64,000 nt of DNA, from contig NZ_JABRVQ010000001.1 in the NCBI RefSeq assembly GCF_013248965.1, forward strand, positions 248,001 through 312,000, read 5' to 3'. The notes beneath the pieces are model-generated. The model saw only the letters and a list, made by a program, of their open reading frames with translations. It was not told the origin of the DNA and did no database searches. Both the position numbers and the translations under genes were made by a program. Below, piece after piece: positions 1 through 64,000 of the stretch (its first letter is position 1; every line of letters begins with the position of its first letter). This stretch comes from Psychrobacter okhotskensis. GTDB lineage: Bacteria; Pseudomonadota; Gammaproteobacteria; Pseudomonadales; Moraxellaceae.

Positions 1-494
<494 letters not shown>

Positions 495-1451
495 ATGCAA
501 ATTTATCTTGCCAATCCACGTGGATTTTGTGCTGGTGTTGATCGTGCGATTGCGATTGTCAACGAAGCGTTGATACGCTTTGAGCCCCCTATTTATGTCC
601 GTCATGAAGTCGTCCATAATAAATTTGTGGTCTCGGATTTGGCCAATCGCGGTGCCGTATTTGTCGAAGAGCTACATGAAGTGCCGGATGGAGCCATTGT
701 CATTTTCTCGGCGCATGGGGTCTCAAAAGCGGTCGAAGATGAGGCGACGCGTCGTGACCTGACCGTCTTTGATGCCACTTGCCCGCTCGTTACCAAAGTA
801 CATATCGAAGTCGCTAAATTTGCCCAAGATGGCATGGATGCGGTATTGATCGGCCATGCAGGTCATCCTGAAGTAGAGGGAACGATGGGACGCTTTAATC
901 GTCGCCATGGTGGGGAGATTCATCTGGTCGAAAATGAAGCCGATGTCGCAAAGCTAACTGTGCAGGATGGCGAACGTTTGGCATTCGTGACCCAAACGAC
1001 CTTATCGATGGATGATACAGCTCGCGTCATCGATGCCTTGCGTGACAAGTTCCCTAGTATCGAAGGGCCGCGTAAAGACGATATCTGTTACGCCACCCAA
1101 AACCGCCAAGATGCGGTCAAAGACTTGGCCAGTCGCTGCGAGATAGTATTGGTCGTTGGTTCACCAAACTCATCGAACTCCAATCGCTTGCGTGAATTGG
1201 CAGAGCGGATGAACTGCCGTGCTTACTTGATAGACAATGCTAGCGAAATGGATAACAGCTGGTTCGACGGTATCGACAGTGTGGGTGTCACCGCAGGGGC
1301 TTCAGCGCCAGAAGTATTGATTCAAGAAGTGTTGCAGCAGCTACAGGATTGGGGTGGTGATTTGCCGAGTGAGCTATCAGGGATCGAAGAAAACGTTACT
1401 TTCAGCTTGCCCAAAGCGTTACGTATTCCGGTCACACAAGTGGGTAAATAA
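495..1451 (+). CDS. ispH: 4-hydroxy-3-methylbut-2-enyl diphosphate reductase (IspH/LytB)
   Basis: This iron-sulfur enzyme makes IPP and DMAPP from HMBPP, the last step of the MEP isoprenoid pathway. The 318-residue protein begins [18 protein letters not shown], the classic IspH start. The three cluster-ligand cysteines are visible at about residues 12 (GFCAGV), 96 (DATCPLV) and 198 (DDICYAT), matching E. coli spacing. An upstream in-frame ATG at 480 would add five residues. I prefer 495 because it matches the family start and has AGG about 8 bases upstream. A small membrane-protein gene follows after only one base, so the two are probably cotranscribed. Its product feeds uppP and ubiA chemistry encoded later in the window. 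Confidence 0.97.
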
Positions 1452-1452
1452 C

Positions 1453-1698
1453 ATGAAAAAACAGAAAAATAAATTTGTACTGGCAGAAGCCTCTGTTGAA
1501 GACATTAATAAGCAATTGAAAATCAACATGCTGGTCATTGTGGTACTGATATCGATGTTGGTTCTCAACACCGCGCAATTTATGAAGGATTATAGTTTGT
1601 TATATGCTGTTCTCATTGCCATCATGGCTTTTTTCCTCTTTATAATGGCTAAGAGTCGCACGCTGCTTACTATGAGAAAGCAAGCGCTTACTAAATAA
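1453..1698 (+). CDS. Small two-helix membrane protein, unknown function
   Basis: The 81-residue protein has a basic start (MKKQKNKF), a short amphipathic stretch, and two hydrophobic segments at about residues 25-41 and 48-65, ending in a basic tail. It is therefore likely an inner-membrane hairpin. The ATG at 1453 lies just after the ispH stop, implying an ispH operon. A longer frame opening at 1354 inside ispH is not credible as the start. I do not recognise a family, and no catalytic motif is visible. Confidence 0.7.
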   Translation: MKKQKNKFVLAEASVEDINKQLKINMLVIVVLISMLVLNTAQFMKDYSLLYAVLIAIMAFFLFIMAKSRTLLTMRKQALTK

Positions 1699-1847
1699 AC
1701 AAGAAAAGTAGGCGAAGTCTAAAAATTACCAGCGGCTGTTTAACACGCTCTGGTAAAGCGTATTTTTTATATAACCATAACCACTTCTCACGGCAGTCAA
1801 AAGCGCTGGATGAATGAGAGGGATTCGATTGAAAATCAAGGATATCC

Positions 1848-2663
1848 ATGTCAGCTTATTACAACTTTATTAAACGCGAGCAGCAAGACGATGGTGTGGT
1901 AGTCGCCTATTACCAACCAACAAAGAACGTCCAAGGCGCTTGGAATGAGCATGAGCAACATATGGCACCAGCCACAGGAATACTGACCGCTGAGCTCAGT
2001 AAATATGCCCCGCAAGCAAATACGCGTATTGCTCGTATTAGCCTTGACATCTTGGGACTGATACCCTTTGATGACTTTACCATTACCACTCGTTGTATTC
2101 GTCCGGGTAAAACTATTGAGCTGGTTGAGGCGGTCATGAGTAGTGGCGGTCGTGATGCAATTATTGCACGTGCATGGCGATTGATGACGCAAGATACCAG
2201 CGAGATTGCAGGGCTAGAGGATCAAAAAGCGCAGTATCAACCTGAAGAGTTAGCGGACTGGGATGGGATGAAAGGTTGGCCAGGTGGTTTTATTGAAACA
2301 GTGCGCTTAGTCACTGATGCCGATCGCCGTGCTGGTCGTGGTATGGTCTGGATCACCAATGATGTTGAAATGGTAGCAGGTGAGCCAACAGATGATTTGG
2401 TGCATTTATTGGGTATGGTCGACACTGCGAATGGTGTAGTACCACGGCTTGGCCTTGGCCTCACAACGTTGGAATGGATGTTTCCCAATACAGATTTGCA
2501 GATTCATATGCATCGCTCACCGCAGGGTCGTTGGCTTGGCATTGAAGCTGTACAACAGTATGGCGCTGACGGAATAGGGCTTACCAGTGCCGTATTACAC
2601 GATATACATGGGCCTTTTGGTCGTAGCGAGCAGATTTTGACAATTCGTCCCATGCCTCGTTAA
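1848..2663 (+). CDS. Acyl-CoA thioesterase-like protein (double hotdog, TesB/4HBT type)
   Basis: The 271-residue protein starts MSAYYNFIKREQQDDG. It has the layout of two-hotdog thioesterase-superfamily proteins: an N-terminal half with an HMAPATGILTAEL segment and a conserved FTITTRCIRPGKTIELVEA strand-helix region, and a C-terminal half with DVEMVAGEPTDDLVHLLGMVDTANG and LEWMFPNTDLQIHMHRSPQG. The second half resembles the TesB-like C-terminal domain, whose family hydrolyses acyl-CoAs. The substrate is not predictable. It stands alone between an ispH operon and a MITE-like element. The start is supported by AAGGA a few bases upstream. Confidence 0.75.
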   Translation: MSAYYNFIKREQQDDGVVVAYYQPTKNVQGAWNEHEQHMAPATGILTAELSKYAPQANTRIARISLDILGLIPFDDFTITTRCIRPGKTIELVEAVMSSGGRDAIIARAWRLMTQDTSEIAGLEDQKAQYQPEELADWDGMKGWPGGFIETVRLVTDADRRAGRGMVWITNDVEMVAGEPTDDLVHLLGMVDTANGVVPRLGLGLTTLEWMFPNTDLQIHMHRSPQGRWLGIEAVQQYGADGIGLTSAVLHDIHGPFGRSEQILTIRPMPR

Positions 2664-2685
2664 TTGCTAAGCAGTATGTAAATAA

Positions 2686-2850
2686 CTAGGGCGCGTCCTC
2701 AATTCAAGCGATTGTATCTAAATGGGCTAAATCTTGCCGAACATCGTCAAATAGCTGATTAATATCTCGATATTATTTGCGCTATTTTCCTCATTTGACT
2801 GCAATTTATCTCATTTTTATGACCATTTGTAAAATGAGGACACGCCCTAG
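2686..2850. mobile_element. MITE-like element, 165 bp, with 15-bp terminal inverted repeats and CTAG ends
   Basis: The left end CTAGGGCGCGTCCTC (2686-2700) is the reverse complement of the right end GAGGACACGCCCTAG (2836-2850) at 14 of 15 positions. The left 44 bases match, in reverse complement, single ends found at about 10322-10367 and 44361-44405. The outermost CTAG at both ends could be a target duplication around an element starting GGCG. There is no coding capacity. IS5-family elements often duplicate CTAG/YTAR-type tetranucleotides, so a MITE mobilised by an IS5-type transposase is my inference. It fills most of the thioesterase-catalase gap. Confidence 0.7.
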
Positions 2851-3137
2851 CTTTTAATCAAAGTTACCCAAAGAAGTAAAGCAATTTAAATCGGTCAAAA
2901 CAAGCCAGATTGTTCTGAAAAACAAAACCAAAGCATGTAATTAATTAATTATACAAATAAATGGTAATCGGTTGTAATAGCATTCAATAACAGAATCTGA
3001 CCACCAATTAGACATTACCTATGAAAAAAACAATCCGTTTTTCGAACACGCTGACAACTATTCTGGAACTGTTGCTTGAGGCTTATTCAGAATAGATTTT
3101 GTACTTTAATGCATTTAACTTTCAAAGGAGTATCACT

Positions 3138-4670
3138 ATGAGCAATGACATGAGCGCTAAAAAATGTCCTTACGCACCGACCCAATTGACCATGGGCAAT
3201 GGCGCACCAGTTGCTGACAACCAAAACAGTCTTACCGCCGGCAAGCGTGGACCACTATTGGCACAAGATATTTGGCTAAATGAAAAATTGGGTAACTTTG
3301 TCCGTGAAGTGATTCCAGAGCGCCGTATGCATGCCAAAGGCTCCGGCGCATTTGGGACCTTTACCGTCACTAATGACATTACCAAATATACCCGCGCTGA
3401 TATTTTTAGCGAAGTCGGTAAGCAAACGGAGATGTTTGCGCGCTTTAGTACGGTGGCAGGCGAGCGCGGTGCGGCTGATGCCGAGCGTGATATTCGCGGA
3501 TTTGCGTTGAAGTTCTATACCGAAGAGGGCAACTGGGACATGGTCGGCAACAATACGCCAGTGTTCTTTTTACGTGATCCTCGCAAGTTTCCAGATTTAA
3601 ACAAAGCCGTTAAACGCGACCCACGTACCAATATGCGTTCGGCGACCAATAACTGGGATTTTTGGACTTTACTGCCAGAGGCATTTCATCAGGTTACTAT
3701 CGTGATGAGTGATCGCGGTCTGCCCGCATCGTATCGACACATGCATGGTTTTGGCTCGCATACCTACAGCTTTTGGAATACAGCCAATGAGCGTTTTTGG
3801 GTAAAATTCCATTTCCGCACGCAACAAGGCATTAAAAACTTGACCGATGCAGAAGCGGCGGATGTCGTCGGTATGGATCGTGAAAGCCATCAAAAAGATC
3901 TGTACGATGCCATCGAAAATGGTGACTTCCCGAAGTGGAAAATGTATGTGCAAATCATGCCAGAAGCTGAGGCTGACACTGTCCCTTATCACCCGTTTGA
4001 CTTGACCAAGGTCTGGCCAAAAGGCGACTATCCGCTGATCGAAGTGGGCGAGTTTGAATTAAACAAAAACTCTGACAACTACTTTGTCGATGTGGAGCAA
4101 GCCGCATTTGCGCCAAGTAACCTAGTACCAGGTATTAGCGTCTCACCAGATAAAATGCTACAAAATCGTTTGATTAACTACGCTGATGCACAGCGTTATC
4201 GTGTTGGGGTCAATCATCAGCAGATTCCGGTGAATAAGCCACGTTGCCCTGTGATGAGCAATCATCGTGATGGTCAAGGACGCGTCGATGATAACTACGG
4301 CAGTCGTCCGCACTATGAGCCAAACAGCTTTAGCCAGTGGCAAGAGCAGCCTGACTATGCTGAGCCACCATTAAAGATTGATGGCGATGCCGCGCATTAT
4401 GATTTCCGCGAAGACGACAGCGATTATTTCAGCCAACCTAGAGCGCTGTTTAATTTGATGAGCGCTGAGCAGCAACAAGTACTGTTTGAAAATACTGCTG
4501 GCAACCTATCAGGTGTGCCTGACTTTATTCAGTATCGCCATATTCGCAACTGCAACTGGTGTGACCCCGCTTATGGTGAAGGCGTCGCCAAGGCACTAGG
4601 CCTAACGGTCGAGGACGCAATGGCAGCGCGCGCGACTGATCCTGCCCGTGATTTACCTAGTTGCTTATAA
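3138..4670 (+). CDS. katA: Monofunctional haem catalase (clade 3-like, small subunit)
   Basis: The enzyme dismutates hydrogen peroxide to water and oxygen in the cytoplasm. From the ATG at 3138, preceded by AAAGGAG, the protein is 510 residues. The distal haem-side His is at about residue 65 ([12 protein letters not shown]) and Asn at about 138 ([10 protein letters not shown]). The proximal haem-ligand Tyr is at about residue 348 ([14 protein letters not shown]). The conserved [12 protein letters not shown] and RDPRKFPD segments are present. There is no C-terminal flavodoxin-like extension, so this is a small-subunit catalase. An in-frame ATG at 3099 would add 13 residues but has no Shine-Dalgarno. 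No OxyR gene is adjacent. A strong terminator follows. Confidence 0.96.
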
Positions 4671-4748
4671 TTATTCAGACGGTTATTAATGATTTAGACA
4701 GTTATTAACCTTGATATTCTAAGTATTATGCCAATAGATTGCTGATAC

Positions 4749-4784
4749 AAAAACACCGCTTTAGGAAACTAGGGCGGTGTTTTT
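4749..4784. terminator. Rho-independent terminator after katA
   Basis: An 11-bp perfect stem AAAAACACCGC (4749-4759) / GCGGTGTTTTT (4774-4784) with a 14-base loop ends in a T-run. It separates katA from htpG. Confidence 0.85.
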
Positions 4785-4803
4785 GTTGAATTGAACTTTT
4801 TAG

Positions 4804-4830
4804 CTTGAAATTTTCCGCTGCGCCCCTATT
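4804..4830 (+). promoter_or_regulatory. Sigma-32 (RpoH) heat-shock promoter for htpG
   Basis: CTTGAAA at 4804-4810, a 12-base spacer and CCCCTATT at 4823-4830 closely match the RpoH consensus (CTTGAA, about 13-15 bases, CCCCATNT). It lies 117 bases upstream of the htpG ATG and just after the katA terminator, so it can only serve htpG. The match is seen in the sequence; the assignment rests on the known heat-shock regulation of htpG in proteobacteria. Confidence 0.8.
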
Positions 4831-4946
4831 AGTATAAACAGCTTAGCGGTATCCAAATCGTGCTTTTCTCATATTCATTTGAGCAAAAATGGTTTGACTG
4901 CTGCTATTTTACAATAAGTTTTTGACATAAATTAAAGGAGTTTTTT

Positions 4947-6956
4947 ATGAGTGAACAGACCCAAGCGGCTAATAAAAATGCTGATGACATCAACGTTAAT
5001 AAAAGCAGCCCTGAACTAAAAAAACATACTTTTGAAGCAGAAGTGGCGCAGTTGCTACATTTAGTGACGCATTCTCTGTATTCTAATGCCGATATTTTTG
5101 TCCGTGAGTTGGTCTCAAACGCCTCCGATGCTTGCGATAAGCTTCGCTTTGAAGCCACCAATGATGACAGTTTGTACGAAGACGATGGCGAGCTACGTAT
5201 TCGCATTGCTGTTGATGAAGACGCCAAAACCATTACCTTTACCGATAATGGTATCGGTATGAATGAAGCGGATGCCATCGAAAACTTAGGAACGATTGCC
5301 AAATCAGGTACCAAAGCATTCTTAGACAAGCTGTCTGAATCGCAAAAGCAAGAAGGTCAATTGATTGGTCAATTTGGCGTTGGTTTCTATTCAGGCTTTA
5401 TCGTGGCAGATACGATTAGCGTAGAATCACGTAAAGCAGGCGAGCCTACTGATCAAGGCGTACGCTGGGTATCAGATGGTACGGGCAGCTTTACCGTTGA
5501 GCCGATCAATAAAGCGACGCGCGGCACTGCCATTACTTTGCATTTAAAAGAGCAATATAGTGAGGGCGAAGACAATTATCTAGATCGCGGTAAAATCAAG
5601 CGTTTGGTGAATAAATACTCAGACCACATCAGCTTGCCGATTCAAATGCGTAAAGAAGTTTGGCAAGAAGATGTAAAAGAAGAAGGCGACGCTGATGAAC
5701 AAGCCTCTGCTGGCGGCGAGATGGTGTTGACTGACGAATGGGAAACCATTAATAAGGCCAGCGCGCTGTGGACACGCTCAAGCTCTGAGATTGAAGATGA
5801 TGAGTACGTCGATTTTTATAAAAACATCTCTTATGATATGGATGCGCCACTAGCATGGACGCATAATCGTGTCGAAGGCCGCGTGCAGTATACGCAGCTA
5901 TTATATATCCCAAAAAAAGCGCCGGTAGATTTATACACGCGCGAGCAGCAACATGGGCTTAAGCTGTACGTCAAACGCGTCTTTATCATGGACGAGGCAG
6001 AGCAGCTGCTACCAATGTATCTGCGCTTTGTCAAAGGGGTGATTGATTCAGCTGACTTGCCATTGAACGTCAGCCGCGAGCTATTGCAAGAATCGCGTGA
6101 TGTGAAGTCTATCCGTGATGGTAATGCGCGCCGTATTTTGACCTTGCTAGCTAGCCTTGCTAATAGCGAAGACAGTGATAAGCAAGAGAAGTTCGCGCAG
6201 TTCTACGCTGAGTTTGGTGATGTCATCAAAGAAGGACTGGGCGAAGATATGGGCAATCAGGAACGCATTGCCAAATTGCTACGTTATGCGACCAGCACCC
6301 AAGACAGTGTGACCACCAGCTTTGAAGACTATAAAGCGCGTATGAAAGATGGGCAAAAGGCCATCTATTATATAACGGCTGACAACTTGGCGGCGGCAAA
6401 GAACAGCCCACAACTTGAGCTATTTAAGAAAAAAGGCATCGAAGTTATCTTGATGACCAGCCGTGTCGATGAATGGGCGATGAACTTCTTGACCTCATTT
6501 GATGAGACCCCGCTACAAAACATCGCCAAAGGTGCGGTTGATTTGGGCGACTTGCAGGACGAAGCTGAAAAGGCTGAAGCTGAGAAAGCGCAAGAGACCA
6601 TGAAGCCTGTGGTTGATAAGCTAAAAGCAGCATTAGGCGAGCGTGCTAAAGACGTGAAAGTGTCTACACGCTTGGTCGATAGCCCAGCCTGCCTAGTCGT
6701 TGGTGAAGGTGAGTTGTCACCGCAAATGATTCAAATGCTCCAGCAAATGGGTCAAGATGTGCCAGCGAGTAAGCCGACGCTCGAGGTCAACCCTGATCAT
6801 CCATTGATTAAAAAGTTAGAGAGTAGCGAGCAGTCTGACATCGATTTTGACAAGCTGGCGCAAGTGATTTTTGACCAAGCATTGTTAGCAGATGGCGGTC
6901 AATTAGACGATCCCGCTGCTTATCTAAAACGCGTCAATGAGCTATTGATGAGATAA
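4947..6956 (+). CDS. htpG: Molecular chaperone HtpG (Hsp90)
   Basis: This is a cytoplasmic ATP-dependent chaperone of 669 residues, somewhat longer than the E. coli protein (about 624). The GHKL ATPase domain shows [33 protein letters not shown] and [11 protein letters not shown]. The middle domain carries [27 protein letters not shown] and the C-terminal half ends in the dimerisation region. Extra length comes from a roughly 20-residue N-terminal leader and an acidic insertion around [18 protein letters not shown]. The start at 4947 is supported by AAAGGAG. It is a monocistronic heat-shock gene with its own sigma-32 promoter and terminator. Confidence 0.97.
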
Positions 6957-6973
6957 TGTTTAGTTGTTGATAT

Positions 6974-7009
6974 AAAAGGAGGTCTTGCATGCAAGGTCTC
7001 CTTTTTTTT
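6974..7009. terminator. Terminator after htpG
   Basis: AAAAGGAG (6974-6981) pairs with CTCCTTTT, with an inner CTTGCATGCAAG palindrome, followed by a T-run to about 7009. Confidence 0.85.
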
Positions 7010-7136
7010 ATGCTATTTCTGCCTTGATTTAAGCGATTTTTTACAAATCAGCCTTATCCTCTTAACCGACAATCCGTTACAATCGCGATAGATTAGCAAG
7101 CTAGACTATTGAGTATAGAACATTGATTCTAGACCA

Positions 7137-7164
7137 TTGGTTTACGCTATTCGCTTCTTATAAT
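7137..7164 (+). promoter_or_regulatory. Candidate sigma-70 promoter upstream of the C13 peptidase gene
   Basis: TTGGTT (7137-7142), a 16-base spacer and a perfect TATAAT (7159-7164) lie in the otherwise featureless 290-bp gap after the htpG terminator. The -35 box is only a partial match, and the 5' untranslated region would be about 130 bases. Confidence 0.45.
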
Positions 7165-7303
7165 TATTCTATAGTGAGTCAAATATAAAATAGATTTGTG
7201 TCAGCCGCGTAAAAATGCAATTGAATACTATGAAACGGCTGCTGCATCAAAAATTTATTATTGGCTCGCTTTATTTCTTTCGACTGGCTAGAGGTCTAAG
7301 TCT

Positions 7304-8785
7304 TTGTCACTTGCGTCGCTAAAAACCGTATCGCTTCAGCGCTTTTCACTTAATTTCGCTGCCAATATTATTGCAACCTTATGGATGCTGGTGGGGTCAA
7401 CACGGGCGTTTTCTTGGGTTAAGCCCACCTTTATTCAGTTTGCGGTATTCGCGCTATTGGCACTTGGTAGTAACGTGCTTTTTTCGTGGCTGGCTGCCGA
7501 AAGTGGCAGTATTTTTAATGAGCAAGGTTTGGTCAGTTATTTAATCTGGCCGATGATTATCTTATTGAGTGGTATCATTTTGGCTAGGCGCGCGGGCAAT
7601 CAAGCGCTGGTTTTTGTGCCGGTGGTGCTATGGTTGGTTGCTGACACCTTGTCGGCATTGTTACAAAGTCTGGTGCAGTTTTTTGGCAGTTATGGTTGGC
7701 TGCCGGACTGGAGTTATTCATTTTTACCCATTCTGTTTTTAGTACTGTTCTTATGGCAGACGCTTGCCTTATTGTGGATTTTTTCTCGTCGCCTGCGCAC
7801 GCCATGGTGGGAGCGTATTATTGTGCTGGTAGGCGCAGTGGCGCTATTGACGATTTGGCAGCGCAATGTCGCTGATCAGCCCATATTTAAGCAAATTCCC
7901 GTAGAGCCTGTGTTGGCAGAAGCCGCATTGTACGAGCAACCAAGGCTGTTACAACAAGCGCTAGACGGTATTGATCCAAGTGTCGATGGCAAAACCGACT
8001 GGTATTTTATGGGTGTGGCGGGCTTTTCTGATCAAAACGTTTTTCGCTCTGAGATTAATAAAGTACGTGAGCTGTTCGATGTGCGCTTTGGTACCAGCGG
8101 TCATTCGCTTGCCCTTATTAACAATATGTATAGTTGGCTCGATGAACCGATTGCGACCAAGACCAGTATCCTACGCGGCTTAAAAAGAATTGGTCAGCAG
8201 ATGAATGCCGATGAAGACGTGTTATTTCTCACGCTATCCTCACATGGTAACGAGGATATCGTTCAGTTAGCGAATCCGCCAATCGCGATGGATAACTTAG
8301 ATGCTGCCTGGTTACGTGAAGCGCTAGATGCTTCAGGCATTCGCTGGCGTGTCATCGTCGTATCAGCGTGTTACTCAGGTTCATTTATCGATGAATTGGC
8401 GTCTCCAACGACGGTAGTGATTACTGCCTCAGCGGCTGATAAAGCTTCGTTTGGCTGCACCAATACCGCAGAGATGACTTATTTTGGGCAAGCCTTTTTT
8501 GCTGAAAGCCTACGTGAAAATACCAGCTTCGAATCTGCTTTCAAAGATGCTCGTTTGCGGGTGACTGAGCGCGAAAGTGTGATGGGTTTTGAGCCATCAG
8601 AGCCGCAGATGGTGATTGGTAGCTTAATGGAGACGGCACTACCTGCATTTGAGCAAGTATTGTTTGATCAAACCCGTCCGCCAATTGCCAGCATTACCAA
8701 TAATACTGGCGCTACCGCCGTAAATATCATACCTGATGATACTGCTTCGAGCATAAGAATAGATGCTACCAGTGATATTGATTAA
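7304..8785 (+). CDS. Membrane-anchored C13-family (legumain-like) cysteine peptidase
   Basis: The 493-residue protein has an N-terminal half with several hydrophobic segments (roughly residues 20-33, 44-62, 78-93, 100-125, 138-160, 168-186) and a C-terminal globular domain that resembles the peptidase C13 fold. The catalytic dyad is recognisable as His314 in LSSHGN and Cys356 in VSACYSG, each after a hydrophobic beta strand. The C13/caspase-like clan cleaves after Asn/Asp in eukaryotes; bacterial substrates are mostly unknown. The start is a TTG at 7304 with GAGG about 10 bases before, so the exact N-terminus is uncertain. It has no operon partner. The family call is good, the function open. 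Confidence 0.82.
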   Translation: MSLASLKTVSLQRFSLNFAANIIATLWMLVGSTRAFSWVKPTFIQFAVFALLALGSNVLFSWLAAESGSIFNEQGLVSYLIWPMIILLSGIILARRAGNQALVFVPVVLWLVADTLSALLQSLVQFFGSYGWLPDWSYSFLPILFLVLFLWQTLALLWIFSRRLRTPWWERIIVLVGAVALLTIWQRNVADQPIFKQIPVEPVLAEAALYEQPRLLQQALDGIDPSVDGKTDWYFMGVAGFSDQNVFRSEINKVRELFDVRFGTSGHSLALINNMYSWLDEPIATKTSILRGLKRIGQQMNADEDVLFLTLSSHGNEDIVQLANPPIAMDNLDAAWLREALDASGIRWRVIVVSACYSGSFIDELASPTTVVITASAADKASFGCTNTAEMTYFGQAFFAESLRENTSFESAFKDARLRVTERESVMGFEPSEPQMVIGSLMETALPAFEQVLFDQTRPPIASITNNTGATAVNIIPDDTASSIRIDATSDID

Positions 8786-8885
8786 ATATTTAAGTGTTAT
8801 ATGACTGATTATCAATGCGCTTTTTGCTTTATAAAGCATTTTTCACAAGCCATTGTTTATTTTACCTTGGATAAAAAGGACGTTA

Positions 8886-9779
8886 ATGATGAATAATACT
8901 TATAATAAAAGCTTGTCTGCTAATAGCCAGCTCACGCAACAGAGTGTGAACCGCTGCTTTGATGGCGAGCAACATTACTATAGTCATGAGTCGACAGCGA
9001 CTAAGACACCAATGACGTTCAGTATTTATCTACCAGATGAGGCGCTGGCAGGGCGGTTATGTCCTGCGGTTTTATATCTATCGGGTTTGACCTGTAATGC
9101 CGATAACGTCACCCATAAAGCGCATTTTCAACAAAAATGTAGCGAGCTTGGCATGATATTTATCGCGCCAGATACCTCTCCTAGAACTAGTGAGGGCAGT
9201 GAAGTGCCGAACGATGAGCGCTATTTTGTTGGTCAGGGCGCGAGCTACTATGTGGATGCCACCCAGCAGCCTTGGTCAGACAACTTTAATATGCAAAGCT
9301 ACATCGTCGATGAGCTATACGATTTGCTACGCTCAGAATTTCCTATTCATAGCGTTGGCATTACTGGACACTCGATGGGTGGTCATGGGGCATTACTTTT
9401 AGGTTTTAAATTCCCGAGCAAGTTTGTCAGCGTCTCCGCCTTATCGCCTGTCTGTGCTGCCAGTGAGTCAGCATGGGGGCAAGCCGCCTATACTGAGTAT
9501 TTCGGTGAGGACCACTCACTATGGTCGCAAGCAGATGCATCGCAGATGATCGAAAAGGTCGGCCAGCAGTATGCCAGCATCTTGGTTGACCAAGGCGCTG
9601 CGGATAATTTCTTGGCAGAAGGTCAGTTGCAAACAGCCAAACTTCAAGACGCTTGTATAAAAGCCAAGCAGCCTTTAACATTGCGTTATCAGGCAGGTCA
9701 TGACCATAGTTATTATTTTATTCAGAGTGTTATCAACGACCATATCGAACATCATTGGCGCATGGCACAACTTAGCTAA
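8886..9779 (+). CDS. fghA: S-formylglutathione hydrolase
   Basis: This esterase-D-type alpha/beta hydrolase releases formate and glutathione from S-formylglutathione in the glutathione-dependent formaldehyde detoxification pathway. The 297-residue product has the nucleophile elbow GHSMGGHGAL, the acid region around LVDQGAADNF, and the catalytic His in GHDHSYYF near the C-terminus. LYLSGLTCNADNVTHKAHFQ is diagnostic of the family. Two adjacent ATGs (8886, 8889) follow AAAAAGGA, and either could be used. A longer frame from 8853 is less likely. The partner alcohol dehydrogenase (adhC) is not in the window. Confidence 0.94.
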   Translation: MMNNTYNKSLSANSQLTQQSVNRCFDGEQHYYSHESTATKTPMTFSIYLPDEALAGRLCPAVLYLSGLTCNADNVTHKAHFQQKCSELGMIFIAPDTSPRTSEGSEVPNDERYFVGQGASYYVDATQQPWSDNFNMQSYIVDELYDLLRSEFPIHSVGITGHSMGGHGALLLGFKFPSKFVSVSALSPVCAASESAWGQAAYTEYFGEDHSLWSQADASQMIEKVGQQYASILVDQGAADNFLAEGQLQTAKLQDACIKAKQPLTLRYQAGHDHSYYFIQSVINDHIEHHWRMAQLS

Positions 9780-9843
9780 GCGTTTATATTGAACTCTTTT
9801 CAATAAGCCGCTCAACACGCGCTAATGTTTAAAAGGTAAAATT

Positions 9844-10278
9844 ATGGCAAGTTATCAAGATTTAACAGCACAAAGCTTAGATTCTTCCTCAGCTGAATCA
9901 GCGCTGGCGACTATGCAAGCCGAAATGGATGCGGCGCTAAAAAAGAAGCAGCATAGCAACAGTGACCCAGTCTCTAAAGCTAACTTAAATGAGTTCATCG
10001 CGAAAAATATCAATGACGCTGGTGACAGAGTGCCTGATGAGACCCAAGTCTCACGAGTTATAGAGATGGCGTGGGAGGATAGAACCCCATTTGGGGCGAT
10101 CGAGCACAGCTACGGCCTTAATGAAGCGGGGGTTATTAAGCTCATGCGCCAAACGCTAAAGCCGTCGTCTTTTCGGTTATGGCGTCAGCGTGTGAGTAAT
10201 CGCGCTACCAAACATCAAGCGAAACGTGAGTTTGCAGTTGGTCGCGCCTATTGTAAAACCCAATATAAACAGCGCTAG
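9844..10278 (+). CDS. TIGR03643/DUF2805-family protein with N-terminal extension
   Basis: The C-terminal part, about residues 60-144, contains VSRVIEMAWEDRTPFGAIEHSYGLNEAGVIKLMRQTLKPSSFRLWRQRVSNR, the signature of the small TIGR03643 (DUF2805) family, a helical, possibly helix-turn-helix, domain of unknown role. The first roughly 55 residues are a low-complexity, Ala/Lys/Gln-rich extension. The ATG at 9844 has AAAGG upstream. The TAG stop sits inside a CTAG that may be the edge of a decayed repeat element. The family assignment comes from pattern recognition; function is unknown. Confidence 0.75.
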   Translation: MASYQDLTAQSLDSSSAESALATMQAEMDAALKKKQHSNSDPVSKANLNEFIAKNINDAGDRVPDETQVSRVIEMAWEDRTPFGAIEHSYGLNEAGVIKLMRQTLKPSSFRLWRQRVSNRATKHQAKREFAVGRAYCKTQYKQR

Positions 10279-10367
10279 GGGTTTGAATCCTTAAGATTAT
10301 TGCTTTAAAGGCTTAAGTTTTTTAACTCATTTAGATGACTATCGAGTGAGTTGAAGACACGCCCTAG
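10275..10367. repeat. Possible decayed MITE copy (one clear CTAG end)
   Basis: The stretch 10327-10367 (CATTTAGATGACTATCGAGT, then GAGTTGAAGACACGCCCTAG) closely matches the repeat end at 44366-44405 and the reverse complement of 2686-2724. A CTAGGG at 10275-10280 could be the other end but otherwise diverges, so only the right end is secure. Confidence 0.5.
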
Positions 10368-10403
10368 TATTTCTTTATTTCAACAAAATTAGGTAGCTCA
10401 ATT

Positions 10404-11093
10404 ATGATCAGTCCTTCTAAGCCATATCTTATCGCTCCTTCCATTTTATCTGCCGACTTTGCCAGACTGGGCGAAGAAGTTGAAAGAGTATTGGAGTCAG
10501 GTGCTGACGTCATTCATTTTGATGTGATGGACAATCATTATGTCCCCAATCTGACCTTTGGCAGTATGATCTGTAAAGCGCTGCGTGATTATGGTATCGA
10601 TGCACCTATCGATGTTCATCTGATGGTATCGCCGGTGGATAGCATGATTGAGCAATTCTTAGAGGCAGGTGCGAGTGTTATCACTTTTCATCCAGAAGCC
10701 AGCGCGCACATTGATCGCTCTTTGCAGCTCATCAAAGATGGCGGCGCTGAATGTGGCTTGGTATTGAATCCAGCTACACCGCTGCATTATCTAGACTATG
10801 TCATGGATAAAGTGGATCAAATCTTACTGATGAGTGTCAACCCTGGTTATGGTGGTCAGTCGTTTATTGAAGGTACTCTGGACAAGGTACGCCAAGTCCG
10901 TCAACGTATCATCACCAGTGGTCGCCCAATTAGACTAGAAGTTGATGGTGGTATCAAAGCCAGTAATATCCGAGCCATCGCTGAAGCGGGCGCTGATATG
11001 TTCGTCGCTGGTTCTGCGATATTTAACCAAGAAGACTATAAAGCGGCTATCGATGCGATGCGTGCAGAGCTTGCCTTGGCAAATGGGGAGTAA
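10404..11093 (+). CDS. rpe: Ribulose-phosphate 3-epimerase
   Basis: The enzyme interconverts D-ribulose 5-phosphate and D-xylulose 5-phosphate in the pentose phosphate pathway. The 229-residue TIM barrel shows [16 protein letters not shown], the metal-site [35 protein letters not shown], and the phosphate-binding [10 protein letters not shown] and [11 protein letters not shown]. Length is typical. The ATG at 10404 follows TTAGGTAGC, a modest ribosome site. No gph or trpE neighbour is present, unlike the arrangement in some gammaproteobacteria. Identification is firm. Confidence 0.96.
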
Positions 11094-11198
11094 CGCCCCA
11101 TATAGTAAGGTATATACTATTGAATATTAGAGTTACATACTACTGATAGCCGCTGTATGACTGACTATATCAAGCGACGCGTCAGCTAAAGGTGCCAT

Positions 11199-11534
11199 AT
11201 GAATATACAAAATGCAGAACATAAAAACCAAGATTTGCAACCACGCAGCTTAGTACCCAAAAGCATTACCATTGGCTTGGCTATGTTTGCGCTTGTCTTA
11301 AGTTTGGCAGGCTATGGCTTTCGTCTCATGGTAGGTGATGATACTGGCGAAGTATTACGTCATGCTGCGGTCATCGTGCCTGCATTTATGCTGGGTATTC
11401 CGCTTTTGTTCTGGATAGGGTCACGCATATTTAACAAGGTTAAAGGCACACATATAGAAGGCTGGAATGCGATTAGCTTGGGCTATTTAACCTCTTGTAT
11501 ATCGATACTATGGTTGATGGGTACTTATAGTTAA
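11199..11534 (+). CDS. Small membrane protein, unknown function
   Basis: The 111-residue protein has a polar N-terminus and three hydrophobic segments at about residues 24-46, 55-73 and 90-108, with a basic loop (SRIFNKVKGTHIEGWN) between the second and third. I do not recognise a family. AAAGG lies upstream of the ATG. It is followed by another small membrane-protein gene in the same direction, suggesting a lineage-specific pair. Confidence 0.6.
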   Translation: MNIQNAEHKNQDLQPRSLVPKSITIGLAMFALVLSLAGYGFRLMVGDDTGEVLRHAAVIVPAFMLGIPLLFWIGSRIFNKVKGTHIEGWNAISLGYLTSCISILWLMGTYS

Positions 11535-11667
11535 TTTTTTAGTCGCCAAGATGAGGTTGCTGAATAAATATAACCTTATGAATATAATGGGGCAATATTT
11601 TTTATAAGCGGTTTTTACACACTTTTTATCATTAAGTCAGGCTTTTTAAGCATGACTGGAATTTTAC

Positions 11668-11979
11668 ATGCGAATCATACCGACCAAGATTGCCAACATT
11701 ATCTATCCAAAAGACTTACCAAATGGCTTATTTACCAGCTTAATTATCGCCTGTTTACTGTTAGGGCTGGCATCACTGCGTCATGGTACAGATTTTCAAG
11801 GCTGGCTGAATGTCATCGAAAACTGGCTGCTTATGCTGTTGATATTTCCGACGGCTACCGCTACCGTTGCCTTGCCGTTTAAATATCGAGATCCGACGCT
11901 CGAGTTAAAGCTCATGTATTACCTCGGCATGTTTGTGGCCTTCTTATTTACCATCGCAAAACTACGCTATTGGCGTTAA
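11668..11979 (+). CDS. Small membrane protein, unknown function
   Basis: The 103-residue protein starts MRIIPTKIANIIYP and has hydrophobic segments at about residues 21-36, 51-66 and 82-98. The ribosome site is weak (GGA about 10 bases upstream). A different frame opening at 11652 overlaps this one, but its composition (Arg/Cys/Tyr rich, no membrane pattern) looks like a shadow. No family is recognised. Confidence 0.55.
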   Translation: MRIIPTKIANIIYPKDLPNGLFTSLIIACLLLGLASLRHGTDFQGWLNVIENWLLMLLIFPTATATVALPFKYRDPTLELKLMYYLGMFVAFLFTIAKLRYWR

Positions 11980-12172
11980 CTGGTTTGCAGTGTCAGCAGA
12001 CGAAAGTCGCATTTATATGTAAGACTTGCGTGACAGCCCTTGAATTCTAAGGTCAAAGCGTCCATTGTATGAGTAAGACAGTTTTACCCGCGTTACTGTA
12101 AATTGCTAGCTTTATTAAATGAATTATTAGGGTTTCTTTGCAGCGATAAACGGGTTAATAAGGATAACGTGA

Positions 12173-12484
12173 ATGCCATACGACATTGATAATGAAATAG
12201 AAGTAGACAACGAAAGCACCGATCAATTTGCAGGATTTGCCAAAGAGACCACACTCGAGCTAGTAGAGGCGGATGATGGTCGATTGTTATTGCGTGACGC
12301 TGAACAAGATGAAGCGCCGCTGATGACCATTGATTTCTCTGAAAAACTGAAAGAACTGCTTGGCAGCGATACGCAAGCGATCGGTCAGCATATGATTCAT
12401 GCAGCCATTCAAGTCATTATGCAGAAGCAGATGAGTCAATGGCATGCGCATGTCTATGACAAAGAACCAACCCATTACAGTTAA
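12173..12484 (+). CDS. Acidic cytoplasmic protein, unknown function
   Basis: The 103-residue soluble protein has an acidic first half (MPYDIDNEIEVDNESTDQF) and a C-terminal helical region containing SEKLKELLG and HMIHAAIQVIMQKQ. No signal peptide or membrane segment is present. The ATG has AAGG about 9 bases upstream. It is followed by a strong terminator that also faces the ribosomal-protein genes. No family is recognised; the coding call rests on length, start context and composition. Confidence 0.6.
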   Translation: MPYDIDNEIEVDNESTDQFAGFAKETTLELVEADDGRLLLRDAEQDEAPLMTIDFSEKLKELLGSDTQAIGQHMIHAAIQVIMQKQMSQWHAHVYDKEPTHYS

Positions 12485-12557
12485 TATGCATAGTTATTAA
12501 TAATAGCTAGCAAGTTAGTAATGCAGTTTAACGACAGATAGTCAAAACATCAGCAAT

Positions 12558-12597
12558 AAAAAAGGGTTTATCAATTGATAAACCCTTTTTTTGTTCA
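12558..12597. terminator. Bidirectional terminator between the acidic-protein gene and rpmG
   Basis: A near-perfect 15-bp stem AAAAAAGGGTTTATC / GATAAACCCTTTTTTT (12558-12592) with an AATT loop has T-runs on both strands. It can end both the plus-strand gene and the minus-strand rpmB-rpmG transcript. Confidence 0.9.
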
Positions 12598-12651
12598 AAT
12601 AATTCATTTATAAAAAGTATTTATAAAAATATATTTCATAAATAATACAAA

Positions 12652-12807
12652 TTATTTGATTTTAGCTTCTTTAAAGATCACATGCTGGCGTACTTTTGGA
12701 TCAAACTTTTTGATTTCCATTTTGCCAGGCATAGTGCGCTTGTTTTTGGTAGTGGTGTAGTAATACCCAGTACCAGCGGTCGATACTAATTTAATTTTAT
12801 CTCTCAT
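12652..12807 (-). CDS. rpmG: 50S ribosomal protein L33
   Basis: Translation of the minus strand from the ATG at 12807 gives a 51-residue basic protein starting [19 protein letters not shown], then [21 protein letters not shown] and ending [10 protein letters not shown]. This is the cysteine-free form of bL33, which carries no zinc ribbon. A Shine-Dalgarno AGGAAAG lies upstream. It is the second gene after rpmB (gap about 134 bases), the usual rpmB-rpmG order in gammaproteobacteria. Confidence 0.96.
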
Positions 12808-12941
12808 GATAGCTTTCCTGTAAATGAGGGGTCTTCAAACGATAGGTACGGATCTAAAAAACTAAGTAGCTACAATTAATGCAGCAGAATGACAGCTTAA
12901 GTAACAAAGATAATCGATGTCATTAAGCTGCCAGTCATCAC

Positions 12942-13178
12942 TTATACTTTTTGACCTTGTGCGCGTAGATCCGCTAACACTTTGTCGATACCAAGTTTGT
13001 CAATGGTGCGCATACCTTTGGTAGACACACGTAGACGTACAAAACGATTTTCAGACTCTACCCAAAAACGATGGTTATGAAGGTTTGGTAGAAAGCGACG
13101 ACGGGTTTTGTTGTTTGCGTGCGAAACATTATTACCCACCATAGGGCGCTTTCCAGTCACTTGGCAAACTCGAGACAT
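12942..13178 (-). CDS. rpmB: 50S ribosomal protein L28
   Basis: The 78-residue protein begins [20 protein letters not shown] and continues with [20 protein letters not shown], the typical bL28 signature, ending in a [19 protein letters not shown] helix. Length matches the family. AGGAG precedes the ATG. The gene leads a two-gene operon with rpmG. A good sigma-70 promoter is visible about 190 bases upstream on the minus strand. Confidence 0.97.
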
Positions 13179-13366
13179 GGCGAACTCCTAATCTATGAGG
13201 TATGAGTTTTTCTCATACCAGTCTGGGCAAGTTGCACGTATTTGCGGCATGGACACAGCAAGCGGCAGCTTTGCACCAAACAAAACTATATGAAGGTTGA
13301 GCTGATATGACTGTCATCTAAAGGCAAATAACAGGCTAACCAATTCAGAAAATTTTAAAGCCGACA

Positions 13367-13395
13367 TTTATACCATAAAAGCGATGAATACTCAA
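13367..13395 (-). promoter_or_regulatory. Sigma-70 promoter for rpmB-rpmG
   Basis: On the minus strand, TTGAGT (13395-13390), an exact 17-base spacer and TATAAA (13372-13367) form a good promoter. It would give a 5' untranslated leader of roughly 180 bases, long enough to host autoregulation, although I see no defined leader structure. Confidence 0.65.
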
Positions 13396-13499
13396 ATCTT
13401 TTTGTGATAATAGTCGACTTCAACGCCAGCCATTATACCTGAAATGAACGGGCTATGTGATTGATTATTTAACGGTAAAGAGTAATTTTTAGTTGTAAG

Positions 13500-13532
13500 T
13501 TATAACAAAAGTCAGTAAAGTTGCTGTTATAA
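13500..13532. promoter_or_regulatory. Inverted repeat upstream of the giant lipoprotein gene
   Basis: TTATAACA (13500-13507) and TGTTATAA (13525-13532) are perfect 8-bp arms separated by 17 bases, about 130 bases before the lipoprotein start. The size and spacing suit a dimeric regulator site. The 484-bp gap otherwise holds the rpmB promoter and AT-rich sequence. Confidence 0.35.
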
Positions 13533-13663
13533 AATTAATACAATCTGTTAATACAACTGGCCTTAATGTAAAACTATGTATCATTACCAATCTACTGTGA
13601 TTCGGTGTGATGGTATTTTACTTATTTGCTGGAATAAATTACTGCCGATGCGGAGTTCAAAAC

Positions 13664-16600
13664 ATGTCATATAGCTCATTACCTTTTACTTCTAAATTAT
13701 TTCAGCTTACTTCTTTGACTTGCGCTCTGGCACTAGCAGGTTGCGGTGGCGGCGGTGATGGTGACACGGTCGACTCTATCGCACCTGAACCCGATTTGGG
13801 TGTTCAGCAGCCTGGTAATGGTGGCGGCAATGGCAATAACGGCGGTGGTGAACAGGTACCAGAGGTTGAGCCTGATTTCTTTTTGCAAAGACTTAGTACA
13901 GCGCCTACTATTATCGAGCTGTCAAATGAGCAAACGAACTTCAGCGTTACTGTCAAAGCTGCTGAAGTAAGCTCTGGTGGAGCAATGGTTGGTAAAGCTG
14001 TGACCTTGAAAGTGGTCAATTCAGAAAATAATGGTATTACTATTGAAGGCCAGAGTACTCAGACTACTGATAGCGATGGTAATGCTGTCTATACGCTTAA
14101 GCTCAATCCGCAAGCTGTTGCTGATAAAGATGTGCTAGTAGCAGAAGGCTTCACCTTAGTAGCCACTGCCAAAAAAGCAGATGGTACTGCTATTGCACCG
14201 CAAGAGCTGAAAGTTTCAGTGAGCAAAAAAGGCAGTGGTGGTGGCACACAAGTTACCGAAAGTAAACTTGATATAGCATCTATATTAAGCACTAGTTCAG
14301 TTTCTAACAATGCCCTAAACCCTTATGGTGATAGTGCCCAATTGACCGTCATTGCTAAAAACAGCAATGGTGCCCGTGTTCAAGATGTAAAAGTTGGACT
14401 GGGTATTGATAGTATTAAAGGCATCTCTATCGTAGGTGGCAGTAGTAAAGTTACAAATTCGGATGGTATCGCAACGTTCAGCATTAAAATAGACGAAAAT
14501 CTTTCGAAAGCTGAGCGCGATGCACTTCTTCAAGGTGAAGGTATTGCGTACGCTATTAGCATTCAAGAGCCAGATGGTGCTACCAAGCAAGAAACAGGCA
14601 ATCTATCAATAGAGTTGCCAGTCTCTGATTATGTGCTAGATGTAAAAGGCAGCGATGTAGTGCTCAATGCCTATGGAGATGAGCAACCTCTAACTATCAC
14701 AGCAACTACCAAAAACGCTAAAGTACCAACCTCTATCAATGGAGCAAAAGGTACAATCAAGCTTAATAACCCAATTACTGGGGTCAAGCTGAGTACAGAG
14801 GCCTTTGTCTTTGATGCGACTGGAAAGGTAGTTGTAAATCTCATCGTAGCACCTACGCTTACTGCAGATCAGCGTAAAGAGATTGTAGAGAAAGGCGTGA
14901 GTTATACTGTGGTTTTATCAGAGCCTAACCGCGCAGTAACGTCGGATACATATGGCAGTGAAGCATATATTCCTGAGTCTCAGTATCAAATAAAGTTTGC
15001 GACGAAAAACAAAGATAGAATCTCTAGTTTTGGTAGTGAGGCCATTATCAGCTTCCGTGTCAATGATAAAGATGGTGGCGCAATTGCCAATCAAAAAGTA
15101 ACCGCCAGCTTACCTCAAGATCTAATCAAAACAGGATTATTGAATTTAGACAGTGTTGCTACTCAAGTAACCGATAGTAAAGGTATGGTTAGTTATAATG
15201 TGAGTGTGCCAGCAAGTTTGACTGCTGCACAAAGAGCAAAACTAGAAGGTATCGGTGGCTTTATCTTAGCGGCTGAGGTTACTGAGACCTCAGGAGCCAG
15301 TAGCACTATCAACAGTGAGCGTATCCAAGTCACTGCTGCAAGTGAAACGATCCTAAATGTAAAAAATATCCCTAGTGCTGTCAATATATTAAAAAATCAA
15401 TTCCAAATTCAAGTGGCAGGTAAACGTCCAGATGGTAGTGCGGCAGCTGGGAAAGAAGTGAAGTTGGCTATTAGCAATGTCACAGGCGTAAGTATTCAAG
15501 GTAGCCAGCAAACTACGGATGCATCAGGTAACGTCACATTTACTGTTAACTTAAGCCAAGATCTGACAGAAACACAGCGCCAAGCTTTGGTGAAGTCTGG
15601 TATCCCTTATACGGTAACTCTGACTGATGAAGATGGTGTGGCTACTAATAAGTATAAGGCACCAGTTATCATTCCAGTGGCTGAATACAAGCTAAACTTT
15701 GGCAGCAGTAGTACTAGTAAGCTACTGAGTACAGGTGGTGTCACCACTTTAAGCTTCCGCGTTAACGATAAAAATGGCGGCGTAATTGCCAATCAAACCG
15801 TGACAGCAAGTCTACCTACGAACTTGATTCAGAAGGGCTTAATCACGCTTGAAAGTGCAGCCAACCAAGTAACTGATGCCCAAGGCAATGTGAGCTACAG
15901 GGTTCGCATTCCAGCAGGGTTATCTGCAACACAAAGAGCAGAGTTAGAAAAAGCTGGTGGGTTTGTACTAAATGCTCGTCTGGTTGAATCATCAGGTGCA
16001 AGTATCAATGTAAGTAGTAACCGTGTCCCAGTGACTGCTGATCCTAGTAGAAGTAAAACTATCCTCACGGCAAAAACCACTCCTAGCGTCGTGAACGTTT
16101 TAAAAGATCAGTTTACGATTCAAGTATCTGCCAAGCGTCCAAATGGTAGTGCTGCTGCAGGTAAATCTGTCAAGCTTGCGATTAATAATGTCAAAGGCGT
16201 TAGTATCGAAGGTGGTGAACAAACCACTAATAGCGCTGGTAATGCGGTGTTCACCGTAAATATAGACCAAGCATTGACCTTAGAGCAGCGTAAAGCGCTT
16301 GAAAAAACAGGCATTGCTTATACAGCCACATTGACTGATGACGATGGTGTTGCCACTGAAAACTACAGTGTGAAAGCATCTGTCCCTAATGCTGAGTACA
16401 AAATCAATTTTGGTAGTAGCAGCAATACACAATTATCAAGCTCAGGTGGCAGCACTGTTGTTAGCTTCCGAGTGAATGATAAAGACGGTGGCGTTATAGG
16501 CAATCAAAAAGTCACAGTGAGTCTTCCTAAGTCTTTAGTTGATGCTGGGTTATTGACCCTAGATAGCGCTACTACTCAGACAACGAATGAAAAAGGTATC

Positions 16601-19600
16601 GTGAGCTATACCGTTCGTATCCCTACTGGATTATCGACTGCACAAAAATCAGCATTAGAAAAAGCCAGCGGATTTTCCTTGACGGCCAACCTGATTGAGG
16701 CATCTGGAGCCAGTACTAGTACCAATAGTGCGCCTATCAGCATAAGCGATAAAATCCAGAAAAGTTTAACGGTCTTAACCTCAGAGACCACTCCTAAGGT
16801 AGTGAACGTTTTAAAAGATCAATTTACGATTCGAGTATCGGGTAAGCGCAAAGATGGTAGCGCTGCAGCTGATAAAGTTGTCAAGCTAGAGCTTAATAAA
16901 GTAGCAGGCATTACAGTTAAAGATAACGAACAGAAGACTGATGCCTCAGGTAATGCGACATTTATCGTAAATGTAAGCCAAGACTTGACCCAAGCTCAAC
17001 GTGAAGCATTGGTGAAGACAGGTATTACTTATACCGCGAGTTTGACTGATAACGATGGTGTCACCACCAGTAATTATAATGCGTCTGTGGTTATCCCTGC
17101 TGCACAGTATCAAATTAATTTTGGTAGCAGTGATAAAGTTCAGTTATCAAGTTCAGGTGGTAATGCAGTCATTAGCTTCCGTGTGAATGATAAAAATGGT
17201 GGGGTTATTGCTAATCAAAGCGTCACAGCAATGCTACCAAAAGCTCTAATCGACTCTGGCTTACTGACTTTAGACAGTGCTGCGACTCAAATGACCAATG
17301 CTCAAGGTGTGGTCAGCTATAAAGTTAGTGTTCCTGCAGGTTTGACTAAATCACAGAAAGATAAGCTAGAAGCACAAAAGGGCTTTGCGTTAACTGCCAA
17401 AGCTGTTGAAGCCTCAGGTGCGAGCAGCAGTATCAGTAGTTCGGCTATAAAAATCAGTTCAGAGTTAGCCAAAAGTGATATTAAACTTACTTCGATTAGC
17501 TCTCCTAAAGTGGTGACTGTCACAGACAAGCAGTTTACTATTCAAGTATCTGCTAAAAACCCTAATGGTAATGTCGCAGTCGGCAAAAAAGTAAAGCTTG
17601 AGATCAGTAATGTGGCAGGCGTCAGCATTCAAGGTAATGAACAAACAACCAATGAAGCTGGCAACGCAGTATTTACTGTCAACCTTAGTCAAGACCTAAC
17701 AGCAGCACAACGTACAGCTCTAATCAAATCAGGTATTAAATACAATGTTACTTTGACAGATGATGATGGAACAGTCGCCAAAATTGAAAATGCAGTTATT
17801 AATGTAGAACAACCAGCAACGAGTTTAGAGTTTGCCTCTATCCTTACGCCTTCTATTAGTGAACTTGGTGGTAGTGGTACTATTAGTATCAAGCTATTGG
17901 ATAAAGTTAAGCAAACGCCAATGAAAGGGCAAGCAGTTGCTATTCAATTGGGTAAAGCAGCACTTGATTATGGCGTTACTGTCAACGCAGAGTCTGCGAC
18001 TACTGACTTTAGTGGTGAGACGACGTTTATAGTTACTATCCCAGAAGGCTTATCAGCAAAAGAGCGTACTGAGCTTAAGAGTACAGGCATTAATTATCAG
18101 CTATCGTATGTCGAAAAAAGCGAGACTTATACCTCTGCTATAAAACAAGTAGATATACTAACTCCCTTGGTTGATTTGACTGTAATAAATCCGCCAAACC
18201 TTATCAATAATCGTCCTTTCTATACACTGAATGGCGAAGGTGATACGGTTGTAGTTAATGCGGCAATCAGTACTCGAAATACTAACGTCAGTATCGGTGG
18301 GCAGCCTATCAAGCTAGAATTTGCTAATGAAGAGTTGGCAAAGCTATTAACTGTAAATGGTAAGTTAGGATCGGCTACTAATATTGTTAGTACCAACGCT
18401 ACCGGCACGGCAGGCTTTACCGTTACTGTACCGAGTAACTTAACCCCAGAGCAAAAAGCTGCTCTGAAAAACCAAAAGCTAACAGCTACTTTGACGGAAA
18501 CACTGACAGATAAAAAACAAGAGATTCAGTTTAATATACAGTCAACTAAAGCCGCGATTGATTTAATAGCTATCACACCAAAAGCACTAAATCTAAATGG
18601 TGGTGAGACTCAAGTCGAGGTGATAGCCAAAGACAGTAAAGACCATATCATTGCAGGTAAACAAGTTTATTTAGCGCTCCCTGCCGCGATTGCTGCTCAA
18701 GGGGTTAGCTTAGTCACTAGTGGCACGCAAACTACAAATGATTCAGGAAAAGCTAGCTTTACGCTTGCTGTTCCAGCTGGTCTTACCGATGCGCAAAAAA
18801 CAGCCATTGGTAGTAGCTTTGCAGTTGTATTCTCAGCAACCGATGAGAATAACAATATTGCCACGAAAACCAGTACTGTTAAGACAGCTACTCCTGATCT
18901 AAACGGTACACAAGAAAGTATAACAATCGGTGCAAATAAAGTCGTTAATACGAAGGGCGATACATTTAAAGTATTTGTGCGTGTAGAGAATAAAAAGGGC
19001 AGTATTGCCAATCGTGAAGTGCGTTTGAATGTTGATAATCCTATCAAAACTGGCGTGACGGTTAGTAGTAATACCGCTATGACCAATGGTGATGGTTTAG
19101 CAACCTTTGACTTAACACTTACAGATGGTGCTAACGTCAACCAAGCTATCTTAGAAGCAGGCATCAAGCTGAAAGCTACCACGACGACTGCAGAAGGTGT
19201 CGAGCTACCACAGACCTATATCGTTGCAGTAGATACTGCTACGATTGATAGTTATCAGCTCATAGCGTCCTCTGACAAGTCTACGTTGAATACTGGTGGT
19301 GATCAGACCAATGCTACTTTCCGTGTGACCGACAGCAAAGGCGGTATCTTGGCAGGAGTACCTGTACAGCTAAGTATTGAAGACTTAGAGGCAAGTGGTG
19401 CAGCGTTAACCACACCAAGTATGGTAACCACTGATGCTAATGGTCAGATCGATGTCGGCGTCATCTTAGCAGCCAACTCTATCAATTCCCGTCTGAATCA
19501 TAGCGTAGTGATTAATGCTAAAATCGCGACACCGCAATACGATGCAGATGGCAATGTCAGCATGCAAGTGCGTGAAGAGAAGTCATTAAGCCTATCAGCT

Positions 19601-21490
19601 ATCGGTACAGAAATTACTATTACAGCTACAGAGGCCAATCTAAAAGATGGCACTTCTACTACTATCACGACCACGTTGGTAGATGGTGCAGGACGTGCTA
19701 TTACCAATGCTAGTATGGAACTAGTAGGCGAAGACGGTGATATTATTGCCACCAGTGCTACTGCGACTACCGATGCAGATGGTAATGCCAGTTTTAATGT
19801 CCGTGAAAGCGATTTATTCTTTGATAATAATGGTAACTTACGTGTATTTGCCCGCGCCTTGGGTGAAAATAGCATTAATACTCAGCGTAGTCTAAATAGT
19901 ATTGAGCTAATCAAAGTCTCGCAGGCAGGCATTAGCTTTATAGATATTAAAGATGTCTACGATGTTAATAAAGCGCAGACTATCAATGTTCAGATCCGTC
20001 GTGATACAGCTGCACAAGCAGCAGAGCTAATCGGTAAGCAAGTTGAAGTACAAACGACACTAGGTAAGTTTACTAATGGTAGTGCTGCTAGTAACAATGT
20101 CATCGTTACTAAAACCATTGCTGCCACCGATATAAGTGGTAATGTTATTACGATACCAGTTACCTTGACATCAGAGCTTGCTGGTATTACTGCACTACAG
20201 GCAACTATACTGGGTGAAACTCAACCAAACGGTGAGCCGCGCTATCGTGCGACAGTAGACGCACGTTTCCGTGCTACGACACCTGCTAAAATGTTGTTCC
20301 AAGCGGTGAAGTCGGTCATCACTCCAGGTGGTAGTACTGAAATTGTCGCTACAGTAAAAGATAAAAATGATGTGCCAGTCGAAGGTCAAACGGTTGTATT
20401 TAGCCGTGCGTCAGACTCGTCAGCAGGACGCTTGTCTGCGGCAACGGCTATTACTGATAGTAAAGGTGAGGCGCGAGTTGTCTATCAAGCCAATGCTAGC
20501 TCACCTATTGGCGGTGTTGTAATCAACGCACGTTTATTACAAGACAATGCGAATATAGGGGTGAAGACTACGACTATCACTGTGTCAGAAGAAGCGGTCT
20601 ATACGACATTGGCTTTTGCTAATACTTTATCTTCTGATGATATTTATTATACAGTACGTGGTTCTATATCTGTCATGGATGGTTCAGGACGTGCTGTACC
20701 TAATCAAGAAGTATCAATTAAGTCTTATGCCACACAATATGCTCAAGGCAGAGTCTGTTTGTTAGACAGTACAGTGACCTATCAAGCGGCTGATATTGCA
20801 GAAAAAGATGAGAATGGGAATGTGATTACTACAACACCAGATCCTAAAGTGTTCTCTGAAAAAGCGCCTATTTATTTAGAATCTAATTGGATATCAACTG
20901 AAGATCTAAACTATAACTATACGTTAGATCAAGACGAAAATATTAATCGAAATAGTCAGTTAGATGCTATTAATCCGGTCGCTATTATTGGTGGTACAGT
21001 ATCAAATGACGGTTATTCATTTGTCACTGATTCAGAAGGTAGAGCCGACTTTGAGATTCGCTATCCACAGCGTTATTCAAAATGGGTTAAAGTACGTTTT
21101 GATGCATCAACCTTTGTTAATGGTAGTGAAAATACGCAAAGTATTAACTATCAACTACCGATCCTAGCGGGAGGGGTATCAGTATCTGACTCAGATATAA
21201 TTACACCTTGGATTAATGGTATAAGTCCATTTGGTGATGCTGGCGCAACTTGTATAGATAGCATGAATGTTCTTATCAATGAGCAGGAGGATAGTACTAA
21301 AGTAGTCCTATCACCTTATGCACCATCACAACCAAATTATGTTGTTGCTATCAATGGAAATAGTTCAGGAACATCGTCAATAGGTTACGATAGCTTTATT
21401 GTAAACTTTGATGAAGCATTTGATTTAGGCTCTCGAATTAAAGTCAGCCGCAATGGTGTTAATTTTTCTAAAACGCTTAAGGTCGAGTAG
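13664..21490 (+). CDS. Giant surface lipoprotein of tandem bacterial Ig-like (Big_1/invasin-type) domains
   Basis: From the ATG at 13664 the product is 2608 residues. It has a lipoprotein signal (LTCALALAGC, lipid Cys at 27), a Gly/Asn-rich linker, then Ig-like domains to near the end, perhaps twenty by eye at about 115 residues each. The recurring pattern is a beta strand with GKxVKLxI, then TTDxxGNAxFTVNL, then a helix-like LTxxQRxALxxxGIxYTxxLTDxDG. Residues of four A+B domain pairs repeat from about 14984 with 702-711 bp spacing. Near the C-terminus is a calcium-loop-like DxNxN..DxDxN..N motif (20903-20964) and two lone cysteines. An adhesin or surface-layer role is inferred. No autotransporter barrel or type I signal is apparent. 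Confidence 0.85.
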   Translation: MSYSSLPFTSKLFQLTSLTCALALAGCGGGGDGDTVDSIAPEPDLGVQQPGNGGGNGNNGGGEQVPEVEPDFFLQRLSTAPTIIELSNEQTNFSVTVKAAEVSSGGAMVGKAVTLKVVNSENNGITIEGQSTQTTDSDGNAVYTLKLNPQAVADKDVLVAEGFTLVATAKKADGTAIAPQELKVSVSKKGSGGGTQVTESKLDIASILSTSSVSNNALNPYGDSAQLTVIAKNSNGARVQDVKVGLGIDSIKGISIVGGSSKVTNSDGIATFSIKIDENLSKAERDALLQGEGIAYAISIQEPDGATKQETGNLSIELPVSDYVLDVKGSDVVLNAYGDEQPLTITATTKNAKVPTSINGAKGTIKLNNPITGVKLSTEAFVFDATGKVVVNLIVAPTLTADQRKEIVEKGVSYTVVLSEPNRAVTSDTYGSEAYIPESQYQIKFATKNKDRISSFGSEAIISFRVNDKDGGAIANQKVTASLPQDLIKTGLLNLDSVATQVTDSKGMVSYNVSVPASLTAAQRAKLEGIGGFILAAEVTETSGASSTINSERIQVTAASETILNVKNIPSAVNILKNQFQIQVAGKRPDGSAAAGKEVKLAISNVTGVSIQGSQQTTDASGNVTFTVNLSQDLTETQRQALVKSGIPYTVTLTDEDGVATNKYKAPVIIPVAEYKLNFGSSSTSKLLSTGGVTTLSFRVNDKNGGVIANQTVTASLPTNLIQKGLITLESAANQVTDAQGNVSYRVRIPAGLSATQRAELEKAGGFVLNARLVESSGASINVSSNRVPVTADPSRSKTILTAKTTPSVVNVLKDQFTIQVSAKRPNGSAAAGKSVKLAINNVKGVSIEGGEQTTNSAGNAVFTVNIDQALTLEQRKALEKTGIAYTATLTDDDGVATENYSVKASVPNAEYKINFGSSSNTQLSSSGGSTVVSFRVNDKDGGVIGNQKVTVSLPKSLVDAGLLTLDSATTQTTNEKGIVSYTVRIPTGLSTAQKSALEKASGFSLTANLIEASGASTSTNSAPISISDKIQKSLTVLTSETTPKVVNVLKDQFTIRVSGKRKDGSAAADKVVKLELNKVAGITVKDNEQKTDASGNATFIVNVSQDLTQAQREALVKTGITYTASLTDNDGVTTSNYNASVVIPAAQYQINFGSSDKVQLSSSGGNAVISFRVNDKNGGVIANQSVTAMLPKALIDSGLLTLDSAATQMTNAQGVVSYKVSVPAGLTKSQKDKLEAQKGFALTAKAVEASGASSSISSSAIKISSELAKSDIKLTSISSPKVVTVTDKQFTIQVSAKNPNGNVAVGKKVKLEISNVAGVSIQGNEQTTNEAGNAVFTVNLSQDLTAAQRTALIKSGIKYNVTLTDDDGTVAKIENAVINVEQPATSLEFASILTPSISELGGSGTISIKLLDKVKQTPMKGQAVAIQLGKAALDYGVTVNAESATTDFSGETTFIVTIPEGLSAKERTELKSTGINYQLSYVEKSETYTSAIKQVDILTPLVDLTVINPPNLINNRPFYTLNGEGDTVVVNAAISTRNTNVSIGGQPIKLEFANEELAKLLTVNGKLGSATNIVSTNATGTAGFTVTVPSNLTPEQKAALKNQKLTATLTETLTDKKQEIQFNIQSTKAAIDLIAITPKALNLNGGETQVEVIAKDSKDHIIAGKQVYLALPAAIAAQGVSLVTSGTQTTNDSGKASFTLAVPAGLTDAQKTAIGSSFAVVFSATDENNNIATKTSTVKTATPDLNGTQESITIGANKVVNTKGDTFKVFVRVENKKGSIANREVRLNVDNPIKTGVTVSSNTAMTNGDGLATFDLTLTDGANVNQAILEAGIKLKATTTTAEGVELPQTYIVAVDTATIDSYQLIASSDKSTLNTGGDQTNATFRVTDSKGGILAGVPVQLSIEDLEASGAALTTPSMVTTDANGQIDVGVILAANSINSRLNHSVVINAKIATPQYDADGNVSMQVREEKSLSLSAIGTEITITATEANLKDGTSTTITTTLVDGAGRAITNASMELVGEDGDIIATSATATTDADGNASFNVRESDLFFDNNGNLRVFARALGENSINTQRSLNSIELIKVSQAGISFIDIKDVYDVNKAQTINVQIRRDTAAQAAELIGKQVEVQTTLGKFTNGSAASNNVIVTKTIAATDISGNVITIPVTLTSELAGITALQATILGETQPNGEPRYRATVDARFRATTPAKMLFQAVKSVITPGGSTEIVATVKDKNDVPVEGQTVVFSRASDSSAGRLSAATAITDSKGEARVVYQANASSPIGGVVINARLLQDNANIGVKTTTITVSEEAVYTTLAFANTLSSDDIYYTVRGSISVMDGSGRAVPNQEVSIKSYATQYAQGRVCLLDSTVTYQAADIAEKDENGNVITTTPDPKVFSEKAPIYLESNWISTEDLNYNYTLDQDENINRNSQLDAINPVAIIGGTVSNDGYSFVTDSEGRADFEIRYPQRYSKWVKVRFDASTFVNGSENTQSINYQLPILAGGVSVSDSDIITPWINGISPFGDAGATCIDSMNVLINEQEDSTKVVLSPYAPSQPNYVVAINGNSSGTSSIGYDSFIVNFDEAFDLGSRIKVSRNGVNFSKTLKVE
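14984..17818 (+). repeat. Fourfold in-frame tandem repeat of an Ig-domain pair
   Basis: Units begin at the codons for YQIKF (14984), YKLNF (15686), YKINF (16397) and YQINF (17108), giving periods of 702, 711 and 711 bp. Each encodes one FRVNDKxGGxIANQ domain and one NVLKDQFTIQVSxKRPDGSAAAGK domain. Wording is conserved but nucleotides have diverged, so the duplication is old. Confidence 0.85.
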
Positions 21491-21527
21491 TCAGTATCTC
21501 GTATTAATTCAAAATATATTCCTTGGT

Positions 21528-21558
21528 AAAAACCCCCAACCACGCGTTGGGGGTTTTT
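21528..21558 (+). terminator. Terminator after the giant lipoprotein gene
   Basis: AAAAACCCCCAAC (from 21528) pairs with GTTGGGGGTTTTT (to 21557) around a CACGC loop, followed by a short T-run. Confidence 0.9.
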
Positions 21559-21701
21559 GCATTAGTATACTGAATAACCAAAAACAACCAACTCGCTCAG
21601 CAAAATATCGTAAAAGCGATTAAAATAGCTGTCTTCTTATACTGGTAATAGATTCTACAATCAGTAGCAAGTTTTGATTTAATTTTTACATTGGGCGCAT
21701 T

Positions 21702-22625
21702 ATGTTAAGTAATACAACATCAGACACTATAATAACGGCTTTATCTTCTAAAAACCCTGCCGCTAATCCTGCTATTGATACCGCGACGCTATTGATTAAA
21801 TGCCGTGATCAAGCGGGCATCGTACAAGCCGTGTCCGAGTTTATCCATCGCTATGGCGGCAATATCATCTCCCTTGATCAGTATTCAACTGCTCATGAAG
21901 GCGGACAATACTTTATGCGCTTAGAGTTTGCGCTATCAGGGTTAAGTGAGATTATTGACAATTTTGAAGCCAGCTTTGGGCATACGGTTGCCAAGCGTCA
22001 CAATATGACTTGGCGCTTACACGATAATGCCATTCAAACCAAAGTCGGTATTTTAGTTTCCAAGTTTGATCATGCGTTGTTGGATTTATTGTGGCGGCAT
22101 CAGCGTGGATTGCTTGATTGTGAGATTACTTCGGTCATCAGTAATCATGAAGACTTACGCCAAGCGGTAGAAAACTTTGGCATTGATTTTCATTATGTGC
22201 CAGTGACCAAGGACAATAAGGCAGAGGCGGAAGAGCAGATTCACGAATTGATGGCAGGCAATGACTTGCTAGTATTAGCGCGCTATATGCAGATACTGTC
22301 CTCTGATTTTGTCAAGCGTTGGCCGATGCAAGTTATCAATATTCATCATTCGTTCTTGCCAGCCTTCGTCGGGGCTGATCCGTATCGTCAAGCTTATGAC
22401 AAAGGCGTCAAGCTTATCGGCGCGACCGCGCATTACGTCACTGCTGAATTAGATCAAGGGCCTATCATTGAGCAAGACGTACACCGTGTGACCCATCGTC
22501 AAGGTGTGACAGAGTTGCGGGCTATTGGTCGTGATATCGAACGCAATGTGTTGGCACGTGCCGTTAACTGGCATGTGCAAAACCGCGTGATTGTGACTGG
22601 CAATAAAACAGTGGTTTTTAATTAG
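21702..22625 (+). CDS. purU: Formyltetrahydrofolate deformylase
   Basis: PurU hydrolyses 10-formyl-THF to formate and THF, balancing the one-carbon pool. The 307-residue protein has an N-terminal ACT regulatory domain (about residues 24-105, starting ATLLIKCRDQAGIVQAVSEF), then a formyltransferase domain with LARYMQILS, the catalytic INIHHSFLPAF (Asn/His) and GATAHYVTAELDQGPII, which holds the catalytic Asp region. The first about 22 residues are a non-conserved leader, and a ribosome site before 21702 is weak, so the true start is slightly uncertain. It is convergent with ypjD across a perfect 17-bp hairpin. Confidence 0.95.
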   Translation: MLSNTTSDTIITALSSKNPAANPAIDTATLLIKCRDQAGIVQAVSEFIHRYGGNIISLDQYSTAHEGGQYFMRLEFALSGLSEIIDNFEASFGHTVAKRHNMTWRLHDNAIQTKVGILVSKFDHALLDLLWRHQRGLLDCEITSVISNHEDLRQAVENFGIDFHYVPVTKDNKAEAEEQIHELMAGNDLLVLARYMQILSSDFVKRWPMQVINIHHSFLPAFVGADPYRQAYDKGVKLIGATAHYVTAELDQGPIIEQDVHRVTHRQGVTELRAIGRDIERNVLARAVNWHVQNRVIVTGNKTVVFN

Positions 22626-22683
22626 CTTTTGATTAGAGCATTTTTAAAGTGAAAGGTATGCATTGAATACAGAGCTAATAAAA

Positions 22684-22727
22684 AGCCGCCAATAGTATTA
22701 GATAATACTATTGGCGGCTCCGTTTTT
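22684..22727. terminator. Bidirectional terminator purU / ypjD
   Basis: A perfect 17-bp inverted repeat, AGCCGCCAATAGTATTA (22684-22700) and its complement (22703-22719), has A-rich and T-rich flanks. It separates the convergent genes. Confidence 0.85.
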
Positions 22728-22754
22728 AATCACATTACTACGGTAAATCTAAGT

Positions 22755-23546
22755 TTATAACAGCATCTCTAACACAAACTTGCTACCGACGAAGCCAATG
22801 GCCAATAAGATAAAGGCATAAATAGTAATGTTGGCAGCACGTTTGCCACGCCATCCAGCGCGCCAATTACCGAACAGTAGCGCACCGAACAATAACCATG
22901 ATAGCAAGCTAAACACCGTCTTATGCACGATATGCTGCGCCATCAGATCTTCTACGTAAATAAAGCCGATACCCAGCGCGATGCTAAGCAGGACAAAGCC
23001 GACCAACAGCATGTCGAATAACAGACTCTCCATACTTTGTAGTGAGGGCAGTTTATTGACCCAAAAGCGGTGGATGCTTTGATGCTTAAGCTCACGAATT
23101 TGCAGCCGCAAAAATAGCGCTTGCACCGCTGCCATCAGCAGCACACAATAGGCGGCCAGCGATAGCAATATATGTGCTTCAAGGCCAACGCTGATATCCG
23201 TGAGCGGTTGATAAGGAGCGCGGCCGATATAGCCGATCGTCATGCCTATCATGGCAGTCGGTGCGGCCAAAATACCGAGGCTCAGAATAGGGCGATAGAG
23301 ACAGAACAGTACATAAAAGAATAAGAAAAACAAACTGGTGAGGCTAAACACATTAAATAAATTGAAATTTAGCCCGTATAAGGTAACGACGTACGGATAG
23401 AGTAGCGTCGCATGCGCGAGCATACCGACCAATAATAAGCCTAAGCTCACGCCTTTATGGATAGGTTTGTCCTGAATCAGCGCCCAACCGATGTGGAAGC
23501 TGACGATGATATAAGCCATACTAGCAAGTAAGAATGCAAAGTGCAC
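22755..23546 (-). CDS. ypjD: YpjD/CcsA-like cytochrome c assembly membrane protein
   Basis: The 263-residue protein is almost entirely hydrophobic, with about eight membrane segments. The C-terminal part matches the cytochrome c assembly (CcsA/CcmC) fold: EAHILLSLAAYCVLLMAAVQALFL, then HIVHKTVFSLLSWLLFGALLFGNWRAGWRGKRA. Conserved histidines in EAHILLS and HIVHKT fit the haem-handling sites of that superfamily. It lies divergent from ffh, which is the YpjD (E. coli) context. A direct role in cytochrome c biogenesis is unproven for YpjD, so I give the family rather than a function. Confidence 0.85.
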   Translation of the reverse strand: MHFAFLLASMAYIIVSFHIGWALIQDKPIHKGVSLGLLLVGMLAHATLLYPYVVTLYGLNFNLFNVFSLTSLFFLFFYVLFCLYRPILSLGILAAPTAMIGMTIGYIGRAPYQPLTDISVGLEAHILLSLAAYCVLLMAAVQALFLRLQIRELKHQSIHRFWVNKLPSLQSMESLLFDMLLVGFVLLSIALGIGFIYVEDLMAQHIVHKTVFSLLSWLLFGALLFGNWRAGWRGKRAANITIYAFILLAIGFVGSKFVLEMLL

Positions 23547-23932
23547 AGGTAAAAAGCCTCATCTCATCATGAGCGTAAAATAGCCGCTCAATATAATGCT
23601 AAAGTGGTTGTGACAGAAGGATTAGAATAATCGTCCAATTTATCATAAAATGGCAGTCAATTGAGTATCATCTTATTTATTCCTCATAAATGCGTAACGA
23701 TGGCAGGATAAATAAGACTTTGTATCGGTCACTGATAAGCTAACCAAGCAAGCATTTTGCAAAACGTCTATAAATTTTTAACCGTCTTAATGCTATAGTA
23801 TTGATAATAGGCAGTTTTATTTGCCAGCATTGCACCCAAACCTAAGCATGCATCCTAATATTATTTATAAGCCATTTTCATGGTTTACCTAAGAACTGGT
23901 TTGACTAACAATTATTTTAACCAACAACTATC

Positions 23933-23980
23933 TTAACTGCGAATTACTTTAACTGCGAATCACTTTAACTGAGAGTTATT
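23933..23980 (+). repeat. Three 16-bp direct repeats abutting the ffh start
   Basis: TTAACTGCGAATTACT (23933-23948), TTAACTGCGAATCACT (23949-23964) and TTAACTGAGAGTTATT (23965-23980) are perfectly contiguous. Only one base separates the array from the ffh ATG at 23982. The last unit supplies the GAGAG that acts as ribosome site. The rest of the 434-bp ypjD-ffh gap shows no gene. Confidence 0.85.
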
Positions 23981-23981
23981 T

Positions 23982-25526
23982 ATGTTTGATACTTTAACAG
24001 AACGCTTATCGTCGAGTCTGCGCAATATTGTCGGGACTGGGCAACTGACCGAAGACAATATCAAAGACACCTTGCGTGAAGTGCGCATGGCATTGTTAGA
24101 GGCGGATGTGGCGCTACCGGTCACCCGTGATTTTGTGAAGCGCGTCAAAGAGCAAGCGCTTGGTGCAGAAGTGCTCAAAGAGTTGGCACCGGGTCAAGCA
24201 TTTGTCAAAATTGTCCATGACGAGCTGACCGAAATGATGGGCAGTGCCAATCAGCAGCTTGAGATGACGGGTAAACCGCCAGTTGTTTATCTACTAGCTG
24301 GCTTGCAAGGGGCGGGTAAAACCACCACGGCCGGTAAATTGGCGAAGTTTTTACAAGAGCGTCATAAGAAAAAGGTGATGCTAGTCTCTGCTGACGTTTA
24401 CCGTCCGGCAGCGATTGCCCAGCTTGAGCAAGTGGCAGGTCAGGTGAATGCCAAATTCGTCAATTCAAGTAGCGACGAAAACCCGATTGATATCGCTCGA
24501 CGCGCTATTGAAGAAGCGAAAATCCAGTATCAAGATATTTTGATTATTGATACTGCCGGTCGTCTGGCTATCGACGAAGCGATGATGGAGGAGATCAAAG
24601 CATTAACTGCTGCGGTCAATCCTTCTGAAACCTTATTCGTCGTCGATGCGATGACCGGTCAAGATGCGGCCAATACTGCCAAAGCCTTTAACAATGCGCT
24701 GCCATTAACGGGTGTTATCCTGACTAAAACGGATGGTGATGCTCGCGGCGGTGCAGCACTGTCTGTACGCGCGATCACTGGTAAGCCGATTAAGTTCTTA
24801 GGTCGCGGTGAAAAACTAGACGCGCTAGAGCTGTTCCATCCGGAGCGTATCGCCCAGCGTATTCTTGGCATGGGTGACGTCTTAAGCCTAGTCGAAGAAG
24901 TTGAACAAAAAATCGATCGTGATAAAGCCGAAAAAATGGCGAAAAAGATGCAAAAGGGCGGCGAGTTCGACCTTGAAGATCTCTTGACTCAGTTCCAACA
25001 GATGAAAAGTATGGGCGGTATGGCAGGCTTTTTGGATAAGATGCCAGGTATGGGCGGCTCTGACATGCAAAAAGCGGTTGAAGATGCTAAGCCAGAAGAA
25101 AAAGTGCGTGAAATGGAAGCATTGATTAATTCAATGACGCCGTTTGAGCGTAAAAACCCTGATAAGATTAATCCAAGCCGTAAACGCCGTATTGCCGCAG
25201 GTTCAGGTCGCGAGATTCAAGACGTCAATCGTTTGCTCAAGCAGCACAAGCAAATGGCAAAAATGATGAAAATGATCTCCAAGCCTGAAGGCATCAGTAA
25301 GATGATGAAATCGATGCAAGGATTGATGGGTGGCGGCGGTGGAGCAGGTGGTGGCGGTCCTTTATTCGGTGGCGGTCAACAAGGCGGCGCTAAAGACGTG
25401 AACCCACAGCAGATGGCCAAACAGATGGGACTGGATCCAAACAATATGCCAAGTACCGAAGAGATGCAAAAGCAAATGGCGGAGATGCAAAACCAAGCGC
25501 CGAAGGGCTTCAAAAAACGTTTTTAA
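23982..25526 (+). CDS. ffh: Signal recognition particle protein Ffh (SRP54)
   Basis: This GTPase binds signal sequences and 4.5S RNA and delivers ribosomes to FtsY at the membrane. The 514-residue protein shows the N domain (MFDTLTERLSSSLRNIVGTG), the G domain with GLQGAGKTTTAGKLAK, DVYRPAAIAQLEQ, DTAGRLAIDEAMM, TKTDGDARGGAALS and GRGEKLDALELFHP, then a methionine-rich M domain with RKRRIAAGSG. The C-terminus is longer than E. coli Ffh (about 453), with a GGGGGAGGGG tract and a Met/Gln-rich tail ending GFKKRF. The start is fixed by the family N-terminus. The ffs RNA gene was not seen in the window. Confidence 0.98.
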   Translation: MFDTLTERLSSSLRNIVGTGQLTEDNIKDTLREVRMALLEADVALPVTRDFVKRVKEQALGAEVLKELAPGQAFVKIVHDELTEMMGSANQQLEMTGKPPVVYLLAGLQGAGKTTTAGKLAKFLQERHKKKVMLVSADVYRPAAIAQLEQVAGQVNAKFVNSSSDENPIDIARRAIEEAKIQYQDILIIDTAGRLAIDEAMMEEIKALTAAVNPSETLFVVDAMTGQDAANTAKAFNNALPLTGVILTKTDGDARGGAALSVRAITGKPIKFLGRGEKLDALELFHPERIAQRILGMGDVLSLVEEVEQKIDRDKAEKMAKKMQKGGEFDLEDLLTQFQQMKSMGGMAGFLDKMPGMGGSDMQKAVEDAKPEEKVREMEALINSMTPFERKNPDKINPSRKRRIAAGSGREIQDVNRLLKQHKQMAKMMKMISKPEGISKMMKSMQGLMGGGGGAGGGGPLFGGGQQGGAKDVNPQQMAKQMGLDPNNMPSTEEMQKQMAEMQNQAPKGFKKRF

Positions 25527-25557
25527 ATGGTTGTTGATTAAATAAGTAGTTGTTAAT

Positions 25558-25592
25558 AAAACCCCCAAGGTGCCAGTCGCTTTGGGGGTTTT
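25558..25592 (+). terminator. Terminator after ffh
   Basis: AAAACCCCCAA (25558-25568) pairs with TTGGGGGTTTT (25582-25592) around a 13-base loop. Confidence 0.85.
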
Positions 25593-25718
25593 CATGTCTG
25601 TCATACTTAAATGAATATCGATGGATTAAGTATGAAAATTTTGAAATTAATAAAATTTGCCCATCCTAAATGCTATGATAGGCGCTGTTTTATAATACCA
25701 AGCGAATAAGCCGAGGTT

Positions 25719-26405
25719 ATGATGTTTTTAGCAATGGATACCGTGTTCGATCAGTGTTCGATCGCGATTTTAGATGTCAGTGGTCAAGTGCTATCGAGTC
25801 ATACTGAGACGGGTAAACGCCAGCAAACGCAGCAAATCCTGCCGATGATTGATGCGGCACTGTCCGAAGCTAAGCTCAATCTTGCTGATTTGCAAGCCTT
25901 GATATTCAACCGTGGCCCTGGTGCATTTAGCGGTATACGCATTAATACGGCAGTCGTGCAAGCATTGTCTGTTGCTCATGACATTCCTTGTGTGGGTGTC
26001 TCAAGCCTACAAGCGATTGCTCAATGTGCGTATCAGAAATACGGTCAGACCGACGTTTATAGCGCCCTTGACGCCCGTATGCAGCAAGTTTATTTTGGGC
26101 AATATGCTGCAACAGATGACCTGATGCAGGCGGTTAATCAAGAAAATGGCGAAGATACCGAGCAGTTGCTCGATTATGACAGCCAGACGATGCTTAATAT
26201 TCCTATCGCTGGTAATGGGGCGTCGCTATTAGCATTACGTGACGGTCAGATAATTCAGGCAGATATTCACCCTGACGCTACTGTGATAGGGCAGCTTGGT
26301 ATTGCTCAGTTCATGGCGACAGGTGGTACAGAAGCCTCACAAGCTTTACCAAAGTATCTTCGCAATCAAGCGTGGAAAACGCTAAAAGAGCAAGGTAAGG
26401 CGTAA
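25719..26405 (+). CDS. tsaB: tRNA threonylcarbamoyladenosine biosynthesis protein TsaB
   Basis: TsaB is the inactive ASKHA partner that organises TsaD and TsaE for t6A37 synthesis on ANN-decoding tRNAs. The 228-residue protein begins MMFLAMDTVFDQCSIAIL, contains RQQTQQILPMIDAAL and the hallmark GPGAFSGIRI segment (FNRGPGAFSGIRINTAVVQA), followed by VSSLQAIAQ. Length is normal for gammaproteobacterial TsaB. Two ATGs lie in tandem (25719, 25722) after GAGG. uppP follows after about 100 bases. Confidence 0.94.
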   Translation: MMFLAMDTVFDQCSIAILDVSGQVLSSHTETGKRQQTQQILPMIDAALSEAKLNLADLQALIFNRGPGAFSGIRINTAVVQALSVAHDIPCVGVSSLQAIAQCAYQKYGQTDVYSALDARMQQVYFGQYAATDDLMQAVNQENGEDTEQLLDYDSQTMLNIPIAGNGASLLALRDGQIIQADIHPDATVIGQLGIAQFMATGGTEASQALPKYLRNQAWKTLKEQGKA

Positions 26406-26502
26406 CCATCATATTAATGCCAGCCATTATCAGCGCTATATAACATATAACAATACTCTAAAAACGCTATTAACCAACCGGTCCGTATCTAGGAAAGCCA
26501 TC

Positions 26503-27345
26503 GTGGATATCATTTTATTAATTCAAGCTGTCATCATGGGTATCGTTGAAGGTATCACTGAATTTTTACCCATCTCTAGCACTGGCTACTTGATTTTATC
26601 AGCCGATTTGATGGGCTTTTGGACCAAAGAAAAAGTCGATTTGTTTGTGGTAGTCGTGCAGCTTGGCGCTATTTTGGCGGTCATTTATGACTATTGGGGC
26701 AGACTGTGGCAAGCACTGATGGGCTTACTGACCGGTAAAGCAGAAGGTATGAGTAATCCAAGACAGCTAGGACTTAGCTTAATTGTGGCGACTATTCCAG
26801 TGATGATCGTTGGTTTTACCTTCGCTGACGAAATCAAAGCTTATTTGTTTAATCCTATCGTCGTAGCAATTATGCTGATTATCGGTGGTCTGCTGATATT
26901 CTATGTCGAAAATCGCCCTAAAGCGATTATTGCGCAAGAAGCAGAAGACGTCAGTTTAAAAACAGCATTGATGATAGGTCTGCTGCAATGTCTGGCATTG
27001 ATACCCGGAACATCGCGCTCGGGTGCCACTATTATCGGTGCATTATGGCTCGGTGTCTCGCGTAAAGCTTCCGCTGAGTTCTCTTTCTTTTTGGGTATTC
27101 CTGTCATCGTTGGTGCAGCATTATTAGATTTGCTCAAGCATCATGACGTCTTAACCAACAGTGAAGATTGGTTAGTACTCGGCATCGGCACAGTGGTGTC
27201 ATTTATCGTTGCCTTATTATGTATTCGCCTGTTGGTTGCGTGGGTAAGTCGTCGTGATTTCAAAATCTTTGCGTGGCTACGTATTGTCACTGGCGTCATC
27301 GTCTTGGTCGCTGCTTGGGGTTTTGGTTATCAAATGGCAGGCTAA
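26503..27345 (+). CDS. uppP: Undecaprenyl-diphosphate phosphatase (UppP/BacA)
   Basis: This integral membrane enzyme recycles undecaprenyl pyrophosphate to the monophosphate lipid carrier used for peptidoglycan. The 280-residue protein has the two family signatures, GIVEGITEFLPISSTGYLIL (from about residue 14) and LIPGTSRSGATIIGALWLGVSRKASAEFSFFLGIP, with the catalytic Glu, Ser and Arg residues they carry. About eight membrane segments are visible. The start is GTG at 26503 with AGGAAAG at good spacing. Loss or overexpression of this family affects bacitracin sensitivity. Confidence 0.97.
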   Translation: MDIILLIQAVIMGIVEGITEFLPISSTGYLILSADLMGFWTKEKVDLFVVVVQLGAILAVIYDYWGRLWQALMGLLTGKAEGMSNPRQLGLSLIVATIPVMIVGFTFADEIKAYLFNPIVVAIMLIIGGLLIFYVENRPKAIIAQEAEDVSLKTALMIGLLQCLALIPGTSRSGATIIGALWLGVSRKASAEFSFFLGIPVIVGAALLDLLKHHDVLTNSEDWLVLGIGTVVSFIVALLCIRLLVAWVSRRDFKIFAWLRIVTGVIVLVAAWGFGYQMAG

Positions 27346-27412
27346 GTTTTATGATGAAATAGGCTTTTATGATAATACATGCGGTTTTGAGTGGTAAGAA
27401 GGAAGGGCTATT

Positions 27413-28336
27413 ATGAGCAGTTTGCAACCAGTATCTAATAGCTTTACACATTGCCAACTTGTCTACGTTAGCGAGTCTCAGCATAGTCAGGTTGCAGATA
27501 TACAAGCGTTGATAATTGCTCATCAGCTGCCCATTATTTTACACCTTGAGTTGTTTACTGCTAAGCTTAATCAAAAACGTCGCCAGCAATTAAGCCAGAC
27601 AGCCACCCAACCTATCTTACTATTAGATGACAAAAACAAGCTATCATGGCTGAGCGATGGATTAAGTGTTGCACCCGAATGGGATAAGCTGCAACGCCGT
27701 GTGGTGAGTGCGGGGCGTAAGTCTGAATTATTATTACAAGCGGCAAAAATTACATCGGACAGTCAGGTTATTGATGCCACAGCGGGATTTGGTCATGACA
27801 GCTTGATATTGGCCAGTACGGGTGCACAGGTCATTATGCTCGAGCAGCAGCCTTTGATGGCGCTGCTTTTGCTAGCAGAACAGCAGCGTATGAGTGCGCT
27901 AGCAAATTGGCAAAAGCTTATGAGCCGGCTACAGATTATCAATACTGATGCGCTCAGTTATTTTAAAAATAGTTATTTTGCAAGCCTACAAGCTGATGCG
28001 GATAACGCTAAAGAAGTCGATGCGAAAGCAATCGATGTGGTATATCTGGATCCGATGTTTCCAGAGGACAGTTACCAAGATAGTAAAACAGGTAAAGGTG
28101 CTAAAGTGGGCAAGCATATGCAAGCATTGCATCAGTTGGCTAGCCCGCCGACCTCAGAGGAAGAACTACAATTGCTACAATCTGCGCAAGCAGTCGTTCG
28201 TCAGAATGGGCAACACACACAACTACGGGGTCGCGTAGTCGTCAAGCGTCCACAGTTGGCACCGTTACTCGCTAATCAACAACCCAGTGAAAGCTGGCAT
28301 AACGAAGCCGTACGCTTTGATGGTTATTTTGTTTGA
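27413..28336 (+). CDS. rsmJ: 16S rRNA (guanine-N2)-methyltransferase RsmJ
   Basis: RsmJ methylates G1516 of 16S rRNA. The 307-residue protein has the expected order: an N-terminal domain, then KLQRRVVSAGRKSELLLQAAK, the SAM-binding VIDATAGFGHDSLILASTGAQVIMLEQQP, and the catalytic-site VVYLDPMFPEDS. The C-terminal RGRVVVKRPQLAPLLANQQPS fits the family's closing beta strand. The ATG has GAAGGA upstream. An acidic insertion around ADADNAKEVDAKA lengthens it over E. coli RsmJ (about 250). Confidence 0.93.
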   Translation: MSSLQPVSNSFTHCQLVYVSESQHSQVADIQALIIAHQLPIILHLELFTAKLNQKRRQQLSQTATQPILLLDDKNKLSWLSDGLSVAPEWDKLQRRVVSAGRKSELLLQAAKITSDSQVIDATAGFGHDSLILASTGAQVIMLEQQPLMALLLLAEQQRMSALANWQKLMSRLQIINTDALSYFKNSYFASLQADADNAKEVDAKAIDVVYLDPMFPEDSYQDSKTGKGAKVGKHMQALHQLASPPTSEEELQLLQSAQAVVRQNGQHTQLRGRVVVKRPQLAPLLANQQPSESWHNEAVRFDGYFV

Positions 28337-28493
28337 TGGCTGTTATTTTCAAACATGGTTTTTTAATCACTGCTTTTTAATAGCTGTTTTTGATTATCAT
28401 AAATGTGCTTAGTGAGCAGGTTTCCGATTGTTAACTTTATGATTGCTAACTTTAAATGTATTAAATTTAAGGCTATTAAGTTTAGGAGCAGGG

Positions 28494-28733
28494 ATGACAA
28501 CGTTAATAATATGGATCATGGGTGCCGGCTTGCTATTGGTAAATATCATCCTGCGCACCCGAATTCTACGGCTGGAAGCACGTCTTAAAGAGTTAGGCAA
28601 TCCGCAAGAGCAATTGGCGTTTTTGCGTAAGCAGGCAGCACAAAAAGATAAAGTCCCTGCGACTAAAGCCTTACGCAAACAATATCCTGAGATATCACTC
28701 ATCGAAGCAAATCGACTGTGGCAGAACGTTTAG
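28494..28733 (+). CDS. Small single-pass membrane protein, unknown function
   Basis: From the ATG at 28494, preceded by AGGAGCAGGG, the product is 79 residues. An N-terminal hydrophobic segment (TTLIIWIMGAGLLLVNIIL) is followed by a charged, helical tail with RLEARLKELG and TKALRKQYPEISLIEANRLW. The tail may form a coiled coil. The strong ribosome site favours this start over the upstream frame opening at 28443. It sits between rsmJ and ubiA. No family is recognised. Confidence 0.65.
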   Translation: MTTLIIWIMGAGLLLVNIILRTRILRLEARLKELGNPQEQLAFLRKQAAQKDKVPATKALRKQYPEISLIEANRLWQNV

Positions 28734-28821
28734 AGACTGTTTGCGAAGAAATGGCAAACTTAGAGACAGTGCATTGAAATGCTGATTATTTAAAAAAGGT
28801 ATATTTAGAGGTAAGGGTTCC

Positions 28822-29760
28822 ATGACCAACCATCACTCAGCTTTAAGTTTTAAAGAAAAGCTACAGGCTTACCTGCAGCTGACGCGCTTTGATAAGCCCG
28901 TTGGTATTGAGCTGTTACTCTGGCCAACGCTATGGGGCGTGATGCTGGCTGCTATGGGTCAAGCGCAGCAGCAAGGGGCAACAGCAGGCTTGCCAAGCCT
29001 CAAGATATTTGTACTTTTTGCGCTAGGCGCGATTTTTATGCGGGCGGCAGGTTGCGCGATTAATGACTTTGCCGATCGCAAGGTCGATGGTTATGTCAGC
29101 CGCACCAAAGGGCGACCGCTTGCCGATGGGCGCTTGTCTGGCAAGGAAGCCATTGCGGCCTTTTTAGTACTGGTATCACTCAGTGCTGGTTTGCTATTTT
29201 TCCTGCCCGTTGAAGTGTTCTATTGGTCGCTTGGCGCTCTCATACTGGCCTTCATTTATCCATTTATGAAGCGTTTTACCCATTTGCCGCAAGTGTTTTT
29301 AGCTGCCGCTTTTGGTTGGGCGATACCGATGTCATATGTGGCGATACAGGGCGCACCTGATATCTGGGGTTGGCTGTTATTTATCGCTTATATGTGCTGG
29401 ACAGTGGCCTATGATACCCAGTACGCCATGGCTGACCGTGAGGATGATTTAAAAATTGGGGTAAAATCAACGGCGATATTATTCGGTCGCTACGATGTGA
29501 TTATTATCTCGCTGCTACAAACATTGTTTTTGCTGATCATGGGCATGGTTATGTGGCATTACTTCGCACCGACGACGTTAGGTGTCATACCCGTATTTGG
29601 TTTGGCACTAGTCGCAATGATGTTCGCCAAGCAAAACAGCGCTTGTGCCAGTCGTCAAGCTATGGCTTGTTTTCAGGCGTTTTTAGCCAACATATGGGTA
29701 GGGCGTTACGTCTTTGCTCTTATCGCCATCGCTTGTTTATGGACGACTTTTAATGGATAA
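28822..29760 (+). CDS. ubiA: 4-hydroxybenzoate octaprenyltransferase
   Basis: This inner-membrane enzyme prenylates 4-hydroxybenzoate in ubiquinone biosynthesis. The 312-residue protein has [20 protein letters not shown], the first Asp-rich motif in [30 protein letters not shown] (NDxxDxxxD), and the second in [25 protein letters not shown]. About eight to nine membrane segments are visible. The ATG has AGAGGTAAGG upstream. No ubiC is adjacent. Its stop overlaps the start of a DUF4112 gene by eight bases, suggesting translational coupling. Confidence 0.96.
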
Positions 29761-30430
29761 CTTCAAAAAGCTCTCAAAGTCAAAAGCGAAAAAGGGCGCT
29801 GATATTAATGCGCCAGTTATCGATTATCAGGCAAAGCTAGCCGCGCATGGCCTAACACGCGCACAAGTCATCGCGACCGAGCGTAAGCTGGCAAAATTTG
29901 CCAATACGATGGATTCGCTGGTACGTGTGCCTTTTACCAAGCAAGGCATGGGCGCTGATGCAGCGCTCTCGACCATTCCGCTGGCAGGAGATTTGGCTGG
30001 ATTGGCTTTGACCAGCTATGCTTTTATATTAGGTCGGCAGTTGGGCGTCCCTGCGCATAAGATGACGCCAGCGGTTAGATTGGCACTGATTGATATGGTC
30101 GTGGGTATCGTACCGGGCATTGGCACGTTGCTTGATATCTTTATTCGTCCCAGTCGCAAGACGTTGACCATCGTGCACGAGCATCTCCACGAAGAATATG
30201 GCATCACTGAGACCATGCATATGGATCGGCCATTTTTGCATCAATCCTTAGAAGACAGGCAGCAGCAAAGCCGCTTTGCTTTCTTTTGGCGTAATCCAGT
30301 CGTTGCATGGTTGTATCTACATATTCCTGATATGCTCGGCTTACTCGTCATTGTGGTGATTGGCTGGGGACTGTGGGCAATGATTGGCTGGCTGGTAAGT
30401 CTGTTTGGCAACACAACTGGTTTTGGTTAA
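29753..30430 (+). CDS. DUF4112 membrane protein
   Basis: The 225-residue protein has a basic N-terminus ([17 protein letters not shown]), then a DUF4112 core at about residues 45-140: [41 protein letters not shown] and [21 protein letters not shown] second hydrophobic segment lies near the C-terminus ([24 protein letters not shown]). The family has no known function. I prefer the ATG at 29753, which overlaps the ubiA stop, over the frame opening at 29714 because GGA lies at suitable spacing and no conserved residues lie upstream. Confidence 0.8.
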
Positions 30431-30444
30431 AGCTCCACAAGCCT

Positions 30445-30486
30445 AAAAAAGGCGGCAAATATCTATAATATTTGCCGCCTTTTTTA
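30445..30486. terminator. Bidirectional terminator after the DUF4112 gene
   Basis: AAAAAAGGCGGCAAATAT pairs with ATATTTGCCGCCTTTTTT around a short CTATA-type loop (30445-30486). It lies between convergent genes. Confidence 0.9.
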
Positions 30487-30536
30487 TTGCATGCTTTTTT
30501 AGTGTCTATTTATTAATGTTAGTTTTTTTGCCATCG

Positions 30537-31160
30537 TTATTCTGTAATGACTTCCGCTTCAGCACTGACCGCATCAAAGCTGGTAACTTTATTATTACGA
30601 ATAAAATCAATACTACCACCACCCGCATGACTGACCAGCTGAATACTACCATCGCTTGAGCGGTAAGTCGGGTTATTGCCTTGACCCTCTGGCGCGCTTA
30701 GGGTCATTTTTGGTTTGTTGGGTAGGGTGACGATAGCATTGAGCACACCTGCTGCCGAGGTCTCAAAAACGACAGATAACGATTCACCTGCCGCGCTTTT
30801 ATAGCGAACATCAGTGATTTGAGCGCCCTTAATGGCTTGCTCTGGATTGGGCGCAACAGCCGCGTTGTTTGCTGCGCTATCCGTTGGCTCAAGATCTTTC
30901 TCAAGCTCGTTTAAGCTCACATCTTGCGCTGAGTCTACAGTAGTTTCAGCGGCATTTGCCTCTCTATCCGTCACTTCAGGTATATTGATGTTAGAGGTCA
31001 CAGGTGTCGTTTGGACTGCTGCATCAGTGGTGGTCTCGTTAACTGTCTCAGATTCTGATGACTTTTCACAAGCAGTGACTAAAAACATACTCAAAAAAAT
31101 AACAGGCAGTACACGAAGATAGCGCGTAGGCTTGGTTGGCGTAAATAGATGGGTTTTCAT
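30537..31160 (-). CDS. Lipoprotein with MliC-like C-terminal domain
   Basis: The 207-residue protein has a signal with lipobox (FLSMFLVTAC, lipid Cys at about 31), a long Thr/Glu/Asn-rich disordered region to about residue 110, and a compact beta domain from ITDVRYKSAAGESLSVVFET to the end. That domain resembles the MliC/PliC lysozyme-inhibitor fold (VxYxC, LxVxF, MTLSAPEG...YRSSDGSIQLVSHAGG), but without the usual cysteines and with weak matches at the loop that enters the lysozyme active site. Lysozyme inhibition is therefore only a possibility. Confidence 0.6.
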   Translation of the reverse strand: MKTHLFTPTKPTRYLRVLPVIFLSMFLVTACEKSSESETVNETTTDAAVQTTPVTSNINIPEVTDREANAAETTVDSAQDVSLNELEKDLEPTDSAANNAAVAPNPEQAIKGAQITDVRYKSAAGESLSVVFETSAAGVLNAIVTLPNKPKMTLSAPEGQGNNPTYRSSDGSIQLVSHAGGGSIDFIRNNKVTSFDAVSAEAEVITE

Positions 31161-31240
31161 AAGCAGATGACTATTGGTAAAGAGAGGGTTATTTAAGCAC
31201 AGTAAAGGGTAAGGAACAATCTACCATTGGTGACCATTGA

Positions 31241-31678
31241 TTAAGTATTGACGGTAATGATAATTTTGCGATTGCCACCATACGTTTCAAGATGGTCTCG
31301 ATGTTCACATAAATAAATGCCTTGCCACGTTCCTAGTCCTAGCGCCCCATTTACCAGCGGCACAGTCAAACTTACGCCAAACAGCATGCTTTTAAAATGC
31401 GCTGGTAGGTCATCCGAACCTTCTAAGGTGTGGCGATATTCCGGTTGATCGGCTGGCGCGATTTTGTTCAGCCAGTCTTCGGTATCTAGTCTGACATCTG
31501 GGTCAGCATTTTCGTTGATGGCTAGGCTTGCGGAGGTATGTTGTAAAAATAGATGCATCAACCCTGCTTTAGCCGAATTCGGTAAGAGCTGACTAATGGC
31601 CTCTTCAATCAGCGGCGTTATGATGTGAATGCCGCGCGCGTAGGCAGGAAGGGTTAGGGTGGTTTGTTGATAAGCCAT
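31241..31678 (-). CDS. YjbQ (UPF0047) family protein
   Basis: The 145-residue protein matches the YjbQ/UPF0047 family along its whole length: an early GIHIITPLIEEAISQL, the central LFLQHTSASLAINENADPDV with conserved His/Ser/Asn, HTLEGSDDLPAHFKSMLFGVSLTVP and the C-terminal LGTWQGIYLCEHRD. E. coli YjbQ has weak thiamine-phosphate-synthase activity when overproduced; the physiological role is unknown. The upstream gene ends only nine bases away on the same strand, so the two are probably cotranscribed. Confidence 0.92.
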   Translation of the reverse strand: MAYQQTTLTLPAYARGIHIITPLIEEAISQLLPNSAKAGLMHLFLQHTSASLAINENADPDVRLDTEDWLNKIAPADQPEYRHTLEGSDDLPAHFKSMLFGVSLTVPLVNGALGLGTWQGIYLCEHRDHLETYGGNRKIIITVNT

Positions 31679-31687
31679 TGGCAGGTC

Positions 31688-32305
31688 TCACTTTATTTTT
31701 AATATATCAGCTGTCGTTCCGCTCTCTTGATATACGTCATCCAAATAGCGACGGCTGGCAAGAAGCTTATCGACGACGCCACTTTGACTTTGGGTATTGA
31801 GCTTTTGTGCAAAGTCCAAAATAGAGCGCAATTGTTCCAATACCATGGTGTAGCTGGTCGCTGCTTTATCACTATCAATAATGACGGTTTTTGCATAGTT
31901 TGCATCAAGGCTGAGATAGTCATCAATCAATTCAGGAATCCGAGTTTCTATTAATTTATTGAGAGTAAATAATTGTGATTCGGTTATTTGCTGATGATGG
32001 GTGCCTTCATACTGTTGACCAATATCGTCCATGATTGCTCGAAAAGCGGACGGCACGCGCTCATCATACAGCCGTTTTATAAAAGGGTGCTGCGATGAGA
32101 AGTTAATAACGGCAAGTCCATTCGCGACCTCACTTGTAGCCACCTTAGTATTATTCTCTAATGAGGCCTTGGTCGCGGACGCCAGATACTCGCGATGGCG
32201 CTGTGTTGAATCAATTTGCAACTGTCGAGACTTTTCTTTCATCACAAAGAATATCGGCACAATAAGGATCAGGCTTAGCAAAATCAGTAAACTAAAAAAA
32301 GACAT
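31688..32305 (-). CDS. Single-pass membrane protein, unknown function
   Basis: The 205-residue protein begins with one hydrophobic anchor (SFFSLLILLSLILIVPIFFVM), then a basic KEKSRQLQ and a mostly helical soluble domain ending YQESGTTADILKIK. The soluble part, likely cytoplasmic by the positive-inside rule, contains repeated Asp/Leu helices such as LTLNKLIETRIPELIDDYLS-type segments. It is nine bases upstream of the YjbQ gene. I do not recognise a family. Confidence 0.65.
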   Translation of the reverse strand: MSFFSLLILLSLILIVPIFFVMKEKSRQLQIDSTQRHREYLASATKASLENNTKVATSEVANGLAVINFSSQHPFIKRLYDERVPSAFRAIMDDIGQQYEGTHHQQITESQLFTLNKLIETRIPELIDDYLSLDANYAKTVIIDSDKAATSYTMVLEQLRSILDFAQKLNTQSQSGVVDKLLASRRYLDDVYQESGTTADILKIK

Positions 32306-32476
32306 GTTTAGACTCTGTCGTGATAAAAACGATGATGATAAGAGTATCGCTATATTTAAAATATTTCTATATTACAACATAACACATCTGTGCTATTTTA
32401 CCTGAAGGGACAACACTAGTTGGCGAGTATTACTTTATATTAATAAATAATAATGGATAAGTCGTTAAGGATGATA

Positions 32477-33043
32477 ATGGATAATGACACAATTACGAAG
32501 AGTCAGCTAGCAGCTTATAAGCCGACTATTGCTTATGTCGGTACCTCTTGGGCAGTGATGCTGGTAGGCGTATTGGCCTATCTGCTGGGATTATGGAATG
32601 CACAAAGTATGCTACTTAATGAGAAAGGCTACTACTTTGCCGTTTTGGCACTGGGTCTATACTCTGCGATTAGCTTGCAAAAAACGTTACGTGATCGCGC
32701 TGAGGGTATTCCAACCACCAATTTATATTATTTAATCAGTTGGGCAGCGCTGGCGGTATCCATTTTTCTTATTGCCGTTGGGCTCATGAATGCAGGGGGT
32801 TTGAGCTTAAGCGAAAAAGGCTTTTATATGATGGCATTTACCATGAGTCTATTTGCAGCGGTGACGATTCAAAAAAACACTCGGGATGAAGCGCAAATTC
32901 GCACGCTTATCGCCCCAACGTTAAACGTAGATGGTAATGGTACGGCGCGAATATCTAATCAACACTCTAATACATCAGAGTCCGGCAAGTCATTGTTTGG
33001 TGCGGTTAAGTCAAGAATGGACAGTAGTGATAAAGACAGCTAA
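32477..33043 (+). CDS. YiaA/YiaB-type inner membrane protein
   Basis: The product (188 residues from 32477) has two copies of a two-helix membrane hairpin: GTSWAVMLVGVLAYLLGLWNA with MLLNEKGYYFAVLALGLYSAISLQK, then ISWAALAVSIFLIAVGLMNAG with LSLSEKGFYMMAFTMSLFAAVTIQK. The repeated NEKGYYF/SEKGFYM signature is that of the YiaA/YiaB two-helix domain. The C-terminal 50 residues are polar. In-frame ATGs at 32453, 32471 and 32477 are possible; AAGG spacing favours 32477. The family function is unknown. Confidence 0.82.
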   Translation: MDNDTITKSQLAAYKPTIAYVGTSWAVMLVGVLAYLLGLWNAQSMLLNEKGYYFAVLALGLYSAISLQKTLRDRAEGIPTTNLYYLISWAALAVSIFLIAVGLMNAGGLSLSEKGFYMMAFTMSLFAAVTIQKNTRDEAQIRTLIAPTLNVDGNGTARISNQHSNTSESGKSLFGAVKSRMDSSDKDS

Positions 33044-33093
33044 ACAAAATAGGTAAAAAGTATAGCTAAATTTGTTCGCTATGCTCAAATTGC

Positions 33094-35133
33094 TTAAATG
33101 AGCGGCGTCTGCAAGCGTGTACGATTTGGCGACAGGCGCGCAAGCATCGCTGTCGATAAGGGTGGAAACGACCCTAACATCATATCTGCCAAGGCCTCAG
33201 CGCATATGGGTGCCAGTGCATAACCCTTAGCACCCATCGCACTCATAAGCCACATCCGTTTGCTGCGGGCTAACTGTCCAACGATTGGATGATAATCAGG
33301 TGTTTGAGTGCGGATGCCTGCTCGTCCTTGCCACAAACTGATATCTGTTGGAATAATCGATTTCATCTCGGGAATGGCAGTCACCAGCTTATCGCGGCTA
33401 ATCTGATGCTCTTCATTGCGGACATCCGTATCTGTATCATTGCGTACAAAGCTCGCCCCCAATAATAAATGCGGTGCACCCGTTATTACCTTATTTAAAT
33501 CATCGTCACCAGTTTGCGCGATAAATGAGGCGCAGTAACCGCTATATTTAAGCGGTATTTTGGGTAGCTTAGCGTACTGCTCAGCGGTTGGCACAAACCA
33601 CGAGAGCTGACCGCGAATCTTACGGCAATCAAAAATACGCTTGTCTAGCTTATGACTGTCATAAGCGGCGCAAATAACGACGTTATCAGCGCTAATAGAG
33701 AGTAAACCCTTATCCTGGTTACTGCCCTCAATACAGACACTACCCTCCATCTCACTAATATTCGTAACATCCAACTGCTGAAAGTGGATGAGCGGATGCG
33801 TCAGTATAGTGTTTTTTAACGCCTGCGGATTCACCAAGCCAGATTGAGGTAAGTAGAGATTTTCTAATAAATTTTGTGCTTTTAAGCCACTAACGTTTTG
33901 CGCCTGTTCGCAGGATAGTGTGTTTGCCATGTCGTCAGGATAATCAGCGATTTGCTCTGTACCGATATTGGCTTTGATTAATAAATCAAGCGCGCCAGTT
34001 GCCTCAAGTATCGGTGCTATGCCTTCTTTCTCAGCTCTTTTATTAAGCAAGCGATAGAGCCGGTTGCTGTAAAGATAGCCTATGCTATGCAGATGCTCGT
34101 CGACATGATGAAGCGGTGTCATCTTAGGTGCAAGCAGAGCACGCGGATTGCCTGAGGCGCCTGCCAAAGGTGCTGATTTGTCTAGTAAGCTGACTTGAAT
34201 GCCGCGATTGGCCAGCGCCCAAGCCGTTAGCAGGCCAGAGACGCCTGCACCAATGACGATGGTATGGCTCTGCTCGCTAGGTAGCGCAGCATTACCATTT
34301 ATACTATGGTTATCATCTGCGAGCTTAGGATCACTCATGACTGCCGTTAGCATTTCGCGTTTACGGCCAAAGCCCTTTACTTTTTTAATCTGAAAGCCGC
34401 ACTCTTGCAATGCACGTTTGACGATACCGGCACAGCTATAGGTAGCGGCGGTAGTCATTGGTCGTGATAAACGCTGCATTTGTGCAAAGATAGCGTCAGC
34501 CCATAAGCTGCTATTGCAAGAAGGGGCAAAGCCGTCTAAAAACCAAGCATCGATGTAGGGCGTAGGCTTAAGGGATGTATCTACTGCTAATTTGCCCAAG
34601 CTATCGGCCGCATCGCCAAGCCATATATCAACGGTCAGATTATCCTCAAAAAACTTCAAACGATGACAGCCCGCGATAAGGGGTGGGTATGCCGTTAGTA
34701 GTGGCTTGATGAATTCGGTAAGCTCAGGTGCGCGCTGCCCCCACAAGATGAGTATCTGCGTTAAATCTGCAAGGGGAATAGGATATTTTTCTGTCGTTAT
34801 AAAATGCAGGCGAGCAGTGGCTAATTGTGGCTGCTTATCACGCAGCTGTCGCCATAGTTGCCAAGTCGCTAAAAGATTCAATCCTGTCCCAAAGCCTAAC
34901 TCAGCGATCGTAAAGCATTGCTTTGGGGCAAGTTTTGCGAGGCGCGCGGGCAGTTGGTTGTGCGCTAAAAACACGTGGCGCGACTCTGCTAGACCATCGG
35001 CGTGTGAGAAGTAGACATCACCAAACTCGCCTGATACCGGCACTCTATTGCCCGTATCATCCGTTTGCCAATCGATGTTGGCAGGCGTAATAATATTGGG
35101 CTGTTCAGCATTTTTAATTTGAGCGTTAGACAT
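33094..35133 (-). CDS. mnmC: Bifunctional tRNA mnm5s2U34 methyltransferase/oxidoreductase MnmC
   Basis: MnmC completes 5-methylaminomethyl-2-thiouridine at the wobble base: the C-terminal FAD domain removes the carboxymethyl group and the N-terminal SAM domain methylates. The methyltransferase half shows [25 protein letters not shown] and the [13 protein letters not shown] motif. The oxidase half opens with [21 protein letters not shown] and [12 protein letters not shown], and ends with [19 protein letters not shown] and [15 protein letters not shown] choose the ATG at 35133 (679 residues). The longer frame to 35190 would begin inside a dispersed repeat copy and adds no conserved residues. 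Confidence 0.93.
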
Positions 35134-35175
35134 GGCAAAGTTCTTAGGAGCGTTTTTAGCTATAGTCAGTGAGGA

Positions 35176-35278
35176 ATAATATCGACACATCAGGCACTGC
35201 TGATATCCATTTTTCTTGCTTGCTGTGCCCGCGTAGACAGAGGCGACAAAAAATTGATATCAGCAATACCATCGCGTT
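35176..35278. repeat. Dispersed dyad repeat, copy 1 (between mnmC and a coiled-coil protein gene)
   Basis: The arms are TGCTGATATC (35198-35207) then ATTTTT, and AAAAAT then GATATCAGCA (35256-35265). They flank a core containing CTTGCTTGCTGTGCC and GACAGAGGC. The whole 100-bp stretch aligns with 44257-44355, and its core with 41333-41410. It is non-coding. Confidence 0.8.
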
Positions 35279-35467
35279 TTAGAATAGTTTGACTATATGT
35301 CAACCATAATATCACGACAGCATCCACCTCACTGACCATACTCATGTATAGCTTGCACTCGGTTTCATTGTATTGATATTATTTTGGATTGACGATATAT
35401 GGGAAGCATCAGAAAATTTACGTCCATCAAGTGCTGTTAAGTGCCGTTAAGTATAGATATGCAGCTA

Positions 35468-35923
35468 TTACCAGCGTTCGCGGCGCACAAATACTAACCA
35501 AGACACAAAAATACCCACCAATAAGCTGATCAATACCGTGAACGCGCCATATAAAAACAGCTGACCTTTACTCTCATAAACCAACACATTGGCTTGGGTC
35601 TGCAGGTCATTGACCTGTCGTTGTAGTTGGGCATTGCGACTGAGCAGCTCTTGATTGGCAGCGTTTAGCGCCTTGTTGGAAGGTTGCAACTGTGCTGCCA
35701 AGGTATTATTTATATCAAGGCTTGAATTTGGCGTCATTGCTGGCGCGGTAGCCGCCTGTTCATCTAACGGCGCTGTCGCTAGCGGATCCGTCGTAGCAGG
35801 ATTCACATTTGTGACTGTTGGCGCAGCGTGCGCTGTCATTGCTATCATAGCCGTGATTAGCATGACGCTAGCAAGACTGCGTTGATAGTAGCGGTTTTTT
35901 GACCAAGATATGCACTGATTCAC
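35468..35923 (-). CDS. Exported coiled-coil protein with C-terminal membrane anchor
   Basis: The 151-residue protein has a signal-like hydrophobic segment (LASVMLITAMIAMTAHAAP), an Ala/Thr/Pro/Asn-rich spacer, a predicted coiled coil (LNAANQELLSRNAQLQRQVNDLQTQANVL) and a C-terminal membrane helix (GAFTVLISLLVGIFVSWLVFV) followed by RRERW. The coil-helix-basic tail resembles the end of the YgiM/TIGR04211 family, but the SH3 domain is missing. Its start codon overlaps the stop region of the upstream YciI gene by four bases, so the two are coupled. Confidence 0.65.
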   Translation of the reverse strand: MNQCISWSKNRYYQRSLASVMLITAMIAMTAHAAPTVTNVNPATTDPLATAPLDEQAATAPAMTPNSSLDINNTLAAQLQPSNKALNAANQELLSRNAQLQRQVNDLQTQANVLVYESKGQLFLYGAFTVLISLLVGIFVSWLVFVRRERW

Positions 35924-36249
35924 GACTTGACTGCTTTGTCTGAGGCACTATCATCTGGCTTTGGCAAGGTATGGATAAAGGGTCTGATATCGACGTGACT
36001 GTATACACCGTCGCGCAGGTAGGGCTCAGCGTTTGCCCATGTTTGGGCTGCCTCGAGTGAGTCAAAGTCGGCGATGATTAAGCTGCCTGACATCTCGCTT
36101 TTACCATGCTCAATAGGGGTCGGACCTGCGATAATTAACCGTTGTTCGCGTCCTAATGCTTGCAGACGCTCGACGTGCTCAGCACGAGTGATCTGCCGCT
36201 GTGCGCTGCTATTAGCAACGTCATGACCAATAATGGCGAATAAAGACAT
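35920..36249 (-). CDS. YciI-like protein
   Basis: The 109-residue protein begins MSLFAIIGHDVANSSAQRQI and shows the dimeric alpha+beta (ferredoxin-like) YciI pattern: R-rich helix ERLQALGREQRLIIAGPTPIE, then GSLIIADFDSLEAAQTWANAEPYLRDGVYSHVDIRPF. The conserved GHD, with His and Asp, is the presumed active-site pair of the family. Biochemical role is unknown in most members. A yciB homologue follows upstream, an association also seen in E. coli (yciI near yciABC). Confidence 0.88.
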   Translation of the reverse strand: MSLFAIIGHDVANSSAQRQITRAEHVERLQALGREQRLIIAGPTPIEHGKSEMSGSLIIADFDSLEAAQTWANAEPYLRDGVYSHVDIRPFIHTLPKPDDSASDKAVKS

Positions 36250-36426
36250 AATAATTCCTTAATAGACAGTAATAATAAACCGTATCATCATTAATGATTA
36301 ATCATTATCAATATTAGAATTTAGTAGTAATCAGTTATTATAAGATAATAAACTGGCATACCGAATGGTGAGTGTTGGACTTGTTCTTATGTTTACTTAT
36401 CTAGCGACTATTTACCTAACCAGTGC

Positions 36427-36978
36427 TTATTTAGCCGCTTTATCGGTCAGCGCTGGATTGATATGTTTTTTTAATACCGCAAACTGCGCGACCACGAACA
36501 CCAACATAATGGGTATCCAGCCGTAAGTTTTGAAGTTAATCCAAGCCTCATCTGACATAGTAAATGCCGTGATATAATGTAGTACACCCATCATGGCAAA
36601 AAACAGCGCCCAAGCAACGGTTAGCTTCTTCCAACCACTGAGCGTAAGGGTAAAGACCTCTTTCATGGCCAACTGCATCAACGGCTTATTGATAGCGGCA
36701 CTGACAAATAACGTCAAGGCAAAGATGCCGTTAATAATCGGTGACTTCCAGCGCAAGTAAATGTCATCGCGTAGCAACAGCGTGCCGCCACAGAATACGA
36801 TGGTTAATAATAAAACCACCCATTGCTGCTTATCAAATTTACCTTTTTGGCGAATAAAGTGAATAGTATAGACAACAATCGTGGCAATCAGTAAAGCGCC
36901 TGCTGCCGCCAAAATACCTTGGGTACGGGCGACAATAAAAAAAGCAATTAAGGGAATAAAGTCTAATAGGGCTTTCAT
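36427..36978 (-). CDS. yciB: Inner membrane-spanning protein YciB (septation protein A family)
   Basis: The protein (183 residues from MKALLDFIPLIAFFIVARTQ) has about five to six membrane segments and family hallmarks including the FDKQQWVVLLLTIVFCGGTLLLRDDIYLRWKSPIINGIFALTLF region (KxP motif), KPLMQ and KKLTVAWALFFAMMGVLH. YciB is implicated in envelope integrity and intracellular septation. An alternative upstream ATG at 36999 adds seven residues; the family begins at MK(A/F)LLDF, so I use 36978. It lies next to a PHP phosphoesterase gene, divergently, like E. coli yciB and rnm. Confidence 0.93.
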   Translation of the reverse strand: MKALLDFIPLIAFFIVARTQGILAAAGALLIATIVVYTIHFIRQKGKFDKQQWVVLLLTIVFCGGTLLLRDDIYLRWKSPIINGIFALTLFVSAAINKPLMQLAMKEVFTLTLSGWKKLTVAWALFFAMMGVLHYITAFTMSDEAWINFKTYGWIPIMLVFVVAQFAVLKKHINPALTDKAAK

Positions 36979-37149
36979 AGCGTGTGGCATGTCCAACAAA
37001 ACGTATAGGGTAGTTTACACGTCTACTGCACCAAAAAAAAGCAATCAACACGATAATCGTTTTATATGACCTGCCTTTGCCATTTTCTTGCATTTTATTG
37101 ATACCATACTCATGATCATTACCATATTCAAAACCTTAAGGCTATTTTT

Positions 37150-38031
37150 ATGAAAATCGATTTACATTGTCACAGTACTTGCTCTGATGGCACCTATGCG
37201 CCAACGGAAGTGGTGCAGCGTGCCCATGCGGCTGGTGTCGATGTATTGGCATTGACAGACCACGATACCCTAGCCGGCATCGATGAGGCGAGGGCAACCG
37301 CCACGGGCTGCGGCATGACGCTTATTAACGGCGTTGAAATCAGCTGCGAGCATACGCTGAGCGGTGGTTATGGCAAAAATAAATCTACCAACAAGATCAT
37401 TCATGTGCTGGGATTGGATTTTACCGATTTTGATAAAATGCACGCAACATTGCAGCAATTACAAGACAGTCGTGCGACTCGTGGTCAGCGTATCGCCGAA
37501 AAGCTCAGTACGCTGCTAGAGATTGATTTTGATACGCTATGGCAAGCGATACTGGATAAAGCTGGCGGCAATCCACAAGCGGTTGGACGCGCGCATATTG
37601 GTCAAGTGCTGTTTGAGCGCGGTGACGTAAAGACGGTACAAAAAGCCTTTGATAAGTATTTGGCGGACAATAAACCTGCTTATGTGGCAATCGAGGCATT
37701 GACGATGCAGCATGGGATTGAGCTGATCCATGCCTGCGGCGGCAAAGCAGTCCTAGCGCACCCAACGCGCTATCAGCTCTCGGCGACACGAGTACGTAAG
37801 CTTATCGAAGAGTTCGCTCAGTTGGGCGGCGATGCTTGTGAGCTGCCTGCCAATAGTGAGCCGATTAGTACTCGTAGAATGGTGGATCGCAGCATAGCCG
37901 AGCACCAGCTCGTTACCTCGATAGGGAGTGACTTCCATGGTAGTAATATGCCGTGGCGACGTATAGGTGATGTACCAGTATTGCACCCTGAACAGCAAGG
38001 CATTTGGCAGTCTTTTGCGACTTTGTCTTAA
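37150..38031 (+). CDS. PHP-domain phosphoesterase (RNase AM / YciV/TrpH-like)
   Basis: The 293-residue protein starts MKIDLHCHSTCSDGTYAP. Metal ligands are visible as His6/His8, then LTDHDT at residues 36-40, NGVEISCEH, a conserved HIGQVLFERG, VLAHPTRY and SDFHG near the end. In E. coli this family (Rnm/YciV) trims 5' ends of rRNA and degrades short oligonucleotides (3',5'-bisphosphate release). By homology I expect a cytoplasmic Mn-dependent nuclease/phosphatase. It sits divergent from yciB. Confidence 0.9.
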   Translation: MKIDLHCHSTCSDGTYAPTEVVQRAHAAGVDVLALTDHDTLAGIDEARATATGCGMTLINGVEISCEHTLSGGYGKNKSTNKIIHVLGLDFTDFDKMHATLQQLQDSRATRGQRIAEKLSTLLEIDFDTLWQAILDKAGGNPQAVGRAHIGQVLFERGDVKTVQKAFDKYLADNKPAYVAIEALTMQHGIELIHACGGKAVLAHPTRYQLSATRVRKLIEEFAQLGGDACELPANSEPISTRRMVDRSIAEHQLVTSIGSDFHGSNMPWRRIGDVPVLHPEQQGIWQSFATLS

Positions 38032-38107
38032 TCTTAAAACCGTTATAAATAATCGATAAGTATGATTCAACTACTTGATCAACAAATGATTATTTTTTAA
38101 ACTGAAC

Positions 38108-38133
38108 CCTCATTTTATGAGGATATACCCTAG
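38108..38133. repeat. Degenerate MITE end
   Basis: ATGAGGATATACCCTAG (38117-38133) matches the MITE right end ATGAGGACACGCCCTAG at 2834-2850 except for a few transitions. It includes a CCTCAT/ATGAGG mini-hairpin. No second end is found nearby. Confidence 0.4.
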
Positions 38134-38272
38134 TATATTAGCCAGTACAGCAACGCTATAAATAAAGTAAAAATTATCAGACTAAACGCGCTATTCAGAG
38201 TAAGCTTAAGGCAAAGAGAACTGTTTTTTAATTTGAGCTTACTAACTTTATACTACCTGCGGTAGCCCAATT

Positions 38273-39727
38273 ATGGCTGTAAAGATATCTCATCTAGGCT
38301 ATAAAAGACTCTCCCGAGTTATTTTTGAATGGCAGGCGGCCGATAGGGCGTCGCTGCTGGCCTTATTTGTGGTGATAGAAGTCTCCACCCATTGGCTGTG
38401 GTGCTTGATGGTTTGGTGCTTTCGAGATGCGCTCGATGATTATGTCAATATCCATCTGTTATACCCATTATGGTTGGGAGTGACAGTAATGGGGTTGTTT
38501 TCTTGGTGGCTGGTCGGCTACTTATCTCGTACTAGAAACAACTGTAAAGACTTGGATAAATGGCAAATTATGTTAATTGTGCCTTATACCCTTTACATTG
38601 CCGTGGTCATCGTGATGATAGGCTACAGCAGTTTGTTTGCGGGAGTATCGTTGGTTGGCGGTGCCATGTTAGGCATGGTGCTGATCAAGCGGCGTTATGC
38701 GTGGCGGGTGTTTTTGCTGCAGGTTTTACTGATTTTGTTGGCTATTGTAGCGCCTTATTTCGGTATCGATCTGCCCAATTTGCGCCAGTTAACAGTGATC
38801 TACCCCATTCTTGATAGCCCAAGTTATCTAACTTATAACGAAGTCATGGCGGTCGAGAACATGGTTGCCGCTGCCATCTTTAAAAATACAGCGCTAGGCT
38901 GGGACAGTGTTAGTGCCTTACAACAATCGTCAACGCTCTTTTGGCGCTCAACTCATGTGTATTTAGCCCTGCCCAAAGCCGTTTTTATCGTATATATGTT
39001 TCGTACCCTGTTATTGATATTGGATGATAGTAAAAACGAGATCTTGTTACATGCCAATCAAGACGAGTTAACCAAGCTCAAAAACCGCCGTTATGGCCTG
39101 ACACAAATGCAGCAGGCGCTCATGACAGTGGACGAGGATCAAGATTTTAGTGTCATTTTATTGGATTTAGATTGGTTTAAAGAGGTCAATGACAATTATG
39201 GACACGATATCGGTGATCAGGTTTTGTTTGAGGTGGCGCAGACGTTATTACAGTCTTTGACAGAGGAGGCGATCGTCAGTCGCTATGGTGGTGAGGAGTT
39301 TTTGATTGTGCTGCCAGATACCAAGCACGATAGCGCTATGCTCATTGCTAAGCAGCTACGGCAGGATATAGCGCAGCATATTATAAAGGTCGATGACAGC
39401 GTCAGTTTTAGGGTAACGGCCAGTTTAGGACTGTATACGTTGACTTATGCTGAGAAAATGTGCCTCAAACAAAAATATGAGAGTATAGCGCTCAAGGATA
39501 GGGCGACGCTGCACTCAAAACCACAGACAGCTAAGTCACACAGCAGTAACCGAATGGCAAAACAAATCTCAAAGGCGCAATTGCCGAACGATATTTGCCA
39601 GCGTTTGATCCGGGTGGCAGACAAAGCCTTATATGAAGCTAAGGATCGAGGTCGTGATCAAGTAGTGAGCGCCAACAAAATGCTCGCCGCAGAAAAGAAG
39701 AATGTTGAGCCGCTTTATGGTACGTAG
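38273..39727 (+). CDS. Membrane diguanylate cyclase (GGDEF)
   Basis: The 484-residue protein has an N-terminal membrane sensor of about six helices (residues 25-265) and a GGDEF domain. ANQDELTKLKNRRYG opens the domain, LDWFKEVNDNYGHDIGD carries metal/substrate residues, and SRYGGEEF places GGEEF at 339-343, so it should make c-di-GMP from GTP. The inhibitory I-site RxxD is absent (Thr and Ala at those positions). A roughly 50-residue basic/Ser-rich insertion separates SLGLYTL from the closing RLIRVADKALYEAKDRGRDQV. The membrane part resembles MASE-type sensors; the ligand is unknown. Confidence 0.9.
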   Translation: MAVKISHLGYKRLSRVIFEWQAADRASLLALFVVIEVSTHWLWCLMVWCFRDALDDYVNIHLLYPLWLGVTVMGLFSWWLVGYLSRTRNNCKDLDKWQIMLIVPYTLYIAVVIVMIGYSSLFAGVSLVGGAMLGMVLIKRRYAWRVFLLQVLLILLAIVAPYFGIDLPNLRQLTVIYPILDSPSYLTYNEVMAVENMVAAAIFKNTALGWDSVSALQQSSTLFWRSTHVYLALPKAVFIVYMFRTLLLILDDSKNEILLHANQDELTKLKNRRYGLTQMQQALMTVDEDQDFSVILLDLDWFKEVNDNYGHDIGDQVLFEVAQTLLQSLTEEAIVSRYGGEEFLIVLPDTKHDSAMLIAKQLRQDIAQHIIKVDDSVSFRVTASLGLYTLTYAEKMCLKQKYESIALKDRATLHSKPQTAKSHSSNRMAKQISKAQLPNDICQRLIRVADKALYEAKDRGRDQVVSANKMLAAEKKNVEPLYGT

Positions 39728-39895
39728 ATGAGTGCCAATTAAATGAAGGGTTCTTGAACGAATACCACCTATTAAGCAAATGCCACTGACCAAGTAAATG
39801 CCGCCTAAACGGCTATTCGATTGGCTAGCCGCTTATATGAAATTGACTATACTGTTTTTTGCGCCAAGTCGTTATTTTCGCTAAGTCGTTAACTA

Positions 39896-41125
39896 CTATG
39901 TACTTAGTTTCTGAACCAAACTCCCTAATACACTGGTGGCAAAGCTGCCAGTCGTCAATGTAAAGTTTAATACTAGCGTTTGCTCATCATTATTTTGCCA
40001 CCGCCAGCTCATCTCTTCAATTGGTAGACGCAGCGCTCGTCGTTGTGCTTTCACATCGCGCTTCTCTAATCCTATTGCCAGCTGTGTTAGTAAATCACTA
40101 TTCTGTACAACATCGTTTTCAATTTGAGCTGCTACGGCGCTGACTTTGTCATTAGCCATACCCCATAACACGCCAGTCGGATGAATATCACCGCTAGCAA
40201 CTCGCGCACGTAAAGTGTCGTCTATTGCTTCACTGGTAAATATCGAGCCTGAACCATCTAAGTTAAATACTTCACCTGCCAGCCCTGTATTCCAACTGAT
40301 ATCCCGTACCCGCGCTGCTAAGATTTCATTAAATATCAAGCTACGCGCAGCAGACAATTCCATGCTGTTTTGCTCGCGTGGTGATTTTTTACGTTTGCTC
40401 TTTTTTGGCTGCGGTCGGCTCTCTGGCGTTGGACGCGCAAACAATGCCAAGGCTTCTCGAATATTATTACCATTCCATCCAAAACGCTGCGGACCAAAGT
40501 AATTGGGTACGCCAGTTGTGCTGATATTTTGCAAATGCTGTTCTACAGACGATTTATCGTCATTTTCCAATTCAATATCTCTCAAGGTGATAATAAATTG
40601 ATTGGCCCTATGTGTACCGCGATTAAGCTTTTTATTGTGCCAGTGCTGAGCAAGGATAGTGACCGACTCGTTGTCGCTGATATCTACTGGTGCAAACTCA
40701 GACTCTGGCAATTGCTTTTTTGGTATCCGCAAGCTAAACCACTGCGTCGTTAGCGCATGACGGTCTTTGAGTCCTGAGTAACCGACATCACGTAAGGGAA
40801 TCTCTGCCCACTCTGACAGTAACTTCGCCAGATAAGCAGTATTTACCCCTGACTTCTCTATATGTAGCCATAGATGCTCACCCTCGCCTGTAAACTCTAA
40901 CGGCAATATTTCATTGACGACAAAATCTGTGTTATGGGTCTTGTAAGTCGCTTGTTTGAGAGGTGGCAAAGTCGGCTGCGGTAATTGCGCAGTATCCGTC
41001 GCTGCTTCGAGATCAAAACTGGTGATATCAAACTGTTCATTATTAGATGACTGACTGTTTAAGTCAGGTTCAGAAGTAGACGTAGCTGTCATTTCGTTGG
41101 GGTTATCTTGATCTTGAGAATTCAT
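39896..41125 (-). CDS. truD: tRNA pseudouridine synthase D
   Basis: TruD makes pseudouridine 13 in tRNA-Glu. The 409-residue protein shows FVVNEILPLEFTGEGEHLWLHI, the catalytic YSGLKDRHALTTQWFSL (Asp121), and the C-terminal NYFGPQRFGWNGNNI and GVLWGM segments. Compared with E. coli, where the catalytic Asp is at 80, about 40 acidic/Ser/Gln residues are added at the N-terminus. The start therefore may be internal, but no better start codon is seen. It is a single gene on the minus strand. Confidence 0.94.
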   Translation of the reverse strand: MNSQDQDNPNEMTATSTSEPDLNSQSSNNEQFDITSFDLEAATDTAQLPQPTLPPLKQATYKTHNTDFVVNEILPLEFTGEGEHLWLHIEKSGVNTAYLAKLLSEWAEIPLRDVGYSGLKDRHALTTQWFSLRIPKKQLPESEFAPVDISDNESVTILAQHWHNKKLNRGTHRANQFIITLRDIELENDDKSSVEQHLQNISTTGVPNYFGPQRFGWNGNNIREALALFARPTPESRPQPKKSKRKKSPREQNSMELSAARSLIFNEILAARVRDISWNTGLAGEVFNLDGSGSIFTSEAIDDTLRARVASGDIHPTGVLWGMANDKVSAVAAQIENDVVQNSDLLTQLAIGLEKRDVKAQRRALRLPIEEMSWRWQNNDEQTLVLNFTLTTGSFATSVLGSLVQKLST

Positions 41126-41332
41126 AAAGTCGTCTTGTATTTTGGTTATAAGTTTTAGGTTGAAAGAGTAGCTCTGTTCGTTAAAAAGCTAGTAAAGGTT
41201 AGGAGGTTACGTTTTGCAACGCAGCGAACATACAAATAAACAGCGTACGCTAACTGGGCTTGCTACTATCAATGAATCTGCTTTTTTTAATATATAGTTG
41301 ATAATAAATAAAATGGTTACATAACATTATTA

Positions 41333-41410
41333 TGCGTGACTGGTATAAATTTTTCTCGCTTGCTGTGCCTACGCCGACAGAGGCTTGGTAAAATTCATTC
41401 CAGTAACGCT
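41333..41410. repeat. Dispersed dyad repeat, copy 2 (between truD and the Rieske gene)
   Basis: The core CTCGCTTGCTGTGCC...GACAGAGGC matches copies 1 and 3. The arms here read GCG/ACTGG/AT/AATTTT on the left and AAAATT/AT/CCAGT/CGC on the right, different letters from the other copies but still complementary. The 378-bp gap has no other feature; a small minus-strand frame at 41250-41438 spans the repeat and is not a gene. Confidence 0.75.
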
Positions 41411-41504
41411 TGTTAGTCCGCAGTAAACCTATATTCATTAAAGTATATCGACTATCTCAAACACGTTTTATTCAGGAAGTAATTATAACTGTTAAGGATG
41501 ACCT

Positions 41505-43142
41505 ATGAGCCAAGTTAATAATAACCAAGCCGACAACAAAATCGCCGCCAAAAATCTAGTAACGATCAATAAATCTGACATTCCAAGTGGCGGTATGAAG
41601 TCATATAAACAAGATGACGATAGTATCATTTTAATTACCCGTGATGAGGATGAGTTTTTTGCCTTTGATGGCAAATGTCCTCATGTTGGCGCAGATCTAG
41701 GTGATGGCATGCGCTGTGGTAATCGAGTGGTCTGCCCGTGGCATCACGGCAGCTTTGACAGCCGCGATGGCACGCTATTAGAGCCAGTTGCTATGCGTGG
41801 ATTGACTCAATATGAGCTGACAGATGAGGGCGATAGCTTGACCGTCAATACTTCAGCAAAGATAGATAATAGTGTTGCTAATGATAAAATGACAGATACG
41901 CATACCATTATTGTTGGTGGCGGTGGCGCAGGCTTTATGACCGCCAATCAGTTGCGTCATACAGGTTATGGCGGCAAGATTACCTTAATCAGTAAAGATG
42001 ATACAGCCCCTTACAACCGTCCTTTATTATCCAAAGCATTTTTGGCAGGGCAACTAAGTGCAGATAAGTTATTGCTTGGCGGTAGCGATTGGGCAAGCAA
42101 CAATAATATTGAGCTACGCTTAAACCAGACCGTGAGCGAAGTATTGCCTAATGAGTGCACCATCGTCATAACCGACGAAAAAGGCAATAGTGAGCAGCAC
42201 ACAGCAGACTTCTTAGTCGTCGCGACAGGTGCTGAGCCTAAGATACCACCTTTTAAAGGCGCTGAGCTGGATGGTGTCTATACGCTACGCAGTATGGATG
42301 ATGCCAAAGACATCAAGGCCGCCAGTGATAATAAGCATGTGGTCATCGTTGGTACGGGTTTTATTGGGATGGAAGTGGCTTCCGCCTTGGCAGATGCGGG
42401 CACGACTGCCTCTATTACTATCGTTGGTCGCAGCCGCCGCGTCATGAGCAATATCGTCTCAGAAACAGTGAGTCATGCGCTCATCAAACTTCATGAAGAA
42501 AAAGGGGTGACTTTCGCATTTGGCGCGGGTGTTGATAAAATCACTGGAGAAGGTAGTAAAGTCAGCGGCGTAAAACTGTCAGATGGCAGTACGCTGGCAG
42601 CAGAGGTGGTCATTTTAGGTACAGGTGTCGCCCCACGTACCGAGCTATTAAATGAGGTAAACGCGCCAGATGGCGTGCAAGTGGATGAGCATCTACAACT
42701 GCGTGATGGCGTCTATGCGCTCGGTGATATTGCTAAAGCGACCAACCAAATGGGGCGTATGCGTATTGAGCATTGGCGGGTGGCGCTACAACACGGCATC
42801 GTGACCGCTGCCGCTATCTTAAATGAAGACAACGTCAACACGCTAGAGGAACGTATCCCTTTCTTTTGGACGGCACAATATGGCAAAAGCCTACGCTATA
42901 GCGGCCACGCTGCTACGCCAGATAACAACATTTTGTTTGGCTCGCCAGATACGCTAGATTATATTGAATATTACTTTGATGACGATGGGGAAGATACGCG
43001 TGCGAGTGCTGCTAGCACGTTAGGGCGTGATAAAGAGCTGGTCGCCTTTTCTGAGCTGCTGCGCCGTGGTCATGCGCCAACGCGCGCACAAATTAATGCA
43101 GGATTTAATCTCATTGACCAAGCGCAAGCATTATCACGCTAG
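41505..43142 (+). CDS. Rieske [2Fe-2S]-FAD pyridine nucleotide oxidoreductase (AIFM3-like)
   Basis: The 545-residue protein fuses a Rieske domain (residues about 16-110; ligands C58, H60, C77, H80 in CPH and CPWHH) to a FAD/NAD(P)H reductase. The latter has THTIIVGGGGAGFMTANQLR, YNRPLLSKAFLAG, VATGAEPKIP, the NAD-binding HVVIVGTGFIGMEVASALAD and YALGDIAKA. The arrangement is that of AIF-like/rubredoxin-type reductases with an N-terminal Rieske, so it may transfer electrons from NAD(P)H through FAD to a Rieske cluster. The true partner is unknown. Start: AAGGATGACCTATG. A terminator follows. Confidence 0.92.
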   Translation: MSQVNNNQADNKIAAKNLVTINKSDIPSGGMKSYKQDDDSIILITRDEDEFFAFDGKCPHVGADLGDGMRCGNRVVCPWHHGSFDSRDGTLLEPVAMRGLTQYELTDEGDSLTVNTSAKIDNSVANDKMTDTHTIIVGGGGAGFMTANQLRHTGYGGKITLISKDDTAPYNRPLLSKAFLAGQLSADKLLLGGSDWASNNNIELRLNQTVSEVLPNECTIVITDEKGNSEQHTADFLVVATGAEPKIPPFKGAELDGVYTLRSMDDAKDIKAASDNKHVVIVGTGFIGMEVASALADAGTTASITIVGRSRRVMSNIVSETVSHALIKLHEEKGVTFAFGAGVDKITGEGSKVSGVKLSDGSTLAAEVVILGTGVAPRTELLNEVNAPDGVQVDEHLQLRDGVYALGDIAKATNQMGRMRIEHWRVALQHGIVTAAAILNEDNVNTLEERIPFFWTAQYGKSLRYSGHAATPDNNILFGSPDTLDYIEYYFDDDGEDTRASAASTLGRDKELVAFSELLRRGHAPTRAQINAGFNLIDQAQALSR

Positions 43143-43169
43143 CATTTAGAGGGTTATAAGGTTTACTAT

Positions 43170-43202
43170 AAAGGCTGATCTATTAATTTAGGTCAGCCTT
43201 TT
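43170..43202 (+). terminator. Terminator after the Rieske gene
   Basis: AAAGGCTGA (43170-43178) pairs with TCAGCCTTT (43193-43201), with a 14-base loop and short T-run. Confidence 0.8.
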
Positions 43203-43250
43203 ATCATATAGCCTTTTATACTAAATAGACGGAAAAGGACAACCAGTTTC

Positions 43251-43907
43251 ATGAATAAAGAACAGATAAATAAAAATCACTTGAATAGAGAGTCCATATT
43301 TTTACGCCAAGCAGAAGCGGATGATATTGACGCACTCGAACAGTTACTAAACCGTTGCTACCGAGAGACGGAAGGCTGGACCAATGAAGCAGATTTGGTC
43401 GGTGGTATCCGTATTACTCAAGCTGAGCTGGCGAGCATCATCGCCAATCCAAAACACTATCTGTTCGTGTACCCAAAAACCATAACGGGCGAACGCGATG
43501 GAGAGGAGACTGGTGAGCTATTGGGTTGTATTGCGGTCGATATAAAAGTTAATGCTGATACAAATAAGAGTGACCTTAATAGCACTGACAGTAAGAATAA
43601 AGCGTATATCGGCATGTTTGCGGTACATCCAGAGCTGCAAGGGCAGGGCGTGGGTAATATAATTCTACAAGCGGCAGAGACTTTCGCAAGAAGACATTTG
43701 TCATCAAGTGATCAGCAAAATAATCAGCAGCCAAGTCGTCTGACCATGTCTATATTGAGCCATCGACCAGAGCTATTGGCTTATTATCAGCGCCGTGGCT
43801 ATCAGCTAAACGGTAATAAAATGCCGTTTCCAGACGATGGTAATAATGGCGAGCCCAAACGTCAGGACTTAGAGTTATTAGAACTGGAGAAAATTGTTAA
43901 CGCATAA
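43251..43907 (+). CDS. GNAT-family N-acetyltransferase
   Basis: The 218-residue protein begins with a polar leader, then FLRQAEADDIDALEQLLNRCYR, and holds the acetyl-CoA motif GMFAVHPELQGQGVGNIILQAAE. A low-complexity acidic/Ser/Asn insertion occurs between the core strands (DIKVNADTNKSDLNSTDSKNK), and a second Ser/Gln-rich loop (SSSDQQNNQQ) precedes LTMSILSHRPELLAYYQRRGYQ. The acceptor is not predictable. The ATG has AAAAGGA at good spacing. Confidence 0.88.
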   Translation: MNKEQINKNHLNRESIFLRQAEADDIDALEQLLNRCYRETEGWTNEADLVGGIRITQAELASIIANPKHYLFVYPKTITGERDGEETGELLGCIAVDIKVNADTNKSDLNSTDSKNKAYIGMFAVHPELQGQGVGNIILQAAETFARRHLSSSDQQNNQQPSRLTMSILSHRPELLAYYQRRGYQLNGNKMPFPDDGNNGEPKRQDLELLELEKIVNA

Positions 43908-43936
43908 AAGTGAGTTTTATCTACATCAAACTTGAG

Positions 43937-44149
43937 TTAACCCCAAAAATGCCCAAAGGTCATAAACAGCCCAATACTAAGCAAGATAAATGCCACGACA
44001 ATTAAGCGCTTAAACCAATTAAAAGCGGGCAAGCGTGTGGCATTGTCATCAGACATTAAGTAAGCAAACAGGCATAATAAGCTTGCTGCTAATGTCATAA
44101 TCCCTAAGCCTATGGGTAATATATAAAGGTAGATTTGCCACACAGCCAT
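43937..44149 (-). CDS. Small two-helix membrane protein, unknown function
   Basis: The 70-residue protein has hydrophobic segments at about residues 5-30 and 47-67, joined by a polar loop (SDDNATRLPAFNWFKR). Its length, hydrophobicity and position convergent with the acetyltransferase gene suggest a real but unrecognised gene. No clear ribosome site is seen; the call is moderate. Confidence 0.5.
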   Translation of the reverse strand: MAVWQIYLYILPIGLGIMTLAASLLCLFAYLMSDDNATRLPAFNWFKRLIVVAFILLSIGLFMTFGHFWG

Positions 44150-44256
44150 CTCGCAACTATTATTGATACTATCATCATAACAGCATCGATAATGGACTGT
44201 CTGTATGCGGCATACTTTAATCTTTTCATCTTATCGAAATGTATAATGAGTGAACA

Positions 44257-44355
44257 GTAATATCGATAAATCGTGCACTGCTCATATCAATTTTTCTTGC
44301 TTGCTGTGCCTGTACAGACAGAGGCTACAAGAAATCAATATCAGCAATAGCGTCG
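44257..44355. repeat. Dispersed dyad repeat, copy 3
   Basis: This copy contains TAATATCGATAAATCGTGCA, CTGCTCATATCAATTTTTC, the core CTTGCTTGCTGTGCC, GACAGAGGC and AATCAATATCAGCAATAGCG. It parallels copy 1 almost base for base. It ends a few bases before the MITE end at 44361-44405. Confidence 0.8.
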
Positions 44356-44360
44356 CATTT

Positions 44361-44405
44361 TTAGCCCATTTAGATGACTATCGATTGAATTGAAGACACG
44401 CCCTA
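44361..44405. repeat. MITE end, adjacent to dyad-repeat copy 3
   Basis: The 45 bases from TAGCCCATTTAGATGACTAT to GAAGACACGCCCTAG are the reverse complement of the left end at 2686-2729 with a few changes. Only one end is present within the 375-bp gap. Confidence 0.6.
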
Positions 44406-44465
44406 GGATATTTTGACTATAAAAACCACTTACGAATAAAATTGACTTTATTTTCTAAAATTAAG

Positions 44466-44494
44466 TTGGGTTTATAGAAAGGAATCTGTATAAT
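44466..44494 (+). promoter_or_regulatory. Sigma-70 promoter for the DUF4878-like lipoprotein gene
   Basis: TTGGGT (44466-44471), a 17-base spacer and a perfect TATAAT (44489-44494) lie 32 bases upstream of the ATG at 44526. Confidence 0.65.
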
Positions 44495-44525
44495 TAAGTA
44501 ACATTATAGATACATTGAGAACGAT

Positions 44526-44894
44526 ATGAAAAACCTAAAAAAACTCGCGCTGATACTACTTCTCACGCCATTATTCGCGGCTTGCTCTAGTGGTCCTTCT
44601 GAAAGCGATGTAGAGGCACTTATCCAAGCTCAGTATGATAAGGCCAACAGTATGATGGATGATGCTGTGGCAAATGCGGGCAATGATGAGATGGCAAAAG
44701 CCATGAGCGGCATGATGGAAGGGATGATGCCAACGCTTGAAAAAGTAGAAAACGTAAGCTGTGATACTACCGAAGGTGACAACACTTATTTGTGCACTGC
44801 TGACGTCACGCAAACGATTGGTGGTAAAAGCCGTACCGATAGTGGTACCTTTAAAGTTAATGATGTTAATGGCACTTGGGTATTGACTCAATAG
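44526..44894 (+). CDS. Small DUF4878-like lipoprotein
   Basis: The 122-residue protein has a lipoprotein signal (LILLLTPLFAAC, lipid Cys at about 20), a helical region (EALIQAQYDKANSMMDDAVA), a Met/Gly-rich stretch (KAMSGMMEGMMP) and a C-terminal beta region with two cysteines (ENVSCDTTEGDNTYLCTADV), likely a disulfide. The C-terminal GTFKVNDVNGTWVLTQ is typical of DUF4878/NTF2-like lipoproteins, where the end strand has GxW. Envelope location is secure; function unknown. Confidence 0.75.
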   Translation: MKNLKKLALILLLTPLFAACSSGPSESDVEALIQAQYDKANSMMDDAVANAGNDEMAKAMSGMMEGMMPTLEKVENVSCDTTEGDNTYLCTADVTQTIGGKSRTDSGTFKVNDVNGTWVLTQ

Positions 44895-44930
44895 CGGTTT
44901 ATAAAGCTGTTAAAAGTAATGATATAAACA

Positions 44931-44955
44931 GGGCGCTTAAGTAGCGCCTTTTTTT
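44931..44955 (+). terminator. Terminator after the small lipoprotein gene
   Basis: GGCGCT (44932-44937) pairs with AGCGCC (44943-44948) over a TAAGT loop, followed by seven T residues. Confidence 0.85.
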
Positions 44956-45037
44956 GTACTTAACAATAGCTGATGAGTGGTTTATATTGTTCTATAAGAC
45001 CTATGATAATAAAAAATAAGCGAATAAGGATTATCCG

Positions 45038-46120
45038 ATGACTAGCAATATTCTATCTAAAGGCTTGTTTAAAAGAGGATTCAGAGCAACGACGATAATG
45101 ACCGGTGCGCTTGTTTTTATGTCAACATTGCCAGCTTTGGCTCAAACCTCAAATCAGCACTATCAGATTCAGGATTTTTCTGACGATTACTATGCGGTTA
45201 TTCAGACTAGCGCCGATGAGGATAGTGAAGAAAACACTAGTATAAATATTATAGATGCCAAAACCAAGCAAACCCTTATCAGCCAGCCAACTGATATTGA
45301 TATAGAGTATGAGCTGAGCAATAGTGAAGCGTACCAACTAGGCAACAAGGTTAGCGCTAATATTGCCAATAGGCATTATGGCGAACATAGCGTACTCATA
45401 TACGATGACTTTAATTTTGATAATAAAAAAGACTTGGCACTGCAAGATGGTCGCTACGGCTGTTACGGCGGGCCTTCTTATCAGGTTTATCTCAAGCAAG
45501 GGAGCAGGTTCGTGCTTAGCGAAGGTTTTACTGAACTAGCGCAAGGCTATTGCGGATTTTTTGGCATAGATAAAGACAGTAAAACCTTAAACACGATGAC
45601 TAAGAGTGGCGCAGCATGGCATCAGTTTAAAGAGTTTAAGGTCATCAATAATAAGCCAGTAGCGGTGCGTATTATTGAGGAAGAATATAACTCAAGAAGC
45701 CTGCTATCTATTACTGAAAGCAAAAGGGTCAATGGCAAAATGAAGGTCGAGAATTATGAAATGCTACCGCAATATGATGATCAGAATGCAGCGGGCACAC
45801 TACCTTATATTTATACCCTTATTGTAGATAATGGCAAAAAACTGGTGATTGATAGTCAGTATAAAGATGGCAGCGAGCAATTATATTATGCTTTTGCAAA
45901 TAAAGAAGACAGAATTGAGCTGCTTTATGAAGGACAGTTTGACTATGATAAAACAACGAAGACACTGAGCTTCACCAACAGACCTGTGCTCTATAAAATC
46001 AATAACCAAGGCATCACGGTAAAGCTACCTAACCAGACAGTGCTGTTAAAGTCGCAACCTAATAGTGTGCAAGGCAATTTGGATGAAGTTACTCATTTCA
46101 AAAATGTAAGGGTGAGATAA
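45038..46120 (+). CDS. Exported XAC2610-like protein, unknown function
   Basis: The 360-residue protein has a signal peptide (TTIMTGALVFMSTLPALA then QTSN), so it is periplasmic or secreted. The mid-part has YDDFNFDNKKDLALQDGRYGCYGGPSYQVYL, which combines an FG-GAP-like calcium loop (DxNxDxxxD) with the domain seen in XAC2610-type proteins, and a second cysteine-bearing stretch GYCGFFGIDK. The C-terminal third (about 240-350) is beta-rich. I cannot assign a function. AAGGA precedes the ATG. Confidence 0.7.
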   Translation: MTSNILSKGLFKRGFRATTIMTGALVFMSTLPALAQTSNQHYQIQDFSDDYYAVIQTSADEDSEENTSINIIDAKTKQTLISQPTDIDIEYELSNSEAYQLGNKVSANIANRHYGEHSVLIYDDFNFDNKKDLALQDGRYGCYGGPSYQVYLKQGSRFVLSEGFTELAQGYCGFFGIDKDSKTLNTMTKSGAAWHQFKEFKVINNKPVAVRIIEEEYNSRSLLSITESKRVNGKMKVENYEMLPQYDDQNAAGTLPYIYTLIVDNGKKLVIDSQYKDGSEQLYYAFANKEDRIELLYEGQFDYDKTTKTLSFTNRPVLYKINNQGITVKLPNQTVLLKSQPNSVQGNLDEVTHFKNVRVR

Positions 46121-46169
46121 AGAGTATTAAAATAATTCGTTGAAGTGAGAGATAGTCCTCAAACCCAGC

Positions 46170-46199
46170 AAAAAAGGCTACTCTCTCAAGAATAGCCTC
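46170..46199 (-). terminator. Terminator of gor
   Basis: On the minus strand AGGCTA-type arms (AGGCTATTCTTGAGAGAGTA, then GCCT) form a hairpin followed by six T residues (46175-46170). Confidence 0.75.
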
Positions 46200-46244
46200 T
46201 CTACTTACACACCCTATAAAACTAACGCATATATCAACGCGACA

Positions 46245-47600
46245 TTAACGCATCGTCACAAACTCTTCAGAACCTGTCGGATGAATAGCGACGGTATTAT
46301 CAAAGTCCGCTTTCGTCGCGCCCATCTTGATTGCGACGGCAAAGCCTTGAATCATCTCATCGACGCCAAAACCTATGCCATGCAAACCGATGACTTTTTC
46401 ATCATCGCCCAAGCAAACGAGCTTCATCACGCATTTTTGGCGATGCTGAGTCACCGCGCTATACATCGAGGTAAAGCTTGATTTATAGCATTTAATATTG
46501 TCTTTACCGTACTGCTCAACGGCATCAATCTCAGACAAGCCAATAGTGCCGATAGCAGGGTGAGTAAAGATAACCGTTGGTACCAAGTCATAAACCAAAT
46601 GCTCGTCTGTCTTATCATTAAACAAACGCTCTGATAGGCGGCGACCTGCTGCGATAGCGACGGGTGTCAAATCAATACTGTTTTCGATAATATCACCGAC
46701 CGCATAAATACCATCGACATTGGTATTTTGGAATTTATCGACTTTGATTTTGCCATTATCAGTCGTTTCCACGCCTGTAACATCTAAGTTAATGGTATCA
46801 GTGGAAGGCGCACGACCAATCGCCCAAATCAAACAATCAACGGTATCAAGCGCACCATCTTTGGTAAAGAGTTCTAAACTGCCATCGTCGTTTTTATTGA
46901 CTTCCGTCAGCGTCGTTTCAGTATGCAATTGAATACCATCTTGCTCCATCTCTATCAATAACGCTTCTACGATAGTATGGTCAAACGAGCGTAGCGGCGA
47001 ATGTTGACGCACATACAGATGTACCTCAGCGCCCAGACTGTTGAGCACGCCAGCGATTTCAACCGCGATATATCCTGCCCCGACGATAGCCACGCGTTTT
47101 GGCAAATGATTTAATCTAAAAAACCCATCAGAATCAATACCGTGTTCCGCGCCTTTGATATCAGGGAAGATAGGATGACCACCCGTCGCGATCAAAATAT
47201 GGTCAGCGGTGATATGTTCGCCATTGACCTCGACCGTATTGGTATCGACGAATTTGGCAAAGCCTTTTATCACTTCAACGCCGTTCTTTGCCAAATTATT
47301 ATCATAAGAGCGATGAATGTTTTGGATATATTGTTGACGACTATTGACCAGCTTTTGAAAGTCAAAGCCTTTTAACTCAACGTCAAAACCATAGTCTGGC
47401 GCATACTTTTCGATAGCTTCGGCAACTTGCGCCCCATACCACATCACCTTTTTGGGCACGCAGCCCCAGTTTACGCAGGTGCCGCCTAATTGCTCCGCTT
47501 CGATGATGGCGCATTTTTTGCCATAGCTCGCTGCGCGATTGATTGAAGCAATGCCACCGCTACCGCCACCAATGGAAATATAGTCATAATGTTTGGTCAT
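46245..47600 (-). CDS. gor: Glutathione-disulfide reductase
   Basis: The enzyme regenerates GSH from GSSG with NADPH. The 451-residue flavoprotein opens [20 protein letters not shown], has the redox-active disulfide [13 protein letters not shown] (Cys42/Cys47), the NADPH-binding [26 protein letters not shown], and the C-terminal catalytic region [14 protein letters not shown] with the His-Glu pair. Length and signatures are standard. Together with S-formylglutathione hydrolase it implies a glutathione-based stress system. A hairpin terminator lies directly downstream. Confidence 0.96.
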
Positions 47601-47821
47601 AGTTAAGTCTCTTTATTTAGTACGTATTGATGCGTATTGGTACAATTTTGCAGTCTATTATTTTTTAATTCTGTTATTTTTAACTCTATTGTAATGGGTA
47701 TGATAATGAATCTTACAAGGTTTTGCTTATGAAGATGTGCCAGCTAGCACCACGCTATAAAAATATTTAGGCAAAAATAGCCTAACACATAATAATCTCA
47801 TCTAAACCTATTTAAACCCAC

Positions 47822-48274
47822 TTAAACTATGGCACGACGTCTATAAAATAACAGCCCAGGAATGGATAAGCCTAGCACCAATCCTGAGGTAACAAACAAA
47901 GCCTCAAACAAATACACCATCATTTGGCTAAATAATTCGTCGGAAAAGCCAAAATAGCCAATCTGTACCATACTGACCATCGCCTTATAAGCAGCGATAC
48001 CGGGCATCATACAGATGACGCTTGGAGAGATTAACGCTTTGGGCGGTAAGGTATATTTTTTAGAAAAGTACACACCTAAAAAGCTGGCAAGCATCGCCCC
48101 AAAAAAGCTGGCTACCACGAGATGTATGTGCTGATAGACCAGCGCTGTTTTTAGCCCGAACCCAAAGGCGGTCATCAGCAAACAAGGTGGAATATAGCGT
48201 TTGGGTACGCTGAACATGAGTGTCCAACCAAGGGTAATAATACACGACAGGGCAACGGTTTCAATGAACCACAT
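47822..48274 (-). CDS. Threonine/serine exporter, C-terminal (ThrE_2/YjjB) subunit
   Basis: The 150-residue membrane protein has about four to five helices and the family SVICMMPGIAAYKAM signature (LISPSVICMMPGIAAYKAMVSM). It matches the C-terminal half of ThrE-like exporters (YjjB in E. coli). The gene begins just two bases from the end of the ThrE_1 partner, so the transporter is split in two as in E. coli YjjP/YjjB. The substrate in this host is unproven. Confidence 0.88.
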   Translation of the reverse strand: MWFIETVALSCIITLGWTLMFSVPKRYIPPCLLMTAFGFGLKTALVYQHIHLVVASFFGAMLASFLGVYFSKKYTLPPKALISPSVICMMPGIAAYKAMVSMVQIGYFGFSDELFSQMMVYLFEALFVTSGLVLGLSIPGLLFYRRRAIV

Positions 48275-48275
48275 G

Positions 48276-49106
48276 TCAAAATCCCCAGTGCTGTATTTGT
48301 AGTAAAACCAGCGCCATCACAATGCCAACGCACGCTGACAAGGTTAGCATATAAGTAAAAACGGCACGTCCAATGCCGATATTGACATAGCCCTTTAAGA
48401 TGTCTGAGAAAGAATTGATTAAAGGAAAGCTTGGAACTAGTAAGAGCACGCTAGAGGCAACGGCAATATCTGCATTATTACCAATATCAAAATAGTAAGT
48501 CGTCGCCCCAATCAAAGAGGCGATAAAAGCCGTCACGATGACGGTGATAAAAGGATTGAAATGCTGCTTGGCCAAATAAATGCGAGTGAACATCGCGACC
48601 ATACCAGCGACAAAGGTCACCGCGGTAATCGACCAACTACCGCCATTAAGATTAGCAAACGCGGCACAAGATGCACCAACAAATATGCCCACCAGCCATG
48701 TTGGATAAACCGTTTTATCTAATTCATCAAACGCAAGGGTGGTGCGGTCAGTCAGCTCAGACTTCAGTTTATGGTTATCTAGCTTTTCGCTATTTGTATT
48801 GGCTTCGGTTTTATTGATAATTTGCTGGATTTGTACCAATAAATTGACATTGATGCTCTGATTAATCGTGTCTCGAGTGGTGGTGATACAGCGTTCATTA
48901 CAGATGGTCGTCAAGGTGATGGCATTAAAATTCAGCGAACATTCTACGCTACTCATCCCCAAAGCGAATCCCAAACGTTTAGACAAGTCAACCACCACAG
49001 CGGACTCGGCACCATATTGCATAAGGAGTAATCCGCAGCGCACGCATAATCGAGTAATGCGCTGTTGCTGTACGTAGCTGATAGAAGTCATTGGGCGAGT
49101 ACGCAT
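48276..49106 (-). CDS. Threonine/serine exporter, N-terminal (ThrE_1/YjjP) subunit
   Basis: The 276-residue protein starts MRTRPMTSISYVQQQRITRLCVRCGLLLMQYGAES, has the soluble ThrE N-domain (SSVECSLNFNAITLTTICN), a polar linker with TEANTNSEKLDN, and five membrane helices in the second half with SSVLLLVPSFPLINSFSDILKGY. E. coli YjjP/YjjB acts in succinate export, while corynebacterial ThrE exports threonine and serine. Which substrate applies here is not readable. It is divergent from a DUF503 gene. Confidence 0.88.
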   Translation of the reverse strand: MRTRPMTSISYVQQQRITRLCVRCGLLLMQYGAESAVVVDLSKRLGFALGMSSVECSLNFNAITLTTICNERCITTTRDTINQSINVNLLVQIQQIINKTEANTNSEKLDNHKLKSELTDRTTLAFDELDKTVYPTWLVGIFVGASCAAFANLNGGSWSITAVTFVAGMVAMFTRIYLAKQHFNPFITVIVTAFIASLIGATTYYFDIGNNADIAVASSVLLLVPSFPLINSFSDILKGYVNIGIGRAVFTYMLTLSACVGIVMALVLLQIQHWGF

Positions 49107-49254
49107 ATTGGCTATTATGATTTTTATGAATGGTATTAGTATAAACAGTGTGAGTCGTTATGAGGTATCGATACGGCAAGGTAACGATAGCATAACTTGC
49201 CGTGCTTATTTGCTACTATTATAAAGCGTAAACCACTGTCGCAAGGAGAATAAA

Positions 49255-49536
49255 ATGCATATCGTCATTCTAACTTTGACCTTTTCTCTACCCGGTTGTA
49301 GCTCATTAAAAGAAAAACGCCAACGCATGGGCGGATTGCATGCACGATTTGGTAATACGCCAAGCGTCGCGGTATGTGAAAGCGGCGAGCGTGATCGGCA
49401 TGATGCCAGCGAATGGACGTTTGTAATTGTCGGGCTGTCTAAACGTGAAGTCGAGTCACAATGCAGCCAAATAGAGGAGAAGATAGAGCGGACCGTAGAT
49501 GCGCGGGTGATGAATGTTGAGAGAGAGTTTGTTTAG
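49255..49536 (+). CDS. DUF503 family protein
   Basis: The 93-residue protein reads MHIVILTLTFSLPGCSSLKE, then KRQRMGGLHARFGNTPSVAVCESGERDRHDASEWTFVIVGLSKREVE. DUF503 proteins (YlxP-like in Firmicutes, near rbfA) have the same L-P-x-x-x-S-L-K-x-K-R core and are thought to act in ribosome biogenesis or small GTPase contexts. The apparent Cys after LPG is not a lipobox since no signal peptide precedes it. GCAAGGAGAATAAA ribosome site. Unusual in having no rbfA neighbour. Confidence 0.85.
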   Translation: MHIVILTLTFSLPGCSSLKEKRQRMGGLHARFGNTPSVAVCESGERDRHDASEWTFVIVGLSKREVESQCSQIEEKIERTVDARVMNVEREFV

Positions 49537-49871
49537 ATTGGCTTTATTGCAGAATACTCTCTGAGTAGAGATTCTATTTAAAATGATAAAGTTGTATGTT
49601 TCAAAGGTAGGTCGGTAAAGCTTAAGACAACGAACAAACAATAGACTACAAATTTAATAGACTTTTGTTTTATACCATGATAATCTCCCACTCGGTAATT
49701 TAGACACATTACTTACACCTCATTTACATTTTAGTCACATTATTAATTATATATTGCTTTCAGTGCGCGCATTAAATCACATGAATTTCGATAGTGGGAT
49801 TTTAAGTTCATCAACGCATTACCTTTATTTTAGCCAATCACCTTAATTATATTTCTCAACTAGGACGTCTA

Positions 49872-50729
49872 ATGACAACTTTTAATAAAGTAAAAAATGC
49901 TCTATTGCTTACGACGATTACTACTTTAGTAGGCTGTACTACGATAGCTGATATGTCAGGGTACGATACCAATAGCATGAATGCCGATGCGGCTAAAAAT
50001 TACTCTCAAGTGGTTTCTAGCGCTAATAGTCAAGGCGCAGTAGATAATACGTCTACCACCGCCATCCGAGTGAAAAGAGTCTTTAATCGTATGAAGCCCT
50101 ACGCCGTTCGCGCTAATACGACAGGCGTCCCTTTTGATTGGCAGATCACTGTTCTACGTTCACCTGAATTAAATGCTTGGGCAATGCCTGGTGGTAAAAT
50201 GGCTTTTTACACCGGTATTGTAGAGAAGTTACAGTTAACGGATGCAGAGATCGCTGCGATCATGGGACATGAAATGACCCATGCGTTAGCTGAGCACAGT
50301 AAAAAAGATGCTGGGCAAAAAATTCTGACAGGCTTAGCGCTGCAGTTAGGTGGTGCCGAACTACAGGCAAAAACAGGTTTGAGTGATGATGCGTTGGGTT
50401 TGATTAGTGACTACGGACTTGATAAGCCGTTTTCTCGTAGTCAAGAATCACAAGCCGATGCGGGTGGTCTACGCTTGATGGCGCAGGCAGGCTACAATCC
50501 AGAAGCTGCCGTTGCAGTATGGCAAAAAATGGAAGCCGCCAATGGTCGTAGCAACACCATAGCTACTTTGATGTCTACGCATCCAAACTCTGGGCAGCGT
50601 ATTGCTAAAATTCAGGCACTCTTACCTGAGGTTACACCAGTTTATCAAGCGGCTGCTAAAGCACCTACTAACGCAACTAGTGGTGCAACTACTGGCGCAG
50701 CAGTTACTAGAACCATTAAACGCAAATAA
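49872..50729 (+). CDS. M48-family metalloprotease lipoprotein (LoiP/YggG-like)
   Basis: The 285-residue protein has a lipoprotein signal (LLTTITTLVGC, lipid Cys22) and an M48 peptidase domain: WAMPGGKMAFYTGIVEKL, the zinc motif HEMTH (133-137, within GHEMTHALAEH), and the third-ligand helix RSQESQADAGGLRLMAQAGYNPEAAVAVWQKM. A STHPNSGQRIAKIQ motif follows, with a Thr/Ala-rich tail. The family (LoiP, BepA-like without TPR repeats) degrades misfolded envelope proteins. No partner is adjacent. A terminator follows. Confidence 0.93.
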   Translation: MTTFNKVKNALLLTTITTLVGCTTIADMSGYDTNSMNADAAKNYSQVVSSANSQGAVDNTSTTAIRVKRVFNRMKPYAVRANTTGVPFDWQITVLRSPELNAWAMPGGKMAFYTGIVEKLQLTDAEIAAIMGHEMTHALAEHSKKDAGQKILTGLALQLGGAELQAKTGLSDDALGLISDYGLDKPFSRSQESQADAGGLRLMAQAGYNPEAAVAVWQKMEAANGRSNTIATLMSTHPNSGQRIAKIQALLPEVTPVYQAAAKAPTNATSGATTGAAVTRTIKRK

Positions 50730-50761
50730 CTCAGTAAATACTCTCAAAAGTAAATGTTATC

Positions 50762-50795
50762 AAAAAAGGTAAGTCAATCGACTTACCTTTTTTTT
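50762..50795 (+). terminator. Terminator after the M48 gene
   Basis: AAAAAAGGTAAGTC (50762-50775) pairs with GACTTACCTTTTTT (from 50780), and eight T residues end it. Confidence 0.9.
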
Positions 50796-50900
50796 GCGAA
50801 GAAATATCGAAAAGTGGTTGGTTTGGACTTTATGCGACGTCTGGATATTGGGTGTCGAGTAGGTTAGCGGCGAGGTACGAGATTCAACAGCTAAATATTG

Positions 50901-51055
50901 GAGCCAATCCCGCTTTCCGCTTATATCTTGGTCGCCCACTAGAGCGGTGACTAATAGCCAGTAGCGTTCCTGTTGTCTCGATACCGCTCCTAGCTAAGTC
51001 ACCTCAATCTAGTGGTCAACCAAGGATAACCGCTACAATCGAGGCTAAACCGCTC
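50901..51055. repeat. Long imperfect inverted repeat (possible structured RNA or MITE)
   Basis: Core arms CCACTAGA (50936-50943) and GGTGACT (50946-50952) pair with AGTCACC (50997-51003) and TCTAGTGG (51008-51015). Outward, TTGGT and CTTATATCTTGG-like segments (about 50919-50935) pair with CCAAGGATAACCGC (about 51020-51034), and CCGCTTTCCGC with a distant ACCGC run. GC is higher than in the AT-rich genes that follow. No open frame is convincing. It lies just upstream of the accessory patch. Confidence 0.6.
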
Positions 51056-51206
51056 TTAAAATTAATCATCGCCAAAAACTGTAGATTATAAACTTATTGA
51101 TAGATACAATTACATTGAATGCAGTTAAAATGTATTTATGCTACACCAGCTTTATAGGAATAGTCTTAGTCTTACTGATTTTAATTGAAAATGAAAGGGA
51201 GTGTTT

Positions 51207-51590
51207 ATGTCAGAGTTTAATAGTTTAGAGAATGCAGCTTCTTCACTAGGTGACGGTGGTTTAGGCCCAGATGAGGACTATGAAACAGTTAGAGAGTTTG
51301 TAGATGCATTAGTAGATACAGGAAATACAGATAAAGTATTCGCTTATCACGATGATCATCTTAGTCTTAAAGATAGTTTGTCTGAAGATGTTTTAAATAT
51401 GGCTATTGATGAGGCTGACGAAATGCTTGAAAATGCAGAGCCTGAGCAGTCAGAATTAGAGGATCAACTTAAACGTATTCTTGACGAGGCCAATACCATA
51501 ATTCCTCTTTCAAAAAAAGAGTTATCTGAAGACGACCTAGATGATATTAAAGAAGATTTAGAGTCTAGAGGGATAGATCCTGATGACTAA
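51207..51590 (+). CDS. Highly acidic small protein, unknown function
   Basis: From the ATG at 51207 (AAAGGGA seven bases upstream) the product is 127 residues. About 40 Asp/Glu face about nine Lys/Arg, a strong negative charge throughout. The pattern is helical, with DEADEMLENAEPEQSELEDQLKR-type stretches and a C-terminal DDLDDIKEDLESRGIDPDD. No signal peptide or membrane helix is present. The family is unrecognised. Extreme acidity recalls DNA-mimic or immunity-type proteins, but this is inference only. Codon and base use is more AT-rich than in neighbouring housekeeping genes. Confidence 0.7.
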   Translation: MSEFNSLENAASSLGDGGLGPDEDYETVREFVDALVDTGNTDKVFAYHDDHLSLKDSLSEDVLNMAIDEADEMLENAEPEQSELEDQLKRILDEANTIIPLSKKELSEDDLDDIKEDLESRGIDPDD

Positions 51591-51756
51591 TACAATAGTT
51601 TAAGTAGAGTTTGTGATACTCGACATATAAGTGATTCAAAATTAGCGATAATTAACTTAATTTATGCTGGGTTCAAAGTATAAAACCCAACATAGTAATT
51701 TTGCGTAATGTAGAATTATTGGGTTTTATTAATTAGCTTAATCTACGGGTTGTAGA

Positions 51757-52671
51757 TTATCTCAGTGGGTCTTTACTTAACTCAGATTGCTTGATTGGAA
51801 CAGTGACTTCGTACTTTTTAACAATCTCCTTTACTATATTAAAAAACCAACTCGGGGCTGATGGAGAGACATAAATTTCATTTATTAACTTATTCAAATC
51901 ACATTTTGCATTAAAGCTCAATTTTGGTTCAACGTTTTCAATATCTTCCTCAGAGCGCCCCATGCTTACTCGACCATGAAAAACATTTTCATTGCGATTA
52001 GAATCAAATCCAACTGTTTGCATTGGCATATATTTATGAGTAACATCTGTGTCCCAAAATACTAACCTGTATTCTCGTTCATAATCATAACTTACTCGTT
52101 TGTATAGTATTGAGTTAAACCCATTATCTATATCAATAGTAAAATCATGACTATCGTAGTTGGCGTACTTTACGACACCACCAAAAATATCATTATTCAG
52201 GTCTGAAAAAGCATCGATGAAATTAGATTCAGATGAAACAATAGCAATACCTTCATCTTTTCTAGAATACATATCCCACATTGCTAAAGATTCAACTTCA
52301 TTCAAATGCCAGCAGTTAATGAAATACGATCTTCTATGAGCAAAAGCTTGTTTGATTCTTAACTCTTGAACTTCTTTATGGTTTTCTAAACAAGCTTGTA
52401 AGTTGCCAGTTTCATGATAAATAGTGTTCATTTTTAATTTGCTAAGAACAGACAGTGGAAGGTCATTAACTGAATTCCATTTTCGATGCATAAAGTTAGC
52501 AGATGGTAAAAGCCCTTCAAATGTATCATCTCTAGCCATAAGTTCTAGGTTATACATAAATAGATAATTTTGTTGAATAAGTGAGAGAAATTTCGGTAAA
52601 CTCATATATCGCCAGAGCTTTGACTTTTCATTAGGAGCAGGAGTAAAAGCTGGGTGACGTTTAAAAGCCAT
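51757..52671 (-). CDS. DUF2971 domain protein
   Basis: The 304-residue soluble protein has the DUF2971 opening, LWRYMSLPKFLSLIQQNYLFMYNLELMARDDTFEGLLP, followed by RSYFINCWHLNEVESLAMWDMYSRKDEGIAIVSS, the most conserved part of the family. DUF2971 proteins occur sporadically, often in accessory regions and near defence genes, and their activity is not established. It is convergent with the acidic-protein gene and codirectional with the following small gene. AT-rich composition suggests recent acquisition. Confidence 0.85.
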   Translation of the reverse strand: MAFKRHPAFTPAPNEKSKLWRYMSLPKFLSLIQQNYLFMYNLELMARDDTFEGLLPSANFMHRKWNSVNDLPLSVLSKLKMNTIYHETGNLQACLENHKEVQELRIKQAFAHRRSYFINCWHLNEVESLAMWDMYSRKDEGIAIVSSESNFIDAFSDLNNDIFGGVVKYANYDSHDFTIDIDNGFNSILYKRVSYDYEREYRLVFWDTDVTHKYMPMQTVGFDSNRNENVFHGRVSMGRSEEDIENVEPKLSFNAKCDLNKLINEIYVSPSAPSWFFNIVKEIVKKYEVTVPIKQSELSKDPLR

Positions 52672-52768
52672 TTGAAATCCTTAGAAATAGAATTATAAAA
52701 TGTGTTATAAACTCAAATTGGTGGATTAGAGTTATTATTATTTTATGTGCAAAAAAATGCAAATAATT

Positions 52769-53053
52769 CTACTCTTTACTATATTCAATATTATAATCGT
52801 CAGCTTTGCTTATAATTTGTTGTTTAAGATTATTTTTAATATCACTAACCATATTCATAATTGTAGCATTAGAAGAGTATTTAAGAACCTTATTATCTAC
52901 CATTCTCTCCATTTCTCTAATAGCGTTTTCAACACTGTCTGAGTCTTTAGAATTAAGTTTAAAGGTTCCTAATTCTGAATCGAACTCATTCATAAATTTT
53001 TGTAAATCGACCAGTTCATCTTGTAATTTATCTAAACCTTGTATTTCGAGCAT
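52769..53053 (-). CDS. Small coiled-coil protein, unknown function
   Basis: The 94-residue protein starts MLEIQGLDKLQDELVDLQKF and is almost wholly helical with heptad-like leucine/isoleucine spacing, ending NLKQQIISKADDYNIEYSKE. AGAGAG precedes the ATG. Such short proteins begin many phage or toxin-associated genes, but I cannot name a family. A nearly perfect 8-bp inverted repeat lies about 90 bases upstream. It is very AT-rich, like its neighbours. Confidence 0.6.
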   Translation of the reverse strand: MLEIQGLDKLQDELVDLQKFMNEFDSELGTFKLNSKDSDSVENAIREMERMVDNKVLKYSSNATIMNMVSDIKNNLKQQIISKADDYNIEYSKE

Positions 53054-53138
53054 AAACTGTTCTCTCTTAGTAAAGTAAAATTAATTAAGAAATCATATTA
53101 CAGTAAAACAATTGTTAGGAAAAGTATCAGAATCAGAT

Positions 53139-53159
53139 ATACGACAATACATGTCGTAT
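53139..53159. promoter_or_regulatory. Perfect inverted repeat upstream of the small coiled-coil gene
   Basis: ATACGACA (53139-53146) and TGTCGTAT (53152-53159) are separated by five bases. They could be an operator for the minus-strand gene starting at 53053. No -10/-35 pair is clear around it. Confidence 0.35.
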
Positions 53160-53222
53160 GTAATTACTTTTAACTTTACAAACTACTTTGAATGAATTGC
53201 TATTAATAAAACTCTACCCAAC

Positions 53223-53254
53223 AAAAAAAGGCCACTCCCTAAAGAGTAGCCTTT
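53223..53254 (-). terminator. Terminator of uvrA
   Basis: On the minus strand AAAAGGCTACTC pairs with GAGTGGCCTTTTTTT through a short CCTAAA-type loop, ending in a T-run. Confidence 0.8.
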
Positions 53255-53278
53255 TCATCAATAACTCACTAACCTGTA

Positions 53279-56185
53279 TCAACTCACATCTTTCAGTCCT
53301 TGCTCAAGCATCGGTTTTAAGAATTCACCCGTATATGAACCTTTCACTTCTGCCACTTCTTCAGGCGTGCCTTCCGCAATGATCATACCGCCACCTTTAC
53401 CACCTTCAGGGCCAAGGTCAATCACCCAATCCGCGGTTTTAATGACGTCAAGATTATGCTCGATGACGACGATGGTATTGCCTTTATCGCGTAAGGTATG
53501 CAGGATATGCAGCAACTTATCGATATCATGGAAATGCAAACCAGTGGTTGGCTCATCCAAGATATACAGCGTCTGTCCGGTATCACGCTTGGCAAGCTCA
53601 CGTGCTAGTTTAACACGTTGGGCTTCACCACCTGATAGCGTTGGCGCAGATTGACCCAAACGGATATAGCCAAGACCGACATCCATCAACGCTTGCAGAC
53701 GACGATAAATCGCGGGAATGGCGGAGAAGAACTCAGTCGCATCTTCGACGGTCATATCGAGCACGTCGGCGATGCTTTTGCCTTTATAATGAATCTCTAA
53801 CGTCTCGCGGTTATAGCGTTTGCCTTCACAGGTATCACACGGCACATACATGTCAGGCAAAAAGTGCATCTCGACTTTGATAAGACCATCACCTTGACAC
53901 ATCTCACAGCGTCCGCCTTTGACGTTAAAGCTAAAGCGACCCGCTTTATAACCACGAGCGCGGGCTTCCTGCGTTTGGGCAAACATTTCACGAACTGGGG
54001 TAAAGACACCGGTATACGTCGCTGGGTTTGAGCGCGGCGTACGACCAATCGGACTTTGGTCGATATCGACCATTTTGTCCAAATGCTCAAGACCAGTGAT
54101 GCTGTCATGCTTATCAGCGATGAGTGTTGACGCATTATTTAACTGGGTGGCCGCAAGTGGCATTAAGGTACGGTTAATCAAAGTTGATTTACCAGAACCC
54201 GAGACGCCAGTGATACAAGTCATAATTCCGATTGGCAGGGTCAAATCAACGTCGTGTAAGTTGTTGCCGGATGCGCCTTTTAGCTCAATAGTCATAGGGA
54301 CTTTTTTCGGCTTAGCTTTCCCTTTAACTTCCATATCAATCGTTTTGGCTTTATGACGAATGCTTGGAATCTCAATTTTTTTCTTACCAGACATATATTG
54401 TCCAGTTAGTGATTCTTTATTGGCCATGATGTCATCGACCGTACCTTGAGCGATGATATGACCGCCATGTACGCCCGCGCCGACACCGATATCGATGACG
54501 TGATCCGCTTGGCGAATGGCATCTTCATCATGCTCAACGACCAACACCGTATTGCCCAAATCACGCAAGCGCGTTAGAGTTTTTAATAAGCGATCATTAT
54601 CGCGCTGATGCAGACCGATTGATGGTTCATCAAGGACATACATCACGCCCATCAGACCCGCGCCAATTTGGCTGGCAAGACGAATACGTTGCGCTTCACC
54701 GCCTGATAAGGTTTCGGCAGAGCGGGCGAGTGATAGATAATCAAGACCGACACTGACAAGGAAGTTTAAGCGCTCGTTAATCTCTTTAAAGATTTTTTCC
54801 GCGACTTCGCCTTTATGACCGCCAATCTTTAGCGTTTTATAATAGTCAGCAGCATCACCGATAGACAGCTTAACGATTTGGGCGATGGTTTGATCATCAA
54901 CGCGGACATTGCGTGATATCTCATTTAGTCGAGCACCATCACAGACGTTACAAGTGGTATCAGCTAAATATTTAGCCAGCTCGTCACGCACAAGATTGCT
55001 CTGCGTTTTGGCATAACGACGCTCTAGATAAGGTAGCACGCCTTCAAATGGTACGGTTTTATTGGTTTTACGACCGCGCTCATCAGTAAAGTTAAAGGTT
55101 AGCTTCTCTTTACCTGAGCCTTGCATAATCAGATCTTGCTGCTCTTTTGAAAGCGTTTGCCAAGGCGCGTCCATATCGATTTTGAAATGCTTGCAGACGG
55201 TAGAGAGCAGACCGAAGTAATAAGCATGACGCTTATCCCAACCGTTTATCGCACCTTGGTTCAGCGTTTTATCATGATGGGTAATAAGTTTTTCGGCAGA
55301 AAAGTATTGACGCTTACCAAGGCCATCACAGCTTGGGCAGGCACCATACGGATTGTTAAAGCTAAACATGCGTGGTTCAAGCTCGGATACCGCACGATCG
55401 CAGACGGGGCAGGAGTGCTTAGCTGACATCACTTGATTGTCGCTGCCATCTTCCTTTGGATTACCATCCATAAAGTGTAGGGTCACTAGCCCTTGACCAA
55501 GGCGTAACGCAGTCTCAAGACTCTCCGCCACACGGTTGCCCAAGTCATCACGGACTTTAAAGCGATCGACTACGACCTCGATAGTATGCTTTTTCTTTTT
55601 ATCAAGCGTCGGTAGCTCGTCGGTATCGTAAACATCGCCATCGACGCGTACGCGCACAAAGCCTTGCCCAATCAATTGCTCAAGCAAAACCGTATGCTCA
55701 CCTTTACGCTCACGAATGACGGGTGCCAAAATCATAATCTTCGTTTCATCTGGCAATGCCATAACTTGATCGACCATTTCAGTGACCGACTGCGCGACCA
55801 TTGGCTCGCCATGCTCAGGGCAAAACGGCGTACCAATACGCGCATAAAGCAGACGCAGATAGTCATAAATCTCGGTAATCGTCCCGACCGTTGAGCGCGG
55901 GTTATGGTTGGTTGATTTTTGCTCAATAGCAATCGCTGGCGATAAGCCCTCGATACTATCGACATCTGGTTTTTCCATTTGCGAGAGGAACTGACGTGCA
56001 TAAGCGGAAAGACTTTCAACATAACGGCGTTGCCCTTCAGCATAAAGCGTATCAAACGCCAATGAAGATTTACCAGAACCTGATAAACCGGTAATTACTA
56101 CAAATTTATCGCGTGGAATGTCTAAATCGATATTTTTTAGATTGTGCGTACGTGCGCCGCGTATTGCAATATGGTCATGTGCCAT
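53279..56185 (-). CDS. uvrA: Excinuclease ABC subunit A
   Basis: UvrA finds bulky DNA lesions with UvrB in nucleotide-excision repair. The 968-residue protein has two ABC ATPase units: Walker [10 protein letters not shown] near residue 35 and [12 protein letters not shown] near 640, signature [16 protein letters not shown] and [15 protein letters not shown]. Zinc-finger cysteines appear in CPVCDRAV...CPSC and CEMCQGDG...CDTC. The length and order are standard. The gene is transcribed away from an 800-bp empty region, and no SOS box recognisable as a classical LexA site is seen. Confidence 0.98.
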
Positions 56186-56990
56186 CGGTGATAGGTTTCC
56201 TATTTGCTAAAATGGTATTCGAAATGAGTATATATAATGTTAAGAAAGACTGGTTATGTCACTGGCTAGATCATGGTTTTAAATGGGTTGTTGCTTTTGT
56301 ACAATGAGCGTTTCTACAGAAATTCTGATTTTTATTAATATCTGATTTTTATCGGTCAATGTTGGTTGTTATTGCAATTTATTATTAGTAAACCTTGAAG
56401 GGTGCTTTCAAACCGTTGCTAGTCATTCAACTGGTATTTAACAGCTAGTGGTATTTAACAGCTAAATGGATGAATTACAAGTAATAGACTAGCCTGATAA
56501 TAGTGAATTTATTGGCCAAATGACATGTTTCGATTGTCGTTGTTTTATATAAATAGTGGTCGCTATACAATGATTCTGTCAGGCGAGAATGTCAGCGACG
56601 TTTTACTTTATTGTCATGATAGGCGCATTATTCAAGGTGCGATGACGCATCAGATGCACTTGGTAACAAAATTGTCGAGTAAAATGAATGAAGTGATCTC
56701 ATATAAGCAGCATAGCGAGGCAAGCCGCATAAACCTCTAACTAAAAAGACATGGACAAAAACTGGTAGGAAGGTAAAAGTCTCGGCAACCAAACGGTGAA
56801 TGTTTTATACTGTGGGGCTTGCATTATAGGTTGGGCGAAGCAGTGCGTACTTTTTTAAGGGACATTTGCCATAGAGTAAATGGCTCTTGATATCTTTTGA
56901 GACGCACACTTGACCTATAAGGAGAGTGGCGCTATCTATTATAATAATGGCTAGCGCCCAGTTGTGACGTGATAAACCAGTGAGGCAAGT
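56186..56990. other. 800-bp intergenic region uvrA / MFS gene
   Basis: No supported gene. A 71-codon frame at 56525-56740 lacks a ribosome site and any family-like pattern. The uvrA promoter must lie near 56200-56300 but no consensus is obvious. At the far end an inverted repeat brackets a TATAAT box ahead of the MFS gene. Confidence 0.5.
56928..56958 (+). promoter_or_regulatory. Palindrome bracketing a -10 box ahead of the MFS gene
   Basis: GGCGCTA (56928-56934) and TAGCGCC (56952-56958), 17 bases apart, enclose a perfect TATAAT (56940-56945). The -35 region is weak. The layout fits a repressor or activator site over the promoter. Confidence 0.5.
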
Positions 56991-58355
56991 ATGAATAGCG
57001 TAGAAAAACGGGCAATCCTCGGGGTCGGTGGCATTTTTGCCTTGCGCATGATTGGTCTGTTTATGATTGTGCCCGTCTTTTCTGTGTATGGTGATAATTA
57101 TGCGCATGCGACGCCATTCTTGATCGGTTTGGCGGTCGGTATTTATGGGCTAGGGCAAGCTATCTTTCAGATACCGATGAGCCTTGCTGCGGATAAGTTT
57201 CCGCGTAAGCCAATTATCTTTTTGGGTCTGGTGCTATTTGCGCTCGGTGGTATCATTGCGGCAAATGCCACGGATATTTACGAAGTCATTATCGGGCGGG
57301 CGCTGGCAGGTAGTGGCGCGGTCTCTGCGGTATTGATGGCATTACTCGCTGATGTGACGCGAGAAGAGATGCGTACCAAAGCGATGGCGACGATGGGCTT
57401 GACCATTGCGACCTCTATCATGTTGGCTTTTGCTTTCGGCCCTCTATTGGTCGGCTCGCTTGGTATTTCCGGGCTGTTTTGGCTCACGGCAGGCTTTGCG
57501 GTGCTAGCGATGCTGCTGCTTTTCTTTGTACCGACACCGCTACGGGTGCTTAAGCATAATCTTGATAATAAATCGATTGGGCAGCAATTAGCGACAGTGC
57601 TAAAGATTGGCGATTTAAACCGTTTGCATATCGGTATTTTTGCCCTGCATTTAACGATGACCGCCATCTTTGTTATCTTGCCACATCAGCTGAGTGAGGT
57701 GATGGGTCTATCGGTACGCCAGCAGGGTTTGGTCTATTTGCCATTGCTATTTATTGGCTTTGCCGTTGCGATTCCATTCATTATCATCGCTGAAAAGAAA
57801 CGCAAAATGCGTCAAGTATTCTTGGCGGCGATTGGCTTGATGACCGCAGCCCTCGCGATACTGGCATTAGGCAGTCAGGTCGGCATCGGTATCATTTTAG
57901 GATTGTTGCTTTATTTTATGGGCTTTAACTTGCTCGAGGCAACGATTCCGTCGTGGATATCGAAGCGTGCGCCAGTGGCTAATAAAGCAACCGCGATGGG
58001 ACTCAATTCTTCTAGCCAGTTCTTTGGCGCTTTCGTCGGTGGGGCGATGGGTGGTCTATTATTGAGCCAGCCTAATCTGTTAGCATGGGGTATCCTTGCA
58101 GCAGTGATGGCAGTGGCGTTGATACTTATTATTCCCATCGCTGATCCGCCGTATTTATCAAGTACCACGGTGACTATTCCCAAGAATATTAATATCCAAG
58201 ATTGGTCACGGCAAATGTTGGCAGTAGATGGCGTGGATGAACTGGTCGTCATGGCAAAAGAGCAAGTGGCGTATTTAAAACTAGATAAAACCCAGCTCAC
58301 AGATTTGTCGAGACAAGAGCTGTCACATTTGGCACAAAGCCCGCTCGATATTTAA
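56991..58355 (+). CDS. YajR-like major facilitator transporter
   Basis: The 454-residue protein has twelve membrane segments, with MFS motifs such as GLAVGIYGLGQAIFQIPMSLAADKFPRKPIIFLGL after helix 2 and RALAGSGAVSAVLMALLAD. Beyond helix 12 a soluble tail of about 65 residues (STTVTIPKNINIQDWSRQMLAVDGVDELVVMAKEQVAYLKLD) resembles the ferredoxin-fold YAM domain of YajR. The physiological substrate is unknown. A palindrome over the promoter suggests local regulation. The ATG follows GTGAGGCAAGT. Confidence 0.88.
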   Translation: MNSVEKRAILGVGGIFALRMIGLFMIVPVFSVYGDNYAHATPFLIGLAVGIYGLGQAIFQIPMSLAADKFPRKPIIFLGLVLFALGGIIAANATDIYEVIIGRALAGSGAVSAVLMALLADVTREEMRTKAMATMGLTIATSIMLAFAFGPLLVGSLGISGLFWLTAGFAVLAMLLLFFVPTPLRVLKHNLDNKSIGQQLATVLKIGDLNRLHIGIFALHLTMTAIFVILPHQLSEVMGLSVRQQGLVYLPLLFIGFAVAIPFIIIAEKKRKMRQVFLAAIGLMTAALAILALGSQVGIGIILGLLLYFMGFNLLEATIPSWISKRAPVANKATAMGLNSSSQFFGAFVGGAMGGLLLSQPNLLAWGILAAVMAVALILIIPIADPPYLSSTTVTIPKNINIQDWSRQMLAVDGVDELVVMAKEQVAYLKLDKTQLTDLSRQELSHLAQSPLDI

Positions 58356-58505
58356 CAGATCGCTTGTCGTTAGCCTCAAAACTTAATAGATCGCTGTTGT
58401 TTTGATACGCATTCTTTAAATACATATTGTTTAAATGAAAACGGCTTAAATCATCAGGGTGTTTGCCTAAAGTCGAATTCTGATCTCTGTTTAAGAGGAA
58501 TTAAT

Positions 58506-59138
58506 ATGAGCAAATTTAATACGCTATCTAGTCAGGTGGTCGGCATCAATGCGAAGACCGCCACGCCGTCAGCCATTGTTCATCGCTCGATGGCTAAGAT
58601 TGCGATTGGTATGGGTCTAGCTGTCACGCTATTGACGACAGGCTGCGCCACTCAAAATATTCAGGCGTATCAAAACACCACACCAACGCTCGATATGCAT
58701 GAGTTTTTCTCCGGTCAAATCGATGGCTGGGGCATGTTTCAGGGTCGTAATGGCGAGGTCAAAAAACGCTTTTATGTCGATATTGATGCCACTCACGAAG
58801 GCGAAAATGTTATTGTTTTGGATGAGAAGTTTTCATGGGCAGATGGCACAAAGTCGCAGCGCATATGGCGATTGACCAAGCAAGCTGATGGTAGCTGGAG
58901 AGGCACGGCAGGCGATGTCATCGGTGCAGCAAAAGGTGAGGTCGCGGGTAATACACTGCATTGGCAGTATCTGTTAGAGTTGCCCGTCGACGACAAAACT
59001 TATAAAGTGAATTTCGATGATTGGATGTATTTAGTCAATAAAGACGTCATGCTCAATCGCTCGGTCATGAAAAAATTTGGTGTGGAGCTGGGTAGTGTCA
59101 CTCTTAGTATGCATCGCAACAACAATGATTCTAGATAG
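58506..59138 (+). CDS. DUF3833 lipoprotein
   Basis: The 210-residue protein has a long N-terminal region before the lipobox (MAKIAIGMGLAVTLLTTGCA; lipid Cys at about 47). Its DUF3833 domain is visible as HEFFSGQIDGWGMFQGRNGEVKKRFYVDIDA, then DGTKSQRIWRLTKQADGSWRGTAGDVIGAAKGEVAGNTLHWQYLLELPVDDKTYKVNFDDWMY. AAGAGGAATTAATATG supports the start at 58506, although an internal ATG at 58590 gives a tidier signal peptide. Function unknown. It probably attaches to the inner or outer membrane. Confidence 0.85.
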   Translation: MSKFNTLSSQVVGINAKTATPSAIVHRSMAKIAIGMGLAVTLLTTGCATQNIQAYQNTTPTLDMHEFFSGQIDGWGMFQGRNGEVKKRFYVDIDATHEGENVIVLDEKFSWADGTKSQRIWRLTKQADGSWRGTAGDVIGAAKGEVAGNTLHWQYLLELPVDDKTYKVNFDDWMYLVNKDVMLNRSVMKKFGVELGSVTLSMHRNNNDSR

Positions 59139-59379
59139 TTAAATAACGGTTCGCAAAGGGGGGTATTGACCGAGAAGAATATTTTATTGCTATAAGTCAG
59201 CCAGATTTTAGCTTATAAATTATTCACGACAGGTGTTGTCGTATCTTGCCCACAGACTGCTAGATATTTTAAAAGAAAATAGTTAAAGTAAAACCATATT
59301 ACTGATAGAATTAATTGTTTATATGAAAAACTCGATTAAAGCTCGTAATTAAATTATTCATAAGTAAAAGGACGGAACT

Positions 59380-60015
59380 ATGCGCGGAGTTAATAAAGTT
59401 ATCATCATTGGTAACCTTGGAGCAGACCCTGAGGCACGTCAATTTAGTAATGGCGGTAGCGTGACCAATATTTCGGTTGCGACATCAGAACAATGGACAG
59501 ACAAGCAAAGTGGTGAAAAGAAAGAGGCCACCGAATGGCATCGTATTTCACTCTTTAATCGTTTAGGCGAAATCGCTGCGCAGTATCTACGTAAAGGCAG
59601 CAAAGTCTATATCGAAGGCAGCTTGCGTACGCGTAAATATCAAGATCCCAATGGTCAAGATCGTTATATTACTGAGATTCGTGCTGAGCAAATGCAAATG
59701 CTAGATGGTGCCACGGGTGGTCAAGACAATGGCGGCTTCAGTAATAATAACCAAGGTGGTCAAAATCAAGGCGGCTATGGCAACCAAGGCGGTCAGAATA
59801 ATTTTGGTCAGCAAGCAAACAACCAGTCAGCACAGCAAGGTGGTTACAACCAAGCGGGCGCGGCAGCTTCGCAAGGCGGTAATCAGAATAGTTTTAATAA
59901 CAACCAAAATACGCCTGCTCAGTCGAATCAGTTCAATAATCCAGCGCAAACACCTGCTCAATCAAAACCGACAGCAATGCCAGATGGCCCAGTTGATGAT
60001 GATATCCCATTTTGA
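59380..60015 (+). CDS. ssb: Single-stranded DNA-binding protein
   Basis: The 211-residue protein begins [20 protein letters not shown] and contains the OB-fold ([51 protein letters not shown]). A long Gly/Gln/Asn linker ([24 protein letters not shown]) follows, and it ends with the acidic protein-interaction tip [11 protein letters not shown]. Strong ribosome site AAAGGACGG. No recombination partner gene is adjacent. A terminator follows. Confidence 0.97.
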
Positions 60016-60060
60016 GGATGATAAGAGATACCTAAGACTTATTAGTCAGTAATATATTTT

Positions 60061-60088
60061 AAAACCTCGCTATTAGCGGGGTTTTTTT
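60061..60088 (+). terminator. Terminator after ssb
   Basis: AAAACCTCGCT pairs with AGCGGGGTTTT (one GU pair) over a short loop, then T-run. The 500 bp that follow (60089-60597) are very AT-rich, without a supported gene. Confidence 0.8.
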
Positions 60089-60597
60089 ATGGGAAAAATA
60101 AAATAATAAAAAAAATGGCACAAGCCATTGTTTAAGTTATTTAATGATGGCTTTGTCGCTATTGTGATCGTTATATAGAGACAGAATATGAATGTTAAAT
60201 ACCGCAGAAATATAAAGACCTAATTTTTGTTTGCAAGATATATTCTTTTTATTTCTTATAATTGCAACATCAGCAACGCATAAAAATAGAGTTGTACACT
60301 ATTATTCTGATGAATTTTTATATGAAATTTATTCAAATGACCATTTATATCTTATATCAACCGTTCGTTCTATTGAATTTCACTAATGCTAACGCTTTAT
60401 TAAATGTGTTGATATAATCAAAAACATAAATAATCCAGTAAAGATTAATATTTAGATACTTTAAAAAAATAAATAGTTTGTAAGAAATATTCAAAAGCTC
60501 AAGGTAGGGCAGATTTATAGCCCAAAGTATCAAGTCTTATTTAGGTGGCACTGTATTATTATCGTGTTTGCTTAAGTATCAGCGTTAGGTTTATCAG

Positions 60598-61287
60598 ATG
60601 AATAGTAGTGATGTGTTTCGAAAAAGTGATTTGGGTCGAGAAGAAATTAAGACGCAAAGTTTGGGCGTGTTGCCGCGAGAAGCGAGAACATTGCTGATCA
60701 TGATTGATGGCAAAAAAACCTATCAACATTATTTAGATTCGCTTGATAACAGTAAGATGTTCGCTGAGTTTGGTGGGATAGCACCGTTGTTTGAGCTGCT
60801 GCAAGAATTCCAATGTATCGAGCTGATAGTAGGGGATAACGCCAGCGCTTCTAGCCAATCTTATGCGCCGCCTCAATCCGCTGAGCTACAAGTAGCGGCA
60901 TCGCCACCTACGATGCCGTCTATAGCACCGCCCCCAACGCTGGCTAATGAAGACAACAAAGCATTGCAGCCTGAACCAATGCCATCGCAGAGTGATAATG
61001 CCGCTGAGTTTGACGCGACCTTTAATGATAAGTCAGACAAAACCGTACCGTTTGCTAGCTACTTTAAGCGCAAAGCCGCTGATGTGGATTTTGAGACCTT
61101 AAAGTCGGAACTAGCGACTTATATCGAAAAAAATGCACCGCCTGAGGATGCGTGGGGTTACCTGCTAAATCTGGAACAGTGTACCGATGCCTCGCAATTA
61201 TTGGCTCTCACACAAAAGATTCAGCGCTCTACCAGTGGCAGCCTATCACGCGGTGTGGGCGAGTTTGCCAAAAAAATTAAATCTTAA
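60598..61287 (+). CDS. Unrecognised protein upstream of BLUF genes
   Basis: The 229-residue soluble protein has an N-terminal folded part (residues about 1-82; LGVLPREARTLLIMIDGKKTYQHYLDSLDN, then FGGIAPLFELLQEFQCIELI), a Pro/Ser/Ala-rich linker and a C-terminal helical part with VDFETLKSELATYIEKNAPPEDAWGYLLNLEQCTDA and GVGEFAKKIKS. No signal peptide or membrane segment is seen. It ends 75 bases before the first BLUF gene in the same direction, so a common transcript is plausible. The family is not known to me. An adaptor role is conjecture. Confidence 0.7.
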   Translation: MNSSDVFRKSDLGREEIKTQSLGVLPREARTLLIMIDGKKTYQHYLDSLDNSKMFAEFGGIAPLFELLQEFQCIELIVGDNASASSQSYAPPQSAELQVAASPPTMPSIAPPPTLANEDNKALQPEPMPSQSDNAAEFDATFNDKSDKTVPFASYFKRKAADVDFETLKSELATYIEKNAPPEDAWGYLLNLEQCTDASQLLALTQKIQRSTSGSLSRGVGEFAKKIKS

Positions 61288-61362
61288 ATTTACCCCCTTT
61301 ATCGCAGCGCTGCATTTGGCTGTCGCCTGTAAAAAAGTACCAATAACTTATCGGAGTGCCTT

Positions 61363-61881
61363 ATGGAAGTCGCTGAGCTGTCAGAAAAAAACACGTTAAA
61401 CATGTTGCATGGTGAGCATATTATCTTGCGTTTGACTTATATTAGTCGTTATAACAACGACAACCCTAATGGGGAAGTCACGCGTATCCTAGCGCAGGCG
61501 CAGCAGAATAATGAGCGTAATGGCATTACGGGCGCATTGGTCTTCAATCACAATTACTTTCTTCAAAGCATTGAAGGGGCAAGACCTGTCATCAACGAGC
61601 TACTACGCAAGCTTGTAAAAGACGAGCGACATGCTGCCTTACAGATTATCGAATGCCGCGAAGTCGAGCAGCGTCGCTGGAATAAATGGTCAATGAAATA
61701 TCTTATACCAAGTGATGAGAATAAAGGGCTGGCGCTTAAGTTTTCGACGGGCACTCAATTTAATCCCTACCTTATGAGTACCAACCAAATCATGATGTTG
61801 ATTGATACCTTGTCAGAGCTCCAAGAGCAAGAAGAAATAGACGCTTCTGCTAAAAAGAAATCATGGTTTGCTATTGGCTAA
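61363..61881 (+). CDS. BLUF-domain blue-light sensor, 1
   Basis: The 172-residue protein has a BLUF domain at about residues 21-120 that binds FAD and senses blue light. The key residues align: Tyr26 (LTYISR), Asn50 (NNERNGITG), Gln68 (FLQS), Trp109 and Met111 (WSM), with the same Y-to-Q spacing of 42 as SyPixD. There is no output domain, only a roughly 50-residue tail, so output should be by protein contact. An odd N-terminal 20 residues (MEVAELSEKNTLNMLHGEHI) precede the domain. CGGAG before ATG. A second BLUF gene follows. Confidence 0.9.
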   Translation: MEVAELSEKNTLNMLHGEHIILRLTYISRYNNDNPNGEVTRILAQAQQNNERNGITGALVFNHNYFLQSIEGARPVINELLRKLVKDERHAALQIIECREVEQRRWNKWSMKYLIPSDENKGLALKFSTGTQFNPYLMSTNQIMMLIDTLSELQEQEEIDASAKKKSWFAIG

Positions 61882-61947
61882 TTGACGTTTATAAAAGCGC
61901 TAATATAAAAGTGCTACGTCCCCATTACACCGCCTAAGAGAACAGAT

Positions 61948-62385
61948 ATGACCTCACCAAATTCAGATGCACACATCTTAATGAGCATGACCTACGCCAG
62001 CCGTGCAAACCCAGACGTATCGGCGAAAGACTTTAATGAGATTTTGCAGCAAGCTCAAGCGAATAACGCTGCCAATGGCATCACGGGGATGCTGACATTT
62101 AATAAAGACTATTTTTTACAAACGGTCGAAGGGCCGAGAGCGCAGATCAATCGTTTATTATATGGTCTTATTGCTGATCAGCGTCATCACGATTTACAGG
62201 TCATTGAAACACGCGAGCTGAAGCATCGAGAATGGGCTAAGTGGTCAATGAACTATGCCTCTCCAACCGAAGCCAATGCCGCAATTTATCTAAAATACTC
62301 TACGACGATTGATTTCAATCCGTACTTATTAAGTGCCGAATCCGCTCGTGATTTGATGAGTGAGCTTAGCGCAGGACGCACCTAG
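61948..62385 (+). CDS. BLUF-domain blue-light sensor, 2
   Basis: The 145-residue protein aligns throughout with the first BLUF protein: Tyr16 (MTYASR), Asn40 (NNAANGITG), Gln58 (FLQT), Trp99 and Met101 (WSM). It ends with ESARDLMSELSAGRT, with a shorter tail than the first. The two are diverged paralogues; a local duplication is likely. The 66-base gap suggests cotranscription. As above, an output partner is not visible in the protein itself. Confidence 0.9.
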   Translation: MTSPNSDAHILMSMTYASRANPDVSAKDFNEILQQAQANNAANGITGMLTFNKDYFLQTVEGPRAQINRLLYGLIADQRHHDLQVIETRELKHREWAKWSMNYASPTEANAAIYLKYSTTIDFNPYLLSAESARDLMSELSAGRT

Positions 62386-62944
62386 GCAGTTTTGGTATTT
62401 TCTCGTTAACATCAAAATAATGAGCAGTATGAAATGATAAACATTCAAGGGTTAATTTTATATATAGTCATTCCACTATAAAAGTATTACTGCGTTAACC
62501 TCGTTTGAAGTATTAAATATACATCTACACTCGGTTGCCTTGTACTACTTTTAAACTGAATCAACTATAGCCTCCAAGAGGTTTTTATTTATTAGTGTTG
62601 TCAGGGTACTGTTTACGAGATTTTTCTTTAGCAGGTTTTGGCACACAATAGGATTATTGTCGATCTTCTGTCTAATGCTATAGAAGATACATCATTGACT
62701 TAAGTTTGTTATTAATTATTTCTTATTATAGAGACGATTAATTTACTATTGTTATAACTACTGTTTTTGTTTATATTGTCTGTACTCATTAATGCCACGG
62801 CTAATACTGTTTTAATAAGTAAGAAACGGAATTGACTATTAAGTTTCGTATCATTACTTATTTATGAACTAGCAATCTTTAGTGCTTAGTAGATAAAATT
62901 ATATTTATTAATTTTATATCCCTTATCTTAAAGTTGAGTTTATT
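62386..62944. other. 560-bp AT-rich intergenic region before the H-NS-family gene
   Basis: No open frame is convincing. The sequence is strongly AT-rich with many A/T runs, the composition favoured by H-NS. I see no clear promoter or hairpin. Confidence 0.45.
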
Positions 62945-63268
62945 ATGAATAAGAATACCACCATTGATTTAGACAGCTTAAACGTAGATGAGCTACGTGC
63001 CATCACCGAAAATGCCCAGCAGCTGATTGCCAAAAAGCAACATCAGCGTTTATATGATGCTTATATGCAGTTTGAAAAAATCGCTGAAGAGAGTAATAGT
63101 ACTATCGAAGAGATTTTAAAAGCTGGTGAGACGTTAGAGAAAAAACGTAGCATCAAATATCGCAACACCGATAATAATGAAGAGACTTGGACGGGCCGTG
63201 GTCGTAAGCCGACGTGGTTGGTTGACGCGCTAGCAGCAGGTCGTAAGCTTGAAGATTTTGCTATTTAG
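62945..63268 (+). CDS. H-NS-family DNA-binding protein
   Basis: The 107-residue protein has an N-terminal oligomerisation helix region (DLDSLNVDELRAITENAQQLIAKKQHQRLYDAYMQFEKIAEESN) and a C-terminal AT-hook-like DNA-binding domain: IKYRNTDNNEETWTGRGRKPTWLVDALAAGRKLEDF, with the TGRGRKP loop that enters the minor groove. It likely silences AT-rich DNA, including accessory islands. Length fits MvaT/H-NS-type short regulators of the H-NS type, not MvaT. TTAAAGTTGAG upstream is a poor ribosome site. Confidence 0.93.
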   Translation: MNKNTTIDLDSLNVDELRAITENAQQLIAKKQHQRLYDAYMQFEKIAEESNSTIEEILKAGETLEKKRSIKYRNTDNNEETWTGRGRKPTWLVDALAAGRKLEDFAI

Positions 63269-63474
63269 CCATTTTAAGACCACTAAATGTATCCATGTGC
63301 TAATTGATGACACGCATTAGGTGCAAGAAAGGCAAGTAACAGTGCTACCAGTAGACTGAACGAGCCTGATGACATACCTGATTTGTAGTGGATTTAACTA
63401 TATAGCAATATGTCTTCTACGCTGTTTTTATGACGTCGTTATAGCGATTGAGCTAACAGCACATCAGTAGACAG

Positions 63475-63526
63475 AAGCCAGTATCTTTGTTGCCAGTAAT
63501 TTGGTAAAAAGATACTGGCTTTTTTT
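63475..63526 (+). terminator. Terminator after the H-NS-family gene
   Basis: AAGCCAGTATCTT (63475-63487) pairs with AAGATACTGGCTT (63509-63521), followed by T residues to 63526. Confidence 0.85.
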
Positions 63527-63593
63527 CTGTCATCTGTATGCTATTGTTTGTTATGATAATGACGTTTTTATCTTATATAAGAGTTATGTAACC

Positions 63594-64000
63594 GTGGCCC
63601 AAGTCTCTGCGTCGTCTCATAAGCGTCCCCGTAAGTTGTGGTGGCTATTTGGGTTTATATTATTTGCGCTATTTGCATTATTGCAAATGCCTGCGTCGTG
63701 GCTACTTGAAAAATATGCACCCAATAGCCCTTATGTGCAGCACGTGTCGGGCAACTTATGGCAAGGCTCAGCGATTTGGCAATTGCCGTTGTCAGCAACG
63801 CCGTTGACTGGTGCGGCGAATTGGTCGTGGCAGCCTTGGCAACTATTCTTGGGTAAGTTGAGTGCGGACGTCGATATCACGACAGAGCAGACCAGATTGA
63901 ACGGTCAAATAAAACTGGGTACCAGCTCATGGCAGATTGATGATATGAGCGGTAAGATTGCAGCGGAAACCTTGACCAGTGTGGTCGATTGGCAGCTGCC
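63594..64000 (+). CDS. Type II secretion system protein N (GspN-like), N-terminal part
   Basis: A GTG at 63594 (the nearby ATG at 63586 is followed at once by a stop) opens a frame that reaches the window end: about 135 residues. It has a basic start (HKRPRKLWW), one membrane anchor (WLFGFILFALFALLQMPASW) and a periplasmic part with APNSPYVQHVSGNLWQGSAIW. The MPASWLL...VSGNLWQG pattern is that of GspN, a bitopic protein of the type II secretion pseudopilus export machinery. Only the N-terminal part is visible, and the gene is probably in a gsp context beyond the window. Confidence 0.75.
   Translation, partial: MAQVSASSHKRPRKLWWLFGFILFALFALLQMPASWLLEKYAPNSPYVQHVSGNLWQGSAIWQLPLSATPLTGAANWSWQPWQLFLGKLSADVDITTEQTRLNGQIKLGTSSWQIDDMSGKIAAETLTSVVDWQL

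Follow-up and report, generated by a model that had tools for sequence, protein, structure and literature searches.

A probable IS630-type MITE family with a constant core and variable complementary arms in Psychrobacter

The window analyzed here, a 64,000-nucleotide stretch of the Psychrobacter okhotskensis genome (contig NZ_JABRVQ010000001.1, positions 248,001 to 312,000), contains three copies of a dispersed element on the + strand, each built around a 27-bp core that is enclosed by an inverted repeat. Copy 1 (type A; 35161..35297, 137 bp, core match at 35218..35244) has the ends TATAGTCAGTG...TTTGACTATA and a hairpin with TGCTGATATC arms. Copy 2 (type B; 41293..41456, 164 bp, core match at 41358..41384) has the ends TATAGTTGATAATAAATAAAATGG...CGACTATC, the final terminal base having diverged, and ACTGGTATAAATTTTT hairpin arms. 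Copy 3 (type A; 44242..44421, core match at 44299..44325) has the ends TATAATGAGTG...TTTGACTATA, and its 180 bp include a second dispersed repeat of 44 bp (44362..44405, - strand), which is nested between TAG repeats in the right part of the element and occurs 18 times genome-wide when up to three mismatches are allowed. A sequence-only reading had proposed that the three copies share a core within an inverted repeat, and this is borne out by core searches. GCTTGCTGTGCC has three exact matches, at 35218, 41358 and 44299, every one on the + strand, and five matches at up to one mismatch against 0.39 expected from shuffling; the two-part core at up to three mismatches is found at the same three places against 0.03 expected. 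The same reading correctly observed that the arms differ and still pair, i.e. TGCTGATATC/GATATCAGCA in copy 1, the same with mismatches in copy 3 and ACTGGTATAAATTTTT...AAAATTCATTCCAGT in copy 2. The spans that it assigned to the copies (35176-35278, 41333-41410 and 44257-44355) are only the middle of longer elements, and its description of all three as intergenic is approximately right, as the longest reading of the ORF at 33094-35190 (-) begins within copy 1, with a later in-frame ATG available as an alternative start.

Three copies within 9 kb is a true but understated count, since 73 core copies occur in the P. okhotskensis genome and none in a reversed control. At least one core copy is present in 66 of 105 Psychrobacter genomes, and the richest of these (G005) has 342. 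Only one of 194 other genomes of the same bacterial family is positive, with one single match carrying one mismatch. In plasmid searches the type A consensus matched one Acinetobacter baumannii plasmid partially, by the right 54 bp of the element, and the G005 consensus matched none. Within the searches made, the MITE family is found only in Psychrobacter. Replichore polarity in G005 was considered and rejected, the apparent + strand-only placement being a listing artefact; when both strands are read, the first 400 kb hold 39 copies on + and 34 on - in mixed order, and 1.2 Mb hold 94 and 79. No description of this MITE family was found in the open-licence literature at the level of titles and abstracts. 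RepRanger lists 2,260 REP and 1,017 RIT candidates in P. arcticus and, in the accessible portion of that report, does not name the MITE family (PMC12306157).

The elements share the ends TATAGT...ACTATA. The 7-base ends TATAGTC and GACTATA, at up to one mismatch, are present in 228 of 285 collected copies, with chance estimated to explain about one in ten end calls in a scanned stretch. Lengths, listed with the 57 copies without both ends left out, are mostly 138-146 bp, the commonest being 138 bp (111 copies) followed by 145-146 bp (43 copies). The elements are thus short, multi-copy and putatively non-coding with terminal inverted repeats, as IS630-derived MITEs are, and at their ends they resemble an autonomous IS630-family element of the same lineage. 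The transposase profile PF13358 has matches in all six Psychrobacter genomes tested, and at 8 of 12 such loci the match is spanned by an 890-916-bp element with TATAGTC ends; one of the eight is in P. okhotskensis itself and has two ORFs (L244:1415-2322). The IS and MITE ends are alike at 18 to 20 of 26 positions (IS TATAGTCAATCCATAATAAAATTGGTAC compared with MITE type B TATAGTCGATACTAAATAAAATGGATAC), and the likeness is good for types B and C and less good for type A. It is the outer ends, not the arms, that resemble IS ends, so the arms are not simply the flanks of one IS, a case that the sequence-only reading had named as fatal to an RNA. G005 has PF13358 transposase fragments only, and its mover is therefore gone, unrecognised or of another family. 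Insertion at TA with duplication is seen in the best readable cases. In L098 an element is nested at TA inside the arm of another and the sister copy in L125 has the empty sequence, and in L183 and L272 two elements share one TA and one relative is without the neighbouring element. Among 28 candidate filled/empty site pairs, 16 were aligned and 12 left unaligned, and most of the 16 junctions are too diverged for a TA duplication to be read.

Covariation between the arms, which the sequence-only reading had put forward as a test, is significant when measured with shuffles and slid registers in place of R-scape. Of the 285 copies, 12 with disrupted arms were dropped, and thinning of the remaining 273 to keep arm identity below 80% left 59; here 165 cells carry double changes against 63.9±5.9 in shuffles, and double changes are seen at 18 of 20 arm pairs. 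Across 138 copies in G005, 103 of 414 cells vary at the three stem pairs that are mismatched in the consensus, and 101 of these 103 now pair; at the 17 matched pairs 23 of 2346 cells vary, and 22 of the changes break pairing. Either arm serves as template for the correction. In four copies both members of one pair have changed, and in three of these four they pair; single-change intermediates are present in 8 of the 138. A small number of master copies probably passed on some of the corrected alleles, so that 101 of 103 counts copies and not events. Common variants at the edge of the stem are not all corrective, which counts against the template-switch reading: in a table of G005 stem pairs, made without the 31 of 173 copies outside the main ungapped subfamily, two pairs just beyond the counted range are broken in part of the copies, namely -25/+26 in 62 of 142 (C-G in the other 80) and -24/+25 in 13.

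Rearranged forms also occur. The core is inverted in two copies (L043 and, in G005, at about C1:1069020-1069157). Left ends without a good core (n = 31) comprise 7 short forms, 7 other internal deletions, 11 right-truncated copies and 6 full-length copies with an altered core; the 7 short forms are hairpin-less, which suggests that the hairpin is dispensable, and five share an unusual junction, with a base change in two of the five. In G005, however, only 2 of 152 are hairpin-less. Several copies were judged by eye to be chimeric (e.g. L103:5934, L118:394, L084:7436). Arm homogenisation and spacer inversion are presented as template-switch products in the available part of PMC8604942, and the pattern of arm correction in G005, together with the two inverted cores, fits replication template switching of this kind.

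The likely explanation is an IS630-type non-autonomous MITE family with arms rewritten by template switching, and the family, with its constant core and variable arms, would then be new among the IS630-MITEs. As judged from the sequences, an IS630-type transposase acting in trans would cut the element ends and insert the element at TA, for the most part in intergenic DNA. Within the element, the inverted repeat could form a hairpin in single-stranded DNA, at which a polymerase could swap template between the two arms and rewrite one arm as the complement of the other, leaving changes that appear compensatory. The template switch may sometimes flip the core, deletion across the hairpin would give the hairpin-less forms, and recombination between copies at the common core would give chimeras. 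An RNA hairpin, where one forms, would arise incidentally from read-through transcription. DNA copying errors at inverted repeats account for the matching arms more readily than a new RNA does.

Neutral decay does not predict so little variation in the core, and this counts against the best explanation. Core-based collections favour intact cores, and the comparison of variability was therefore begun from the element ends. Among copies found in this way, 7 of 3726 core site-copies vary against 39 of 6072 in the outer element in G005 (p = 0.001), and 21 of 441 against 69 of 567 in P. okhotskensis (p = 3e-5), i.e. core variability is 2.5-3.4-fold lower. The core is also near-invariant over the 59 copies with arms less than 80% identical, partly by construction as these were found by their cores. 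A less probable reading is that selection or homogenisation maintains the core in inserted copies as a functional module, irrespective of the arms and ends around it.

An RNA hairpin under selection, with arms pairing in the RNA and the core as the recognised loop, similar to the RNase III-cut transcripts of Correia/NEMIS, seems unlikely; any effect would be exerted in cis, in mRNAs containing an inserted element. The strong arm covariation and the low core variability are both in its favour. The 81-nt RNA folds have z scores (+/-) of -4.7/-6.4 for copy 1, -3.0/-4.0 for copy 2 and 0.0/-3.6 for copy 3, below -2.9 in five of six strand/copy tests, the + strand of copy 3 thus folding no better than shuffles. 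Mismatches at nearest-neighbour steps lean to would-be minus-strand G·U (103 vs 38), but mismatches other than G·U (274) exceed the 49 and 110 G·U on the two strands, and private changes in the paired arms show a strand asymmetry (18 vs 39) that is not clearly different from that of the outer control (54 vs 72). A structured regulatory RNA should show an orientation bias, whereas in 400 kb of G005 the 38 copies that lie between tandem ORF calls split into 20 with and 18 against transcription. The hairpin-less form recurs, and Rfam has no match in 35000-44600 up to E = 1. Elsewhere in the window, away from the elements, Rfam has one match. Compensatory changes are expected of a structured RNA, but DNA arm correction predicts them equally, and covariation in these arms does not establish an RNA. 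Of the two origins that the sequence-only reading had offered, the mobile palindrome family is upheld by the IS630-type ends and TA target, and selection on an RNA hairpin is not supported, since the arms are inverted repeats of a mobile DNA element and pairing-restoring variants, from either arm, are already abundant among near-identical recent copies.

It is likewise doubtful that the core is a protein-binding or other functional DNA site, e.g. an accessory site of the transposase or the site of a host architectural protein, with arms that drift. Such a site would account for the near-invariant core in the arm-diverse copies and its low variability in end-found copies. However, other cores are present in both-armed elements (L285, L286, L290, L298, L301, with a clear right end in L285 and L301), the core is inverted or deleted in some copies, the right arm in P. 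okhotskensis is as invariable (3.4%) as the core (4.8%), and a need in transposition gives no protection to a copy once inserted. REP/REPIN-type palindromes spread by RAYT (a single-strand transposase) would also be short, dispersed, numerous and mostly outside ORF calls, but are very improbable here as the repeat unit is the 138-bp element, which has conserved ends, inserts at TA and shares similar ends with a DDE-type IS.

Known systems share some of these features, as far as the accessible parts of the sources describe them. RUP, an IS630-Spn1-related MITE of pneumococcus, is a 107-bp intergenic element with a TA target and IS630-family-like ends; its host is of another phylum, and the portion available does not mention a constant core flanked by variable complementary arms (PMC2229807). 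Correia/NEMIS of Neisseria is a 107/155-bp MITE with TA at its termini and stem-loop transcripts, for which a shorter internal-deletion form and inversion are reported, the likeness being one of description and not of alignment (PMC2229807, PMC10969869). Experiments on Correia are reported to have revealed RNase III cleavage, promoters and an IHF site (PMC2229807, PMC10969869). MITEAba12 is also a small MITE of the Moraxellaceae, but it is 113 bp long with ends GGCTTTGTTGCA..., a 9-bp target duplication and ISAba12 as its proposed parent (PMC6382973).

This family provides hundreds of natural quasi-palindrome replicates in one genome, which make template-switch arm correction and spacer inversion measurable in evolution. 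It also calls for caution, as covariation, a standard signal in RNA discovery, need not signify RNA within mobile palindromes. Why the core varies so little is a puzzle open to testing. If the core is a module kept in inserted copies, a mobile element would have spread one conserved structured site, between arms that evolve freely yet remain complementary, up to hundreds-fold in single Psychrobacter genomes.

The core GCTTGCTGTGCC N6 GACAGAGGC occurs three times in the window, at 35218, 41358 and 44299, always on the + strand. At up to two mismatches, 73 copies (38 forward, 35 reverse) are found across the own-genome assembly of P. okhotskensis (3.38 Mb, 74 contigs; the window is 248001-312000 of contig C1), and a reversed control pattern has no match in the whole genome at the same tolerance. 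The flanks of all 73 copies show the core to be the middle of a longer element, which in most copies extends from a left TATAGT to a right ACTATA; some have one end missing or substituted. In the window these elements lie at 35161-35297 (copy 1), 41293-41456 (copy 2) and 44242-44421 (copy 3). Copy 3 contains a second, 44-bp dispersed repeat, TAGGGCGTGTCTTCAATTCA...ATGGGCTA, at 44362-44405 on the minus strand between TAG repeats, and this repeat has 18 own-genome copies (up to three mismatches).

Its length, its ends, the TA target and its kinship to an IS make the element a MITE of IS630 type. The IS630-family transposase model PF13358 has matches in all six genomes tested. Twelve transposase loci were fetched, and in eight of them the match lies within an element of 890-916 bp with TATAGTC ends; one of these elements, L244:1415-2322, belongs to the own genome and has ORFs of 113 and 186 aa. 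The end of the IS, TATAGTCAATCCATAATAAAATTGGTAC, clearly resembles that of the MITE, TATAGTCGATACTAAATAAAATGGATAC; type A ends, those of window copies 1 and 3, are less similar to the IS ends. G005, the Psychrobacter genome richest in copies (342, nearly identical), has only three fragmentary IS630-type transposase matches, with open frames of 61-87 aa. Of 28 candidate filled/empty pairs, 16 were aligned, most of them with a junction too diverged to read. Insertion at TA is readable at locus L098, where the element is nested in another's arm and the empty sequence is given by a sister copy (L125), and where one TA is common to two elements and the neighbour is absent from a relative (L183; L272). 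At L155 a MITE lies within a repeat of the 44-bp type; other copies of that repeat have no MITE there, and a few bases differ at the junction. Of the 73 copies in the first 400 kb of G005, all but one fall outside ORF calls (at least 100 aa, without annotation). Tandem, convergent and divergent gaps there hold 38, 18 and 16 copies in totals of 43.6, 11.9 and 24.0 kb, so convergent gaps are somewhat enriched.

The core is matched in 66 of 105 genomes of the genus, and a family-wide search outside it gave a single one-mismatch hit in one of 194 genomes, which looks like chance. A further search matched at least 111 stretches, and all 80 listed are from Psychrobacter. No earlier description of the family was found in the titles and abstract openings of the open-licence papers searched. 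Another IS630-type MITE-like element, 107 bp long and without the hairpin core (TATAGTCATTCCACTATAAAAG...TCAACTATA), lies at 62463-62569 on the + strand and has an apparent relative, reversed, in L307. Another repeat, TTAGGGCGTGTTGAACATTC...GAATGTTCAACACGCCCTAA, recurs next to MITE copies in L262, L014 and own-genome flanks. Flavo-1 is an RNA family of Bacteroidetes. A match to its Rfam model (RF01705) at 50902-51050 on the minus strand scores 47.7 against a gathering threshold of 42, and spans 149 bases for a model of 76 positions. As far as the parts of the literature consulted describe them, RUP is likewise an IS630-type MITE and Correia/NEMIS has a similar build (PMC2229807, PMC10969869); MITEAba12, also from Moraxellaceae, is distinct from the present family (PMC6382973).

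Window copies 1 and 3 form type A (TATAGTCAGTGAAAAGTAATATC..., arms TGCTGATATC/GATATCAGCA) and copy 2 forms type B (TATAGTCGATACTAAATAAAATGG..., arms ACTGGTATAAATTTTT/AAAATTCATTCCAGT). Altogether 285 copies were collected (the 73 of the own genome, another 73 in those 400 kb of G005 and 139 from fetched stretches), of which 228 have both ends in a one-mismatch test, most commonly at lengths of 138 bp (111) and 145-146 bp (43). Thinning at below 70% arm identity leaves 31 arm types. Some copies, e.g. L118, L159 and L053, have near-perfect palindromic arms with letters of their own, and some elements appear by eye to be half-and-half chimeras of the types. Expanded microsatellite-like runs (TACAATACAATA..., GCTTGCTTGCTTGC...) occur inside some G005 copies, around C1 323905 and 331726.

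The sequence-only reading had taken the arm changes as compensatory and argued for selection on a hairpin, or a mobile palindrome family. The covariation itself is real. Thinning to below 80% arm identity left 59 copies; when these are read in the register -k to +(k+1), Watson-Crick cells number 806 against 655±11 in shuffles and double-change cells 152 against 70±7. That register pairs 65% of cells and slid registers 29-41%, the +2 slid register also being slightly above all its shuffles (505 vs 464±11). In a MAFFT alignment of the same copies, 18 of 20 arm pairs have both-sided changes, with 165 double-change cells against 63.9±5.9 and a covariation score of 0.247 against 0.111±0.006 (slid registers 0.035-0.077). 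The core helix hardly varies and is uninformative on covariation.

How the arms change can be followed in a recent G005 subfamily of 138 copies, each 138 bp, found by their ends in 1.2 Mb. Three stem pairs are mismatched in the subfamily consensus; of their 414 cells 103 are variant, and 101 of the variant cells pair. The 17 pairs from -4 to -23 do match in the consensus, and of their 2346 cells 23 are variant, 22 with pairing lost. In 21 copies two positions of the right arm have come to match the left arm, the left arm has come to match the right at one position in 18 and at two in 14, and single-step intermediates occur in eight; these are counts of copies, not events, because some alleles must come from master copies. 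On these sequences, both arms are subject to rewriting. Not all common variants are corrective, since the two pairs just beyond are broken in some copies (-24/+25 in 13 and -25/+26 in 62 of 142). In two copies, L043 and one at about C1:1069020-1069157 of G005, the core is inverted between the arms. Arm homogenisation in inverted repeats and spacer inversion are described, in the part of the source consulted, as products of polymerase template switching (PMC8604942), and switching between the arms would yield homogenised arms with occasional core inversion.

The core varies little. In G005 copies found by their ends, rare changes number 7 in its 3726 site-copies, compared with 39 in the 6072 of the outer parts (p = 0.001), with the arms intermediate; in 21 own-genome copies found likewise the figures are 21/441 against 69/567 (p = 3e-5), the right arm (3.4%) varying as little as the core (4.8%), with 7.6% for the left arm. 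Once an element has inserted its termini change freely, so this protection is not explained by a need in transposition. It may come from homogenisation between copies, from lower mutation or from a putative function of the core; elements with other cores exist.

If an RNA were under selection, G·U should be tolerated on one of the strands. Steps between nearest neighbours do lean to minus-strand G·U (103 vs 38), but private changes in paired arms (18 vs 39) are not clearly distinct from the outer control (54 vs 72) or core (12 vs 16), and those at unpaired arm positions lean the opposite way (18 vs 8). Orientation relative to transcription is unbiased in 400 kb of G005 (20 same, 18 opposite). 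In the own genome, 31 of 65 left ends have no good core: seven are shortened to about 66-68 bp and lack the hairpin, seven have other internal deletions, 11 are right-truncated and six are full length with an altered core. Five of the seven short forms share one unusual junction, two of these with a base change, and the right end is damaged in three of the seven. The hairpin is absent from only 2 of 152 two-ended copies in G005. Recurrence of the hairpin-less form implies that the short form can spread without a hairpin. Template switching between the arms would account for the arm covariation of the family, with no RNA needed.
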